From: Acidilobaceae archaeon
Lineage (GTDB): Archaea; Thermoproteota; Thermoprotei_A; Sulfolobales; Acidilobaceae
DNA length: 53,113 nt
Direction: 5' to 3'
Assembly: GCA_027014125.1 (NCBI GenBank)
Contig: JALWEI010000003.1
Location: 1 to 53,113 of the forward strand
Below are positions 1 to 53,113 of the stretch, one piece after another. The notes beneath the pieces were generated by a model. The model was not told the origin of the DNA. It did not search any database and worked only from the letters and a program-made list of their open reading frames with translations. How positions within the stretch are numbered: position 1 is the first letter of the stretch; each line of letters opens with the position of its first letter. The translations under genes and the position numbers were made by a program.

Positions 1-14
1 CCCTGGGGCCTTGA

Positions 15-1493
15 TTGGATAACAGCGTGGTAGCCGAGCTCAGGGACATAGTCAAGATCTATCCGGACGGCGTCAAAGCCCTAGACGGGGTAAGCCTCAC
101 CCTAGAGAAGGGCAAGGTCCACGCAGTCCTAGGCGAGAACGGGGCGGGGAAGACCACGCTAATGAGGATCCTCTACGGCGAGATAAGGCCGACCCGGGGC
201 GAGATCATACTAGACGGGAGGCCCGTCAGGTTCAAGAGCACGGTCGACGCGATCAGGAGCGGCATAGCAATGGTATACCAGCACCCCAGGATGGTCCCCA
301 CCCTAACGGTGAGGGAGAACATGGAGCTCTACTTCGAATCCGCGGGCCTCGGAGAGGAGGCGTGGCGCAGGCTAGAATGGGCAACCAAGGTCACAGGCTT
401 CGAGGTGCCACTAGGGGAGAGGGCCGAGGACCTGCCCCTAGGAGTCCTCCAGAGGGCTGAGATACTCAGGAGCCTGGCAGCCAACGCCAGGATACTCATA
501 CTCGACGAGCCGACCACAAACCTAACCCCAGCGGAGGTCGGAGGCCTCTTCGAGGCCATCAGGAGGATGAAGAGGGAGGGCCTAGCCCTGGCCTACATCA
601 CCCACAGGCTACCGGAGGTTAGGGAGATAGCAGACACCGTCACAGTACTCAGGAGGGGCAAGGTAGTCGCCAGCGGCGTGGACCCCAGGAGGGTCCCGGG
701 GGAGGAGCTGGCGAGGCTAATGGTCGGGGAGCTACCCAAGCCTGAGCCGAGGAAGAGGCACAAGCCCCACGGCAGCCCCGTGCTCCTCCTCAAGGACGTG
801 GAGGCCCAGGCAAGGATCAGGCTAACGATAGGCAGGCTAGAGGTGATGCCCGGCGAGGTACTCGGAGTGGCCGGGGTGGAGGGCAACGGGCAGGACGAGC
901 TGGTCTCGCTAGTGATAGGCCTCCTCAAGCCGCTCCGGGGCAGGGTGGAGGTGCTGGGGGGCACGCCATCGAGCCCTAGGGACTTCCTCCGCATGGGCGG
1001 AGCCTTCATACCCGGGGACCGTGGTAGGGCTCTCATTCAACACTTCAGCGTGGCCGAGAACCTAGCGTTCCTCCTATACGCCCACCAGGGCCCCCTCATG
1101 CTGACACCTAGGAGCCTAGAGGAGCTATACAGGAGGGTGGCGGAGGAGTATAGGGTGGTGGCGGAGGGCCCCTGGGTCCCCGTGTCAAGCCTCAGCGGGG
1201 GGAACCAGCAGAAGCTCCTAGTTGGGACCCAGCTCCACCTTGGCCCCAGGCTACTCGTTGCCGTGAACCCTACCCGTGGCCTAGACGTGGCCACGACCAG
1301 GTATGTGAGGAGCCTGATAGACGGGCTAGCGGCGGGCGGGGCGGGGGTGCTCCTTGTGAGTAGCGACCTTGACGAGGTTCTGGAGCTCTCGGATAGGATA
1401 GCGGTGATCTACAAGGGCAGGATAACCGGGATCGTGGCCAGGGAGGAGGCCACGCCCGAGAGGCTGGGCGCCCTCATGGGTGGTGCGTCATGA
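15..1493 (+). CDS. ABC transporter ATP-binding protein, BMP/nucleoside (simple-sugar) importer type
   Basis: Energises uptake of a nucleoside or sugar through the two permeases that follow. It is 492 aa with two ATPase domains in tandem, as in RbsA/YufO proteins. Domain 1 (about 1-235) has Walker A GENGAGKT (40-47), signature-like LPLGVLQRAE and Walker B ILILDEPTTN. Domain 2 (about 260-490) has a degenerate P-loop (GVEGNGQDEL) but a good LSGGNQQK signature, which is normal for this family. The TTG start at 15 follows directly on an in-frame TGA at 12-14, and GGGGC at 5-9 may be its ribosome site; a GTG at 27 is an alternative. The stop overlaps the next start as ATGA. The substrate-binding lipoprotein is not in the window and is presumably upstream. 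Confidence 0.93.
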   Translation: MDNSVVAELRDIVKIYPDGVKALDGVSLTLEKGKVHAVLGENGAGKTTLMRILYGEIRPTRGEIILDGRPVRFKSTVDAIRSGIAMVYQHPRMVPTLTVRENMELYFESAGLGEEAWRRLEWATKVTGFEVPLGERAEDLPLGVLQRAEILRSLAANARILILDEPTTNLTPAEVGGLFEAIRRMKREGLALAYITHRLPEVREIADTVTVLRRGKVVASGVDPRRVPGEELARLMVGELPKPEPRKRHKPHGSPVLLLKDVEAQARIRLTIGRLEVMPGEVLGVAGVEGNGQDELVSLVIGLLKPLRGRVEVLGGTPSSPRDFLRMGGAFIPGDRGRALIQHFSVAENLAFLLYAHQGPLMLTPRSLEELYRRVAEEYRVVAEGPWVPVSSLSGGNQQKLLVGTQLHLGPRLLVAVNPTRGLDVATTRYVRSLIDGLAAGGAGVLLVSSDLDEVLELSDRIAVIYKGRITGIVAREEATPERLGALMGGAS

Positions 1494-2512
1494 GGCTAGC
1501 CGCAAAGATACTGAGGGAGGCCGCCCTGGTCGGGGCCGCCCTCATGGTGGGCCTCGCCATCGGCGGGCTTGTCGCCGTCTTCTTCGACGCCCCTCCCCTG
1601 GGGTTCCTAGTAGACATGGTACTGTCTGCTAGGCACCTGCCCGACATGGTTGTCGAGTACACCGCCCTCCTAGCCCTAACCGCGACGGCCTTCGCCATAC
1701 CACTGCACGCCGGCCTCTTCAATATAGGGGCGGAGGGCAGCTTCTACGCCGGGGCCCTGGTGGCCCTGATGGTCGGGGTGAAGACTGGGAGCCTGCTGCT
1801 GGCCCTCCTCCTGGGCACCCTGGCGGGGGTTATCGTGACTGGGGTGGCTGGGGCGCTTAGGGTATGGCTGGGGGTTAACGAGGTCCTCAGCACTATAATG
1901 ATCAACTGGGTGATGTACTGGGTCATGCTCTACCTCGTTGTTGACGCCCTGGCTGACCCGGTGTTCACGCAGAGGACCGTGAAGGTGCCCCGGGAGGCTA
2001 GGCTCCCTTGGATAAACGTTGCTGGGGTGGATATACCGTCAACGATCATAGTCTCGGCCGTGATAATCGTTGGGGTATGGGTTTTCCTTAGGATGACTAG
2101 GTACGGTCTCCTGCTGAGGGTTGTGGGGGCCAACGAGGAGGCGGCTAGGATGAGGGGGGTCAACGTTGGGCTATACAGGCTAGCCTCGATGCTTATAGCC
2201 GGGGGGCTTGCCGGCCTCGCGGGGTCGCTCCATATAGTGGGGTTCTCCTACAGCATAGACGTTCTGGGTGGGACGGTTAGGAACTATGGGTTTAATGGTA
2301 TAGGGGTTGCGCTGATGGGTAGGAATGACCCCCTGGGGATACTGGCTGCTAGCCTCCTCTTCTCCAGCCTCCTAGCTGGAAGCCAGGTCGTGGAGCCGAT
2401 ATACAAGGTTCCGAAGGAGGCGGCCGACCTGGTTATAGGGATCGTGATCATACTGCTCTCGGCCCCCACGGTATTCACTATAATACGCTCCAGGCTGGGA
2501 GGTGGTAGGTAG
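1490..2512 (+). CDS. ABC transporter permease 1 (BMP/nucleoside family, YufP-like)
   Basis: Inner-membrane channel subunit of the importer begun by the preceding ATPase. At 340 aa it shows about 8-10 hydrophobic segments. The family pattern is clear: an HAGLFNIGAEG motif near residue 70, the coupling segment GANEEAARMRG near 210, and a LAGSLHIVGFSYS stretch. The start overlaps the ATPase stop by 4 nt (ATGA), and its stop TAG shares one base with the GTG of the second permease, so the three genes should be cotranslated. The exact substrate cannot be read from sequence; nucleosides are the best guess from the YufOPQ/BmpA family. Confidence 0.93.
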   Translation: MRLAAKILREAALVGAALMVGLAIGGLVAVFFDAPPLGFLVDMVLSARHLPDMVVEYTALLALTATAFAIPLHAGLFNIGAEGSFYAGALVALMVGVKTGSLLLALLLGTLAGVIVTGVAGALRVWLGVNEVLSTIMINWVMYWVMLYLVVDALADPVFTQRTVKVPREARLPWINVAGVDIPSTIIVSAVIIVGVWVFLRMTRYGLLLRVVGANEEAARMRGVNVGLYRLASMLIAGGLAGLAGSLHIVGFSYSIDVLGGTVRNYGFNGIGVALMGRNDPLGILAASLLFSSLLAGSQVVEPIYKVPKEAADLVIGIVIILLSAPTVFTIIRSRLGGGR

Positions 2513-3408
2513 TGGAGGCTGGGGACCTACTGGTTGTGGGTGTGATAAGCCTCTCCGCCATGGTGCCCATAGCGCTGACTGCCCTGGGAGAGGTCCTGGC
2601 AGAGAGGAGTGGTGTCGTGAATATAGGGTTGGAGGGCATACTGCTCCTAACAGCCTGGCTCGGCGTCTACGTTGTGCTGGAGACGGGCAGCATACTCCTA
2701 GGCTACCTAGCCGGCCTCCTGCTAGGCGCACTCCTGGGCCTCATGCACGCCGCCATAGCTGTCTACCTCAAGGGGGACCAGATCATAGCTGGGCTGGGCC
2801 TCAATATAGCGGCCGCGGGCCTAACAGCTCTAGGCACACTAGCGGCTTGGGGCAACTACGGCCAGAGCCCCCCGCTGGAGGTCAAGCCCCCGGGTATAGA
2901 GGTGCTTGGGCAGAGGATAAGCCCCCTAGTCTTCGTGGCGATCCTCGTTGGCGTGGGTATATGGTGGCTGCTAGAGAAGACTAGGCTGGGGCACAAGATC
3001 AAGGCTGTGGGGGACGACCCGAGGAGTGCTGACGCGCTGGGGATAAACGTTGAGAGGATAAGGCTCGCCGCCACCGTGGCTGGGGCCAGCCTAGCTGGCC
3101 TAGCGGGGGCCTACATGAGCATAGACTACCTAGGAAGCTTCGTGAAGCTGATGAGCGGGGGGAGGGGCTTCATAGCCTTGGCGGATGTAGCCTTCAGCGG
3201 CTGGAACCCCCTCGGAGCCCTCCTGGGGGCCGCGATATTCGGCTTCAGCGACGCGGTGGCTAGGTACTACAACATAGTTGCCGGCACCACGGCGTCGAGC
3301 TACCTGATAAACACTATACCCTACATAGTAACCCTAGTAGCGGTGGCGGCGACAGCCAGGAGGGCCAGGATGCCTAGGGCCCTTGGCAGGCCGTACATCA
3401 AGGAGTAG
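2512..3408 (+). CDS. ABC transporter permease 2 (BMP/nucleoside family, YufQ-like)
   Basis: Second membrane subunit of the same importer, 298 aa with about 8 transmembrane segments. It carries the paralogous motif VVNIGLEGILL near residue 35, the coupling loop AVGDDPRSADALGI near 165 and GGRGFIALADVAFSGW near 215. It starts with GTG at 2512, using the last base of the upstream TAG. It is the last gene of the operon seen here: transcription next meets decayed minus-strand sequence. The loop and NIGLEG motifs make the family assignment secure; substrate is inferred only. Confidence 0.92.
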   Translation: MEAGDLLVVGVISLSAMVPIALTALGEVLAERSGVVNIGLEGILLLTAWLGVYVVLETGSILLGYLAGLLLGALLGLMHAAIAVYLKGDQIIAGLGLNIAAAGLTALGTLAAWGNYGQSPPLEVKPPGIEVLGQRISPLVFVAILVGVGIWWLLEKTRLGHKIKAVGDDPRSADALGINVERIRLAATVAGASLAGLAGAYMSIDYLGSFVKLMSGGRGFIALADVAFSGWNPLGALLGAAIFGFSDAVARYYNIVAGTTASSYLINTIPYIVTLVAVAATARRARMPRALGRPYIKE

Positions 3409-4319
3409 CGCCCCCCAGCCTCCATGAACTCTACCTCGTATGTCATCGGATCCCCGCCACGGTACCACCAGTAGAACCATCCATGCTCCCTACCCGATAC
3501 GTCGTATACTACTAGGTATGGCGTCGTGTAGAGCCTATCCTGGCGCCCAGCCTTGTAGACGCTAACATCGAGCTGCGTGCATCCAAGCTCGTAGCAGAAG
3601 TTAACCCCCGTGGCGAGGACGCCTCCACCTTCTCGTCGCTCCCATACGCATCGCCGAAGCTTATCACCAGCATCCCCAATACGGGCCCCCTTGGGGTCCA
3701 CCGGCCGGCCGTGGCGGTACTCTCCCAGGTATGGCGCTGGGGCTAGGCCTGCTATGGATCTGGGTGTGATGCTATTGAACGGCCCTACTATACAAGACCC
3801 CGTACCCTGGGCCTGGATGGAGCGTTTTAGGGTGTAGAATACGTAGCCCGTCTGCACCCTGCGCTCCCCGTTTCCGGCCCTTATAATCCACTCCTAGCCG
3901 ACTATCGAGGGGCTAGCTTCTTCCCTGCCTCATACCATGATGACCACTCTAGGCACATGCACGTATCCAAGTTCCACTCCATGCAGTCCTGCTGGAAGCT
4001 GGAGAAGTACATAGCCGAGTCGGGATTTAAGCCTAGCTTAGCCACCGTCTCCAGACCCTCTATGCTATTCACCACCATTGGTTTTACCTGTGCTAGGCAC
4101 ACGCCGGAGGGCGAGAATATACAGTCGATATCCCCCTCCTCACCCCTGGGCTTGAAGGGGCTAGGCTTCCCAAGGCCCCATGTGGATCTTGACGTCTACA
4201 ACAGGCTTGGCGGGCCTCACCTCCACTATCGTGGCCCTCGACGCCTTGAGCCGATGGTCCCGGGTCAAACTCGCGGCGGGTCCGCCATATTCCGTAAGCT
4301 GGTGTTGGGGGTGATGCAT
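3409..4319 (-). pseudogene. Decayed minus-strand gene with two frameshifts, function unknown
   Basis: This 900-base stretch has no intact gene, but three minus-strand reading frames join into one protein-like sequence of roughly 300 aa. Piece 1 starts at an ATG (4317-4319) and ends at 4161 (segment ATIVEVRPAKPVVDVKIHMG). Piece 2 is in another frame, about 4170-3902 (GDIDCIFSPSGVCLAQVK, then EWSSWYEAGKK). Piece 3 is in a third frame, about 3890-3321 (NFCYELGCTQLDVSV, EHGWFYWWYRGGDPMTYEVE). Piece 3 runs without a stop 88 bases into the antisense of the permease gene, which suggests its own 3' end is lost. An AT-rich TATA-like element at 4334-4341 lies just upstream of the ATG. I recognise no family; the Cys and Trp/Tyr content would suit an extracytoplasmic protein. 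Confidence 0.5.
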
Positions 4320-4376
4320 GGTGATAACAATGGTATTTAATGTCTGGGTTATTATTGGTAAGTGTGGGAGTCTTAT

Positions 4377-4640
4377 ATGACAAGTCGTGATAAAGGCATA
4401 CTAGAGATTATAAGGAGTGAGAGGGTTCCTTATTGGGATCCGGAGAGGCTTTTCCTAGTCCTGGGGCTACTCTTGACAGGCAGGATCTCTATGGGTAAGG
4501 CTGCCGAGCTGCTGGGTATACGTATCGATGAGCTGTGGCTGATGCTGAGGAGGCTCGGGGTGGAGTATGAGGTAGTTGACGAGGAGGAGGCGGAGGAGGA
4601 GATTGAAGCCTACAAAAGGCTCTTTAAGAGTAGTTCTTAA
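4377..4640 (+). CDS. UPF0175-family antitoxin (predicted), partner of PIN protein
   Basis: Small helix-turn-helix protein of 87 aa with the UPF0175 pattern: a central GKAAELLGIRIDELWLMLRR helix-turn-helix near 45-65, then an acidic tail (DEEEAEEEIEAYKR). UPF0175 proteins usually sit directly before DUF3368 PIN ribonucleases and are taken to neutralise and autoregulate them. The ATG at 4377 is preferred because GGGAG (4366-4370) lies 6 nt upstream; a GTG at 4362 is in frame. A TATA-like TATTTAAT at 4334-4341 could drive the pair. The 3' end overlaps the PIN start by 38 nt. The region is visibly AT-richer than its neighbours, which suggests horizontal acquisition. Confidence 0.8.
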   Translation: MTSRDKGILEIIRSERVPYWDPERLFLVLGLLLTGRISMGKAAELLGIRIDELWLMLRRLGVEYEVVDEEEAEEEIEAYKRLFKSSS

Positions 4641-5097
4641 CACATCACCCCTCATAGTATCATCAAAGCTAGGGCTACTCGAATTAGCCTTGACAGAGTT
4701 ATTCTCAGAAGCCCAGATTCCACGGGGTGTAATGTCTGAACTTGAGAGAAAGAATGATGCCGTCTATCACTTAGTAAAAGGCTTAGTTAGGAGAGGGCTC
4801 CTTAAGGTTGAAGAAGTTTCCGTGTCTTTCCCTAGGCTTGGCGTTGGAGAGTCATCGGCAATACTAGTTGCACTAAATAAGGGTAAGGTTGCTGTACTTG
4901 ACGATAAGAAGGCGAGGAAGCTTGCCCGTGAACTAGGATTAGAGGTTATAGGAACACTAGCAATTATACGGGAACTATATGAGCAAGGCTATATTAAAAT
5001 GACTATAGAAGAACTCTATATTAAACTGCTGGACCTGGGCTTTTACATTAAAAGAGATATTTATAATAAAATATTTAAGGATAAAAATAATAAATAA
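4603..5097 (+). CDS. PIN-domain toxin, DUF3368 family
   Basis: Predicted ribonuclease toxin of a type II toxin-antitoxin pair, 164 aa from TTG 4603. It has the DUF3368 layout: NTSPLI at the N-terminus, IPRGVMSELE near 40, GVGESSAILVAL near 85 and AVLDDKKARKLARELGL near 105. The residue usually read as the first metal-binding Asp is Asn (NTSPLI), a variant I recall in other DUF3368 proteins. The frame is open back to TTG 4576, but that extension is a run of arginines antisense-like to the antitoxin's glutamates. TTG 4603 has a GGAGGAG run just before it. The 3' part is strongly AT-rich, ending in an AAT/AAA-rich tail, unlike flanking genes. Confidence 0.8.
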   Translation: MKPTKGSLRVVLNTSPLIVSSKLGLLELALTELFSEAQIPRGVMSELERKNDAVYHLVKGLVRRGLLKVEEVSVSFPRLGVGESSAILVALNKGKVAVLDDKKARKLARELGLEVIGTLAIIRELYEQGYIKMTIEELYIKLLDLGFYIKRDIYNKIFKDKNNK

Positions 5098-5518
5098 AGT
5101 TAATTAATGTATTAGGGTATACGTTTTCGACTAGGTCATCTAGGTTATTAATAATTTCAAACGACTCATGCAGAACAAGTGCACTACAACCCTGTACTCC
5201 TGAGGCCCCTGTAGACAGGCTCTCCCCATTGTACTTGACTGGGGGCGCGTTCCTCACCAGACTGATAAACTTCTCTCTATCACCTGGATCCGCCTTTCCA
5301 GTCCATACTAGCTCCATCCCCCTGCCCGGCGTGGGGGCGTATATCGTCGGGTATCTGTAGACTGCAATCCCGCGCTTGTCAGCATCTACCTCTGGTATGT
5401 CAACGTGTAGGTTGACCAGTAGGGGGTCTCCATCGCCGGCTACCCTATAGAGGAGTAGCTTGGCCCAGCTCCCCGTGCTGCCTATATCGGCGGCGTGTGC
5501 CAAGCCTGCGGGTAGCAC
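5075..5518 (-). CDS. Hypothetical protein, probably a truncated remnant
   Basis: 147-aa minus-strand frame from GTG 5518; no family recognised. Its first two thirds look like real GC-rich coding sequence (for example LLVNLHVDIPEVDADKRG and PGDREKFISLVRN). The last 35 residues (from about 5180 down) are AT-rich and end in IYYFYP, overlapping the PIN gene stop by 23 nt. A second frame upstream starts at ATG 5574 (MTSLHRLATSRRARILAQQ) and runs into this one only through a frameshift near 5510, so the 5' end may be broken too. It may be the front half of the decayed gene at 3409-4319, split by the toxin-antitoxin cassette; that link is inference. Confidence 0.4.
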   Translation of the reverse strand: MLPAGLAHAADIGSTGSWAKLLLYRVAGDGDPLLVNLHVDIPEVDADKRGIAVYRYPTIYAPTPGRGMELVWTGKADPGDREKFISLVRNAPPVKYNGESLSTGASGVQGCSALVLHESFEIINNLDDLVENVYPNTLINFIYYFYP

Positions 5519-5682
5519 TGCTGTGCGAGGATCCTCGCCCTGCGACTGGTGGCTAGCCTATGGAGGCTAGTCATAGAAGCATCCTTACCTGATATACGAT
5601 ATCACACAGTGATATAAGCCCTTCCCCCGCGGCCGGCTAGGCAGCCGTATGCTCCATATTGCATATTACCTTCCTTGATCTA

Positions 5683-6666
5683 TTAGGGCTCTACTACAAT
5701 CCTCACACTATCCGGCTTCATAGCCTCCTCGAAGGCCTCCCTTACACGGCTCAGCGGGTAGATCCTCGGCTCCGGTATAACTACCCTCCCCTCCTGTAGG
5801 AGGCGTATTGCGTGCCTGAACTCCCTGCTGGAGCCGCACCGGGTTCCTACTAGCCTGAGCTCCTTCACAACCGCTATAGTCTGGGGCAGGCTGGCCTCCC
5901 CGCCGGGTGTACTCTTTAGGTAAACAACTCCCCGGGGCCTTGCTAGGGCTACGGCTGCCTTCAGCCCCTCGTTGGTGCCGGTGGCCTCTACTACTATATC
6001 GAACCCCAGGCCTCCTAGGCCCTCAGCCCTGCCGTACTCCATAGCCTCCTCCATCGTGTATACCCTGAGGCCTAGGCTCCTGGCTATACTCGCCTTCCTA
6101 CTACCAGGCCTGGCTACCAGGACCACGTCGCCGCCTAGCAGGCCTGCTACCTGGGCTGAGAGGAGGCCCATGAGGCCGGTGCCTAGCACCGCTACTAGGC
6201 TACCAGGCCTTGGGGGTGCTTGCCTGAACGCGTTTAGCACCGCCGCTAGGGGTTCGACGGCGAAGGCTCTGGTGTGCGGCATCTCGTGCCTGTGGAGGGC
6301 CCAGGCTGGCGCTATGAATAGCTCCGCCATGCCCCCGTCATAGTCTATCCCCAGGGTCTTCCTGTAGGGGCAGTGTATGTACATGCCTTCCCTGCAAACC
6401 ATGCACCTGAGGCAGGCGAAGTTTATCTCCGACACCACCCTGGCCCCTATCAGGTCCTCCGGGCCCTCCACCACCTCCCCGCTGACCTCGTGGCCCAGTA
6501 TTATGGGGCTCTTGAATAGGGGGTAGGTCCCCCTGTAGAACGCCTTGTCGGTCCCGCATATACCCACGGCCCTGCTCCTTACCAGGGCCCACCCTTCCGG
6601 GGGCCTCGGGTCTGGGACCTCCTCCAGCCTGATGTCGCCGGGAGAGTATAGCCTAGCCGCTAGCAA
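5683..6666 (-). CDS. Zinc-dependent alcohol/threonine dehydrogenase-like protein (MDR family)
   Basis: NAD(P)-dependent medium-chain dehydrogenase, 327 aa. Catalytic zinc residues appear in GICGTD (about 38) and LGHEVSGEVVEG (about 60). The structural zinc lobe has four cysteines in CLRCMVCREGMYIHC (about 86-100). The Rossmann fold starts at VLGTGLMGLLSAQ (about 160). The substrate is unclear: sorbitol, threonine or glucose dehydrogenases share this layout. The TTG at 6666 is chosen because the longer frame back to 6774 runs across the TATA box. From 6666 the protein begins LLAARLYSPGDIRLEE, a normal MDR start, with GGGGC a few bases upstream. Divergent from the TIM-barrel gene. Confidence 0.82.
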   Translation of the reverse strand: MLAARLYSPGDIRLEEVPDPRPPEGWALVRSRAVGICGTDKAFYRGTYPLFKSPIILGHEVSGEVVEGPEDLIGARVVSEINFACLRCMVCREGMYIHCPYRKTLGIDYDGGMAELFIAPAWALHRHEMPHTRAFAVEPLAAVLNAFRQAPPRPGSLVAVLGTGLMGLLSAQVAGLLGGDVVLVARPGSRKASIARSLGLRVYTMEEAMEYGRAEGLGGLGFDIVVEATGTNEGLKAAVALARPRGVVYLKSTPGGEASLPQTIAVVKELRLVGTRCGSSREFRHAIRLLQEGRVVIPEPRIYPLSRVREAFEEAMKPDSVRIVVEP

Positions 6667-6704
6667 TTCTGGAGCCCCGACCAGGGTCTTGGACCCGAGG
6701 CTGC

Positions 6705-6712
6705 TTATATAC
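6705..6712. promoter_or_regulatory. TATA element shared by divergent genes
   Basis: TTATATAC on the plus strand reads GTATATAA on the minus strand. It lies about 42-44 nt from both inferred starts (TTG 6666 minus, GTG 6752 plus). A transcription start 26 nt away in each direction would give short leaders of about 16-18 nt, each carrying a ribosome site (GGGGC minus, GGTGG plus). Confidence 0.6.
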
Positions 6713-6751
6713 CCTGAACGGCTACAATACATCACTATATGGTGGATCGAA

Positions 6752-7627
6752 GTGATACTCTTCGACTGGGGCACCTATAACGGGCTCACCAAGCTCAGGA
6801 TAGCCGCGGCCCTGGGCATGAAGCTCACCGAGATACCGCCCTACGACCTGGCCAGGAGGAGGGGGGAGGAGTACTATAGGAGCTACCGGGAGTTCGCCGA
6901 GAAGGCGTTCACCACGATAACAGGGCACGCACCATACTACAACGTCGTCTCGGTCGACAGGGAGGTTATGGAGAGGAGCTGGAGGGCCCTCATAGCGGCG
7001 GCCAAGAACGCCAGGCTAGCCGGGGCTATGATATACAACCTCCACCTGGGCTGGAGGGCGTTCATGGACCAGAGGGACCTCGACTATGCGGTAGAATTCC
7101 TGAAGAGGCTTGCCAGCGAAGTGCCTGATATAGTGATCAGCGTTGAGGTGCCGTACACGAGGAGGATGCTAGGAGACTGGGAGGAGATCAGGGCCCTCCG
7201 CGAGGCTGTAGGGGAGGACAGGCTCATAGTGTCGGTCCAGCTGGAGAATGCGTGGATGTACGAGACTGGTGTATCCGAGACGGGCGCCTTCGAGCAGGCA
7301 GACAGGGAGACGGGAGAGGACTTCTGGAAGAGGATCCTTTCAAAGACGCTTTCACTGAGCACCGGCTACCTCTCGCTCCGCTTCAGCCAGGTCATAGGAT
7401 TCGCCCTGGGGAGGAGGATCCTGAAGAAGAGGGTGCCACTGGGCAAGGGGTACCCGAGCCTCGAGCCCCTGTCCAGGGCCCTGGCAGAGTTCATGGTTAA
7501 GGAGGTTAGGGGCAAGGCAACCGGGCTGAGCATGCACATAATCTACACCGGCCCGCCGGAGACGAAGTACCAGGACACCCTCACACTGTACACCAGTATA
7601 ATGAAGGAGGCAGTAAGGCACCTATGA
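6752..7627 (+). CDS. Endonuclease-IV/xylose-isomerase-like TIM-barrel protein
   Basis: 291-aa TIM barrel resembling the AP-endonuclease 2 (Nfo) superfamily. Visible family signs are TGHAPYYNVVS with its metal-type His (about 54), MIYNLHLGW (about 90) and a VISVEVPY glutamate strand (about 128). The later Asp-x-x-His ligand pair of true endonuclease IV is not seen; that strand reads IVSVQLENAW. So this may be a sugar-phosphate isomerase-like or altered nuclease rather than a classic AP endonuclease. GTG 6752 is chosen because GGTGG lies 6 nt before it; the frame remains open upstream to 6545 across the promoter. The stop overlaps the helicase start as ATGA, so the two are coupled. Confidence 0.75.
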   Translation: MILFDWGTYNGLTKLRIAAALGMKLTEIPPYDLARRRGEEYYRSYREFAEKAFTTITGHAPYYNVVSVDREVMERSWRALIAAAKNARLAGAMIYNLHLGWRAFMDQRDLDYAVEFLKRLASEVPDIVISVEVPYTRRMLGDWEEIRALREAVGEDRLIVSVQLENAWMYETGVSETGAFEQADRETGEDFWKRILSKTLSLSTGYLSLRFSQVIGFALGRRILKKRVPLGKGYPSLEPLSRALAEFMVKEVRGKATGLSMHIIYTGPPETKYQDTLTLYTSIMKEAVRHL

Positions 7628-9366
7628 CCAAGCCCAGGCCGCGGGACTACCAGCTGGAGGCCCTAGAGTGGGCCCTCTCCAGGGAAAGGGCAATAGTATG
7701 CATGCCAACCGGCTCGGGCAAGACCCTAGTGGCGGGCCTGTGGATAGAGAGACTACTATCGACGAGGAGGGCTAGGAAGATCCTAGTCCTGGAGCCCACT
7801 AGGTTCCTTGTAGAGCAGACCGCCCAGGTGCTCAGGCGCCTCGGCCTCCCAGCTGAGCCTGTCCACGGGAGCATGAGCAGGGGCCTGAGGAGGCGTGGCT
7901 GGTCCGCCACCGTCGTCGTTGCCACTCCGGAGATCGTCGTATCCGAGGGGTTCCACCTGATGGAGGAGCCCGACGCGCTGGTGGTGGACGAGTGCCACCA
8001 CACCACAGGCCAGGACCCCTACACCCTGGTAGCCAGGCGGTACAGGCCGAGGTGGAGGCTAGGCCTCACAGCCTACATACCCCCCTCAAGGAGGGCGGAG
8101 CTGGAGGCCTACCTAGGCGAGGCTAGGTGTTGGAGCTGGAGCGACCCGAGGCTGGCCAAGTACATACCGGAGTGGGTTGGCGAGGTCTACGAGGCCCCAT
8201 TCAACGAGGAGGAGAGGAGGCTCTACGAGGAACTCGAGAGGCTATGGGACAGGCTACACGGCGTTGAGAGGGTCACTCTAGGCAACGCGCTGAGGTGGAT
8301 GGCCAGGGACGGCCCCCTGGCTCTGAGGGAGTCCTACTCCCGGGGCGGCCTCCTGGGGAGGCTACTGAAGGGCCTCAACGACCTTATCTGGAGCCCCGGG
8401 GTGAGGCCAGCGCACAAGCTGGAGGCCCTGGAGAGGATCCTGAGGGACCACGAGCAGTTCAGGAAGGCTATAGTGTTCGTGGACAGGGTCTCCATAGCCA
8501 GGCTGATAGCGGATAGCCTAGCCAGCTACAACCCCGTGCTACTCCTAGGCAGGAGGCACATAGACCCGGGGGAGGCGCTGGAGAGGGCCAGGAGCCCCGA
8601 TTCTAGGCTTATAGTGGCCACGAGCGCCGGGGAGGAGGGGATAGACCTGCCAGAGGCCGACCTGCTCATAGTTTGGAGCAACACAGCTAGCCCCCTACGA
8701 TTCATACAGAGGCTGGGCCGCCTCCTGCGCCCCGGCTCTGGGGGGCAGAAGGTGGCCATCTTCATAGCAACACCAGACACCGTGGATATGGATAGCCTTG
8801 TAGATGGCCTGGTCGAGGCTGAGAGGGCCGGGATCAGGCTTGGCCTCAGCGTGGAGGCCGTTGAGAGGGTGTGGAGCCTGAGCAGGAAGCGCCGCGTACT
8901 TGAGGCCTTAGAGGAGGAGCCCATGCCCGTCGACCTGCTGGCCCAGTCCCTGGGGGCCCCTAGGAGGAGGGTCGAGGCCGCCGTCAAGTGGCTCCTAGAC
9001 CACGGGTACCTAGCGTACATCTACACCCCCGCTGGTAGGGTGTATGGGCCCCGCTACATGCCCGGGGCCTTCTACAGGAGGTACCGCGAGAGCCTGGAGC
9101 CCGTGGAGGGTGTGGAGGCCACTCTTAAGGTGCAGGCCCCCGACGTGGTTAGGACCCTGAGGGGGAGCTACCCCAACGTCCTATCTAGACTACTGATAAT
9201 AGTGGACGCCGTAAGGCTCGTTGCTGGGATCCGTGGGCAGGCTAGGTTCAGGGTTGGGGCTATCGAGAGGGCTGTCAACTTCTCCTACAGCTACACCATA
9301 GACAGCAGGAGCCTCGCCATGCTGGTGGTTGACAATATATTCGCCGCTCCAAGGTGGGCGGTCTAG
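7624..9366 (+). CDS. Hef/FANCM-like superfamily 2 helicase
   Basis: ATP-dependent DNA translocase, 580 aa. Motif I is MPTGSGKT (27-34), motif II VVDECHH (about 120-126), motif III GLTAYI and motif VI QRLGRLLRPG (about 362). The DECHH box and Q-x-x-GR pattern fit the Hef/FANCM/Mph1 branch, which remodels forks and D-loops; crenarchaeal Hef helicases are usually separate from XPF nuclease. The C-terminal 150 residues contain a winged-helix-like segment (MPVDLLAQSLGAPRRRVEAA). Motif III differs from the usual GLTASP. It is translationally coupled to the TIM-barrel gene by ATGA, and its end overlaps the convergent radical SAM gene by 4 nt. Confidence 0.8.
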   Translation: MTKPRPRDYQLEALEWALSRERAIVCMPTGSGKTLVAGLWIERLLSTRRARKILVLEPTRFLVEQTAQVLRRLGLPAEPVHGSMSRGLRRRGWSATVVVATPEIVVSEGFHLMEEPDALVVDECHHTTGQDPYTLVARRYRPRWRLGLTAYIPPSRRAELEAYLGEARCWSWSDPRLAKYIPEWVGEVYEAPFNEEERRLYEELERLWDRLHGVERVTLGNALRWMARDGPLALRESYSRGGLLGRLLKGLNDLIWSPGVRPAHKLEALERILRDHEQFRKAIVFVDRVSIARLIADSLASYNPVLLLGRRHIDPGEALERARSPDSRLIVATSAGEEGIDLPEADLLIVWSNTASPLRFIQRLGRLLRPGSGGQKVAIFIATPDTVDMDSLVDGLVEAERAGIRLGLSVEAVERVWSLSRKRRVLEALEEEPMPVDLLAQSLGAPRRRVEAAVKWLLDHGYLAYIYTPAGRVYGPRYMPGAFYRRYRESLEPVEGVEATLKVQAPDVVRTLRGSYPNVLSRLLIIVDAVRLVAGIRGQARFRVGAIERAVNFSYSYTIDSRSLAMLVVDNIFAAPRWAV

Positions 9367-10205
9367 CCTGGGATCCACACCGCTCTGAGGCCCATCTCAT
9401 CCATGGCCCTGTAGAATATCCTCTCCGCCTCCCTGTCCCACCCCTCTATGCTAACCCTGAAGCCTAGGACCCGTGAGAGGAGGGCTAGGTTGCCTCCTCT
9501 CCTGTGGAGGCTCTCCCCATAGACGATCTCCACCCCCGCCTCCGCCAGGAGGCCAGCCACACCTAGGAGGTCCTTGAAGACGTCCTTGTTATACCTGTTC
9601 GGGGGCAGTATGGGTGAGACCGAGGCCCCCACCCTGAGACCCGTCCTCCTAGCCTCCCCTAGAACGTTAGCCCTAACCCATGGAGGGGGTACCCGTGGCT
9701 CTATCAGCCTGTGTAGCCTGCTGAGTGTTGCTATGGATGCGTGTACCCTCACCCTGTCACTGTACTTGGATAGCAGGGGCAGGTCTCTCTTGTAGAGCAC
9801 GCTTCTAGTATGGAGTATAATCCTGACACCAGCCGGGAGGGCCTTTTCTAGTATCCTCCTAGCCCACACCGCTAAGGGCGGCAGGTAGGGGTCGTGGCTG
9901 CTGCTCATGAATACCTCCTTGCCCCTCCACCTCCACCATGGTGTCTCCCTTATGGCCTCCCTCAGGTTAACCGGTATTGCCAGGTAGTTCCCCCACCCCT
10001 CCCGGGTTAGGTCCTCTAGGCCCCTCCTGGGGTACCTCTCGTGTATCGCTTGCACGTAGCAGAATGGGCAGGCATGGGTGCACCCGTAGGCATAGTTTAT
10101 GGCCCACCCCGTTATCCCGCTCCTCTTTACGAGCGGAGGCTTGACCCTGTACTGTGCTAACCTCACCCCTCTAGGGACCCCGGGAGCCCCGGTGGCGCTG
10201 TCCAT
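9363..10205 (-). CDS. Radical SAM protein, spore-photoproduct-lyase-like
   Basis: 280-aa radical SAM enzyme with the 4Fe-4S motif C42-x3-C46-x2-C49 in YGCTHACPFCYVQ. The upstream ITGWAINYAYGC phrase and downstream HDPYLPPLAVWARRILE are typical of SPL-related radical SAM proteins (COG1533). Members include DNA photoproduct lyase, but most archaeal ones are uncharacterised. The C-terminal segment VGASVSPILPPNRYN fits the TIM-barrel strands. The start is ATG 10205, with TATA-like TCTATATCC about 40 nt upstream on this strand. It converges on the helicase gene with a 4-nt overlap, and the neighbourhood suggests nucleic-acid repair, which is inference. Confidence 0.82.
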   Translation of the reverse strand: MDSATGAPGVPRGVRLAQYRVKPPLVKRSGITGWAINYAYGCTHACPFCYVQAIHERYPRRGLEDLTREGWGNYLAIPVNLREAIRETPWWRWRGKEVFMSSSHDPYLPPLAVWARRILEKALPAGVRIILHTRSVLYKRDLPLLSKYSDRVRVHASIATLSRLHRLIEPRVPPPWVRANVLGEARRTGLRVGASVSPILPPNRYNKDVFKDLLGVAGLLAEAGVEIVYGESLHRRGGNLALLSRVLGFRVSIEGWDREAERIFYRAMDEMGLRAVWIPG

Positions 10206-10261
10206 GGCTACTCTACCCTTGGTACTAACGGAGTAGTTTGGATATAGACTGGAACCCCTAG

Positions 10262-10279
10262 GTATATATCATTTATTTT
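10262..10279 (+). promoter_or_regulatory. Promoter region of the surface-protein gene
   Basis: GTATATAT (10262-10269) and TTTATTTT (10272-10279) are two candidate TATA elements 36-53 nt before GTG 10315. A GGTG ribosome site at 10304-10307 lies 7 nt before the start. Confidence 0.5.
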
Positions 10280-10314
10280 GGAACTATCCTCATGGCTTCC
10301 CCCGGTGTATTAGC

Positions 10315-13300
10315 GTGGTAAGGGGTGCGGTAGCCCTCACCATCGTGGTCCTAGTGCTATTTGGCCTCGCCCCCATCGGCCATGGCAACCCTATGCACAC
10401 TGGCGTACCCTCTAGGGCTCCTGGCATAGCAGCGGCGCCGGAGCTGGTTGTGGAGAAGTGGGTCGTCGTTAACGGGACGCTAATGGAGTCTATAGAGGAT
10501 ATAGACGCCTATGATAGGGTCGACTTCGTGATCAATGTTACCAATACTGGTGGGGCCGACGCCTATAATGTGACCCTGAATGACACTGTCAACCTGTTGA
10601 ATCCCTGGCTGTGGGCCAGGAATATGAGTAACATAGTAGTATATCTTGATAACGGGACCATACTCGCCAACGGGACTGATTACCTGATGATTGTAGATCC
10701 TAACACTAGCTACCCCTACTCCTTCAACCTCACCCTTTACAGGCCCCTACCATCGGGGATGAGCCTGCTCATAAACTATACGGTCTACATACACGACTAC
10801 GTTAAGACCGGGTCCGAGTACTGGAATAGAGTCAACGTGACAAGGTACTCCGATGCACCCAACGGCCCCAACCTGGTGGATCCCGCCAACCCTCCCAGGG
10901 ATAGCGTGAATGTGAGTATCAAGCCTCCCCTGGTTCTCTCCAAGAGGGTGTACTGGAGCCAGGAGGACTTCACCGGCAAGACTGGGAGCGGCCTCCCAGA
11001 GCCCCTGGTAGCCGCCATCGGGGAGGTTCTGGTGTATGAGATCAACGTGTCGATCCCCGAGGGGTACACATGGAACCTAACCATAGACGACTGGCTCCCG
11101 GCCCTCTACAACAGCTCCAGCGGCCACTACGATATAATCCTAGTGGAGTATCTCAACGAGTCTAATATAACAGTAGACGACCCGGGCGTTTATGCCGCCA
11201 ACGCCAGCCTAATACCTGGTGTCTGGAGTAGCATAGACGGGGTCAGGCTGTACCCCAACCTTGTAAAGTACGTGCTATCGGACACCAGGAATACCAATAA
11301 TGATACCGACGATGAGGTAGTCTCGATCAGGCTGAAGGCGGTAGTGCTGAATAGGCCTGAGAACTATGCAGGAGTCTGGCCCTGGAACGGCGCCGTCACA
11401 GGGTTCCTCAATGCAACCGGGGAGTATGTCAGCCCCCAGAACACCACACCGCCCTATGTACAGGTGGTTATACACGAGCCGGACCTGACAGTTATGAAGG
11501 AGTCCAACACGAGCGTGCTAGGCGAGAGCGGCGGGGTCTCCTTCAACCTGACCCTATACAACAATAATACATACTACTCCGGCCCGGCCTTCGACGTGTG
11601 GGCTATAGACCCCATGCCCCAAGGCCTGGTCCTAGACACCGCTAGCATAAGCGTCTACCTACGGAACTCGACAGGCCTATACCCACTCGCGTACACGAGC
11701 TACTCCACGCCGGCCAAGCTCAATGTATCGATAGACCTGAGCCGGGGCCTCCTGCCCGGGGAGTCTATACACGTCTACTACAATGCTAGCCTAGACCCCT
11801 ATAACGCTCTGCATGGGAGTACGATAAACAATACTGGATACTTCATCGCCTCCAGCCTCCCGGGACCACGTGGCACGGGCAACCAGACCCCGGGAGACCC
11901 GGGCACTCTCCTGGGGGAGAGGATCTATAACGAGTCCAGCAGCCTACTACTATCAGTTGAGCCTCTGGACCTTGAGAATGAGGTTGACAAGGCCACGGCC
12001 ACCATAGGCGAGGACCTAACCTACACGATCAACATAACCGTCCCCATGGGGAGCTCGTACAACGTTACCGTGGTGGTTGAGCTGGATCCGGGGACACAGT
12101 ACCTGGGCCCTGTGTCATGCACTATAATCGGCTCTGGGATCACCGTTGACAACTGCCCGCCTGCTACATCCCTCGCGGGCAACACCCTCACCCTCTCCCT
12201 GGGCAATGTGACTAAGACTACCCCAGGGTACGGGTATATACTGCTGAACTACCCTGCCAGGGTCCTGGACGAGCCCTTCGTCGTATCGGGCTATACTATA
12301 GTGAATAACGCCACCCTCTACTACAACAACCTGTCCCCTGGCCACCATCCTGAGCTGGCGCTTACCCTAGTGGTCGAGCCAAGCCTTGCCGTGGATAAGT
12401 GGTTTGATCCCAGCTTCGTCACACACCACAACGTCTACACCAGTATATACATTAACGTGTCGAATAATGGCACATCGCCAGCGTATGACGTGAGGCTCCA
12501 GGACCTAGTCCCCAGCGAGATACTAGTTTTAGGAGCGTCTATCGTGGCCCAGCACAACGCCACTGGCGCGGCGCTGTACCTATCGGGCAACAATGTTACG
12601 CTAACCGTCTCCTCCATCGGGGTGAGAGGCTACGTACTCCTCCAGGTAGACGCCAGGGCCTACGCTGGCACCCCCTGGAACGCTTCGATAACCAACACCG
12701 CTGAGGTGAACTATACAAGCCTGCCCGGTAGGGTGGCTGGCGAGAGGAGCTACACCTCCAGCGGCACCGGCTCCATGTACTACGACCCGGTAGTTGCTGG
12801 GGTGAAGACCATGGAGCCCAGGAGCATATTCATAGGCGGCACCATCATCTCCGTGGTAAATGTCACCATACCCACGGGCTACACGACTAACCTCACCATA
12901 ATAGACAGGTTCGACCCGCCCCTATCGCCGGATCTTGCAACCCTATCCATAACCCATCCACCCAGCATAACCACCGGGACGCCCAGCATAAGCCTCGCGG
13001 GCGACACTATCGTGATAAACCTTGGGAGAGTGGCTAACAACGCGACAAGCCCCGAGAACATTACTATAACACTCTCGTTCAACGTCAACGACCCGAGCCT
13101 AGACGGGCCGGGAGGAGCCCGCGGCAGGGTATTCAACAACGCCACAATACAGTGGGTGGACAACGGGCTCAGCGTGGAGAGGAGCCTAGGGATAAGCGCC
13201 TACATAACACTAGCTCCCATAGTTGGCGGCGACGCGGTGATAACAACAGGAGCCGGTGGCCCATTCTCCGAGGCCCTAGGCCTAGCCGCAGCGCTACTAC

Positions 13301-13332
13301 TCCTCACGGTAGCTAGGAGGATACGCCCCTAG
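10315..13332 (+). CDS. Large secreted/surface-anchored glycoprotein with DUF11-like repeats (S-layer candidate)
   Basis: 1005-aa exported protein. It has an N-terminal signal peptide (hydrophobic core VALTIVVLVLFGLAPIGHG) and a C-terminal membrane anchor (ALGLAAALLLLTVA followed by RRIRP). Between lie at least six beta-sandwich repeats of the DUF11/CARDB type, each opening with a phrase such as VEKWVV, VDKATATIGEDLTY or VDKWFDPSF and carrying an N-V-T-N/N-V-S-N strand. I count more than 40 N-x-S/T sequons, so heavy N-glycosylation is expected. The two positive ends around the anchor fit cell-wall attachment. It may be the S-layer or an abundant stalk or adhesion protein; sequence alone does not decide. 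It is monocistronic with its own promoter. Confidence 0.85.
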   Translation: MVRGAVALTIVVLVLFGLAPIGHGNPMHTGVPSRAPGIAAAPELVVEKWVVVNGTLMESIEDIDAYDRVDFVINVTNTGGADAYNVTLNDTVNLLNPWLWARNMSNIVVYLDNGTILANGTDYLMIVDPNTSYPYSFNLTLYRPLPSGMSLLINYTVYIHDYVKTGSEYWNRVNVTRYSDAPNGPNLVDPANPPRDSVNVSIKPPLVLSKRVYWSQEDFTGKTGSGLPEPLVAAIGEVLVYEINVSIPEGYTWNLTIDDWLPALYNSSSGHYDIILVEYLNESNITVDDPGVYAANASLIPGVWSSIDGVRLYPNLVKYVLSDTRNTNNDTDDEVVSIRLKAVVLNRPENYAGVWPWNGAVTGFLNATGEYVSPQNTTPPYVQVVIHEPDLTVMKESNTSVLGESGGVSFNLTLYNNNTYYSGPAFDVWAIDPMPQGLVLDTASISVYLRNSTGLYPLAYTSYSTPAKLNVSIDLSRGLLPGESIHVYYNASLDPYNALHGSTINNTGYFIASSLPGPRGTGNQTPGDPGTLLGERIYNESSSLLLSVEPLDLENEVDKATATIGEDLTYTINITVPMGSSYNVTVVVELDPGTQYLGPVSCTIIGSGITVDNCPPATSLAGNTLTLSLGNVTKTTPGYGYILLNYPARVLDEPFVVSGYTIVNNATLYYNNLSPGHHPELALTLVVEPSLAVDKWFDPSFVTHHNVYTSIYINVSNNGTSPAYDVRLQDLVPSEILVLGASIVAQHNATGAALYLSGNNVTLTVSSIGVRGYVLLQVDARAYAGTPWNASITNTAEVNYTSLPGRVAGERSYTSSGTGSMYYDPVVAGVKTMEPRSIFIGGTIISVVNVTIPTGYTTNLTIIDRFDPPLSPDLATLSITHPPSITTGTPSISLAGDTIVINLGRVANNATSPENITITLSFNVNDPSLDGPGGARGRVFNNATIQWVDNGLSVERSLGISAYITLAPIVGGDAVITTGAGGPFSEALGLAAALLLLTVARRIRP

Positions 13333-13353
13333 CATGGAAAGAGGGTGTGGGGG

Positions 13354-16059
13354 CTAGGCCCCCGCCTTCGCCTCTTTTATCATCCTCCTGAGCACGTACT
13401 GTAGTATTCCCCCGTGCCTGTAGTACTCGACCTCTATCGGCGTGTCCAGCCTGGCCTTGACCTTGAACTCTATCACCCTGCCGTCGCTCTTCTTGGCCCT
13501 CACCGTTAGTATCTTACCCGGGTATAGGCCCTCCTCGATCCCTAGGATGTCGTACTCCTCGCTGCCGTCTAGTCCAAGCTTCTCAGCGTTCTCTCCTGGC
13601 ATGAACTCTAGGGGTAGTATGCCCATGCCGACTAGGTTGCTCCTGTGTATCCTCTCGAAGCTCTCCGCTATAACTGCCTTTACGCCCAGCAGGTATGGGC
13701 CCTTGGCTGCCCAGTCCCTGCTGCTCCCGGCTCCGTACTGCTTGCCTCCTATAACTATCACTGGTATGCCCTGCTCCTTGTACTTCATGGCTGCGTCGAA
13801 TACGTGCATCACCTCGCCGGTGGGCCAGTACCTGGTCCACCCGCCCTCGCGGTCGGGGGTTAGCCTGTTGACGAACCTCGGGTTGTCGAAGGTGCAGCGC
13901 ATCATCACCTCGTGGTTGCCCCTCCTGGAGCCGCAGGTGTTTAGCTTTGCCGGTGGTACTCCTAGGCTTATGAGGTATTGTCCTGCCTTGCTCTCTGGGC
14001 TTATCCTGCCTGCTGGGCTTATGTGGTCTGTGGTTGTCCTGTCAGGCGCCCATACTAGCACCCTGGCGCCCTTGATGTCTTTGAGGGGTGGCGGGTCTAG
14101 TGGCATGCCCTCGAAGAATGGGGGCTTCCTTATGTAGGTGCTCTTGGGGTCCCACCCGTATGTTATGCCCTCCGGTGCCTCTAGCTTCTCCCAGAACTCG
14201 TCTCCCTCGAATATGTCCTTGTACTTCTCCTTGAATAGCTGGGGGTCGAGGGCCTTCTCTAGGCTCCTCCTGACCTCCTCCTGGCTTGGCCATATGTCCC
14301 TCAGGTAGACTGGGTTCCCGTTGGGGTCTATCCCGATCGGCTCCGTCTCGAAGTCTATATCGATCCTGCCTGCCAGGGCGTATGCTATGACTAGTGGCGG
14401 GCTCGCTATGAAGTTACCCCTGGCCAGCGGGTGGATCCTGCCGCTGAAGTTCCTGTTGCCGCTGAGCACCGTTGCAGTGTAGAGGTCGTACTTCTTTATC
14501 GCCTCCTCCACTTCAGGCCTCAGGGGCCCGCTGTTCCCTATGCAGACTGTGCAGCCGAAGCCGGTTATGTGGTAGCGCAGCGCCTCTAGGTATGGCATTA
14601 GGCCTAGCCTCTCCCAGTACTCCGGGACAACCCTGCTTCCAGGCGCGTTGCTGGTCTTCACCCATGGCCTCGTCTTGAGCCCCCTCTCGACGGCCTTCTT
14701 TGCCAGGAGGCCCGCCGCTATCATGAGGGTTGGGTTGCTCGTGTTTGTACAGCTCGTGACGGCCGCGTAGACTATGCTCCCATCCGTTAGGAGGACCTTC
14801 TCGCCGTCTAGCTCCAGCTCCACCGCAGCGGGGCCCCTGCCCTTCTTCTTCCAGTACTCCTCCAGGATCTCCCTTACCCTCTTCTTCGCCTCCCTTAGGG
14901 GTATCCTGTCCTCCGGGTGGCTGGGCCCTGCTATGCTGGGCTCCACATCGTTAAGGTCTATCACGACCACGTCGGTGTACCTGGGCTCGGGTGCCTCGAG
15001 GTCGTACCATATGCCCACGTGCCTTGCATACTTCTCCACGAACTTCACGTGCCTCGGATCCCTGCCGGTGCCTAGGAGGTAGCTTATCGTCGCCTCGTCC
15101 ACCGGGAAGAAGCCCATGGTTGCACCGTACTCCGGGGCCATGTTGGCTATGGTAGCCCTGTCCGGCACGCTCAGGGTCTTCACTCCTGGGCCGAAGTACT
15201 CTACGAACTTGCCGACCACGCCCTTCTTCCTCAGCTTCTCGGTTATGTAGAGCACCAGGTCGGTGGGGGTAGCTCCCTCCCTCAGCTCGCCCTCGAGCCT
15301 TACTCCTACTACCTCGGGGAGGAGCATGTAGTAGGGCTGGCCTAGTATCGTCGCCTCCGCCTCTATGCCTCCTACTCCCCAGCCTAGGACTCCTAGGGCA
15401 TTTATCATGGTGGTGTGGCTATCCGTGCCCAGTAGGCTGTCTGGGTAGGCATACTTCTCCCCGTTCCCACCGATCCATACTACCTTTGCCAGGTACTCTA
15501 GGTTGACCTGGTGGATGATCCCCTTGCCCGGGGGGACCACCCTGAAGTTGCTGAATGCCTTCTGGGCCCACTTGAGCAGTGTGTACCTCTCCGAGTTCCT
15601 CTCGTACTCCTTCTTCAGGTTGTACTTGAATGCGTAGCCTGTGCCGTAGTAGTCCACCTGTATGCTGTGGTCTATGATCAGGTCTACCGGTATGACCGGG
15701 TTCACCCTGCCGGGGTCTAGGCCGAACTCCTTCATGGCGTCCCTCATAGCCGCTAGGTCTACAACCGCTGGGACACCGGTGAAGTCTTGCATCACAACCC
15801 TTACCGGGTGCAGGGGTATCTCCTTCTTCCCAGCATGGCTCCTCCACTGGGCGGCGGCCTTGACCTCCTCCTCCCTTACAACGAAGCCGTCGTAGTGCCT
15901 GACCAGGTTCTCTAGGACCACCCTTATACTGTATGGGAGCTCCTCTATCTTGCCCAGGCCTAGCTCGCCTATCCTCGATATGTTATATAGCTTGACCCTG
16001 CCCGCATAGGTGTCAATCTCCTCTACTATGTTCCTCAGCCCGAGGGGATCGCCGCTCAA
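13354..16059 (-). CDS. acnA: Aconitate hydratase
   Basis: Interconverts citrate and isocitrate in the TCA cycle, 901 aa, the size of AcnA/IRP1-type enzymes. Cluster-binding cysteines are visible in SCTNTSNP (about 435) and GFGCTVCIGNSGPL (about 500). The swivel domain has GAGSSRDWAAKGPYLLGV (about 775) and AESFERIHRSNLVGMGI. The start is TTG 16059, preceded by a TATA element at 16101-16114 on this strand. Full length with no internal break. It is followed closely by the surface-protein gene end (convergent, 21 nt apart). Confidence 0.97.
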   Translation of the reverse strand: MSGDPLGLRNIVEEIDTYAGRVKLYNISRIGELGLGKIEELPYSIRVVLENLVRHYDGFVVREEEVKAAAQWRSHAGKKEIPLHPVRVVMQDFTGVPAVVDLAAMRDAMKEFGLDPGRVNPVIPVDLIIDHSIQVDYYGTGYAFKYNLKKEYERNSERYTLLKWAQKAFSNFRVVPPGKGIIHQVNLEYLAKVVWIGGNGEKYAYPDSLLGTDSHTTMINALGVLGWGVGGIEAEATILGQPYYMLLPEVVGVRLEGELREGATPTDLVLYITEKLRKKGVVGKFVEYFGPGVKTLSVPDRATIANMAPEYGATMGFFPVDEATISYLLGTGRDPRHVKFVEKYARHVGIWYDLEAPEPRYTDVVVIDLNDVEPSIAGPSHPEDRIPLREAKKRVREILEEYWKKKGRGPAAVELELDGEKVLLTDGSIVYAAVTSCTNTSNPTLMIAAGLLAKKAVERGLKTRPWVKTSNAPGSRVVPEYWERLGLMPYLEALRYHITGFGCTVCIGNSGPLRPEVEEAIKKYDLYTATVLSGNRNFSGRIHPLARGNFIASPPLVIAYALAGRIDIDFETEPIGIDPNGNPVYLRDIWPSQEEVRRSLEKALDPQLFKEKYKDIFEGDEFWEKLEAPEGITYGWDPKSTYIRKPPFFEGMPLDPPPLKDIKGARVLVWAPDRTTTDHISPAGRISPESKAGQYLISLGVPPAKLNTCGSRRGNHEVMMRCTFDNPRFVNRLTPDREGGWTRYWPTGEVMHVFDAAMKYKEQGIPVIVIGGKQYGAGSSRDWAAKGPYLLGVKAVIAESFERIHRSNLVGMGILPLEFMPGENAEKLGLDGSEEYDILGIEEGLYPGKILTVRAKKSDGRVIEFKVKARLDTPIEVEYYRHGGILQYVLRRMIKEAKAGA

Positions 16060-16100
16060 GGCCTACCACTCCCGTACTCCACACATTATCCGGGTGTGTG

Positions 16101-16114
16101 TAAGATTATAATAT
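16101..16114 (-). promoter_or_regulatory. TATA region of the aconitase gene
   Basis: ATATTATAATCTTA on the minus strand is centred about 49 nt before TTG 16059, giving a leader of roughly 22 nt if transcription starts 26 nt downstream. Confidence 0.5.
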
Positions 16115-16131
16115 GATAATTATATCTAGGT

Positions 16132-17283
16132 CTAAGCCCAGCCGGGGGCCAGCACCCTGGCTAGGGCCCTGAGTAGCCCCCGGGGGTGCCTGTAGGCTAG
16201 CTGTGCTAGGAACCGGGCCCCCTTTAGGGGCCTTGACACGACCTCCAGGGGGAGCCTGTCGTGCCTGTCATAGTCTATCTTCCCGGCTAGCCCCCTGGCC
16301 AGGCCGCTGGACTCGAGGGCCGCTATGGTCTCCTCGAGGAGCCTGGGGTCCCTGCGTAGCGCCTCCGCCACCCTGTACTGCCTCCTCAGCAATGCCGCTA
16401 CCCTAGATACGCTCCTCCTCCACGCATCTACGGGTGGAGCCCCATTGTCTACCAGGCGGGCTGCGTGGGTTGCGGCCTGGGTTGAGGGGTATAGGCCCCC
16501 GCCGGTGAGTGGCTTGGTGAGGCCCGCTGCGTCTCCTATAACGACTACCTTGCCCCTCCAGGGCCTTGGTGCTGGGGGGCCTAGGAGCACGGTGCCCCCG
16601 TATATGGTGTTTCGCCCCTCTAGGCCGTAGGCCCTCTCTACCCTCTCGAGGAGCCTCCTCGCCGAGGCTGGGGGGCCCCCGGTGCCTGCTAGTACCGTGT
16701 CTTGCACCCTTAGGATCCAGGCGAATAGGTCCTTGTGGAGGCTGGGGGTGAAGTCTACTATTATCCCCTGTGGGCTGGGGCCTGTCGTGTAGTGGGCGTT
16801 CAGCCCTGTCACCTTCTTTGGTGTATGGCTTATGCCTAGCGTCCTGTGTAGGGCCCCGTGTGCCCCGTCTGCCAGCAGGACTAGGTCATACCTCTCCCCG
16901 CCCCCTGGAGTGTGCACTGTGCCATCTGGTGTGGCCCTCGATACCCTTGCTCCAAGTAGTATCCTGGCCCCCTGGCTCTCGGCCTCCCCCAGCATCTCCT
17001 CCTCCAGCCTTACCCTGTCTAGCTTGTAGACTCCTCCCTTGGGCTCTATCCATGTTGCCTTCCCGTTTACCCGTAGCTCTAGGCCAGGGTACCATGCTAG
17101 TATGGAGGACCTGGCTGGCCTTCCTATCATGTCCACAACCCATTCCGATACTAGCCCGGTGCAGTGCGGGGGGTAGCCGACCCTCCTGTGCTCCTCGTAG
17201 AGGTCCACCCTGGCCCCGACCCTTAGCATTGCTAGCGTTGATATGAGGCCGGAGAACCCTGCGCCGACCACGGCTACCCTCAT
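16132..17283 (-). CDS. FAD-dependent geranylgeranyl reductase-family protein
   Basis: 383-aa flavoprotein of the GGR/digeranylgeranylglycerophospholipid reductase family, which saturates isoprenoid chains of archaeal lipids. N-terminal Rossmann motif is MRVAVVGAGFSGL. Substrate-side motif PPHCTGLVSE (about 45-55) matches the family's PxxCxG, and the second FAD motif is VVIGDAAGLTKPLTGGGLYPS (about 270). ATG 17283 is chosen for the canonical start and a GGAGGG about 10 nt upstream. ATG 17313 overlaps the thioredoxin stop as ATGA and would add 10 residues. It may instead act on another polyprenyl substrate. Confidence 0.82.
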   Translation of the reverse strand: MRVAVVGAGFSGLISTLAMLRVGARVDLYEEHRRVGYPPHCTGLVSEWVVDMIGRPARSSILAWYPGLELRVNGKATWIEPKGGVYKLDRVRLEEEMLGEAESQGARILLGARVSRATPDGTVHTPGGGERYDLVLLADGAHGALHRTLGISHTPKKVTGLNAHYTTGPSPQGIIVDFTPSLHKDLFAWILRVQDTVLAGTGGPPASARRLLERVERAYGLEGRNTIYGGTVLLGPPAPRPWRGKVVVIGDAAGLTKPLTGGGLYPSTQAATHAARLVDNGAPPVDAWRRSVSRVAALLRRQYRVAEALRRDPRLLEETIAALESSGLARGLAGKIDYDRHDRLPLEVVSRPLKGARFLAQLAYRHPRGLLRALARVLAPGWA

Positions 17284-17309
17284 GTGGGGAGGGCCCTCCA
17301 GGGGGCTGG

Positions 17310-17789
17310 TCATGCCGGTGCCTGTGCCTGTAGCGGGCAACCTGCCCTCCTGAGCGTGTCTCTAACCAGGGATTCGAAGTCCTCCGGGTCTACTAGGCCG
17401 CTGAACCCTGTTACCGGCTTCCCGTCTATGAATACGATTACCGTGGGCACCCCCATGACGCCGTAGTGTGCTGCTAGCTGTGGGTGCCTGTATGTGTTTA
17501 CCCTGACGAAGGCTGCCCTGTCCCCGTAGTCCTCTGCCAGTGCTAGGAATATGGGTGTTAGCGCCCTACAGTAGGGGCATGTCGGGCTGTAGAACATGAC
17601 GAAGGCTACCCTGCATCCCTCTAGCACCTCCAGCAGCTCCCTGGGGTCGGCTACGTCGTGGCCTGGCTCCAAGGCGTGGGTTAGCCTGCAACACCTAGAC
17701 TTGGACTCTGCCTCCTCCAGCAGGCGTAGCTTCATCCTGGCTAGTATCTCCCTGAGCTCCTCGTCCACGCCATCCTCACCCTCCTCCAC
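17310..17789 (-). CDS. Thioredoxin-family protein
   Basis: 159-aa cytosolic thioredoxin-fold protein with active site CPYC in FYSPTCPYCRALTP (about 71-84) and the cis-proline loop GVPTVIVF (about 112). The first 50 residues are an acidic, helical extension containing two adjacent cysteines (KSRCCR) not found in a minimal thioredoxin. The start is GTG 17789. It is coupled to the downstream reductase gene. A thioredoxin reductase gene occurs at 29791, a plausible electron donor though not linked in an operon. Confidence 0.87.
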   Translation of the reverse strand: MEEGEDGVDEELREILARMKLRLLEEAESKSRCCRLTHALEPGHDVADPRELLEVLEGCRVAFVMFYSPTCPYCRALTPIFLALAEDYGDRAAFVRVNTYRHPQLAAHYGVMGVPTVIVFIDGKPVTGFSGLVDPEDFESLVRDTLRRAGCPLQAQAPA

Positions 17790-17939
17790 CTGGCCTGGGG
17801 AGACCCTTTATTGGTATGGTTTTATCCTGCCAGGCCTAGCCAGGTATAGCCGTGCCACCTGTAACGCTTATTAGAGGTGCCTGTCATTACACCTATGGCC
17901 GCCTACGGCCAAGGCTGTGGATGGAGAGGGTGGTGTGTG

Positions 17940-18218
17940 ATGAGGTTCTGCCCCAAGTGCGGCGGTATAATGCTCCCCGTGCGCGAGGGAGGCAAGGTCA
18001 TCCTGAAGTGCCAGCGGTGTGGCTACGTGCTGGAGCCTAGCGAGAAGGAGTTGGAGACGTACAAGAACGTGTCGAGGCCCGATGAGAAGGCTAAGGTCAT
18101 ATCGACTAAGGTAGTGTCGAAGGCTAGGAGGGCTAGGGCCAACAAGGAGGAGCTGGAGCAGGCCAGGGAGGACTACTACGAGTTCGTCCTAGAGCAGATA
18201 GGCGAGTACGGCGAGTAG
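17940..18218 (+). CDS. TFS/RpoM-like protein with a single N-terminal zinc ribbon
   Basis: 92-aa protein opening MRFCPKCGG and closing the ribbon with LKCQRCGYVLE, the N-terminal RPB9/TFIIS-like zinc ribbon of archaeal TFS. The remainder (about 35-92) is a charged helical tail (KARRARANKEELEQAREDYY) with no cysteines, so the C-terminal ribbon that stimulates RNA cleavage in TFS is absent. It probably binds RNA polymerase or nucleic acid; cleavage activity is not expected. ATG 17940 is chosen because GGTGGTGTG lies immediately upstream. The frame is open to 17877 but the extension is not family-like. Confidence 0.7.
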   Translation: MRFCPKCGGIMLPVREGGKVILKCQRCGYVLEPSEKELETYKNVSRPDEKAKVISTKVVSKARRARANKEELEQAREDYYEFVLEQIGEYGE

Positions 18219-18241
18219 CCTCCCACGGGCCAATCGTTTAC

Positions 18242-18249
18242 TATATAAC
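18242..18249 (+). promoter_or_regulatory. TATA box before the NodB-fold gene
   Basis: TATATAAC (18243-18250 within CTATATAACC) lies about 55 nt before ATG 18301; transcription about 26 nt downstream would leave room for the GGTGGGGAG ribosome site. Confidence 0.55.
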
Positions 18250-18300
18250 CCCCACCAGTACCTGGCCCGGCCCCGAGGACTGGTGGGGAGTAGATCCGGG

Positions 18301-18975
18301 ATGGACCACGAGAAAGGCAAGACGGCGTTCCTAACGATAGACCTAGGCCACCCCAGCCCCGGGGCGCTCGAGAGCATGCTAGACACGCTGGAGAGGCTGG
18401 GTGTTAGGGCCACATTCTTCATACCAGCCAGCCTGGCCAAGAGGAAGCCGGGCCTGATAGAGGAGGTGGCAGACAGGGGGCACGAGGTTGGCAGCCTCGG
18501 CTACACCTGCTCTAGACTAGACAAGATGAGTCCTGAGGAGGCTGCCAGCGAGGTTACACGGGGAATCAGGCTCCTCCGGGAGCTGTACCCCGTCAAGTCC
18601 TTTAGGGCCCCCTATATGAGGCTTCCACGCAGTCTCCTGCCACTGCTATCCAGGGAGGGTATACTGGTTGATTCCAGCCTGAGGCTCCACCTGGGCGTGG
18701 CTAACACCGCTCCCAGGGTTGAGGGTGGCGTGATCAGGCTCCCCGTGACGCATGGCGACTACCTGCTCAGGCTGCCGTGGAGCATGCAGAAGGTGTTCCA
18801 TACTGCTCCCCCTAGGGTGGCGGTTTTCAGGGTCTCTGCATCGAGGCCCTTGGGCGGGCTTGGCCAGGATCCCCTGGTTAGGGCTGTGCTGTACTACTTG
18901 GAGCATGGGTATAGGTTCTCTACTATGAGTGAGGCTGTGGATTTCTATAAAATAGTTGCTGGGGCTAGGGTTTAG
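18301..18975 (+). CDS. NodB-fold polysaccharide deacetylase-like protein with degenerate metal site
   Basis: 224-aa protein with the overall order of NodB deacetylases: LTIDLGHP (motif 1 position), RATFFIP, DRGHEVGSLGYTCSRLDKMSPEEAASEV and FRAPYMRLP (R-x-P motif). Motif 1 lacks the second Asp (ID-L instead of DD). The usual H-x3-H metal pair reads L-x3-C (GSLGYTC), so both metal histidines are missing. It may be a binding protein or use another chemistry. ATG 18301 follows a GGTGGGGAG ribosome site; GTG 18283 is an upstream option. Its end overlaps the next, convergent gene by 4 nt. Confidence 0.72.
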   Translation: MDHEKGKTAFLTIDLGHPSPGALESMLDTLERLGVRATFFIPASLAKRKPGLIEEVADRGHEVGSLGYTCSRLDKMSPEEAASEVTRGIRLLRELYPVKSFRAPYMRLPRSLLPLLSREGILVDSSLRLHLGVANTAPRVEGGVIRLPVTHGDYLLRLPWSMQKVFHTAPPRVAVFRVSASRPLGGLGQDPLVRAVLYYLEHGYRFSTMSEAVDFYKIVAGARV

Positions 18976-19601
18976 ACTATTATGCCTGAGGCCCTCAGGG
19001 CCCTCCTTATCAGCTGTGGCAGGTCGTCTCCGACTAGTTCTAGTACGCTTCCTGCAAGGATCTTCTTGCCGTACATAGAGGCCGCGACGCTGGCCTCCGA
19101 TGTGAGGCTCCCCCGTGTTAGAGACGCTACTATAATGCAGTCTCCCCCTAGCTCTGGCGTGTCGCTGGGGGTTACCGGTATGCCTGAGAGGTTCTCTATG
19201 AGCATTGCTAGCCTCCAGGCGTCGTCCTGCTCCTCCCTGTAGACTCCCGGCGTCTTCTTGTAGAGTAGTATTAGCTCCTTGCACCCCGAGGACTTGGCCT
19301 TCTCCGCAGCTCTACTCGCTATGTGCTCCAGGGGTAGCTTGCCCAGCAACTGGGCGCCGCGCTTTGGAACCTCCTCTATTGCCCTGACCGTCTCTGGGTT
19401 TTTGAGTACCGCTAGCAGGTATACCAGGCTCTTTGGCCTTACCGATTCTACACGTGAGACTGGATACGATTCTATACTTAGGTCTAGACTCTTCTCGACC
19501 CTCTCGAGTGCCTCTTCTACCTCCCTTCTACCCTCATCGCTATCCGGGTCCTCGTAGAGGATTGTCAGGTTTATCTCCTTTGTATTACCTGTAGGGTCCA
19601 A
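18972..19601 (-). CDS. Uncharacterised protein, possibly nucleotide- or nucleic-acid-related
   Basis: 209 aa, no family recognised. The N-terminal third is acidic and helical (SDEGRREVEEALERVEKSLDL). The C-terminal part alternates beta and alpha (CKELILLYKK, GDCIIVASLTRG, GKKILAGSVLELVG) like a Rossmann or periplasmic-binding-fold lobe. TTG 19601 is preferred because GTGGAGGTG, a near-perfect Shine-Dalgarno, ends 6 nt before it. The frame stays open to 19712 but crosses AT-rich promoter-like sequence (TATA-like runs at about 19635-19670). It lies in the same orientation as three other unknown genes upstream. Confidence 0.6.
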   Translation of the reverse strand: MDPTGNTKEINLTILYEDPDSDEGRREVEEALERVEKSLDLSIESYPVSRVESVRPKSLVYLLAVLKNPETVRAIEEVPKRGAQLLGKLPLEHIASRAAEKAKSSGCKELILLYKKTPGVYREEQDDAWRLAMLIENLSGIPVTPSDTPELGGDCIIVASLTRGSLTSEASVAASMYGKKILAGSVLELVGDDLPQLIRRALRASGIIV

Positions 19602-19718
19602 GCATGTGCACCTCCACGTTATAACGGGCCTTTCATGTCTTATATTCTTCTGGAGATATATGTATATATGCATTATTGTTGCTTCACTGGGAATTGAAGC
19701 GGTTAAGGACACCCTTAA

Positions 19719-19988
19719 TTAATCTCGTTCACGGTGTTTGAACAGAAAGAGGAGCTCCCCCAGCCCCGGGGCCCTCATGCCGCTAAGCTTCTCCCCATAC
19801 ATCCTCCCCAGCTCCCTGCGCAGCCCAGCCGGGATCCCATGCCTTCTCAGTGCCAGCCTGAACCTTGCCTTGTAGACCTGCCTTTTCCTCCATAACCTTA
19901 TCCTTAGTAGTAGGTATAGAGAAAGGGCTTTGAAGGTTATGGCTAGTAGCTTAGCCGCTACTATTATCCATGTTAGTAGCCTCTTCAC
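19719..19988 (-). CDS. Small basic membrane-anchored protein
   Basis: 89 aa with one N-terminal membrane segment (TWIIVAAKLLAITFKALSLYLLL) followed by a very basic cytosolic tail rich in Arg (RIRLWRKRQVYKARFRLALRR). No family recognised. It starts at ATG 19988 inside the end of the preceding winged-helix gene (38-nt overlap), so translation is probably coupled. The topology, a single anchor with a basic inside tail, would suit tethering a DNA- or membrane-bound partner; that is inference. Confidence 0.6.
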   Translation of the reverse strand: MKRLLTWIIVAAKLLAITFKALSLYLLLRIRLWRKRQVYKARFRLALRRHGIPAGLRRELGRMYGEKLSGMRAPGLGELLFLFKHRERD

Positions 19989-20397
19989 TGCACAACACCA
20001 GCCTGTACCTTGGCCTTGGGCCTGCCACCTTCTCCACCACCCTCCTCCTCTCCAGCATCTCTAGCCTGGATGCCACGATCCTCCTGGAGGCTGTGCCCCT
20101 TATCCTTCTCACCCTCCTCGTTATCTCCGTTGTGGTTAGGTCCTCGCAGGTGGATAGCGCCTCTACTATGCTCCTTGATATGGGGTCCAGGCTCCCGGCC
20201 CTCCTGATCGCCTCTATCAGCCTCCGTGCAGCCTCTAGTGCTACCGCCGCTGGCGCTATGCTCGATGCCACCAGCCTCGCAGCGTTCCTTACCGTCTCGG
20301 CCTCCTCTCCTGCTACCGTCTTCTCTAGCCTGTCAAGCCTCTCTAGCACCTCTTGTAGTAGCTGTTCTAGTCTTTCTAACCTCTCTTCTATGCTCAC
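19951..20397 (-). CDS. Coiled-coil plus winged-helix protein
   Basis: 148 aa. Residues 1-35 are a heptad coiled coil (ERLERLEQLLQEVLERLDRL). A hydrophobic helix follows (ASSIAPAAVALEAARRLIEAI), and residues 75-140 form a winged helix-turn-helix (SRSIVEALSTCEDLTTTEIT, then RIVASRLEMLERRRVVEKV and the wing GPRPRYRLV). It looks like an oligomeric DNA-binding regulator. The start overlaps the stop of the 20834 gene by 4 nt (ATGA), and its own end overlaps the membrane-anchored gene by 38 nt. No named family recognised. Confidence 0.65.
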   Translation of the reverse strand: MSIEERLERLEQLLQEVLERLDRLEKTVAGEEAETVRNAARLVASSIAPAAVALEAARRLIEAIRRAGSLDPISRSIVEALSTCEDLTTTEITRRVRRIRGTASRRIVASRLEMLERRRVVEKVAGPRPRYRLVLCSEEATNMDNSSG

Positions 20398-20834
20398 TCT
20401 TCATTCCCTTCTCCACTCCTCTTACCCTCTAGCGCCTTCTTGATCTCCCTCTTAGCCTTGGCCCTGGCATCCTCGGGAAGCTCCTCTAGGACCTCCTCTA
20501 TCTGGTCTAGAGCCTCCTCTAGGGCCTCCTTTGCCGACTTGCCTCCTTCCCTCCACCCGCTTCCTATGGACTGTAGTAGGCTTGAAAGGCTTGGCGCTAG
20601 CTCCATCTTCTTCCTGAAGAACTCCTTTGTCATCTCGATAGCTACCTCCTCTGGGACCCCGGCCTCCTTTAGGTTCCTGTACATCTCTCCCACTTCTGCC
20701 CCTATCTTGGCCCCGTCTAGCGTCTCCATGACTGAGTCTAGTATGGTCTTCAGCTTTGTCCCTAGCTGGTCTAGGAAGTCCGCCACTACGGTTAGGACCT
20801 CCTTGAGCTCCTCTATATCATCCCTCCCCGACAC
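20394..20834 (-). CDS. Helical charged protein, first of an uncharacterised operon
   Basis: 146 aa, almost entirely alpha-helical and charged (DIEELKEVLTVVADFLDQL, then ALEEALDQIEEVLEEL). It carries a possible conserved core, GVPEEVAIEMTKEFFRKKMEL (about 60-80). No membrane segment or cysteines. It starts at GTG 20834 and overlaps the next gene by 4 nt, so it heads a set of three overlapping genes (20834 to 19719). No family recognised; a scaffold or partner for the winged-helix protein is a guess. Confidence 0.6.
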   Translation of the reverse strand: MSGRDDIEELKEVLTVVADFLDQLGTKLKTILDSVMETLDGAKIGAEVGEMYRNLKEAGVPEEVAIEMTKEFFRKKMELAPSLSSLLQSIGSGWREGGKSAKEALEEALDQIEEVLEELPEDARAKAKREIKKALEGKRSGEGNEE

Positions 20835-20919
20835 CGGGTGTACACCTCCTACGTGCTTCTGTGTATGTATTGTTATGGCGTGATCACTGTATTACGTGTT
20901 AAACTTTAGGAGTGGCCGG

Positions 20920-21501
20920 TTAGTGGCCACTAGCCAGCTGGAGACCCCTCCTGTAGGCCTCCACTGCTACCCTGCTCCTCCTTATAACCCTGGCCACTGC
21001 CTCCTCTAGGCTCTCCTGAGCTGCCACACCTTCTAGGAGGCCTAGCCCCGTGGCGTATCCTAGGAGGAGCGTGTTTGCGCTCCTGGCGTCACCAAGCTTT
21101 ACCGCCTCCTCCACGGCGTTTATGCTGTGCACCCTCAGCCCAGCAGCCTTGAGGGCCCCTAGGAGTTCTCCAAGGCTAGGCGTCTTTACACGTGGTAGCG
21201 CTGGTGGCTGTATGTCCTCGTTCATCACCACGCTGGCCCCCGGCGCTAGTAGGCCTGCATACCTAGCTGCCTCGATCGCCTCCAGGCCTATCAGGAGGTC
21301 TCCCATTCCGGGGGGTATTAGCGGGGCCTCCACATCACCGACCCTCACGTGGACCACCACGGAGCCGCCTCTCTGGCTTAGGCCGTGTGTCTCCGCTACG
21401 AGCACGTTCCTCCCCTCGATTAGCGCCGCCTCGGCGAGTATCCTGGCGGTTGTTATGATCCCCTGCCCGCCGACCCCCGCTACTACTATGTTCCTAGCCA
21501 T
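20920..21501 (-). CDS. iorB: Indolepyruvate:ferredoxin oxidoreductase, beta subunit
   Basis: Gamma-type domain subunit that, with IorA, oxidatively decarboxylates aryl pyruvates from aromatic amino acids to acyl-CoA using ferredoxin. 193 aa, with the hallmark VAGVGGQGIITTARILAEAA at the N-terminus and ETHGLSQRGGSVVVHVR (about 43-59). ATG 21501 is chosen: it lies 5 nt after the iorA stop and gives a normal-length protein. The longer open frame to 21618 is antisense-free but overlaps the iorA ferredoxin domain. Confidence 0.93.
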   Translation of the reverse strand: MARNIVVAGVGGQGIITTARILAEAALIEGRNVLVAETHGLSQRGGSVVVHVRVGDVEAPLIPPGMGDLLIGLEAIEAARYAGLLAPGASVVMNEDIQPPALPRVKTPSLGELLGALKAAGLRVHSINAVEEAVKLGDARSANTLLLGYATGLGLLEGVAAQESLEEAVARVIRRSRVAVEAYRRGLQLASGH

Positions 21502-21506
21502 GCGGA

Positions 21507-23453
21507 TCACCCCGGGGTCGCGGTTCTCATGAGTAGGATCCACTCCTCGCTGGGCTCCTCCACGGGCTCGAATGCGTTGAATGGGCAGACCTCGACGCAG
21601 ACTCCGCAGCCGGTGCATAGTACCGGGTTTATCTTAGCCTTCCCGTCCTCTAGGCTGAATATGGCGGGGCAGTTGAACGCTGTGTAGCATACGGTACATG
21701 CCATGCACTTGTCTGGGTTAACCCTGTAGACTGGGTGCTTGATGCCCAGCTTCCGGGCCTGGCTTAGCGCAACAAGTATGCATGAGCCCCTGGCTATTAG
21801 TACTGCTGGCTTGCCCTCCCTCCTCACGTAGTCCATGGCCCTCCTTACTGCCTTCTCGACGCCCCTGATGGTGAATGCATCCACCGTCTCGACATGCTCT
21901 ACACCTATCGCCCTCACCAGGGCTTCTATATCCACCTGGGGCGCCTCCCCGCCCTTGGCATCAACCGGTACCCCGGGGTGTGGCTGGTGGCCCGTCATAG
22001 CCGTGGTCCTGTTGTCGAGGATTATGACTAGCATCGGGTTCCTATTGTGGACCGCGTTGATCAGCCCCGTCACACCGGAGTGGAAGAAGGTCGAGTCGCC
22101 TATGATCGCGACCGGTACCTGGCCCTCCGCAACCCTAGCCATGCCGTTGGCCAGCCCTATACTTCCCCCCATCTCAACTATCGTATCCTGGACCCTGAAG
22201 GGTGGCAGGACCCCGAGGCTGTAGCACCCTATATCCCCGCTATAGACCACCTCCGCCCTGCTACTTCTGACTGCTCTGCGTAGCCCTGGGTAGACTCCCC
22301 TGTATGGGCATCCCGGGCATAGCGCGGGGGGCCTGGGTGGCAGGCTTGCCTCTACACTTACCGGCTTGGGTAGGCTTGCCTCTACCCCTGTTACCCTGGA
22401 TAATGCCTCTACAACGTTGTCTAGGCCCAGCTCTCCCCAGCGCCGTATATAGCCGTCCTCCCTGCCATGCACCTCAACCCTTATACCCTCATCGTGTAGG
22501 AACGCTTTGAGCATCTGCTCGACAACGGGATCCCCCTCCTCTAGGACTAGGACCTTGTCCACCCCCTCTAGCGCCTTGTGGAGGAAGGTCCTGGGTAGGG
22601 GGACTGGGGTCTGTAGCTTCGCTATCCTAGCCTCCACCCCGAGGAGGCTGGCTGCCTCCTTGGCGTACCTGTAGCCGAGCCCTACTCCTAGTATTAGGGT
22701 CTCCCCATCCCCCTCTATGCTGTTCAGGCTGCTCCTGGATAGGTCCTCCTCTATCCTCTCCCACCTGTCTAGGAGCTCTATCCTAAGCTTCCTTGCGTGG
22801 CTGGGGACTAGTGTGTACCTGTCTATGTTCCTCTTGAACTTGCCTTTGCTCCTCACTGCTTCAACGTTGATCTCTCCGACCTCGACTACTCCACGGGTAT
22901 GCGACGTCCTTGTCGTGGTCCTCAGTATTACGGGGTGGCCGTGCCTCCTGCTTATGTTGAACGCCTCGATCACAGCCTCTCTGGCGCTCTGCACGCCGCT
23001 GGGCTCCACCACTGGTATGTACGCATGAACCCCGTACCATCTGTTATCCTGCTCGTTCTGGCTGCTCCACATGCCCGGGTCGTCTGCGGTCACGATAACA
23101 ATGGCGCTGGGGGTCCCGGTGTAGGCTAGGCTGAATAGGGGGTCAGCCGCGACGTTCATCCCTACGTGCTTCATTGTGGCCATTGCAGGTACTCCGCTTA
23201 GGGTTGCGCCGTAGGCTGACTCTAGTGCCACCTTCTCGTTGATGCTCCACTCCACGTGGGGGCCTCCCAGCTTCTTGGAGGCCTCGCCTAGGGCCTCCAG
23301 TATCTCTGAGGAGGGGGTTCCGGGGTAGCCTGAGGCGTATGCGACCCCTGCCTCGAGGGCTCCCCTGGCTATCGCGACGTTTCCTAGCATGACTACCCGT
23401 GTGCCTGGCTCCGCTAGGACCTCCCTGTGGGGCATAGGAGTTTTGCACCGCAT
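21507..23453 (-). CDS. iorA: Indolepyruvate:ferredoxin oxidoreductase, alpha subunit
   Basis: Catalytic TPP- and iron-sulfur-containing subunit, 648 aa. N-terminal pyrimidine domain begins at MLGNVAIARGALEAGV with ASGYPGTPSSEI. The TPP-binding half has YSGDIGCYSLGVLPPF (about 410), GDSTFFHSGVTGLINAVHN and ILDNRTTAMTGHQPHPG. The C-terminal ferredoxin domain (about 585-640) holds two clusters in CMACTVCYTAFNCP and CTGCGVCVEVCP. ATG 23453 is used; ATG 23435 is a close alternative. It is the first gene of the iorAB pair. Confidence 0.96.
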   Translation of the reverse strand: MRCKTPMPHREVLAEPGTRVVMLGNVAIARGALEAGVAYASGYPGTPSSEILEALGEASKKLGGPHVEWSINEKVALESAYGATLSGVPAMATMKHVGMNVAADPLFSLAYTGTPSAIVIVTADDPGMWSSQNEQDNRWYGVHAYIPVVEPSGVQSAREAVIEAFNISRRHGHPVILRTTTRTSHTRGVVEVGEINVEAVRSKGKFKRNIDRYTLVPSHARKLRIELLDRWERIEEDLSRSSLNSIEGDGETLILGVGLGYRYAKEAASLLGVEARIAKLQTPVPLPRTFLHKALEGVDKVLVLEEGDPVVEQMLKAFLHDEGIRVEVHGREDGYIRRWGELGLDNVVEALSRVTGVEASLPKPVSVEASLPPRPPALCPGCPYRGVYPGLRRAVRSSRAEVVYSGDIGCYSLGVLPPFRVQDTIVEMGGSIGLANGMARVAEGQVPVAIIGDSTFFHSGVTGLINAVHNRNPMLVIILDNRTTAMTGHQPHPGVPVDAKGGEAPQVDIEALVRAIGVEHVETVDAFTIRGVEKAVRRAMDYVRREGKPAVLIARGSCILVALSQARKLGIKHPVYRVNPDKCMACTVCYTAFNCPAIFSLEDGKAKINPVLCTGCGVCVEVCPFNAFEPVEEPSEEWILLMRTATPG

Positions 23454-23519
23454 CTTCCACTATGTCAATCCGGATTATTATGTATAAACATATATAATAG
23501 TATATTAACGCTGTTAATG

Positions 23520-24272
23520 CTAGGTGAGTCTGCCCCCATTAACCTGGAGCACGTGCCCCGTTACACCCCGCGACCACTCTGGCTCGGCTAGGAACACCAC
23601 TGCCCTGGCAACGTCTACCGGGTCCAGGATGAAGCCTAGGGGATGCATCTCCTCCACCCTCCTCCTAGACTCCGGGTCGGCTATGAACCCCCTAACCATA
23701 TCGGTCTCCACGAAGCTCGGCGCGACAGCGTTGACCCTTATCCCGTACCTGGCCAGCTCCACGGCGAGCCTCTTAACCAGGCCTATGAGCCCAGCCTTGC
23801 TGGCGGAGTACGCCACACCAGCGACAACGTTGCCCGTCTGCCCTGCTATGCTCGAGATCGCTACTATAGACGCCCAGGGGGCCCTCTTGAGGAGGGGCAG
23901 GAATGCCCTAACACTGTAGAAAGCGCCGGAGAGGTTGACCGCTACCACCCTGTCCCACTCCCCCGGCTCTAGGTCCTCAACCCTGCCAACCTGGAGGATG
24001 CCAGCGCTGTATACGAGCACGTTCAGCCAGGGGAGGTCCTCGCTAACCCTGGATGCGGTGGATGACACGCTCTCCCAGCTGGAGGCGTCTAGCCTATAGG
24101 TAAGGGCCCTGGGGGCTCCTAGGCGTAGAGCCTCCTCGGCGGTCCTCCTAGCCTCACCCTCCCTCGTGTTGTATGTGAGGGCGACCCCATACCCCCTCTT
24201 TGCTAGCTCCAACACGGTTGCCCTGCCTATACCCCTGGACCCTCCTACGACTAGGGCGTACCTCTCCTCCAC
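23520..24272 (-). CDS. Short-chain dehydrogenase/reductase
   Basis: 250-aa classical SDR (FabG-like). The cofactor motif is GGSRGIG (10-16). The catalytic set is Ser in IVAISSIAG (about 140) and Y-x3-K in AYSASKAG (about 155-160). The C-terminal VTGHVLQVNGG is typical. The Arg in the first motif and sequence YNTREGEARR suggest NADP preference (inference). Substrate unknown. The GTG start at 24272 is 50 nt from the divergent argH start. Confidence 0.9.
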   Translation of the reverse strand: MEERYALVVGGSRGIGRATVLELAKRGYGVALTYNTREGEARRTAEEALRLGAPRALTYRLDASSWESVSSTASRVSEDLPWLNVLVYSAGILQVGRVEDLEPGEWDRVVAVNLSGAFYSVRAFLPLLKRAPWASIVAISSIAGQTGNVVAGVAYSASKAGLIGLVKRLAVELARYGIRVNAVAPSFVETDMVRGFIADPESRRRVEEMHPLGFILDPVDVARAVVFLAEPEWSRGVTGHVLQVNGGRLT

Positions 24273-24322
24273 ACCGGTGCACCGGTATAGGTTGTTGGTG
24301 TAGGGGTGTTATAGGTGGCGTG

Positions 24323-25756
24323 ATGGTACACACCCATTTTCACCCTGTACCCCTGGGAGCCCGTTCGAGGGGGGCTTCCGGGTTGTACCGTAGCATTAGG
24401 GGCCTGGAGGGTGGCGAGGTCTACAGGTACACCTCTAGCATCAGCCACGATCACAGGATCTACCGTGATGTCGTTGCAGTCCTCATGGCCCACGCGCTGC
24501 ACCTGAGGGAGAAGGGGCTCATACCCGGGGATTCATGGGACAGGGTTAGGAGCTCACTACTCCAGCTAGCCTCCACCCCTCCCAGCGAGGTCCTCAAGCC
24601 AGGCTATGAAGACGTCTTCGAGGCCATCGAGGCCTGGCTGTCTAGGTCCATCGGCGAAGATGCTGGATGGATCTGGCTGGGCAGGAGCAGGAACGACCAT
24701 GTAGCGGCAGCCCTCAGGCTCTACACCCTAAGGGCTGGCTATAAGATCCTGGTAGAGTCGGCTAGGCTAAGGGTAGCGCTGGCCGAGAAGGCGGCTGAGC
24801 AGGGGAACGTCATACTGCCTGGCTTCACCCATGGCCAGGCCAGCCAGGTCCTCACCGGCTCATGCCTATTCACTGCATACGAGGAGGCGGTGGAGGAGGT
24901 TGAGGTGCTCCTGGAGGCGGCGTTGGGGGCGTCCCTCAAGTCGCCCCTAGGTGCTGGGGCCGGGGCGGGGAGCGTCGCGCCCCTAGACGAGGCTAGGCTA
25001 GCACAGCTACTAGGATTCACCCGGGTATACAGCTCCCCCTACTACGCCTCCGGCTCAAGACTCTTCCTGGAATCCGTACTAGCCTCCCTCGCCGTACTCG
25101 GGGTGGAGGCCAGCAGGATAGCTGAGGACCTCATAGCGCTAGCCGAGCTAGGCGTAGCCAGGCTCCCCAGGGGCCATATAGCTACCAGCAGCATCATGCC
25201 CCACAAGGAGAACCCTGCAACCCTGGAGATAGTGAGGAGCCTAGGCTCCAGGCTGATAGGCCTAGCCCAGGCCGGGCTAGGGATACCGCTGAAGCTCAGG
25301 TACAGCTATAACCTCGACCTACAGGAGGCCAACCCGGTGCTCTACCAGGCCCTAGACGATGCAGCCCTAGTAGTGGAGGCGCTGGCCAGCGTGGTGAAGG
25401 GTGTTGAGCTTGACCCCGGGAAGGGGGCCAAGCTAGTGGAGGAGCTGAGGCCCTGGAGCAGCGAGCTGGCTGAGACCATAGCCGTCAGGGACAAGGTGCC
25501 CTTGAGGAGCGCGTACTCCATGGTGGCTAAGGCTATAGTTGAGGGTAGGCTAGTGGAGCTTGCAGGTGAGTACGGGCTAGACCCGGCTAGGATCCCCGAG
25601 GCTAGGAGGACCGGCTGTAGCAGGGAGAGGATGGAGAGGGTGGTTGGCGAGAGGCTGGATTCCGCTAGGAGGGTGCTGGGGGAGAGGGTGGAGAGGCTCA
25701 GGAGGCTGGAGAACGTGATGGAGGGCTTGGCTAGCCTGCTCCGCGGTCGATCCTGA
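24323..25756 (+). CDS. argH: Argininosuccinate lyase
   Basis: Last step of arginine synthesis, cleaving argininosuccinate to arginine and fumarate. 477 aa. Visible are SRNDHVAAALRLY (about 115-130), PGFTHGQASQV and the fumarase-superfamily signature SSIMPHKENP (about 290). Start chosen at ATG 24323 with GGTGG 4 nt before; GTG 24320 is next to it. The open frame back to 24200 is antisense to the SDR gene and is not coding. The 3' end overlaps the convergent pyruvate kinase gene by 26 nt. No other arg gene is in the window. Confidence 0.93.
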   Translation: MVHTHFHPVPLGARSRGASGLYRSIRGLEGGEVYRYTSSISHDHRIYRDVVAVLMAHALHLREKGLIPGDSWDRVRSSLLQLASTPPSEVLKPGYEDVFEAIEAWLSRSIGEDAGWIWLGRSRNDHVAAALRLYTLRAGYKILVESARLRVALAEKAAEQGNVILPGFTHGQASQVLTGSCLFTAYEEAVEEVEVLLEAALGASLKSPLGAGAGAGSVAPLDEARLAQLLGFTRVYSSPYYASGSRLFLESVLASLAVLGVEASRIAEDLIALAELGVARLPRGHIATSSIMPHKENPATLEIVRSLGSRLIGLAQAGLGIPLKLRYSYNLDLQEANPVLYQALDDAALVVEALASVVKGVELDPGKGAKLVEELRPWSSELAETIAVRDKVPLRSAYSMVAKAIVEGRLVELAGEYGLDPARIPEARRTGCSRERMERVVGERLDSARRVLGERVERLRRLENVMEGLASLLRGRS

Positions 25757-27086
25757 TCCTAACGTGGTAGTAGTCCTGCTCCCTGCTCCAGGCAGCCATG
25801 ACTACTGATCCCTCTAGCCCCGGCTCGAGCCTCCTAACCGTGGATTCCAGGCCCTCCTGGTAGTCCCTGGCGGGGACTATTAGGGGCTCGGCTCCCCATA
25901 GTATCGATACGGCCCTGGCCACGGTCCTGGTGGGTACCCCTACCTTGTATGGCCTCGTTGGCCTGAATGCGCTTATCCTGCCTGGGAATGTGCCTGTCCT
26001 GCTGTAGACCACTAGGGTTGCTCCTAGGCTCTCTGCTAGCTCTACTATGCCGCGGGCTAGCCTGTACTCTACCCCCCGTGCCTCCGGCTTGGCTGGCCTG
26101 TAGTCCTGGAGGGCAGCCTTCACTATCCTCCTTAGCCACTTTACGGCCTCGACGGGGTACTCGCCCACCGCCGTCTCGCTGGTTAGCATCATCGCATCCA
26201 CCCCGCTCCTGGCGCCCGTGTAGACGTCTACCACGTCGCTCCTCGCTGGTATGGGGCTGGCTAGCATGCTTGGCAGTAGCTCGGTTGCCAGTATAACCGG
26301 CCTTAGCTCGGCCCGTGCCCCCTCTATGATCCTCGCCTGGACCCTTGGGAGCTCCTCCAGGGGGTAGTGCATCCCCAGGTCTCCCCTGGCCACCACCACC
26401 CCGTCGCTGGCCCTCGCTATCTCCCTTATACCCTCAACCGCTGAGGGCGTCTCGATCTTCGCTATTACCCTTACATGCCCGGCCCCCAGGCTCCGGAGCC
26501 TATCCCTAACCTCCTCCACGTGGCCCGGGCCCCTGACGTAGCTTACCATCACGTGGCTGAACGGCCTTGAGGCGACGAACTCCAGGTCCTCCAGGTCCTT
26601 GCCGGTCAGAGGGGGGAGGGGGAGGTCCTTGCCGGAGACGGCCACCCCCTTCCTAGGCTCTATCAGCCTGCCGCTCTCCACTCTAGCCTTAGCCCCGCCG
26701 CTCCACGTCTCCATCACCCTGAGTACTACTTTACCGTCGGCCACCAGGACCTTGTCGCCTGGCTCTAGGATCTTGAATAGCTCGTCCCTATCCACCGGGA
26801 CTCCATCGCTGCCCAGGGTGACCACATCGCCCGGCTTGACCTGGATGGGGGTGAAGGAGCCAAGCCTGACCCTAGGCCCCTCCAGGTCAGCCACTATTGC
26901 CAGGGGCCTCCCTATCCTCTCCTCCGCATCCCGGATATGGTTAACCATCTTGTCCCAGAGGCTCCTCGACCCGTGACTCATGTTGATCCTAAACCCGTCT
27001 ACCCCGGCCTTTGCAAGGTCCTCGACTAGGCTCACCGAAGAGGGGCCCAGGGTGGCTAGCACCTTGACCATCAAGAATCCAGGCAC
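25731..27086 (-). CDS. pyk: Pyruvate kinase
   Basis: Final glycolytic enzyme, phosphoenolpyruvate to pyruvate with ATP formation. 451 aa, the short archaeal/bacterial type. Motifs: KVLATLGPSS, FRINMSHGS, DLEGPRVRLG, VIAKIETPSAVEGI (catalytic Lys), RGDLGMHYPLEE and MLTSETAVGEYPVEAV. The C-terminal domain (about 325-451) is complete. GTG 27086 has GGGAG 7 nt before; ATG 27071 is the alternative family-like start (MVKVLATLG). TATA at 27108-27117. Confidence 0.95.
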   Translation of the reverse strand: MPGFLMVKVLATLGPSSVSLVEDLAKAGVDGFRINMSHGSRSLWDKMVNHIRDAEERIGRPLAIVADLEGPRVRLGSFTPIQVKPGDVVTLGSDGVPVDRDELFKILEPGDKVLVADGKVVLRVMETWSGGAKARVESGRLIEPRKGVAVSGKDLPLPPLTGKDLEDLEFVASRPFSHVMVSYVRGPGHVEEVRDRLRSLGAGHVRVIAKIETPSAVEGIREIARASDGVVVARGDLGMHYPLEELPRVQARIIEGARAELRPVILATELLPSMLASPIPARSDVVDVYTGARSGVDAMMLTSETAVGEYPVEAVKWLRRIVKAALQDYRPAKPEARGVEYRLARGIVELAESLGATLVVYSRTGTFPGRISAFRPTRPYKVGVPTRTVARAVSILWGAEPLIVPARDYQEGLESTVRRLEPGLEGSVVMAAWSREQDYYHVRIRIDRGAG

Positions 27087-27107
27087 CCATTATCTCCCGG
27101 ATCGTGC

Positions 27108-27117
27108 TATCTATTTT
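27108..27117 (-). promoter_or_regulatory. TATA box of pyruvate kinase gene
   Basis: CTTAAAATAG on the minus strand is centred about 26 nt before GTG 27086, so transcripts may be nearly leaderless. The reverse reading TATTTTAAG points the other way, into the intergenic hairpin. Confidence 0.5.
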
Positions 27118-27138
27118 AAGAGCGGGGCCCCCGGGGCC

Positions 27139-27184
27139 CTGGAGTCAGTGTCGTGGTTAGGAGGCGGTCTGGCCGCCTCTCCAG
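27139..27184. other. Intergenic nested inverted repeat
   Basis: CTGGAG (27139-27144) pairs with CTCCAG (27179-27184), and AGGCGG (27162-27167) pairs with CCGCCT (27173-27178) inside it. It sits in the 245-base gap between the divergent pyruvate kinase and GlcNAc-1-P-transferase genes. It could be a regulatory or RNA hairpin, or a chance product of GC-rich sequence. Confidence 0.3.
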
Positions 27185-27331
27185 CCTCTCATGCGGGCCT
27201 TGTCTTCACCGGAGCCACTGTGGCCCCTTGAGACCCGGGTTCTATGCGTTGATGTCATCGGCTCCAACAGGGGTAGGGTTGGCTGGGCCCCCTTATAATC
27301 CCTTCTATTGTATACTCCATGCCGGAGGAGC

Positions 27332-28351
27332 GTGTTGCTCGGCGGCGTGGAGCCTCTCTACCTAGCAGTGTCAGTTCTGGTCTCGCTGGTAGTGACGGTT
27401 GTGCTGGTTAGGGCCTGGATACCTGTGGCCCATGCCAGGGGGTTCGTGGGTTTTGATAAGAATAAGCCGGGGGAGAGGCGTGTTGCTGAGATGGGTGGTG
27501 TGTGGGCCATTAATGGGGCCGTCTTCGGCCTCCTAGTCCTAGTCGCGTTGTACCGGTACCTCCACGGCACCGTGTTCTATGGATACGAGCTGTTCGGCCT
27601 CTCCCTCCTCCTCTTCATGGCTGGGTTCATAGGGTTGATAGACGATATCCTGGGCTGGAAGAAGGGGCTTAGGAGGAGGTATAGGATACTCGCCACCATC
27701 CCGATTGCCCTCCCCCTGGTCGTGATCCAAGCCGGTGTCTCCAGGATGAATATCCCCCTGCTGGGCACCATTGACCTCGGGCTCCTCTACCCGCTGGTCC
27801 TCGTCCCCATAGGCGTGATGGGAGCCGCTAATGCCTTCAACATGATAGCTGGGTATAACGGGTTGGAGGCGGGTATGGGGCTCCTCCTCATGCTATTCAC
27901 CGCCTACTACAGCCTGGCCGAGGGCTTGGTGCACGTGTTCTATGCGAGCATGACCATGGCGGGCGCCCTGGCAGGCTTCCTGGTCTATAACTGGTATCCT
28001 GCCAGGGTGTTCCCTGGGAACACCCTCACCTATGCCGTGGGAGCGTATTATGCGGGCCTCGTCATTATAGGGAACTTCGAGAAGTTCGGCCTAACCCTAT
28101 TCGCCCTCTACTTCATCGAGTTCGCCCTCTACCTTAGGGGTAGGCTCCACGGGGTCGATAAGGAGAACTTCGCGTCCCTGGCGGAGGGCAGGATGAGGCC
28201 CCCCTATGAGAGGGCCTATAGCCTCACCCACATTGCCCTGATGGTCCTCGACAGGACGGTGGGAGCCACCGAGGTGAGGGTGGTACTCTTCATACTATCC
28301 CTCCAGGCCCTGGTTGGCCTCGTTAGCCTCGCACTCTTCCTTCCAAGCTAG
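27332..28351 (+). CDS. Polyprenyl-phosphate GlcNAc-1-phosphate transferase-like membrane enzyme (GT4/AglH-DPAGT1 family)
   Basis: Transfers a sugar-1-phosphate from a UDP-sugar to a dolichyl-type phosphate carrier, the first step of N-glycan assembly. 339 aa with about ten membrane segments. Motifs: DKNKPGERRVAEMGG (about 42-56), GLIDDILGWKKG (DDxxG, about 105), NAFNMIAGYNGLE (about 170) and NWYPARVFPGNT (about 222). The NMxxGxNGLE form matches eukaryotic ALG7/archaeal enzymes rather than MraY. GTG 27332 follows GGAGGAG (27324-27330); TTG 27335 and GTG 27347 are alternatives. It plausibly supplies glycans for the surface protein at 10315. Confidence 0.87.
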   Translation: MLLGGVEPLYLAVSVLVSLVVTVVLVRAWIPVAHARGFVGFDKNKPGERRVAEMGGVWAINGAVFGLLVLVALYRYLHGTVFYGYELFGLSLLLFMAGFIGLIDDILGWKKGLRRRYRILATIPIALPLVVIQAGVSRMNIPLLGTIDLGLLYPLVLVPIGVMGAANAFNMIAGYNGLEAGMGLLLMLFTAYYSLAEGLVHVFYASMTMAGALAGFLVYNWYPARVFPGNTLTYAVGAYYAGLVIIGNFEKFGLTLFALYFIEFALYLRGRLHGVDKENFASLAEGRMRPPYERAYSLTHIALMVLDRTVGATEVRVVLFILSLQALVGLVSLALFLPS

Positions 28352-28939
28352 TATAGCCTCGGCCACGCCGGGGTCCCTCCATAGGCCCCGGGTAGCTACT
28401 ACCCTAACTCCTAGGCCCTCGTACAGCCTGAGGTCGTAGCGGCTATCCCCCACGAATACAACCTCGCAGGGCTCCACGCCCTCTCTAGCCACTATCTCGT
28501 CTAGGTGTGGCTTCCCCTTCTCGAACCCGCTCCCGGGATCGTTGCATAACACTCCATCCAGCATGCCATCTGGTATAAGGCCCCTGATCACGTTGCACTC
28601 GTTGTTGGTGGAAAGGTACACCTTGAGCCCCCGCGCCCTCATCCGCTCCACCGTCTCCACCACCCTACTGTCGACCTTGATGCCCGCTAGTAGCTTCCTC
28701 TTCCACTCCTCAAACCTGCGTGCCACGTCCTCGACCCTCTCCCGGGGTACGCCAGCCTCGAGTAGCTGCTTCCTGAAGGGCATCCCCATCGTCTCCTTGT
28801 AGAGCCTCCTAGCTTCCTCCAGGCTCATGCCGCCAGCCTCGCTTATCAGCCTTGAAGCCTCCTCTGTGTAGAGGCCCATAGTGTCTATCACAGTCCCGTC
28901 CAGGTCTAGGAGAACCACCCTTGGGCAGCATCTTGCCAC
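28295..28939 (-). CDS. HAD-superfamily phosphatase
   Basis: 214-aa haloacid-dehalogenase-type hydrolase. Motif I LLDLDGTVIDT (about 9-19), motif II LSTNNE (about 108), the Lys region EKGKPHLDE (about 140) and motif III VFVGDSRYDLRLYEGLG (about 163). A helical cap follows motif I, as in phosphoglycolate-phosphatase-like (GmhB/Gph) enzymes. Substrate unknown. It overlaps the PfkB gene upstream by 34 nt and the convergent glycosyltransferase gene by 57 nt. The GTG at 28918 would shorten the overlap and is a serious alternative start. Confidence 0.85.
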   Translation of the reverse strand: MARCCPRVVLLDLDGTVIDTMGLYTEEASRLISEAGGMSLEEARRLYKETMGMPFRKQLLEAGVPRERVEDVARRFEEWKRKLLAGIKVDSRVVETVERMRARGLKVYLSTNNECNVIRGLIPDGMLDGVLCNDPGSGFEKGKPHLDEIVAREGVEPCEVVFVGDSRYDLRLYEGLGVRVVATRGLWRDPGVAEAILAWKEECEANEANQGLEG

Positions 28940-29694
28940 TTCTTGATCGCCTCCTGTATCCTGGGTAGCAGCACGGGCACTAGGGCTGCCGCCTTCCTGG
29001 CAGCCTCTGGCAGGCTATAACCCCTTAGGAGCCCTAGTGCCAGGGCCGCTGTGAACACGTCCCCCGCCCCGGTGGGATCGGCTAGCCTGGGGCCTTCCGG
29101 GTCGAGTGTCCAGCTGGCCCATGGCGTTGCTAGCCTTATCTTGCCAGGCCCATTTGTCTCTACGAGGACTCCCCAGCGTCCTAGGCCTGAGGCCTCCTGG
29201 CCGGAGGCGTGGAGCACCTGGTAGAGGCCGGGGGCGTCTAGGACCTTCTTCAGGCCAGCCCTGTGGTAGCCCTGGGCGTCTACCACTACTATGTCTGCGT
29301 GTTGCCAGAGTAGTGGTAGGAGATGCCCGGCCTCCTCGCCGGATAGGGGGGATAACAGGATCATGTCCCATCTGTCCCTTGTTAGTGTGTTGAGGATCTC
29401 TCCGTGGTCCATTGGGGGTGGCCTGTGGATGGTCTCGACCCTCCTCTCTTGGCCTCGGTAGGTGAGGCTGAAAACGGCACCTGGCCTGGTAGTCGGGTAG
29501 CCTGCCCTCTCCAGCCCTAGCCTCCTCTCCGCCGCTACTGCTGGCAGGGTCTCTACTCCTATTGGCCCTGCTAGTGTGGGTCTTGCCCCTAGCATTGATA
29601 GTGCTAGCCCTGCGTATAGTCCCGGGCCTCCCGGCCTAGGCTCTCCTTCTACGAGGTCTATCGTGGGCGGCGCTATAACTAGGATCTTCTCCAC
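28906..29694 (-). CDS. PfkB-family carbohydrate/nucleoside kinase
   Basis: 262-aa ribokinase-family kinase. N-terminal GGPGLYAGLALSMLGA (about 20-35) is the substrate/lid region. The C-terminal signature DPTGAGDVFTAALALGLL (about 211-228) carries the anion hole and catalytic Asp. GTG 29694 is preferred: a GGAGG run lies 4 nt upstream and the protein then begins EKILVIAPPTIDLV. The frame is open to 29718. Coupled to the HAD phosphatase, so the pair may phosphorylate and dephosphorylate a sugar; substrate not determinable. Confidence 0.87.
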   Translation of the reverse strand: MEKILVIAPPTIDLVEGEPRPGGPGLYAGLALSMLGARPTLAGPIGVETLPAVAAERRLGLERAGYPTTRPGAVFSLTYRGQERRVETIHRPPPMDHGEILNTLTRDRWDMILLSPLSGEEAGHLLPLLWQHADIVVVDAQGYHRAGLKKVLDAPGLYQVLHASGQEASGLGRWGVLVETNGPGKIRLATPWASWTLDPEGPRLADPTGAGDVFTAALALGLLRGYSLPEAARKAAALVPVLLPRIQEAIKKWQDAAQGWFS

Positions 29695-29790
29695 TTCGCC
29701 TCCTTCCCGTGTATGCAATGGGGTGGCCGCGGGGATCGTATTAAGGTTTTATTGACCCTGTAGCTCAGGGTGTGCTGGAGGGGTGGTTGC

Positions 29791-30792
29791 ATGGGGCTAA
29801 GGCTGAAGAGGCCCGCCAGGGTTCCCCGGGGCGAGGATTATGACCTGGTCATAGTTGGCGCTGGCCCGGCTGGGCTTAGCGCCGCTATCTACGCCGCCAG
29901 GTTTCTCCTCAAGACGGTAGTGGTTACCGTGGACGTTGGGGGCCAGCTTAACCTGACCGATTGGGTTGACGACTACCCGGGTATGGGGAAGATTAGGGCC
30001 AGCGACCTGGTCTCCAACTTCAAGAGCCACGCCGAGATGTTTGGGGTTAAGGTTGTGGATGGCGTCAAGGTCACCAGCGTCGAGGGCCCCGACGAGGAGG
30101 ACTGGCTCAGGGTCAAGGGTACTAGGGGGCTCGACGTGAGGGCTAGGACTGTGATACTGGCCGTGGGTAGCGAGAGGAGGAAGCTCGGGGTGCCGGGCGA
30201 GAAGGAGTTCGCCGGGAAGGGGGTCAGCTACTGTAGCGTGTGCGACGCCCCCTTCTTCAAGGGAAAGGAGGCGGTGGCAGTCGTTGGAGGTGGCGACGCG
30301 GCGTTCGAGGGCGCCCTCCTGCTGAGCGGGTATGTGGGTAAGGTGTACCTGATCCACAGGAGGAGGGGCTTCAGGGCCAAGCCGTTCTATGTCGAAGAGC
30401 TCAAGTCTAAGCCCAACGTCGAGTTCGTCCTTGACAGTGTAGTGAAGGAGATCCGTGGCGATGATAGTGTGAAGAGCGTTGTTGTGGTGAACAAGGTTAC
30501 GGGGGAGGAGAGGGAGCTCAGGGTGGACGGGATATTCATAGAGATAGGATTCCAGCCACCCAAGGAGTGGTACCACTCCATGGGCCTAGAGACCGATGAC
30601 GACGGGTACCTTAAGGTTGACGAGTGGATGAGGACCAACAAGCCCGGCATATTCGCTGCTGGGGACGCTACAACTCTATGGAGGGGCTTCCGCCAGGTGG
30701 TTACAGCCGCCGCTATGGGGGCGGTGGCCGCATATAGCGCCTACAACTACCTCATAGAGAAGGGCCTGTATAAGCCTAGGAAGAAGGGCTAG
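29791..30792 (+). CDS. trxB: Thioredoxin reductase
   Basis: NAD(P)H-dependent flavoprotein that reduces thioredoxin. 333 aa. FAD motif VIVGAGPAGLSAAIYAAR (about 20-37), redox-active CSVCDAP (about 149), NAD(P) motif VVGGGDAAFEGALLL (about 167) and C-terminal GIFAAGDAT (about 290). ATG 29791 has GGAGGGGTGG just upstream; the frame is open to 29770. A likely partner is the CPYC thioredoxin at 17310. The end overlaps the convergent MBL gene by 4 nt. Confidence 0.94.
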   Translation: MGLRLKRPARVPRGEDYDLVIVGAGPAGLSAAIYAARFLLKTVVVTVDVGGQLNLTDWVDDYPGMGKIRASDLVSNFKSHAEMFGVKVVDGVKVTSVEGPDEEDWLRVKGTRGLDVRARTVILAVGSERRKLGVPGEKEFAGKGVSYCSVCDAPFFKGKEAVAVVGGGDAAFEGALLLSGYVGKVYLIHRRRGFRAKPFYVEELKSKPNVEFVLDSVVKEIRGDDSVKSVVVVNKVTGEERELRVDGIFIEIGFQPPKEWYHSMGLETDDDGYLKVDEWMRTNKPGIFAAGDATTLWRGFRQVVTAAAMGAVAAYSAYNYLIEKGLYKPRKKG

Positions 30793-31748
30793 GCCAGCCT
30801 CCACCCCTTAACCCCGCCTAGGTCTACCTCCTCCACCAGGCCCTCCACCTCCAGCCTCCTGATGTGGGCCAGCGCCTCGCCCATGGCGAAGAACCTCTCG
30901 GGCGCGGGGTACTCCTCCCAGCTGCTATACCTGGTCCTCCACTTTATCCTCCTGGCAACGTCGTACCCGGCTAGGGGGCCCTCTCTTAGTAGGCCCAGGA
31001 CCTCGGCTAGCCTGGACTTGTGGTGCTCTAGGATCTCCCTGGCCCTCCCGGCGGGGTCCTGGATGGGGTCCCTGTGCCCCGGGTAGGCTACGCTGGCCCC
31101 TATCCCTGCTATCCTGGATAGGCTCTCCATGTACCAGCCTAGGGGGTCGTCCCTCCAGTTGTGTATAGTCACGTGGGGGGTTATGCCTGGGAGAAGGGTG
31201 TCCCCCACTATCAGCCTCTCGCCGGGTAGCTTGAGTAGTATGTGCCCCGGCGTGTGGCCGGGGGCCTCTAGGACCTCTGCCCTAGCCCCTCCCAGGTCTA
31301 TGGTGTCTCCCTCCTGGAGTGGTCGCCAGTCTAGCGAGGCGGCCTCCTCGTAGACGTCCCTTAGCCTGAGCGCGGGGTGGCTCATCCTTATCTCCTCCAC
31401 CTCCTCCTTGGGCATGCCGGCCTCCTGGTAGAGTTGGAGGGCGGAGCCGATGTACTCCTCCACGCCTCCACGGATGACCTTGAGGTCTCCCTCTCCTATG
31501 TAGAGTCGTGCCCCCGAGATGTAGTATACCATCGTCGAGGCCGTGGAATGGTCCACGTGGAAGTGGGTAACCACCACGCTCTCCAGGCTACACGGGCTAA
31601 CCCCAGCCTCTGCCAGGCCACGGGATAGGTCTAGGAGGGACCGGCCCCACGCCATGCCAGGGTCTATGAGTGCCGAGCCTATCAGGTAGGAGTTGACCCA
31701 CCCGAGGCTCTTTATAGGAAGCCTCACCCTGATACGAGCCACATCCAA
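30789..31748 (-). CDS. Metallo-beta-lactamase-fold hydrolase (LACTB2-like)
   Basis: 319-aa zinc hydrolase with THFHVDHS (about 60), APGHTPGHILLKL (about 160), VGDTLLPGI (about 180) and YPGHRDPI (about 220). The C-terminal 80 residues form a small winged-helix-like domain (GYDVARRIKWRTRY), as in LACTB2-type and some RNA-processing enzymes. It could act on thioesters, cyclic phosphodiesters or RNA. TTG 31748 is used; GTG at residue 3 is an option. Monocistronic, convergent with trxB. Confidence 0.85.
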   Translation of the reverse strand: MDVARIRVRLPIKSLGWVNSYLIGSALIDPGMAWGRSLLDLSRGLAEAGVSPCSLESVVVTHFHVDHSTASTMVYYISGARLYIGEGDLKVIRGGVEEYIGSALQLYQEAGMPKEEVEEIRMSHPALRLRDVYEEAASLDWRPLQEGDTIDLGGARAEVLEAPGHTPGHILLKLPGERLIVGDTLLPGITPHVTIHNWRDDPLGWYMESLSRIAGIGASVAYPGHRDPIQDPAGRAREILEHHKSRLAEVLGLLREGPLAGYDVARRIKWRTRYSSWEEYPAPERFFAMGEALAHIRRLEVEGLVEEVDLGGVKGWRLA

Positions 31749-31789
31749 TCTACGCGGACACCCTCAACGTAATTGTATTTCCCTGGGGC

Positions 31790-32827
31790 CTATATAGGCT
31801 TGGGGCCGCCCCGTGTTAGTGCCTTATAGAATATGAGCCACTCCCCCAGGAGCCATAGAGGTGTCAGCATCGTGGGTGGCGACGCCACCCAGTACAACTC
31901 GCCGAGGAGCCTGTACTCGAGGAAGTCGGCTAGGGCCATGCTGGCCTGCGCGCCCCCAAACCCTGGTAACGGGAATAGGGCCCACCTGGCAACTAGTAGG
32001 GGCGCCAGCAGGCTGGCCACCCCCTGCTGGATCCCCCCGGGGCCGCTGCCCAATGCGATGTTAACCAGCAGCTCCATATCGAACGTGAAGGTCCTCCAGC
32101 ACGCTGCCTGGCCCAGGAGGGGGAACGCTATCAGGAACCTGTAGGGCCTCCACCTGAGCCTGCTAAACCCTGCCAGCCAGAGGCCTATAGCCGGGTATGC
32201 CAGGGCCGCCGTGATGCCGAAGGGGCTCAGCATTGCCAGGAGTATAACCGATATTACAGCTACTCCGAGGAGCGGAGCCGCTAGGATCCTGGCGATCCTC
32301 GTAGACACACTGTGGAACCTCGGCATCAGATCCGCCGGGTTCACGCCGCCTATAAGGGGCTCGAAGACCCTGTAGGCTAGGTAGGCGTAGGCTATATACG
32401 CCAGCGGGTACCCCACGGCCACCCACGCCTCCAGCCACCATGCACTCCGGATCACCTCGTAGACCTCGCCCCAGCTGAGACACATGAACATGGTGCTCGA
32501 TATCCACGCCGTAGCGAAGGGAGCCAGGGCCAGGGCCATCACCATCCTATAGCGCCTATTCCACACCAGGCCCGGGGACACCGCCAGGGGGGCTAGGAGC
32601 AGGGCAGCCACTAGGTAGAGCAGCGTGGGGGCTATGAAGAGCTTAAACCACACGCTGTCAGTCCCGATACCTAGGGTCTTGTGGAAGAAGACACGGTAGG
32701 GCTTGTCGCAGGCTACCAGGGCGTTGTACTCTAGATACGCTGCCCAGGTGTAGAGGAGGATCATGTAGATCGAGAACAGGGCGACAAGCCTCCTGTACTC
32801 CACGCTTCCACTCTCCATAATGCGCAT
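31790..32827 (-). CDS. Polytopic membrane protein, function unknown
   Basis: 345 aa with about eight hydrophobic segments, starting with LVALFSIYMILLYTWAAYLEY. It has conserved-looking loops with Cys/Trp such as MFMCLSWGEVYEV and RWRPYRFLIAFPLLGQAACW. No transporter or enzyme motif recognised. ATG 32827 and ATG 32818 are both possible; TATA-like sequence lies around 32855-32866. Monocistronic between MBL and surE. Confidence 0.68.
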   Translation of the reverse strand: MRIMESGSVEYRRLVALFSIYMILLYTWAAYLEYNALVACDKPYRVFFHKTLGIGTDSVWFKLFIAPTLLYLVAALLLAPLAVSPGLVWNRRYRMVMALALAPFATAWISSTMFMCLSWGEVYEVIRSAWWLEAWVAVGYPLAYIAYAYLAYRVFEPLIGGVNPADLMPRFHSVSTRIARILAAPLLGVAVISVILLAMLSPFGITAALAYPAIGLWLAGFSRLRWRPYRFLIAFPLLGQAACWRTFTFDMELLVNIALGSGPGGIQQGVASLLAPLLVARWALFPLPGFGGAQASMALADFLEYRLLGELYWVASPPTMLTPLWLLGEWLIFYKALTRGGPKPI

Positions 32828-32884
32828 ATACTTTTAACAACTATACCCAACCCATATAATAAACCTATTGATTTTTAATGTAAT

Positions 32885-33661
32885 TTAATTAGAAGAATCC
32901 GTGGTAGCCGGCAGGATTCTCTCTATCGCCTCGACGAGCCACGGGGGCCTTGCGGCCTCCCTAAGCCTCCCCGGCTGTATCGCCGACACCGATATGTAGC
33001 CGTTGAGTACGGCCCACACGTCTGTCCCCTCCCCGGCGTCCCAGTACCTTTGCCTCCAGCCGCTGATCTCCACCTTAACCATTCCGTCCTCTACCCTGAG
33101 TTGTAGCTTGTAGCTGTTGCATGCTGGCCTGGTCAGCAGGATCCCACGGGGCCTCTCTTCGGGCACGTTAACGTTGAGCAGTATTGGATCCCTGGATCCT
33201 AGCGCCGCTGCCAGGGATGCTACTAGCCCTGAGGCTGTCTCGTATAGTGTGGGGTCTCTTAGCGTGGAGTCTGTGGCTAGGCTGGCTGCTATTGATGGTA
33301 TACCGTGTACTACTGCCTCGAGTGCTGCCCCTACTGTGCCGCTGGTTAGTATGTCCTCTACCCCCATGTTTGGCCCCTTGTTTATGCCCGAGATCACTAG
33401 GTCCGGCTCCTCGTCCAGGAGTAGCTGGAGTCCTGTTAGCACCGCTGTCGCTGGGGTGGAGTCTATGCTCCACGCCCTCTCGGCTCCGGGGTATCTTACC
33501 TCCCTGATGCGTGCTGGGTACCTAACCGCCTTCCCGATCCCGCTCTGGTTCGTCTCGGGCGCGACTAGGTATACTCTGTGGCCATCCGCCGATAGCCTAG
33601 CCACTAGCGCCTCCAGGCCCGGAGCGCTGATCCCGTCATCGTTGGTTACTAGTATACGCAT
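32885..33661 (-). CDS. surE: 5'/3'-nucleotidase SurE
   Basis: Metal-dependent phosphatase of nucleoside monophosphates and short polyphosphate, 258 aa. It starts MRILVTNDDGISAPGLEAL with the metal Asp pair DD, and has APETNQSGIGKAV (about 36) and ISGINKGPNMGVED (about 89-102). Full length with an ordinary C-terminus. ATG 33661 is close to a TATA element (33700-33708). Confidence 0.95.
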   Translation of the reverse strand: MRILVTNDDGISAPGLEALVARLSADGHRVYLVAPETNQSGIGKAVRYPARIREVRYPGAERAWSIDSTPATAVLTGLQLLLDEEPDLVISGINKGPNMGVEDILTSGTVGAALEAVVHGIPSIAASLATDSTLRDPTLYETASGLVASLAAALGSRDPILLNVNVPEERPRGILLTRPACNSYKLQLRVEDGMVKVEISGWRQRYWDAGEGTDVWAVLNGYISVSAIQPGRLREAARPPWLVEAIERILPATTDSSN

Positions 33662-33699
33662 AGCGTTGGCTACCCACTCTCTACCCCCTACGGACCGGG

Positions 33700-33708
33700 A
33701 TTAAAAAT
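33700..33708 (-). promoter_or_regulatory. TATA box of surE
   Basis: TTTTTAATC on the minus strand is centred about 43 nt before ATG 33661, consistent with a leader of about 17 nt. Confidence 0.45.
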
Positions 33709-33794
33709 GGTTGATTGGCGTGTGAATGATTTAAATTCGCGTTTGACGTCTATAACCTCCACGGCACCTATTATACGTGTAGAGGAGGCGGTCC

Positions 33795-34226
33795 GTGATG
33801 GTCAGGCTACCTAGGAGGAGCATACCCCTCCTAGCCCGGGATATCATGAGCACCCCGGCTATCACCGTTAACGAGAACACCCCGCTGAAGGAGGTTGCCA
33901 GGATCATGTGCGAGAAGAAGATCGGGAGCGTCGTCGTCGTTGGCTTCGACGGGAAGATCAGGGGGATCATAACTGAGAGGGACATGACCTGCGCTGCTGG
34001 CAAGGAGGAGGCAACCCTGGACATGCCCGCCTGGGAGTTCATGACGCCCGACCCGGTCACCGTGACGCCCGAGACCCCGGTGATCGATGTGCTGGACAAG
34101 ATGAGGGATCTAGGGGTTAGGCATATACCGGTGGTGGACAGCGAGGGGAACCCGCTGGGAATGATCTCGGCTAGGGACATAATGGCCTTCGTCGACGTCC
34201 TCATGAGGATGTTCGGCGGCAGGTGA
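33795..34226 (+). CDS. Two-CBS-domain protein
   Basis: 143 aa consisting almost only of two CBS motifs (about 15-70 and 80-140), each with the pattern DIMSTPAITV...KIGSVVVVG...GIITERDM and EFMTPDPVTV...GVRHIPVVD...GMISARDI. Such stand-alone pairs bind adenine nucleotides and regulate partner enzymes. The partner is not obvious here. Starts at GTG 33795 or ATG 33798; GGAGG at 33784-33788. TATA candidates are ATTTAAAT near 33729 and ATTATAC near 33770. Confidence 0.93.
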   Translation: MMVRLPRRSIPLLARDIMSTPAITVNENTPLKEVARIMCEKKIGSVVVVGFDGKIRGIITERDMTCAAGKEEATLDMPAWEFMTPDPVTVTPETPVIDVLDKMRDLGVRHIPVVDSEGNPLGMISARDIMAFVDVLMRMFGGR

Positions 34227-34245
34227 TATGTGGGAGCGTACTGAT

Positions 34246-34256
34246 TCGCATTAATA
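34246..34256 (+). promoter_or_regulatory. TATA box before the OppD-like gene
   Basis: TTCGCATTAATA ends about 25 nt before GTG 34279, the spacing expected of a leaderless archaeal transcript; no Shine-Dalgarno is visible before that GTG. Confidence 0.5.
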
Positions 34257-34278
34257 CCCCTCCACCCCAACCAAATCC

Positions 34279-35292
34279 GTGGCCGAGGGGAAGGTAGTGC
34301 ACGTTCTGGAGGTTGAGGGGCTTAAGACCTACTTCTATACCCTCAGGGGGATAGTCAAGGCGGTAGACGGGGTTTCCTTCAACCTCAAGCGCGGCGAGAC
34401 GATGGGGCTAGCCGGGGAGAGTGGATGCGGCAAGTCTACTGTGGCATGGAGCCTGCTAGGCCTAGTACCTCCCCCGGGGAGGATCGTGGAGGGCTCGATT
34501 AGGATCGATGGCATGGATATAACGAAGATGACGGAGGCTGAGATAAGGGCTAAGGTAAGGTGGAAGAAGATAAGCATGGTCTTCCAGGGCGCTATGAACG
34601 CGCTCTCCCCCGTACACAGGGTTGGAGACCAGATCACTGAGCCCCTCATAATACATAAGGGGATGAGCAAGGACGAGGCCTGGAGCAAGGCGGAGAAGCT
34701 CCTAAAGCAGGTCGGCCTCAGCCCTGATATACTGAACCGGTACCCCCACGAGCTGAGCGGGGGGCAGAAGCAGAGGGTCGTCATAGCCATGGCCCTCATA
34801 ATGGAGCCCGACGTTATAATAGCCGATGAGCCCACCACGGCCCTCGACGTGATCGTGCAGGGCCAGATCCTCAACCTCCTCAAGGAGATAAACTGGGAGC
34901 ACGGAGTCAGCATTATCTTCATAAGCCACGACCTCAGCGTGATAGCGGAGGTCTCCGACAAGGTAGCTATAATGTACGCTGGGAAGATCGTGGAGATAGG
35001 CCCCGCGGAGGAGATCTTCAAGGACCCCCAGCACCCCTACACCCAGGCACTGATAAAGGCGATACCCAAGCTGAGGGGCCCCAAGGAGAAGCTAGCATAC
35101 ATACCAGGCCAGCCGCCCGACCTCAGGGCGCCCCCGAAGGGGTGCAGGTTTGCCCCCAGGTGCCCGTTTGCATGGGAGAAGTGCCACGAGGAGGAGCCTC
35201 CAGACGTCGAGGTGGGTAGCAACCACTACTCCAAGTGCTGGCTCAACCTGGAGGAGTACAAGGCTAGGCGGCTCCTGGCCGCCCCCGGCTAG
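34279..35292 (+). CDS. Oligopeptide/dipeptide ABC transporter ATP-binding protein (OppD/DppD-like), orphan
   Basis: 337-aa ATPase. Walker A GESGCGKST (about 47-55), Q-loop MVFQGAMNALSP, signature LSGGQKQRVVIAMAL (about 155), Walker B VIIADEPTTALD and switch ISHD. The C-terminal oligopeptide-HPY region has cysteines in CRFAPRCPFAWEKC plus a fourth in KCWL, as in DppD proteins that bind an iron-sulfur cluster. No permease, OppF or binding protein lies beside it. Probably leaderless. Confidence 0.92.
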   Translation: MAEGKVVHVLEVEGLKTYFYTLRGIVKAVDGVSFNLKRGETMGLAGESGCGKSTVAWSLLGLVPPPGRIVEGSIRIDGMDITKMTEAEIRAKVRWKKISMVFQGAMNALSPVHRVGDQITEPLIIHKGMSKDEAWSKAEKLLKQVGLSPDILNRYPHELSGGQKQRVVIAMALIMEPDVIIADEPTTALDVIVQGQILNLLKEINWEHGVSIIFISHDLSVIAEVSDKVAIMYAGKIVEIGPAEEIFKDPQHPYTQALIKAIPKLRGPKEKLAYIPGQPPDLRAPPKGCRFAPRCPFAWEKCHEEEPPDVEVGSNHYSKCWLNLEEYKARRLLAAPG

Positions 35293-35762
35293 ACTAGGTC
35301 TAGGAGGTCCCTCCTCGGCGGCCACAGCCTGATGGAGGGGTAGTACTTGCTGAATATGAGCCTCCCATACCCCATATTATAGTCGCTGATCACGTGGACC
35401 TCTAGCAGGTCGGTCTTGCCCGTCTCGGCTATGTACTGGCCCGCCAGCTGCTTGAGCACCGCGTTGAATGCGTACTCGAGCGCGGCCTTAAGGTCGCCCT
35501 CCAGGCCCCTGACCTCGCCCTTCACCTTTATGACTAGGTCTATGTCCCTCCCGCTGAAGTCGGCCACAGTCTCTCCCCCGCTCAGGTCTATATAGTGTAT
35601 CTCCTCTACGACGTCCCCCAGCATCTTGGCTATACAGGAGGCCACAGCCTCCGCTATGACGTACTTCGCCCTGGGCCTCCATGAGGGTAGCGAGGCCAGC
35701 TTCTTCTCCAGCTCCTCGCACTTGTCCATAACATTGGCTATCCTGCTTATCCTGAAAGACAT
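35289..35762 (-). CDS. Uncharacterised conserved-looking protein
   Basis: 157 aa, no named family recognised. It has a helical front (KCEELEKKLASL), then a beta-rich middle with SGRDIDLVIKVKGEVRGLE that resembles, but does not prove, the G-x-DIDL strand of nucleotidyltransferase-fold proteins. It ends in RLIFSKYYPSIRLWPPRRD. ATG 35762 is chosen over GTG 35771; GGGGTG lies upstream. It overlaps the convergent ABC gene by 4 nt. Confidence 0.55.
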   Translation of the reverse strand: MSFRISRIANVMDKCEELEKKLASLPSWRPRAKYVIAEAVASCIAKMLGDVVEEIHYIDLSGGETVADFSGRDIDLVIKVKGEVRGLEGDLKAALEYAFNAVLKQLAGQYIAETGKTDLLEVHVISDYNMGYGRLIFSKYYPSIRLWPPRRDLLDLV

Positions 35763-35926
35763 ACCGCACACCCCATCTCCGGGGGTTACAATGCTCTCCG
35801 TGGAGCCCTATGCCTACCCGGCTGGCCCTAAAGCATGGTGGGCTCCCAAGGGATATATGGGCTCCGTTTACATATGACTATAGTATAAGTTCAAGTCATA
35901 TTATAAACCGTATTACATGCCGTGGC

Positions 35927-37048
35927 CTAGAATCGGGGAGTCTCGACTACGCTCCACGCTATCTCCCTAGCCTCCTCTAGCCTCCTCCTATGCTCCTCCA
36001 TGAGGGCCTTCAGCTTGCCCCACGCCAGTAGCTTGCACTCGCCACAGAGTATCGAGCCGCTCCTACAGTCCCTGTAGATCTTTGCTAGCTCCTCGTCGCT
36101 CATCAGGTGGTACATATCCATATCATACACTGTGCAGGCCTCAGGCACGCCGCCAAGCCTCCTCTGCTCCTCCGCCGTCGCCCTCCCACCGGTGAGGGCC
36201 CTCATGAGCTTCCTCCTAGCCTCGGGGAGCGGGTCGGTCAGGAAGATCGTGGAGTCCGGCCTGCTACTACTCATCTTAGCCCCGTCCAGCCCCCTCTGCA
36301 TCTTGTGGTAGGTGCTAGCTGGCCTCTCGAGGTCTATTATGCCTCCCATCCTGTCGGCCAGGTCCCTGGTTAGCCTTAGGTGCGGGTCCTGGTCGGCCCC
36401 TACCGGGACTATTACATGCCTATAGCCGCCGTACTCCTCCAGTTGGACGTGGAGTATGTCCGAGGCCTGGGTCAGCGCAGCCATGATCTTCGCCGGGCTG
36501 AGGTCGCCGTAGATAGCCTCCATCTCGGCAGCGGTTACCTTACCAGCGAAGAGTTGTATAAGCCTGTAGTAGGGAGTGCCGCGGGCGGTCTGGAAGTAGA
36601 ACTCCGTCTTATCCGGGTCGAGGCCCAGGGCGATCATGTTGGCTATATACTCCTCGACTCCTATCCTAATCGCCTCTTTGCGGGGTATCCTCCTGACTAT
36701 CGACGCCTCGGCGTCTGCTATGGCGACGAAGACCTTGAACCCATTCCTCTGGTAGTAGACTAGCTGGTCAACCGTTAGCTTGTGGCCGAAGTGGAAGCGG
36801 CCGCTGGGCATGAACCCGGTCAGCACGGCAACCCTCTCTCCACGGGCCCTTGCCTCGAGAACCTTATCCAGATCCCGGTGGCCGAATATTATCCCCCTCC
36901 TCATGTGCACGCTGGGCCTCATACCAACCTTCTCCATGAGGGGGAACACAGTCTCGATCGGCTTGATCCCGAATACCTCCATTAGCCTCTTGTAGTCCTT
37001 GACCTCGAGCGTGCCCCAGGGGTCTATCCTAGGCTCCTCCCCTGCCAA
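35927..37048 (-). CDS. trpS: Tryptophanyl-tRNA synthetase
   Basis: Charges tRNA-Trp. 373 aa, archaeal/eukaryotic-type class I enzyme. The HIGH-equivalent is PSGRFHFGHKLT (about 80-91), and KMSSSRPDS (about 253) is the KMSKS loop. Also typical are VPVGADQDPHLRLTRD and the anticodon-side Cys pair in CGECKLL (about 335). The start is TTG 37048 with GGAGG upstream. Monocistronic or cotranscribed with the downstream-facing ABC-class ATPase gene, 51 nt upstream. Confidence 0.95.
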   Translation of the reverse strand: MAGEEPRIDPWGTLEVKDYKRLMEVFGIKPIETVFPLMEKVGMRPSVHMRRGIIFGHRDLDKVLEARARGERVAVLTGFMPSGRFHFGHKLTVDQLVYYQRNGFKVFVAIADAEASIVRRIPRKEAIRIGVEEYIANMIALGLDPDKTEFYFQTARGTPYYRLIQLFAGKVTAAEMEAIYGDLSPAKIMAALTQASDILHVQLEEYGGYRHVIVPVGADQDPHLRLTRDLADRMGGIIDLERPASTYHKMQRGLDGAKMSSSRPDSTIFLTDPLPEARRKLMRALTGGRATAEEQRRLGGVPEACTVYDMDMYHLMSDEELAKIYRDCRSGSILCGECKLLAWGKLKALMEEHRRRLEEAREIAWSVVETPRF

Positions 37049-37099
37049 GGCGTGTAGCCTCCGGGACTCCGTGGAGGCTATTGTTGGGTATATATTGTG

Positions 37100-38755
37100 C
37101 TAGCACCCGGAGGAGAAGCCCAGGCCGGGTAGCCTGTTGAGTATCCACGCTATATCGAGCCCCCTAACCTCGGCAGCCTCCGGCCCAACCCTGGGGCCTA
37201 GGACCTCTGTGAAGAGGCCCCGTGACAGCTTCTCCCCCAGCGCCCTGGCGTCGACGGGCTTGCCACACCGGGACCCTGCAAGCCTTACCGCTAGGCTTGC
37301 AGCGGTGGTAACCTGGCCCTGCTCCTCCAGCTGGCGTAGCGCCGCTAGGTTTACCCTATCCTCGAGTCCCCGGGCCTCTAGTACCTCGCCCCTGACCTTG
37401 TGTTTCTCAATCCTCACGGGCTTGGATATGGTCCTGGGCGCTGGCTTCTGGTATGTACCCTCCTCCGGCTTGTAGCCAGCCTGCTCCGCCACCCTCCTGG
37501 CCTCTTCCCTGTACCATGTGGCGTCCACGGGCCTGTACTCGTCCATTACTATTATAGTGTCTGCCTGTGAGAGTAGTGGTATGGCCCCGGAGGCTACTAT
37601 AACAAGGGATATGCCCGCCCTCTTCAGCCTCCCGGCAGCGTCTGCTAGTGTTATTATTGTCCTCTTCCCCGTCACCCTCTCGACCCACTGGTCCCTGTGG
37701 AGCGCGTTGGTAGCCGTCATGTCCTCGTCTACTATCAGCGCTTCGGCCCCCGCCTCTATCGCCTCCTGTAGGCTGGCGAAGAGGCTGGTGGCACCGCTGG
37801 CGTCGGTTGTGGTGAAGCACCTTGTATCCCTCCTCCCGGGTAGGTCCTGGATCCACTGTGAGAGGTCCACGCAGGAGACCCACCTGCCATTCTCGCTCTC
37901 GAGGGTGACGGCGTTCCTAATGGTTACAACCCTCTCCCTACCATCGCCCTCAACGTGGTTCCACACCCCGCTGGCTATAGCCTCGGCCAGCGTCGTCTTC
38001 CCGTGGAACGCGGGCCCCGCTATGACTGTGAGGCCCCTCCTGACCCCCATCCCCTCTACGCTAGAGCCGTCGGGGAGCTCTATCACAACCTCCAGGCTGG
38101 GCGGGCTCTGGAAGGGCACAGCGCCCTCCAGGGGCTCCCAGCAGCCGCCGCACCTGCGGGGTAGTATGGATCCGTTCCCGATGAATGATACCAGCCCGTG
38201 GCGTGGTAGGGCTTCCCGTATCCACTCCTGGACCCTCCAGTTGTATACGTGCCTCTCAACGGTCCTAGCCTCCATGGAGGCAGCCTCTGCGACCAGCTTG
38301 GGGATGCGGTCGAGGAGTAGCTCCCTCGCCCTGCCTCCTAGGATCCTCCTCCCCCTAGATGGCAAGCCTGCTCTAAGCCTGATGGCCGCCTCCATGGCCC
38401 CCTCCTGGCTCCTGCACATAGCCCCGCTCCTAGCGATGACCAGGGGGCTCGGCCTTGGGATGGTTATCGAGCCGCTTCCACCCTCTCCCATCCTCGAGGA
38501 GTACCTCGGGGTGAGGGCGTGGAGCCTCCTGTAGAGGAGGTCGCAGACTGGTATCGGAGCGTCCAGCGTATCCTTGGGGACCCGTAGCCCCACCCTGGCC
38601 TCGACTATGCTGGGCGGGGCGAAGGGGTCCCCCTGGACCTTCACCATCCTCAGCCTTACCCCTTGGGCCTCCCACTCCTGGCCCTCTAGGTCCTTGTAGG
38701 CCTTGTAGCCCCTGCCGTCTATCCTCCTGAGTGTGGCTTCTAGCCTGTCTGACAC
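37100..38755 (-). CDS. Predicted ATPase of the ABC class (COG3044)
   Basis: 551-aa ATPase with an unusual layout. The N-terminal 220 residues hold conserved Arg/Gly motifs (MGEGGSGSITIPRPSPLV, ILGGRARELLLDRI). The nucleotide-binding core has Walker A GPAFHGKTTLAEAI (about 240), DLSQWIQDLPGRRDT and Walker B ALIVDEDMTATNAL (about 325). This order matches the poorly characterised COG3044 family found in bacteria and archaea. It is soluble, with no membrane segment. GTG 38755 start. Its biochemical role is unknown. Confidence 0.83.
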   Translation of the reverse strand: MSDRLEATLRRIDGRGYKAYKDLEGQEWEAQGVRLRMVKVQGDPFAPPSIVEARVGLRVPKDTLDAPIPVCDLLYRRLHALTPRYSSRMGEGGSGSITIPRPSPLVIARSGAMCRSQEGAMEAAIRLRAGLPSRGRRILGGRARELLLDRIPKLVAEAASMEARTVERHVYNWRVQEWIREALPRHGLVSFIGNGSILPRRCGGCWEPLEGAVPFQSPPSLEVVIELPDGSSVEGMGVRRGLTVIAGPAFHGKTTLAEAIASGVWNHVEGDGRERVVTIRNAVTLESENGRWVSCVDLSQWIQDLPGRRDTRCFTTTDASGATSLFASLQEAIEAGAEALIVDEDMTATNALHRDQWVERVTGKRTIITLADAAGRLKRAGISLVIVASGAIPLLSQADTIIVMDEYRPVDATWYREEARRVAEQAGYKPEEGTYQKPAPRTISKPVRIEKHKVRGEVLEARGLEDRVNLAALRQLEEQGQVTTAASLAVRLAGSRCGKPVDARALGEKLSRGLFTEVLGPRVGPEAAEVRGLDIAWILNRLPGLGFSSGC

Positions 38756-38789
38756 GCCTATGCCCCCGCGCCTCGGTGCGGGGGTGGGG

Positions 38790-39599
38790 TTATATGGTGG
38801 AGCCTACCGCTGCTAGCGCTCTTCTCCTGGCCTCCTGGTATGCAGCCGGGTCTAGCTTGACCCCGTGTATGGCCTCTAGGTTCTCTGCCTCTATCCTTGA
38901 GAGGCCTCCGGGGTAGACTAGGCTTGCTACTCCATCGTGGCAGCCTAGGCCGGGTTTGGCCTTGACTGCCTCTACCCTCTCTCCCTTCATGCCTGCGTTA
39001 GCCACTAGTAGGAGTGTGGAGCCCGCTATGACTCTGGCCTCATCAACTTCTAGTAGCGTCTCCACCGCGTCGCCTAGGCAGAGTTGCCTTCCATCCTCTC
39101 CTATGTCTAGGAGGATCATGGTGTGGAGGCCCGCGGCGGTGTTCCAGTATATATACTCTGCTACGCTGTACGGCTTCACACCCCTCCACGGCCCAGGTAT
39201 GGTGACTATCCTCCCATACTTGTAGAAGTCCAGGCCAGCCACGGTCATAGCTGCCACGACTCCTGATATGCCGTGTATGATCCTGGCCTCCACGCCGTGG
39301 GATCGGGCTAGTGCTAGGAGGCTCACGTGCGTAGTTGCAATGAGGGGGTGCCCACCGGTCACCACGACAACTAGCCCCCTGGACGCTTCTTCTATTATGG
39401 ATGCCGCGCCCTCCTCCAGCTTGCTCCTGCTAGCCTCCACCGCGTCACCTGCATACCGCTTCACCTCCTCTACGAGCCTCAGGCCCGAAGGCATGGTATA
39501 CTCCTCGACGTAGACCCTGTCGGCCCTCCTGAGGGCCTCGACTAGCTCCATTGTGAAGTGGCCCGGGCCCAGCCCGGCTCCGGCTAGTAGTAGGGCCAT
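38790..39599 (-). CDS. dphB: Diphthine synthase
   Basis: S-adenosylmethionine-dependent methyltransferase that methylates the diphthamide precursor on elongation factor 2. 269 aa. It starts LLLAGAGLGPGHFTMELVEAL, has EEYTMPSG near 32, VVVVTGGHPLIATTH near 78-90 and HGISGVVAAMTVAGLDFYKYG near 108. The pattern and length are typical of DphB. ATG 39599 start; it lies 34 nt from the next gene in the same direction. No other diphthamide genes are in the window. Confidence 0.94.
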   Translation of the reverse strand: MALLLAGAGLGPGHFTMELVEALRRADRVYVEEYTMPSGLRLVEEVKRYAGDAVEASRSKLEEGAASIIEEASRGLVVVVTGGHPLIATTHVSLLALARSHGVEARIIHGISGVVAAMTVAGLDFYKYGRIVTIPGPWRGVKPYSVAEYIYWNTAAGLHTMILLDIGEDGRQLCLGDAVETLLEVDEARVIAGSTLLLVANAGMKGERVEAVKAKPGLGCHDGVASLVYPGGLSRIEAENLEAIHGVKLDPAAYQEARRRALAAVGSTI

Positions 39600-39642
39600 G
39601 CCTGGTCACCGGGGTGCTTGCCCTAGCGTACCCCCAGGGGCA

Positions 39643-40095
39643 TTATATCATACCATGCCGCCCCCGGGCCTCCCTGCATACTTGTATAGTTGTATGCCCC
39701 CTGACGGGTGTGCAGTGACCGTTGTAGTGCAGCACTAGGCCGCCCCGGGCTAGCCTCGACAGCCTATCCAGTACCCTAGGATTATCATCGTGCACCTCTA
39801 GTATGCACCCTTCCGTTGATAGTATCTCGAGGGCCCTCTCATACTTATACTCCTCCTCCGGCACGCCCCTCCCCCTGCCCAGTATTACATCCTCTACCAC
39901 CGCAAGGACTCCTAGGCTCCTCAGCACTCCGAGGACCTTGCCCCTATCCCGGGGAGGCCTCCCAGATAGTATGTAGACCCTCCCCATGCCTGCCGCCTGC
40001 CTCAGCGCCTCAACGCCAACCCTCCTCGGCTCCCCCTCACTATCGATAAGGACGCCATCGAAGTCGAATATGTAGACTGGGCATGGTACTTGCAT
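39643..40095 (-). CDS. Small HAD-superfamily protein
   Basis: 150-aa compact HAD hydrolase: motif I YIFDFDGVLIDSEGE (about 8-22), motif II ILSGRPPRDRG (about 43) and motif III EVHDDNPRVLDR (about 99). A cap domain is lacking, so it resembles type 0/IIIC HAD phosphatases acting on large or open substrates. It ends in a basic tail. The ATG at 40095 is divergent from ttuA. Substrate unknown. Confidence 0.78.
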   Translation of the reverse strand: MQVPCPVYIFDFDGVLIDSEGEPRRVGVEALRQAAGMGRVYILSGRPPRDRGKVLGVLRSLGVLAVVEDVILGRGRGVPEEEYKYERALEILSTEGCILEVHDDNPRVLDRLSRLARGGLVLHYNGHCTPVRGHTTIQVCREARGRHGMI

Positions 40096-40157
40096 AGGGT
40101 TATCACCTCCAAGGAGCCCCCGGCCCTTAACGTGGAGGCGCTGAGGGTGTATTATTA

Positions 40158-41162
40158 GTGGCCAGGACCTGTAGCGTCTGCGGCGTCAGGAAGGCAGTGG
40201 TATACCAGCCCCACACTGGTAGGAGCCTATGCAGGGAGTGCTTCCTGGAGGATGTAAAGCAGAGGGTCAAGAGGGAGGTTGAAAGGTGGGGCATGATAAG
40301 GCCTGGGGACAGGATCCTCCTCGGCCTCAGCGGGGGGAAGGACAGCTATGTTATGCTGGATATACTGGCCGAGATGCATGACCCCTCCAAGCTGGTCGGG
40401 GTCTCGATAATAGAGGGCATACCCGGCTACAATAGAGAGGAGGACATAGAGAAGATTAAGAGCCACGCCAGGAGGCTCGGAGTGGATGTAGTGATAACAA
40501 GCATAAGGGAGTACACCGGGCATAGCCTATACGAGATAGTAGCCAGATCCAAGGCCCGCGGCTCCAAGCAGTCCCCCTGCACATTCTGCGGGATAAGCAG
40601 GAGGAGGATCCTAAACATGTACGCTAGGATGTATGGGGTCGATAAGACCGCCACAGCCCACAACCTCGACGACGAGGCCCAGACAGCCGTGGTCAACATG
40701 CTCAGAGGCGACATAGTAGGCCTCCTACGCCAGCACCCCCTCAGCCCGCCGGTCAGTAGCGAGATAGTCCCGAGGATCAAGCCCCTACGCAAGATCTACG
40801 AGTGGGAGACCGCCGTCTACGCGGTACAGAGGGGGTACCCCCTACAGGAGACGGAGTGCATGTTCATAAACAGGTTCCCCACACTAAGGGCTAGAGTTAG
40901 GGAGGAGCTATACAGGCTGGAGGCGGAGAGGCCGGGGACGCTCCTACGCATCCTAGAGAACCTAGACATGCTCCTAGAGGAGCCCGCGAGGAGGCTGGAG
41001 AGGGAGGAGCTGCCGAAGTGCGAGAAGTGCGGGGAGCCGACGAGCTACGGGAGGAGGATATGCAAGCTATGCGAGATACTCGAGGAGGCAGGGGTGGAGA
41101 AGCCGGCATACACGCTCAGGCGCCCAACGCTTTTAACCAGGACCACCAGACCCAGGTTCTAG
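40158..41162 (+). CDS. ttuA: tRNA-5-methyluridine(54) 2-sulfurtransferase-like / TtuA-NcsA family
   Basis: N-type PP-loop ATPase that thiolates tRNA using a ubiquitin-like sulfur carrier. 334 aa. An N-terminal zinc finger spans CSVCGVRKAVV and LCREC. The PP-loop is LGLSGGKDSYVML (about 56-68), the catalytic cysteines are in PCTFCGISRRR (about 140) and TAHNLDDEAQT follows. A C-terminal zinc finger has CEKCGEP and ICKLC. The layout fits TtuA/Ncs6; the target uridine (54 or 34) is not decided by sequence. GTG 40158 start. Followed after 12 nt by rpl13e. Confidence 0.88.
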   Translation: MARTCSVCGVRKAVVYQPHTGRSLCRECFLEDVKQRVKREVERWGMIRPGDRILLGLSGGKDSYVMLDILAEMHDPSKLVGVSIIEGIPGYNREEDIEKIKSHARRLGVDVVITSIREYTGHSLYEIVARSKARGSKQSPCTFCGISRRRILNMYARMYGVDKTATAHNLDDEAQTAVVNMLRGDIVGLLRQHPLSPPVSSEIVPRIKPLRKIYEWETAVYAVQRGYPLQETECMFINRFPTLRARVREELYRLEAERPGTLLRILENLDMLLEEPARRLEREELPKCEKCGEPTSYGRRICKLCEILEEAGVEKPAYTLRRPTLLTRTTRPRF

Positions 41163-41174
41163 AGGGTGGCAGAT

Positions 41175-41423
41175 ATGACGGAGAAGCCCGAGCCCCCAGT
41201 GGCGATAGTGAAGAAGCCAAGGCTAGTCAAGCAGGGCCCAGTAGACCCCGGGACGAGGAAGGGGAGGGGCTTCAGCCTGGGCGAGCTAAGAGAGGCGGGG
41301 CTAAGCCCACAGCAGGCGAAGAAGCTGGGGATAAGGGTGGACAAGAGGAGGAAGAGCGTGCACCCATGGAACGTGGAGGCCCTGAAGGACTACCTCAAGA
41401 AGCTCAAACAATCCTCAAGCTAG
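41175..41423 (+). CDS. rpl13e: Ribosomal protein L13e
   Basis: Large-subunit ribosomal protein shared by eukaryotes and some crenarchaea. 82 aa from ATG 41175. The core reads GRGFSLGELREAGLSPQQAKKLGIRVDKRRK, then HPWNVEALKDYLKKLKQ, matching L13e. ATG 41175 is preferred because GAGGGTGG ends 5 nt before it; GTG 41166 adds three residues. It is transcribed with ttuA upstream, and its 3' part overlaps sfsA by 58 nt. Confidence 0.93.
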   Translation: MTEKPEPPVAIVKKPRLVKQGPVDPGTRKGRGFSLGELREAGLSPQQAKKLGIRVDKRRKSVHPWNVEALKDYLKKLKQSSS

Positions 41424-42133
41424 ACCCCATCCCCTGCACATTCATCAAGAGGCTCAACAGGTTCACAGTGGAGATCGAGATAGACGGCTCCACTGTGAAG
41501 GCACACCTAACCAACACAGGCAGGCTACACGAACTCCTAACCCCAGGCAGGCCCTGCCTCGCAGCCAGGATAAGGGGGAAGAGGCTCAGCTACCGGCTCC
41601 TAGCCCTCCTGCACCGGAGCGGCTATGCACTCATAGACACACTCACCCAGATGAGGAGCCTGGAGGAGGCAATAGCCAGGGGGCTAATCCCCTGGCTCAA
41701 GGGATGCAGGATAGCCAGGAGGAACCCACGGCTCGAGGGCTCCACTCTAGACTACGAGCTGGAATGCGGCCCCCATAGGAGGCTGGTTGAGGTGAAGAGC
41801 GCAGTCCTAGAAGGCCCCCGGTCCGAGTCCATGTACCCGGATTGCCCCACAGACCGGGGGGTTAGGCACGTGAAGGAGCTAGCCAGCCTGGCTAGGCGTG
41901 GGGAGAGGCCACTCATTATAATGGTGGCCGCCTTTCCGGGTGCTAGGTGCTTCAAGCCATACAGGCAGGGGGATCCTAGGCTCTACGAGGAGCTAGCCAG
42001 GGCGGTGAGGAGTGGGGTGGAGGTTAGGGCGGTTGGCATCTACATGACCCGTAGGGGAGAGGTGGTACTCTACAACCCTGACCTGGGCCTTTGCCCGGAC
42101 TTCCTGGAGGAGGCTATGGGCGGCGCCCCCTAG
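41366..42133 (+). CDS. sfsA: SfsA family nuclease/sugar-fermentation protein
   Basis: 255 aa, SfsA fold: a DNA-binding OB-like N-terminus and a PD-(D/E)xK-like nuclease core. Motifs: CTFIKRLNRFTVEIEIDG (about 24-40), KAHLTNTGRLHELLTPG (about 45-60) and VEVKSAVLEG (about 150) with CPDF-type end (GLCPDFLEEA). The first in-frame start codon compatible with the family is ATG 41366; the much longer frame back to 41018 is out-of-frame reading of ttuA and rpl13e. It therefore overlaps rpl13e by 58 nt. Confidence 0.88.
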   Translation: MERGGPEGLPQEAQTILKLDPIPCTFIKRLNRFTVEIEIDGSTVKAHLTNTGRLHELLTPGRPCLAARIRGKRLSYRLLALLHRSGYALIDTLTQMRSLEEAIARGLIPWLKGCRIARRNPRLEGSTLDYELECGPHRRLVEVKSAVLEGPRSESMYPDCPTDRGVRHVKELASLARRGERPLIIMVAAFPGARCFKPYRQGDPRLYEELARAVRSGVEVRAVGIYMTRRGEVVLYNPDLGLCPDFLEEAMGGAP

Positions 42134-43193
42134 AGTAGGCTAGGATCAGGGCTAGTGCTCCAGCCTCGAGAAGAGCCACCAGGGGGAGGGCTGCACTGTC
42201 TATGGCCGAGATGAGCAGGTTACCCACGGACCACCCCACACCCATGGAGAAGTATGCGACGCCGAAGCCCAGGCCGCGGGACCCGGGATCCAGGCTATCC
42301 GCGACCAGCGACCTGTACACGGACTCGAATCCACCCATGGCCACCCCCCAGGCCACCGCAAACGCTAGGGGGCTTCCATACCATAGCAGGGCCGTAGCCA
42401 GGCCGGCGGCGACGGGTACAATGGCTACAGTGGACGGGCCAGCCCTGTCGTAGAGCACACCCAGGGCCAGGGCGGATAGGGCGTCTACAAGCATAGCCAG
42501 CGAGTAGAGGTATGCCACGCCGCCTAGTCCTAGGTGGGCTAGCCTATATGATGCCTGCACCCAGTGCACAAACCCTGCCATGGCTAGGAAGCCAGACGCC
42601 GCTATCAACGTGAAGCCCCGGGGCAGGCGCCCACCGCCTCCTGGCCCCCTCTTGGCCGACTCGACCTGCGGGTACAGGCTGTAGGCCACCAAGAGTAGGG
42701 TTACCGCAACCAGCGCCGGGGCAGCGAGGGCTAGGAAGGCCTCCCTGAAGCCGTATCCCTCCCTGGAGGCTACTAGGCCCACCACCAGTGGGCCAGCCAC
42801 CGCACCCGCCTGGTCTAAGACCTCGTGTAGGGAGAAGGCGAGGCCCCTGCCTATACCCTGGGATACCTCTGCGAGTATCGTATCCCTAGCCGGGGCCCTC
42901 AGCCCCTTCCCCATCCTCTCAACAATTACTAGGGCGAAGGCTGCCTCCCAGCTTCCTGCTAGGGCTAGGAGGGGCACCGCTGCCAGGTTGATCACATAGC
43001 CCAGTATAACCATTCCCCAGTATGCCCTGCTTGTTGATATTGCATGAACCACAAGGCCCCCGAGTAGCCTGGCCGTGTAGGATACTAGGTCCCCGACAGA
43101 CACCGCCGCGGCGATTACTAGCATTGCATCCAGGTGCCTGAGGTATGGTCCTACTATGCTCCTAGCGCCCTCGTACGCCATGTCAGCGAACAT
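42114..43193 (-). CDS. MFS transporter
   Basis: 359-aa major facilitator protein with about 11 membrane segments, including LVIVERMGKGLRAPARDTILAEVSQG (loop 2-3 signature with KGLRAPARD) and a central basic loop (ESAKRGPGGGGR). The signature resembles MFS permeases of unknown substrate. From ATG 43193 the first segment is only partial: in-frame codons upstream encode VFILLALVS, the natural start of segment 1. No ATG, GTG or TTG exists before the in-frame TGA at about 43252. It overlaps sfsA by 20 nt (convergent). Confidence 0.82.
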   Translation of the reverse strand: MFADMAYEGARSIVGPYLRHLDAMLVIAAAVSVGDLVSYTARLLGGLVVHAISTSRAYWGMVILGYVINLAAVPLLALAGSWEAAFALVIVERMGKGLRAPARDTILAEVSQGIGRGLAFSLHEVLDQAGAVAGPLVVGLVASREGYGFREAFLALAAPALVAVTLLLVAYSLYPQVESAKRGPGGGGRLPRGFTLIAASGFLAMAGFVHWVQASYRLAHLGLGGVAYLYSLAMLVDALSALALGVLYDRAGPSTVAIVPVAAGLATALLWYGSPLAFAVAWGVAMGGFESVYRSLVADSLDPGSRGLGFGVAYFSMGVGWSVGNLLISAIDSAALPLVALLEAGALALILAYSRGRRP

Positions 43194-43240
43194 GGAGACG
43201 AGTGCGAGTAGTATGAATACCCTAGTGGCTACCCGGAGCC

Positions 43241-43822
43241 TCAGCCCCCACCAGCCTCCACCTCACGGGCTAGTATAGTGTAGAGGGTTAATCCCGCTAT
43301 CACCGCTGAGGTTGATACTAGTATGATCCCTGTACCAGCCAGCCTGTCCCACTCCTCCTCCAGCCTGATCAGGTGGAGGCCGATGAACATGGAGACTGCG
43401 GCTACCCCTATACCCCCAGCCGCTGCCATGCCCACCCCATACGCGGCCCCGTGCCTGGAGGATGCCAGGGGGCCCGCTACTAGTAGGCCTGCCAGGCCGG
43501 GGAGGAGGCCTAGGCCCGGGGGCATGAACTTGGGGATTAGCGCCTCCCCGACGGCGTAGTAGAGGATTGTTGTTAGGTAGAATCCCCATATGGCTGGGCC
43601 CTGTGCTAGGCTTGCCCTGAGGAGGGTTGGGCCTGGCATGTATAGTATCAGGGCTCCCGAGGCTAGGGAGGCCAGCGCCGCTATTGCCGTTACAGCTACC
43701 AGGCTCCCGGGGAGGAGGGGCCACCTCTCGATCAGGTACCTTACGTTAAACTCTGCTATTATCCCCACTACTATGGGGATTGTGTAGAGTATTGCTACCA
43801 CCGCTGGGCTCCTCGCCACCAT
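43241..43822 (-). CDS. Small polytopic membrane protein, function unknown
   Basis: 193 aa with about six hydrophobic segments (for example VVAILYTIPIVVGIIAEF, LVAVTAIAALASLASGALIL, GMAAAGGIGVAAVSMFIGL). No motif recognised. ATG 43822 sits inside the end of the S9 peptidase gene (77-nt overlap), with GGGGTGG as ribosome site. The MFS gene follows directly, so the two may form an operon after the peptidase. Confidence 0.65.
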   Translation of the reverse strand: MVARSPAVVAILYTIPIVVGIIAEFNVRYLIERWPLLPGSLVAVTAIAALASLASGALILYMPGPTLLRASLAQGPAIWGFYLTTILYYAVGEALIPKFMPPGLGLLPGLAGLLVAGPLASSRHGAAYGVGMAAAGGIGVAAVSMFIGLHLIRLEEEWDRLAGTGIILVSTSAVIAGLTLYTILAREVEAGGG

Positions 43823-45572
43823 ACTCCACCCCTAGGTGCCGTAGCACGAAGAGCGCCGCCTTCGTGTAAACCCTCACACGGTTCTCGATCTTAGCTATAC
43901 CATGTCCCTCATCCTCGAGCCTTATATACTCAACCTCCACCCCCCTGCCCTTCAGTGCCTCCACCAGCTGCTCTGCCTCGCTCACCGGAACCCTAGGATC
44001 CCTTGCTCCGTGCACGATCATGAGTGGGGCCTTGATCTTGTGGACGTGGCTTATCGGTGATAGCTTAAGCATTACCTCCCCGTCCCTGTCAGGGTCCCCG
44101 TACTCCGCCATCCTATACTTCCTCCTGTAGGGGCTCGTGTTCCTTATGAATGTAACTAGGTTCACTATCCCCACGATCTCCACGCCGCACCTCCATAGCT
44201 CCGGGTATAGGGCCATGCTCATGAGGGTGAGGTAGCCGCCGTAGCTTCCACCCATCACGCATAGCCTCCTCCTGTCGATTAAGCCCCTACTCGTTAGGGC
44301 CTCGACCGCATGGTAGACGTCGTGGACTGCACCCTCTCTCTTATCGACATCGTCTAGGTGCACGAACCTCTTCCCATAGCCCAGGCTGCCCCTGAAGTTG
44401 GGTGCTACAACAGCTACCCCGAGGCTCTGGAATAGCTGGTGGAATTGGTTGAACCTGACCCGCTCCTGGCTCTCCGGGCCTCCGTGTAGCCATACCACTG
44501 CTGGCGGGGGCGTGGAGGCGGGCTTGCTGGGCGTGTAGAGGATCCCCCTTACCTTGAGCCCGTCGAAGCTCTCGTACTCGAACTTGTCGGGGTATGCGAG
44601 GTCCTCTTCCCTTATCCCTGCCTTGGGGCTCCGCGTTATCCTCTCACCCAGCATCCTCCTGAGCCTGAACACCTCGTTCCCGGCCACGGGTGAGGATACG
44701 CTCGCTAGCAGACCCTCCCCCCAGTCGAGCCATGTCACCGTGCCGGGGGCCCTCCAGTAGGGCCTGGCCCCCTCCCCTGGCGTCCACGTGTACACGATGC
44801 TCTCACCGTCCTCGTTGACCGTGTAGTATACCTTGTCACCCGCCTCGACCAGCTCCACGTCCCAGCCGTGCTCGGCCACGATCCTCCACGTCCTAGCCTC
44901 CAAGTCGTAGACCGCGAGGCTGAGGAACTCCCTGTCTATACTGGTGGCGAATGCCAGCCTGCCGTTACCCAGGTATGATGGGCTAACGTTGAGCGCCTCC
45001 CCCCGGTGGCTCGTAAGGTTAACCCCCTCCCCGGTGGAGGGGTTGAAGAGCCATATATCGGAGTCCAGGTTGCTGTTCCTCCTCACAACCACTAGGCCCT
45101 CCCTGGCCCACTCGGCAGCGTAGTTGATCCCCTCTAGCCTAGCTACAAGCCTGGAGCCTCGGCCCGGCTCCCATATGTATAGGTCGAAGTCTACCCCGTT
45201 ACGGGAGTTGCTGGTATACGCCAGGCCACCGGGCCCCCATGCCCCGAGCATATTCACGCTGCCATCCCCACCCGCAACCCGTGTTATCCTGACCCCGTCA
45301 TACACGTAGATCGCCCACCTCTCGTCCCCGTCGAAGTCGCTCGTGAACGCGATGAGCCCCCGTGGGCCCAGCCTGTAGTCTCCGATCCTCCTCTCCCAGG
45401 GGAATACCAGGTCGAGGGAGCCGTTGCACTGTCTCCACAACTGCATGAAGCCCCCCAGGTCCCCCAGCAGGTATACGCAACCTTCCCTTCCATGCTCAGC
45501 CTGCGCCGTTGACCTTACCGAGAAAAACCTCCTGGTCAGGAGCTCCACGCCGCCAATACTCTCCCCCTCCAT
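43746..45572 (-). CDS. S9 family serine peptidase (prolyl oligopeptidase/acylaminoacyl peptidase-like)
   Basis: 608-aa soluble peptidase. An N-terminal beta-propeller-like region (about 20-330) with WD/GE repeats such as WAIYVYDGVR and WLFNPSTGEG precedes an alpha/beta hydrolase domain (about 345-590). The nucleophile elbow is GGSYGGYL (Ser about 452), the Asp is in VHGARDPRVP and the His in EDEGHGIAKIE. No signal peptide. The last 20 residues overlap the next gene and may be tail wobble rather than conserved. ATG 45572 start. Confidence 0.9.
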   Translation of the reverse strand: MEGESIGGVELLTRRFFSVRSTAQAEHGREGCVYLLGDLGGFMQLWRQCNGSLDLVFPWERRIGDYRLGPRGLIAFTSDFDGDERWAIYVYDGVRITRVAGGDGSVNMLGAWGPGGLAYTSNSRNGVDFDLYIWEPGRGSRLVARLEGINYAAEWAREGLVVVRRNSNLDSDIWLFNPSTGEGVNLTSHRGEALNVSPSYLGNGRLAFATSIDREFLSLAVYDLEARTWRIVAEHGWDVELVEAGDKVYYTVNEDGESIVYTWTPGEGARPYWRAPGTVTWLDWGEGLLASVSSPVAGNEVFRLRRMLGERITRSPKAGIREEDLAYPDKFEYESFDGLKVRGILYTPSKPASTPPPAVVWLHGGPESQERVRFNQFHQLFQSLGVAVVAPNFRGSLGYGKRFVHLDDVDKREGAVHDVYHAVEALTSRGLIDRRRLCVMGGSYGGYLTLMSMALYPELWRCGVEIVGIVNLVTFIRNTSPYRRKYRMAEYGDPDRDGEVMLKLSPISHVHKIKAPLMIVHGARDPRVPVSEAEQLVEALKGRGVEVEYIRLEDEGHGIAKIENRVRVYTKAALFVLRHLGVEYGGEEPSGGSNTLHNPHSSGDNSRV

Positions 45573-45692
45573 GAACTTGCACCTGAATAGATATACGCCT
45601 GGTGGCCTGTAAGGATTAAAACTAGTACATATAGAATAAATACATCAACCAAGAGGGCCTCCCTCCTGGCCCCCGAGGGGTGTGCCCGGCTG

Positions 45693-47075
45693 TTGTGGGA
45701 CGTAGTGGTTGTTGGCGGCGGGCATAACGGGGTAATCGCTGCTATAACACTAGCCAGGCACGGGCTCCGGGTTGCGGTTGTCGAGAAGAACCCCTGGCCA
45801 GGAGGCCTTGCAGGGGGCCTACCCCAGGGGGTGCCCCTCTCCCTGTATGCATACGCGGTAGGCCTGGTGCCCCGTGAGCTCGACGAGTGGCTAGGCCTCC
45901 TCAAGGGGCTTCTCCACAAGCCTGACCCTAGCTGGGTCGAAGTAGAGGATGGGGAGGTAACGCTCAGGTGGTGGAGGTCTAGGGGCAGGCTCAGCCTGGA
46001 GGCGGAGGAGGCAGGAGCCCCAGGGCTCCCCCACCTGCTCCACCTGGTAGACGAGTTCTGGCGGTGCTACAAGGCTGCTGGGCTCTACTATACCCCCAGC
46101 CCTCCTAGCCCGGCCGATGCGGCTTCCATGGTCGACGGGTGTAGCAGTGAGGCGGCAGGTGTGTTGGAGAGGAGCGTGGAGTCCATATTACGAGAGTACC
46201 TTGACCCCTCGTGGTGGCCCACCGTGATCTACCCGTCGATGCTCGAGTCCAACGGCTTCGCGCTAGCCTACTACCTCCAGAATGGCGGGGTGTGGGACCA
46301 GCCTGTGGGGGGCATGGCGAGCCTCTCGAGGAGGCTGGCAATGCTGGCTAGGAGCGAGGGGGTTACACTGGTGACCGGCGAGGCTGCCTCTGATATCCTG
46401 GTCGAGGGTGGACGTGCAGCTGGGGCGGAGCTTGCTAGTGGGAAGAGGCTGAGGGCCAGGCTGGCGGTGGTGTACTCGGCCCCGATCTACACCCTCCCAC
46501 GCCTCCCGACGCCAGCGGGTATCCTAGGCGAGGACAGGATCAAGGCCCTGCGAAGGATGGAGGAGTCCAGGGTATGGGTGCGCCGCGTGGACTACCTGCT
46601 CTCTAAGCCGCCGAGGCCTCCGAGGGAGCCGGGGTGGAGGGGCTACCCGATAATATCGAGCTGGGTCGGCGATGTGGGCGGGGAGTACACGTACCCGAGC
46701 CTCTATAGCTCCACTAGCCTGCACGTTGTCCAGGCCAGCGGGCCCATGAGGCCCCTGGACCCGGCTCCCCCGGGCGTGGATGAGAGGGATATCGTGGCAT
46801 GGTGGGAGAGGGGCCCCGAGTCCCAGGCTGTGTGCTGCGGCAACACTACTGGCCACCCGGATCATGTCCCCCTGAGGGATCCCTTCATAATGGATGGGAG
46901 GCCCCTGCAAGGGTGGCACGACTATACCACGGATATACCCGGCCTCTACCATGCCTCAGCTAGCAGTTATCCTGGTGGCGAGATTAATGGCGTTGCCGGC
47001 CATAATGCGGCTTTGAGGATCCTCTTGGATGCCGGGGTTAGGCCTCTATCGCCCTTGTATAGGGGCCCCGGGTAG
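45693..47075 (+). CDS. NAD(P)/FAD-dependent oxidoreductase, phytoene-desaturase/PYROXD2-like
   Basis: 460-aa flavoprotein. The N-terminal Rossmann motif is VVVVGGGHNGVIAAITLARHG, with the second acidic strand VVEKNPWPGGLAGG. C-terminal features include PGLYHASASSYPGGEINGVAGHNAA. The fold and GGGHNG motif fit the PYROXD2/crtI-like branch, which includes carotenoid desaturases, but archaeal members often have unknown substrates. TTG 45693 is the only start that gives the motif at the very N-terminus. Divergent from the S9 peptidase. Confidence 0.83.
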   Translation: MWDVVVVGGGHNGVIAAITLARHGLRVAVVEKNPWPGGLAGGLPQGVPLSLYAYAVGLVPRELDEWLGLLKGLLHKPDPSWVEVEDGEVTLRWWRSRGRLSLEAEEAGAPGLPHLLHLVDEFWRCYKAAGLYYTPSPPSPADAASMVDGCSSEAAGVLERSVESILREYLDPSWWPTVIYPSMLESNGFALAYYLQNGGVWDQPVGGMASLSRRLAMLARSEGVTLVTGEAASDILVEGGRAAGAELASGKRLRARLAVVYSAPIYTLPRLPTPAGILGEDRIKALRRMEESRVWVRRVDYLLSKPPRPPREPGWRGYPIISSWVGDVGGEYTYPSLYSSTSLHVVQASGPMRPLDPAPPGVDERDIVAWWERGPESQAVCCGNTTGHPDHVPLRDPFIMDGRPLQGWHDYTTDIPGLYHASASSYPGGEINGVAGHNAALRILLDAGVRPLSPLYRGPG

Positions 47076-47099
47076 GGGGTGTGCACGGGATGGTAATGC

Positions 47100-47107
47100 T
47101 AATATAC
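47100..47107 (+). promoter_or_regulatory. TATA box of the tRNA gene
   Basis: TAATATAC is centred about 33 nt before the mature 5' end at 47136, the usual place for a Box A element with a short 5' leader. Confidence 0.55.
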
Positions 47108-47133
47108 CCGTCTAGCCGGTTAGGTTGACTTGG

Positions 47134-47246
<113 letters not shown>

Positions 47247-47269
47247 GGATCCCCCCGGGGTCCTGCCTC

Positions 47270-48412
47270 CTAGCCTTCTAGCAGGTCTATGGTCCTGACT
47301 TGGGGGCTTGGCAGGTCCGCTACCTTGCTGTACTCCTCCTCGAATGTCCTGGGGTCTCCCCTGGGGGTGGGGTTTGGGGCTCTGCCGCAGACCTCTATTT
47401 GCCTGCTGACTAAGTCGTATACTCCTATCCTCCTGGCCTCCTCCATGACCTCGTCCTTGTCGCTCCCGGCTAGTGGGCGTAGTATGGCGGCGTCTATCAT
47501 CCTGCTGATTAGGTAGAGGTTCCTTATTGTCTGGCTGGCTACCTGGCCCACGGATTCCCCTGTTGCTATAGCCTCTATGCCCTCTCCTAGGGCTATCTCG
47601 GCAGCCTTCTCCATCATTAGCCTCCTCAGTACTAGCAGCTGGTATCCTGGCTTGACTTGGCTCCTTACTATGCCTGCCACCCCGGCGAAGGAGGCTATGT
47701 ATAGCTTTGGCTTGTAGTTGTATGCGTACCTCCTTGCCAGGATCCTGGCGGCCTCAAGCGCTATCTCGAGGGCCCGGGGCTCCCCCATGTCATAGTATAG
47801 CAGGTGTACTGGGCTCCCCCTCCTTAGTAGCCTCCATGCCGCCACCGTGGAGTCGAAGCCTCCACTATAGAGGACTAGTACTGGGTCCTCGCTTCCTATA
47901 GGCAGCCCGCCGGGGCCGGGGTACACCTCGTCGTAGAGGTATGCCTGGTCTCCCCTGACCTCTATGTAAGCCGTGTACTCCGGGCTCTCGAGGTCCACGC
48001 CCGAGGCCCCCTCCCCGAGTAGCCGGGCCCCGAGGAGCCTCTCCACGTCCTTGCTAGTGAAGCTGTGGCTACCCGCCCTCCTGGCCCTGACCCTGAATAC
48101 CTTGCCTCGAACCCTTGGGGCGAAGAAGCTCGCCGCCCCTTCAACCAGCTCCTCTAGGCTCCTGAAGGCGATCCTAGCGGCTGGTGATACGCTCTTTACG
48201 CCCATGACCCTGGCTATGACCCTAGCAGCCTCTGCGGGGCTACTGGGCTCCTCCACTATAATCCTGCCCTCCACCCTGACCGGGCGGCCCTGGAGTCCCT
48301 CCCTCTCTAGCATCTCCCTTATGCCGGAGGCCAGTAGCTTCTCCATCCTGGCCCTGGTTGCCCTGCCCTTTACAGCTACCTCGGAGTACCTGACTAGTAC
48401 GACCCACTCCAC
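47270..48412 (-). CDS. thiI: tRNA 4-thiouridine synthase ThiI-like
   Basis: 380-aa protein with an N-terminal ferredoxin-like/THUMP domain (about 1-165) beginning VVLVRYSEVAVKGRATR. The PP-loop is LVLYSGGFDSTVAAW (about 176-190). The adenylation-side helices include LRRLMMEKAAEIALGEGIEAIATGES and the C-terminal motif is EVCGRAPNP with one Cys. It lacks the rhodanese domain of bacterial ThiI, as in most archaea, so the sulfur donor is another protein. Start ATG 48412. It lies beside, and antisense to, the tRNA-containing side of the genome. Confidence 0.92.
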   Translation of the reverse strand: MEWVVLVRYSEVAVKGRATRARMEKLLASGIREMLEREGLQGRPVRVEGRIIVEEPSSPAEAARVIARVMGVKSVSPAARIAFRSLEELVEGAASFFAPRVRGKVFRVRARRAGSHSFTSKDVERLLGARLLGEGASGVDLESPEYTAYIEVRGDQAYLYDEVYPGPGGLPIGSEDPVLVLYSGGFDSTVAAWRLLRRGSPVHLLYYDMGEPRALEIALEAARILARRYAYNYKPKLYIASFAGVAGIVRSQVKPGYQLLVLRRLMMEKAAEIALGEGIEAIATGESVGQVASQTIRNLYLISRMIDAAILRPLAGSDKDEVMEEARRIGVYDLVSRQIEVCGRAPNPTPRGDPRTFEEEYSKVADLPSPQVRTIDLLEG

Positions 48413-48473
48413 TCCCTACGCCCCTCCTATTAATAGCCCGTGTCTTGGGGATTATGGTTTTGGTGGCCAGGGC

Positions 48474-48920
48474 GTGGAGATCTATGTTGCATGGCTGGAG
48501 GGCTACCTCGCCATAGATCCTGGGGGGAGGGGCCTCCGTGTTAGGGGCGGCAACGCGACACTTGAGCTGGGGCTGCGGGAGATAGGCTTCCAGGGCCCCT
48601 TCGAGGGGCTGGAGGAGGTGCCCCAGGATAGGAGGGGGGAGTCTAAGGTCGTCTACCTTAGGCTCGCATTCCCCCTGAGGGGGCTCGATAGGCCTGGGGG
48701 GAGGGTTGTGAGGGTTAGTATGGACTTCTCTGTAGGCACCTTCGGCGTCTCCTACACGGTTATAGAGGGGGTGGGCCGGTACCTGACCCTGCACCCTCCC
48801 CCGGGGGCCCTTTATAAGTGGGTCACCGTGGGCGAGGACCTTATAGCGATCCACACTATAGGGAGGAGGCAGGTTTACCTGATGGAGGAGGACGGGTGGA
48901 GGAGGCTGATACTGGTCTAG
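48474..48920 (+). CDS. Uncharacterised 148-aa protein
   Basis: GTG 48474 with GGTGG 7 nt upstream starts MEIYVAWLEGYLAIDPGG. The protein is beta-rich and has no motif I recognise; it ends RRQVYLMEEDGWRRLILV. The open frame extends to 47973, but that part is antisense to thiI and has no coding character. A TATTAATAG at 48428-48436 is about 45 nt upstream. It is followed after 13 nt by the Cys-rich glycosylase-like gene, so it probably starts the three-gene cluster. Confidence 0.62.
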   Translation: MEIYVAWLEGYLAIDPGGRGLRVRGGNATLELGLREIGFQGPFEGLEEVPQDRRGESKVVYLRLAFPLRGLDRPGGRVVRVSMDFSVGTFGVSYTVIEGVGRYLTLHPPPGALYKWVTVGEDLIAIHTIGRRQVYLMEEDGWRRLILV

Positions 48921-48933
48921 GCGGGGGTGGCTT

Positions 48934-49956
48934 GTGGTGTGGATGCTGATGGTGAACGTTGACCAGGCCGAGGCCCTCGGGAGGCTCCTCGCCCCGGTCA
49001 GGGATAGGATCAGTGTCGATACCTTCACAGACACCAGGTACTACCCGCCGCCCAGCGCATCTAAGAGGGACGTCGCCATGTACTTCCTGGTAATGGTTGC
49101 CATGGACCATAGGCTCAGCAGGCCTGGGAGGCCATATGAGGGCGTGGTGGACGGGGAGAGGTACCATGGGGCGGATCTGCTATACAGGCTTGGCATGAAG
49201 AAGTACACCGAGGATCCCGGCTTCTTCGAGGCATCGAGGCTGGCGAGGGTTAGGGAGAGGGACGTGGTGAGGTGGCTCAGCGCCAGCGACGGCCGTGGAG
49301 GCATGGTCTCCCCGCCCGACCCTAGGGTTAGGGCGGAGCTGTTGAGGGATCTGGGTAGGAAGCTGGAGGCGCTCTACGGGGGCGACCCCTTCGCCCTCAT
49401 AGCAGAGTCCCGGGGCATGCTGAGGAGGGGAGTCGGGGACGGCTTCATAGACAGGCTTAAGGTCTTCAAGGCCTACCAGGACCCGGTGGAGAAGAAGGCC
49501 TTCCTCCTAGCCAAGTTCCTCGAGAGGAGGCACGTCCTGGAGGTGGCGGACCACTACAACAAGGAGGTCCCGGTTGATAACCACCTGGTTAGGATAGCTG
49601 TCAGGACCGGCATAGTGGGCCTCTCGAGGCCTATGATAGAGAAGATGGCCAGGTTCGTCCCCTTCACTGTGTGGGAAGACGTGTCCCTCAGGCTCGCCGC
49701 CAGACAGGCGTACAGGATCGTGTCCCAGGCGTCCGGCATAGACCCCTTCATACTAGACGACTTCCTATGGATGTTCGGCAGGCGCTGCTGCACCAGGGAG
49801 AACCCTACCTGTAGGGCCTCATGCAGGAGCGGGTGCAACGCCATCGGAGGCTGCAATGGAGGCGGATCATGTATATTCAGCCCCGTATGCAGGGCCTACC
49901 GGAACCCGCTCCTAATGGTGCCTGAGCACACGTTCCTGGAGACGTGGTGGTACTAG
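48934..49956 (+). CDS. HhH-GPD/Qng1-like protein with C-terminal cysteine cluster
   Basis: 340 aa. The middle (about 60-270) is helical, with EASRLARVRERDVVRWL, RAELLRDLGRKLEALYGGDP and then VPVDNHLVRIAVRTGIV. That last phrase looks like the H-x-R loop of helix-hairpin-helix glycosylases (PVDNHLxR), and the layout also recalls queuosine salvage Qng1 (DUF2419). The last 60 residues hold about nine cysteines (CCTRENPTCRASCRSGCN), enough for a metal or Fe-S site. Starts GTG 48934 or 48937; GGGGGTGG precedes. It overlaps the next gene by 13 nt. Function is inferred; I am not certain of the family. Confidence 0.55.
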   Translation: MVWMLMVNVDQAEALGRLLAPVRDRISVDTFTDTRYYPPPSASKRDVAMYFLVMVAMDHRLSRPGRPYEGVVDGERYHGADLLYRLGMKKYTEDPGFFEASRLARVRERDVVRWLSASDGRGGMVSPPDPRVRAELLRDLGRKLEALYGGDPFALIAESRGMLRRGVGDGFIDRLKVFKAYQDPVEKKAFLLAKFLERRHVLEVADHYNKEVPVDNHLVRIAVRTGIVGLSRPMIEKMARFVPFTVWEDVSLRLAARQAYRIVSQASGIDPFILDDFLWMFGRRCCTRENPTCRASCRSGCNAIGGCNGGGSCIFSPVCRAYRNPLLMVPEHTFLETWWY

Positions 49957-50924
49957 CGTTGGACTGCATAGCCTGGGCCAGGCGCCTCGCCGCGTCCACG
50001 AGAAGGAGCCTCGGGGGCTGCGACTGCACCCTACTCTCGGGCGGGGTTGATACTAGCTTCATAGCCCTGGCGCACCCGAGCCCCCGTGGAGTAACCGCGG
50101 TGACAGTCGACCTGGGCGGAGACGACGCTAGGTATGCGGGGATCGTGGCCGAGAGGCTGGGAATGGAGCATACAATACTGAGGCCCTCAAGGGAGGAGTT
50201 CCTGGAGGCCCTGGAGACTGCTACATGGCTAATCGGGAGCATCGACCCCGTCGAGATAGCTGCCGATGCGGTGCACGTTCTATCGATAAGCCACGCCTCC
50301 AGGGCGGGGTGCAGGTGCCTGGCCACCGGAGATGGCGGTGACGAGCTGTTCCTCGGCTATAGCTTCCTCTTTGGGAGGACCCGGGAGGCGTTGAGGAGGT
50401 GGATAAGCGAGATGGCCCGGGAGGCGTGGCTACCAACCCTCTACATAGCTGAGAGGCTCGGAGTCAAGGCCGTGGCTCCTCTCTATAGCGGGGAGGCCAA
50501 GAGGATAGCATTGGAGGCCCCCATAGAGTGCCTTATAGGTGAGAGGGATGGGAGGGTCTATGGCAAGTACATGCTCCGCCTCTACATTGATGAGAGGGGC
50601 CTGGGCGAGGTTGCTTGGAGGCCTAAGAGGCCCGTCACCAGCGGCTCCGGCTCCCTCCGCCTACTATCCAGCCTGGCCTCAAGTATGAGAGTAGACCCAC
50701 CGCGCGGCCTGGACTTCAAGCCGCCCAGCAGGCTCCACATGTTCCTCGCCAGCCTGCTAGCCCGCCGGGGCCCCCTGCCGGCGAGGTGCAGTGATCCCAG
50801 GCTTGCCTGCCCCGTGTGCGGGAGGTGTATGAATAGGCGGGGCTACTGTAGGTTCTGCGGCGCTGTTAGGACCCCCAGCGGGGCGGTTATGCACTATAGC
50901 GACGAGCTAGTGGCCGAAGAGTAG
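49944..50924 (+). CDS. Asparagine-synthetase-like PP-loop ATPase with C-terminal zinc ribbon
   Basis: 326 aa. The PP-loop LLSGGVDTSFIALAH (about 30-44) and CLATGDGGDELFLGYSF (about 130) match the AMP-forming synthetase domain of asparagine synthase. The N-terminal glutaminase domain is missing, so ammonia or another protein must supply nitrogen, or the substrate is different (adenylation or modification role). A C-terminal zinc ribbon (CPVCGRCMNRRGYCRFCG) ends the protein. GTG 49944 overlaps the upstream gene by 13 nt, so coupled translation is likely. It overlaps a convergent zinc-ribbon gene by 18 nt. Confidence 0.75.
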   Translation: MVVLALDCIAWARRLAASTRRSLGGCDCTLLSGGVDTSFIALAHPSPRGVTAVTVDLGGDDARYAGIVAERLGMEHTILRPSREEFLEALETATWLIGSIDPVEIAADAVHVLSISHASRAGCRCLATGDGGDELFLGYSFLFGRTREALRRWISEMAREAWLPTLYIAERLGVKAVAPLYSGEAKRIALEAPIECLIGERDGRVYGKYMLRLYIDERGLGEVAWRPKRPVTSGSGSLRLLSSLASSMRVDPPRGLDFKPPSRLHMFLASLLARRGPLPARCSDPRLACPVCGRCMNRRGYCRFCGAVRTPSGAVMHYSDELVAEE

Positions 50925-51146
50925 GTCCATAATCGACATTGCGGTGTCCTCGTCTCCTAGTATTTCCGCGTCGTATGCCTCAGTGTACCCGCACTTGGTG
51001 CATGAGACCATGTAGTACTCTAGGTGTTGCCAGTTGACGAGCCTGCTCAGTCCGGCCCCGGTGAGGGCTACCTTCCTAACCCTTGGCCGCCGGGTCCCGC
51101 ACTTTGGGCAGACCCACCTGGATGCCAGAACCTCCTCTACACTCAA
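50907..51146 (-). CDS. Zinc-ribbon nucleic-acid-binding protein (YpzJ/COG3478-like)
   Basis: 79 aa. The zinc ribbon has cysteines in VCPKCGTRRPRVRKVALTG and SCTKCGYTEAYDAEI, ending SIMDLLFGH. The phrase order closely follows Bacillus YpzJ (predicted nucleic-acid-binding ribbon): CPxCG, then TGxGxSR and CxKCGYTE. No catalytic residues. GTG/ATG start choice is 51146. Converges on the PP-loop gene with an 18-nt overlap. Confidence 0.78.
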   Translation of the reverse strand: MSVEEVLASRWVCPKCGTRRPRVRKVALTGAGLSRLVNWQHLEYYMVSCTKCGYTEAYDAEILGDEDTAMSIMDLLFGH

Positions 51147-51186
51147 GGCCGCCTAGCCCCTAGGGATCGTGATTCTCTGGTGTAAC

Positions 51187-51195
51187 GTATTAAAT
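51187..51195 (+). promoter_or_regulatory. TATA-like element before the structured region
   Basis: GTATTAAAT is centred about 26-32 nt upstream of 51217-51223, where the hairpin element begins. It is the best candidate promoter in this 234-base gap. Confidence 0.4.
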
Positions 51196-51222
51196 CCCCG
51201 TTAAGCCCAGATTGCCTGTGGC

Positions 51223-51291
51223 GAGTGAACCCCGGTCCCGTGTGAATCGACCCCGAGTCACGGGGCTAAGTGTACACGGGGCGGGTCACTC
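51223..51291 (+). ncRNA. Candidate structured RNA or long hairpin element, between zinc-ribbon and GPN genes
   Basis: The 5' arm begins GAGTGAACCCCGGTCCCGTG (51223-51242) and the 3' arm ACACGGGGCGGGTCACTC (51274-51291). About 16 pairs form with bulges: GAGTGA with TCACTC, CCC with GGG, and CCCGTGT with ACACGGG. Inside is a second perfect 5-bp stem, CCCCG (51251-51255) with CGGGG (51261-51265). No frame codes through it. A TATA-like element lies 26-32 nt upstream. It could be a small RNA, a leader structure for the GPN gene (start 51381), or a chance GC hairpin. Confidence 0.35.
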
Positions 51292-51380
51292 CCGGCCTTT
51301 CTACCCTACCTGCCATGGATCCTCCTCTGTTGCGCGTATAATCCTCAGGTAGGCCCAGCCGATGCTGGGGGTGTAAGGGT

Positions 51381-52184
51381 GTGGCAAGGTTCATCGTCAT
51401 GGTGGGCCCAGCAGGCTCCGGCAAGTCGACCCTGACCGGGGAGTTGGCCAGGGTTATGGAGGATTACGGCGCCTCTGTGGCCCGGGTTAACTTCGACCCC
51501 GCCGCTGAGGTAGTGCCGTATGAGGCCGACGTTGATGTTAGGGATTACGTTACGGCATCGGAGATCATGGAGAAGGAGGGCCTGGGGCCGAATGGTGCCC
51601 TTGTGGTTGCTGTTGATAGCTTGATAAGCTATGTCTCCGATATAAGGAGGCGGATCGACGAGATCAACCCAGATTACGTCATACTAGATACTCCCGGCCA
51701 GCTGGAGCTCTTCGCCTACAGGGCCGGGGGCCCACTGGTACTCGAGGCCCTTGTTCTAGACAACCAGGCGGCCACCGTGTTCCTAGCCGACGCCATATTC
51801 ATGGAGAACCCAGCCAGTATGGTGTCTATATTCACCCTGGCATCCAGCGTGGCGGTAAGGCTCAAGAGGCCCCAGGTCAACGTGGTTAGCCGCTCCGACC
51901 TCCTAGCCCAGGAGGTGTACGAGGTGATCGAGAGGATACCCGAGGACGGGTTCCTGACAAGCCTAGTAGAGGCGGACGAGAGGCTCCCGGGCGACCTGAG
52001 GATGCTATCCCAGCTACTATCCGACGCCCTCTACCAGGCAGGCTTCCTGGGCAGCCTGCTCCCGGTGAGCGTGAAGGACCCGGACAGCCTAGCCATGCTC
52101 TACGCGAGGCTCCAGCAGGTCCTAGCGGCTGGGGATGACTATGCATTCTACGACCTGAAGTATAGCAGGCCTGACGAGTATTAA
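51381..52184 (+). CDS. GPN-loop GTPase
   Basis: 267-aa GTPase of the GPN family (Gpn1/2/3-like), present as one copy in most archaea and related to RNA polymerase assembly factors. Walker A GPAGSGKST (about 9-17), VNFDPAAEVVPYEADVDVRDYV (switch region), the hallmark LGPNGALV (GPN loop, about 72), ILDTPGQLELF (G3, about 100) and VSRSDLL (G4-like, about 170). GTG 51381 start. The downstream and upstream flanks hold the two hairpin elements described. Confidence 0.93.
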   Translation: MARFIVMVGPAGSGKSTLTGELARVMEDYGASVARVNFDPAAEVVPYEADVDVRDYVTASEIMEKEGLGPNGALVVAVDSLISYVSDIRRRIDEINPDYVILDTPGQLELFAYRAGGPLVLEALVLDNQAATVFLADAIFMENPASMVSIFTLASSVAVRLKRPQVNVVSRSDLLAQEVYEVIERIPEDGFLTSLVEADERLPGDLRMLSQLLSDALYQAGFLGSLLPVSVKDPDSLAMLYARLQQVLAAGDDYAFYDLKYSRPDEY

Positions 52185-52186
52185 GG
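52178..52186 (+). promoter_or_regulatory. TATA-like element overlapping the GPN stop codon
   Basis: GTATTAAGG, nearly the same as the element at 51187, is centred about 26-29 nt before the structured segment at 52214. It includes the TAA stop of the GPN gene. Confidence 0.35.
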
Positions 52187-52213
52187 CCCTCCTGATACAG
52201 CTAGGGAGGAGGG

Positions 52214-52287
52214 GGCGGGGATGAAGCCACTTGCCCCCAAGGGACCCAATACCCGGGGATGGCATCATTACCGCGATCGGACCCGCC
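52214..52287 (+). ncRNA. Candidate structured RNA with closed three-way shape
   Basis: GGCGGG (52214-52219) pairs with CCCGCC (52282-52287) and closes the element. Inside, ATGA (52221-52224) and GCCA (52226-52229) pair with TCAT (52265-52268) and TGGC (52260-52263) around an A-A mismatch. CCCC (52235-52238) pairs with GGGG (52255-52258), and GGG (52241-52243) with CCC (52252-52254), loop ACCCAATA. A small hairpin CCG/CGG (52271-52280) fills the third arm. No frame codes through it. It ends 18 nt before the next TATA (52305), so it is not in the next gene's leader. It may be an independent RNA or a 3' UTR structure. Confidence 0.35.
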
Positions 52288-52304
52288 TCCACCTGGGTGC
52301 CCCC

Positions 52305-52311
52305 TAAATTA
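52305..52311 (+). promoter_or_regulatory. TATA box of the 52336 gene within a palindrome
   Basis: TAAATTA, flanked by CCCC and GGGG to form CCCCTAAATTAGGGG, is 25-31 nt before GTG 52336. The transcript is probably leaderless. Confidence 0.5.
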
Positions 52312-52335
52312 GGGGCCGTGGGTGGAGTATAGTCT

Positions 52336-52677
52336 GTGGTGTTGCCCGGGTTGGAGGATGTAGCGTCAAGGCTCAGGGGCCTCGGATTCAGTGTGCGCAT
52401 AGATGGGGTTGAGTATGTTAGCCTGACGGGTGGGAGGGTTAGGGAGGATAGGCTGGTTGCTGTGAGTAGTGATGGCCTAGTCAAGCTGACCCTGTCAACT
52501 ACAGGGGGCTCCTACAGGCTAACCGTGCTTGCCCATGGGGGTAGGGCCTCGAGGAGCCTGGCAGATACTCTGGAGGGCCTCGGCGGCTCTGTCGACTATG
52601 AGGAGGACAGGGTTCTAGCCGTGTTCAGGCTCTCTAGCCTGTCCGAGGCCAGGAGGATCATAGAGGCGATCTACTAA
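52336..52677 (+). CDS. Uncharacterised small protein
   Basis: 113 aa, GTG start with a TATA box at the leaderless distance. It has alternating strands and helices (GLGFSVRIDGVEYVSLTGG, VSSDGLVKLTLSTTGG, VDYEEDRVLAVFRL) with two similar beta-alpha halves. No family recognised. The second half may be a degenerate copy of the first (inference). Confidence 0.58.
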   Translation: MVLPGLEDVASRLRGLGFSVRIDGVEYVSLTGGRVREDRLVAVSSDGLVKLTLSTTGGSYRLTVLAHGGRASRSLADTLEGLGGSVDYEEDRVLAVFRLSSLSEARRIIEAIY

Positions 52678-52725
52678 AGTTGCCCCTGGGGCCCCGCTTG
52701 GCCCGGGGGGTAGGGTGCGGACGTA

Positions 52726-53113
52726 GTGATACCATGGGGCACTGGCATACCGGACTGGACAAGGCTTGCAGACCTGGGGCTGGAGGCTCCCGGGATCCAG
52801 GCCATCCTCCTATCCCGCGGCATGGGAGAGGCGGAGTATAACGGTGTCGAGGGCCTGGATTGGGAGTGCTGCGACCTATACACGGTTAAGGTTAACGGCG
52901 GCGGGCCCCGGGCTGAGGAGCCTGTACCTCCTACTCCTAGGGTGGTAGCGCCGATCGGCGTGCTAGACCCTTGGAGGTGCCCCCTCGACTTTCCCGGGGA
53001 CAGGGTGGAGGGTGCTCTGGTTAACCCTCTAGGGTGGAAGCCGCTAACCCCCAGGCTGGGGGTGCAGGGTACCAGCTGTGTTGAGGCTGACGGGCTAAGG
53101 GCCGGACTCTTCC
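52726..53113 (+). CDS. Partial ORF running off the window end, function unknown
   Basis: From GTG 52726 the frame stays open for 129 codons to the end, with no stop. It begins MIPWGTGIPDWTRLADLG and includes LDWECCDLYTVKVNGGG and DPWRCPLDFPGDRVEGALV. Four Cys residues and a Trp/Pro-rich texture look protein-like. An in-frame TAG at 52711 limits upstream extension. The family is unknown. Confidence 0.6.
   Translation, partial: MIPWGTGIPDWTRLADLGLEAPGIQAILLSRGMGEAEYNGVEGLDWECCDLYTVKVNGGGPRAEEPVPPTPRVVAPIGVLDPWRCPLDFPGDRVEGALVNPLGWKPLTPRLGVQGTSCVEADGLRAGLF

Follow-up and report, generated by a model that had tools for sequence, protein, structure and literature searches.

Three genes of an Acidilobaceae archaeon lie so close together that they invite a single explanation. 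They stand in a 53,113-nt stretch of DNA (the window; contig C3 of the 1.82-Mb genome G000, placed in Thermoproteota by its relatives) and encode a small protein (P1), a protein of the HhH-GPD type (the HhH protein) and a protein resembling asparagine synthetase (the ATPase). The original prediction for this DNA read the trio as a possible system for modifying a base in tRNA or DNA, the glycosidase taking a base out and the ATPase activating or inserting the replacement. Here, we ask whether the three genes form one system and what each of them does. The answer that we favour, with moderate confidence, is that genes of unrelated processes came together recently, at the level of the genus: a corrinoid (vitamin B12) amide synthetase (the ATPase), an N-glycosidase of the Qng1 clan (the HhH protein) and a companion of ThiI (P1).

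Organization of the locus

The ORF calls reproduced the three predicted frames, with their positions, common strand, 13-nt gap and overlap (Table 1). This overlap, between the ATPase gene and the 3′ part of the HhH gene, spans 13 nt. The three ORFs are genuine genes and not chance frames, having homologues in many of 60 relatives. ThiI and a tRNA gene were also found nearby, as described earlier, the former by its Pfam and TIGRFAM profiles and the latter by Rfam. ARAGORN did not call this CAU tRNA, and the window contains no further Rfam match at gathering thresholds. The convergent zinc-ribbon gene downstream adjoins the ATPase gene in the congener G002 as well, as gene-order comparison revealed.

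Table 1 Features of the locus and of its encoded proteins (positions in the window)
Feature	Position	Strand	Evidence
tRNA, anticodon CAU; the anticodon loop region holds an insert (intron) of about 36 nt	47136..47243	+	Rfam RF00005, 61.1 bits
ThiI (tRNA 4-thiouridine synthase), divergent neighbour	47270..48412	-	PF02568 E = 5.9e-42; TIGR00342 E = 4.5e-74
P1, 148 aa, starting at a GTG within a longer frame	48474..48920	+	ORF call
HhH protein, 340 aa, starting 13 nt after P1	48934..49956	+	ORF call
Lys187 of the HhH protein, aligned with the KRAQ-motif lysine of Qng1	49492..49494	+	Invariant in alignment with three Qng1
Asp215 of the HhH protein, equivalent to Qng1 D231 and to the GPD Asp of DNA glycosylases	49576..49578	+	Alignment, fold match
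Cys-rich loop of the HhH protein, Cys285–Cys319: four EndoIII-type FeS cysteines and four extra	49786..49890	+	Alignment
ATPase, 326 aa, glutaminase-less PP-loop amide synthetase of the asparagine-synthetase type	49944..50924	+	PF00733 E = 3.4e-22
PP-loop motif SGGVDT of the ATPase, residues 32–37	50037..50054	+	SGGxDT invariant in family
C-terminal zinc ribbon CPVC...CRFC of the ATPase	50808..50858	+	Kept across the phylum except one clade
DUF2082 zinc-ribbon protein, convergent; shares 18 nt with the 3′ end of the ATPase gene	50907..51146	-	PF09855 E = 1.6e-20

Conservation of the trio

At E ≤ 0.001, the HhH protein is present in 48 of the 60 relatives, the ATPase in 35 (a few of these being fragments or full AsnB) and P1 in 29. 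The presence of the HhH protein shows no association with that of the ATPase among these relatives (p = 0.75). A comparison of gene order over 54 loci, the neighbourhood survey that had been proposed together with the original prediction, found the ATPase gene adjoining the HhH gene in G000 and its congener G002 and nowhere else; P1 adjoins ThiI in 14 of its 17 loci and the HhH gene in 10 of the 17. The trio is thus an arrangement at the level of the genus, not one kept in relatives, the outcome that the original prediction had named as refuting it. Joint base modification by the HhH protein and the ATPase would fit the close packing and gene overlap seen in both congeners, as well as the vicinity of ThiI and a tRNA gene. 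Against it stand the restriction to two congeners, a co-occurrence at chance level, the association of P1 with ThiI, and the company of the ATPase, which tracks CobS and sits in B12 gene clusters across the phylum. We consider this reading highly improbable, and the neighbourhood and co-occurrence surveys lead us to reject the three genes as one system.

Family and motifs of the ATPase

The ATPase family profile aligns with AsnB (PDB 1ct9, E = 7.9e-28), as well as with CarA and β-lactam synthetase. The intact PP-loop, GDGxDE motif and catalytic lysine of a PF00733 amide synthetase are all present; in the family alignment, the GDGGDE..GY core shows little or no variation, and neither do the positions corresponding to AsnB K429, R433 and K449. 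In AsnB and its relatives, K449 and its equivalents are catalytic. The PP-loop SGGxD, the GDGxDE..GY core and the equivalents of K429, R433 and K449 are common to the ATPase, AsnB (PF00733 synthetase domain), β-lactam synthetase and CarA, and AMP-forming amide synthesis would be expected of the ATPase too. The ATPase differs in having no N-terminal glutaminase domain, in its C-terminal zinc ribbon and in a linkage to B12 genes instead of genes for making amino acids or antibiotics. The protein begins at the synthetase domain and has no GATase match in Pfam or NCBIfam. A glutamine-hydrolysing AsnB was rejected, the N-terminal class II glutaminase domain with its Cys1 being absent. The early description of a glutaminase-less asparagine-synthetase-like ATPase with a zinc ribbon thus holds, all catalytic motifs being present; the CxxC...CxxC ribbon itself is missing from one clade (10 of 46 ATPase sequences). 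In one genome (G236; L249:9089-15079), the ATPase gene lies beside genes that, judged by eye, resemble a glutamate synthase in split form, its glutaminase-type subunit being encoded separately.

The ATPase and vitamin B12 genes

Of 19 loci from the order, 15 have the ATPase gene beside a CobT-CbiZ-CobY-CobD-CobS-CbiB cluster (PF02277, PF01955, PF12804, PF00155, PF02654 and PF03186, respectively), often accompanied by a DUF71 protein (PF01902). G000 has the same six-gene cluster on another contig (C38), and its ATPase gene is not beside it. Distant lineages show similar B12 company around the ATPase (L148, L149 and the representatives of families f14, f17, f19, f25 and f35), and in genome G155 the ATPase is flanked by a BtuCDF-like importer and a CbiA/CobB (TIGR00379, 511 bits). 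Together with the co-occurrence described below, this conserved neighbourhood places the ATPase in vitamin B12 (corrinoid) metabolism in nearly all relatives.

A DUF71 gene, counted by hand, adjoins the ATPase gene in 22 of 46 loci, and the motif E-x-GE-[FY]-H is present in all 21 ATPase-adjacent DUF71 proteins whose motif is readable. This motif is close to the ENGEF/YH that marks DUF71-B12 as against Dph6 (PMC3541065), which identifies these 21 proteins as B12-type. DUF71-B12 is, like the ATPase, a PP-loop ligase tied to B12 salvage clusters, but it comes from another, Dph6-like, PP-loop family. The passages on AsnB in that paper concern DUF71 fusions, and it describes no stand-alone AsnB-like partner (PMC3541065). 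In one genome that is 99% complete (G044; locus L133), ATPase and DUF71-B12 genes stand side by side and CobS was not found, suggesting that the two proteins work ahead of nucleotide-loop assembly or independently of it.

Distribution of the ATPase relative to CobS and CbiP

The ATPase co-occurs with CobS among the 60 relatives (p = 2e-6) and among 161 Thermoproteota genomes (p = 1e-23), the latter scored for ATPase matches at E ≤ 1e-40 and for CbiP by TIGR00313 at E ≤ 1e-40. Within the 88 CobS-bearing genomes of this set, the ATPase is found in none of the 18 that have full-length CbiP and in 69 of the 70 that do not; the lone exception (G152) has an ATPase fragment at the start of a contig. 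Genomes of one family are not independent, and counted by family, with families few and full-length CbiP in only three of them, the ATPase is present in 0 of 3 with full-length CbiP and in 14 of 14 without (p = 0.0015). Among CobS-bearing genomes, the ATPase and full-length CbiP are mutually exclusive. CbiZ was rejected as an explanation of this pattern: family f27 and part of family f11 have CbiZ without the ATPase.

CbiP/CobQ (TIGR00313) and the ATPase have a complementary distribution, and they would catalyse a similar type of reaction, amidation of corrin side chains. Their folds, however, are unrelated: CbiP/CobQ joins a dethiobiotin-synthetase-like ligase to a GATase_3 domain and uses glutamine, so that it would be an analogue of the ATPase at most, and no homologue.

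Family f13, whose members are probably ammonia oxidisers (an assignment inferred from L152), combines the two proteins in another manner. Its CbiP is about 278–290 aa long, has no GATase part and is directly followed by CbiB; the ATPase is always present and located away from the B12 genes. As the ATPase coexists here with a GATase-less CbiP, a mere substitution for CbiP does not fully account for this family, and its members may amidate corrins with free ammonia. Two f13 loci (L239:8858-9694 and L237:9366-10205) encode a CbiP/CobQ of about 278 aa from which the C-terminal glutamine amidotransferase domain is missing; the gene order there is CobD-CbiP-CbiB-CobS-CobY. Each of the 24 f13 genomes with a CbiP match has a short one.

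Proposed reaction of the ATPase

By homology to AsnB, the ATPase would adenylate a carboxylate by means of its PP-loop, and an amine would attack the resulting acyl-AMP. The amine would most likely be free ammonia, because the protein has no glutaminase domain, and the likely substrate would be a corrin side-chain carboxylate of salvaged corrinoids that are incompletely amidated or hydrolysed by heat. The ATPase would then do the job that the glutamine-dependent CbiP performs in CbiP-bearing genomes. Overall, the ATPase probably forms an amide on a corrin using free ammonia; we infer the substrate, the ammonia and the exact step, including which corrin carboxylate is used and whether DUF71-B12 acts in the same step or the next. 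It could instead join a different amine or act on another corrinoid carboxylate. The situation in family f13 and the G044 pair that occurs without CobS count against the proposed reaction.

A different role within B12 metabolism would be the ATP-dependent joining of aminopropanol phosphate to cobyric acid, as a partner of CbiB, or the re-joining of the CbiZ product. In many clusters the ATPase gene immediately follows CbiB, and it occurs in genomes with CbiZ, as such a role would lead one to expect. Genomes with CbiB, CobS and full-length CbiP nevertheless manage without the ATPase, G155 has it beside CbiA and an importer though CobS was not found there, and f13 genomes carry it with no CbiZ seen. 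We regard this role as unlikely and retain amidation of the corrin as the preferred reading.

The HhH protein and Qng1

The AlphaFold2 model of the HhH protein is confident (pLDDT 92.6, pTM 0.92), and its top 11 Foldseek matches are all Qng1/DUF2419 (E 7e-12 to 2e-10, TM about 0.7), with 7uk3 scoring best (E = 7e-12, TM 0.72/0.77). Matches to EndoIII, MutY and AGOG have E values of about 1e-4 or worse and TM scores of about 0.4–0.46 by query length. The kinship extends to sequence: the HhH family profile, in the kind of profile search earlier suggested for the 340-aa protein, finds Qng1 (7ugk, E = 5.9e-5), and hhalign of the family against Qng1 gives E = 1.4e-11 over 261 columns. At E ≤ 5, 17 of 23 family members match PF10343 (Q_salvage; best 3.2e-5), the window protein having no match; two archaeal members exceed the cut-off of this profile in the genome search. 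The middle protein had been called HhH-GPD/Qng1-like from the start, and these results agree. A Qng1 query against plasmids gave no match.

End-to-end alignment of the HhH family with three true bacterial Qng1 sequences, taken from genomes of the compared loci, reveals D183, K187, D215, R253, D275, W279 and an aromatic C-terminal tail in common; the N-terminal 160 residues are likewise Qng1-like. Lys187 falls on the lysine of the Qng1 KRAQ motif, which we take to be K199 of the solved Qng1. Mutants of K199 (K199C) and of D231 are named in the titles of Qng1 PDB entries. With the queuosine 5′-monophosphate nucleosidase Qng1 (PDB 7u07, 7uk3, 7ugk), the HhH protein therefore has in common the full-length predicted fold, the positions of the catalytic Asp and Lys, and the tail. 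It differs from Qng1 in being archaeal, in the FeS-type Cys loop inserted before the tail, and in the replacement of the Qng1 motif LDxxNFxFW by VAMDHRLSRPG in archaeal members. To our knowledge, queuosine does not occur in archaea. Judged by sequence and model, the HhH protein is a full-length archaeal relative of Qng1 (DUF2419) that keeps the putative catalytic Asp. Three loci of genus g8 (L113, L116 and L117) hold, at the usual place, a diverged HhH copy that has lost most of the loop cysteines and the Qng1-like tail and has kept K188 and D215.

The cysteine-rich loop

The cysteine-rich tail ascribed to the middle protein is present as described, in the form of a loop between the last helix and the C-terminal tail. 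In deep members of the family, the cysteines follow GR in the pattern C-x6-C-x2-C-x5-C, as in EndoIII (L088: GRTICVRDKPMCTKCLFKEIC). The EndoIII spacing is exact in L088 and is expanded by an insertion in most other members. Most sequences have eight cysteines, the insertion adding some and one more standing ahead of the first; six have four, and there are few intermediates. The loop is predicted to bind a cluster of the [4Fe-4S] type, as in EndoIII and MutY. The extra cysteine before the first FeS cysteine and the inserted ones are lost jointly, suggesting a second metal site that was acquired or lost in one piece; the extra cysteines may form such a site.

EndoIII, MutY and AGOG have the HhH-GPD core in common with the HhH protein, which in addition shows an EndoIII-like four-Cys loop and an AGOG-like sequence around Asp215; the fold similarity to these glycosylases is lower, and the N-terminal region and tail are Qng1-like. 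AGOG itself carries no FeS loop that we know of. The HhH protein thus bridges Qng1 and the DNA glycosylases. Another crenarchaeal FeS HhH protein is Sis-HhH-GPD of Saccharolobus (PMC11754123); it is probably distinct from the HhH protein, because the Sulfolobaceae-like family f11 is without the latter.

Candidate substrates of the HhH protein

The HhH protein would cleave an N-glycosidic bond using Asp215 together with Lys187. As substrate we lean slightly towards a nucleoside or nucleotide of 7-deazaguanine (archaeosine/preQ0). Our reasons are the alignment with Qng1, which runs through the entire chain and takes in the C-terminal tail, and the gene content of G000, which has arcTGT and, in a genome search, no true QueC. 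With arcTGT present and QueC absent, the 7-deazaguanine precursor may have to be salvaged. Loss of QueC was rejected as the explanation of HhH presence, there being a weak trend at most: 16 of 23 QueC-bearing genomes also have the HhH protein, which counts against a 7-deazaguanine substrate, as does the replaced LDxxNFxFW motif.

The protein could instead be a base-excision glycosylase of the AGOG/EndoIII type that removes an oxidised or damaged base from DNA by means of Lys187 and Asp215, with the FeS loop serving in DNA binding and the ATPase still a B12 gene. We take this to be a serious possibility, though short of an even prospect. The EndoIII-type loop after GR in deep members points to it, as do the matches of 18 of 23 members to Pfam AGOG and, in many genomes, neighbours such as Hjc, a PINA-like ATPase, PolB1-binding protein 2 and the primase large subunit; yet genes for ThiI, Trm5/TYW2 and TYW3 are neighbours too. 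The much closer fold match to Qng1 argues against it, as do the Qng1-like N-terminal region and aromatic tail, and the canonical GxG hairpin is not visible in the HhH sequence. A true AGOG was rejected, the window protein scoring 20.2 bits against PF09171 (gathering threshold 26.1) and Qng1 being closer in fold. Nucleoside or nucleotide salvage by a Qng1-clan enzyme remains the reading that we slightly prefer.

P1

P1 travels with ThiI, and its link to ThiI is no looser than its link to the HhH gene. Its model is all-β and confident (pLDDT 96), and among its relatives Trp, Arg, Lys and Tyr positions are invariant. It has no Pfam, NCBIfam, PHROG or PDB sequence match and, despite the confident model, no convincing fold match in the PDB. 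P1 may represent a new all-β fold.

Implications for corrinoid and base salvage

In the open-licence literature, DUF71 is tied to B12 salvage, and we found neither a stand-alone AsnB-like partner nor an FeS-bearing archaeal branch of Qng1 described; the novelty of both is provisional, because the search covered open-licence papers only. B12 salvage is poorly understood in archaea that are unable to build the corrin ring, and DUF71-B12, a predicted salvage gene, had no proven reaction as of a 2012 paper (PMC3541065). A physically linked second amide synthetase, distributed opposite to CbiP, supplies a testable reaction and substrate.

In its widest form, which we put forward tentatively and consider doubtful as a whole, our reading is that Thermoproteota, including probable ammonia-oxidising archaea, would amidate or reamidate corrinoids not with the glutamine-dependent CbiP but with an asparagine-synthetase-like ligase that depends on ammonia and is often paired with DUF71-B12, and that an FeS-bearing archaeal branch of Qng1 would be a living link between DNA glycosylases and queuosine nucleosidases that serves archaeosine salvage. 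FeS-bearing relatives of Qng1 bear on the source of the 7-deazaguanine base in archaea that have arcTGT and no QueC, and on the evolution of nucleoside-salvage enzymes from base-excision enzymes.
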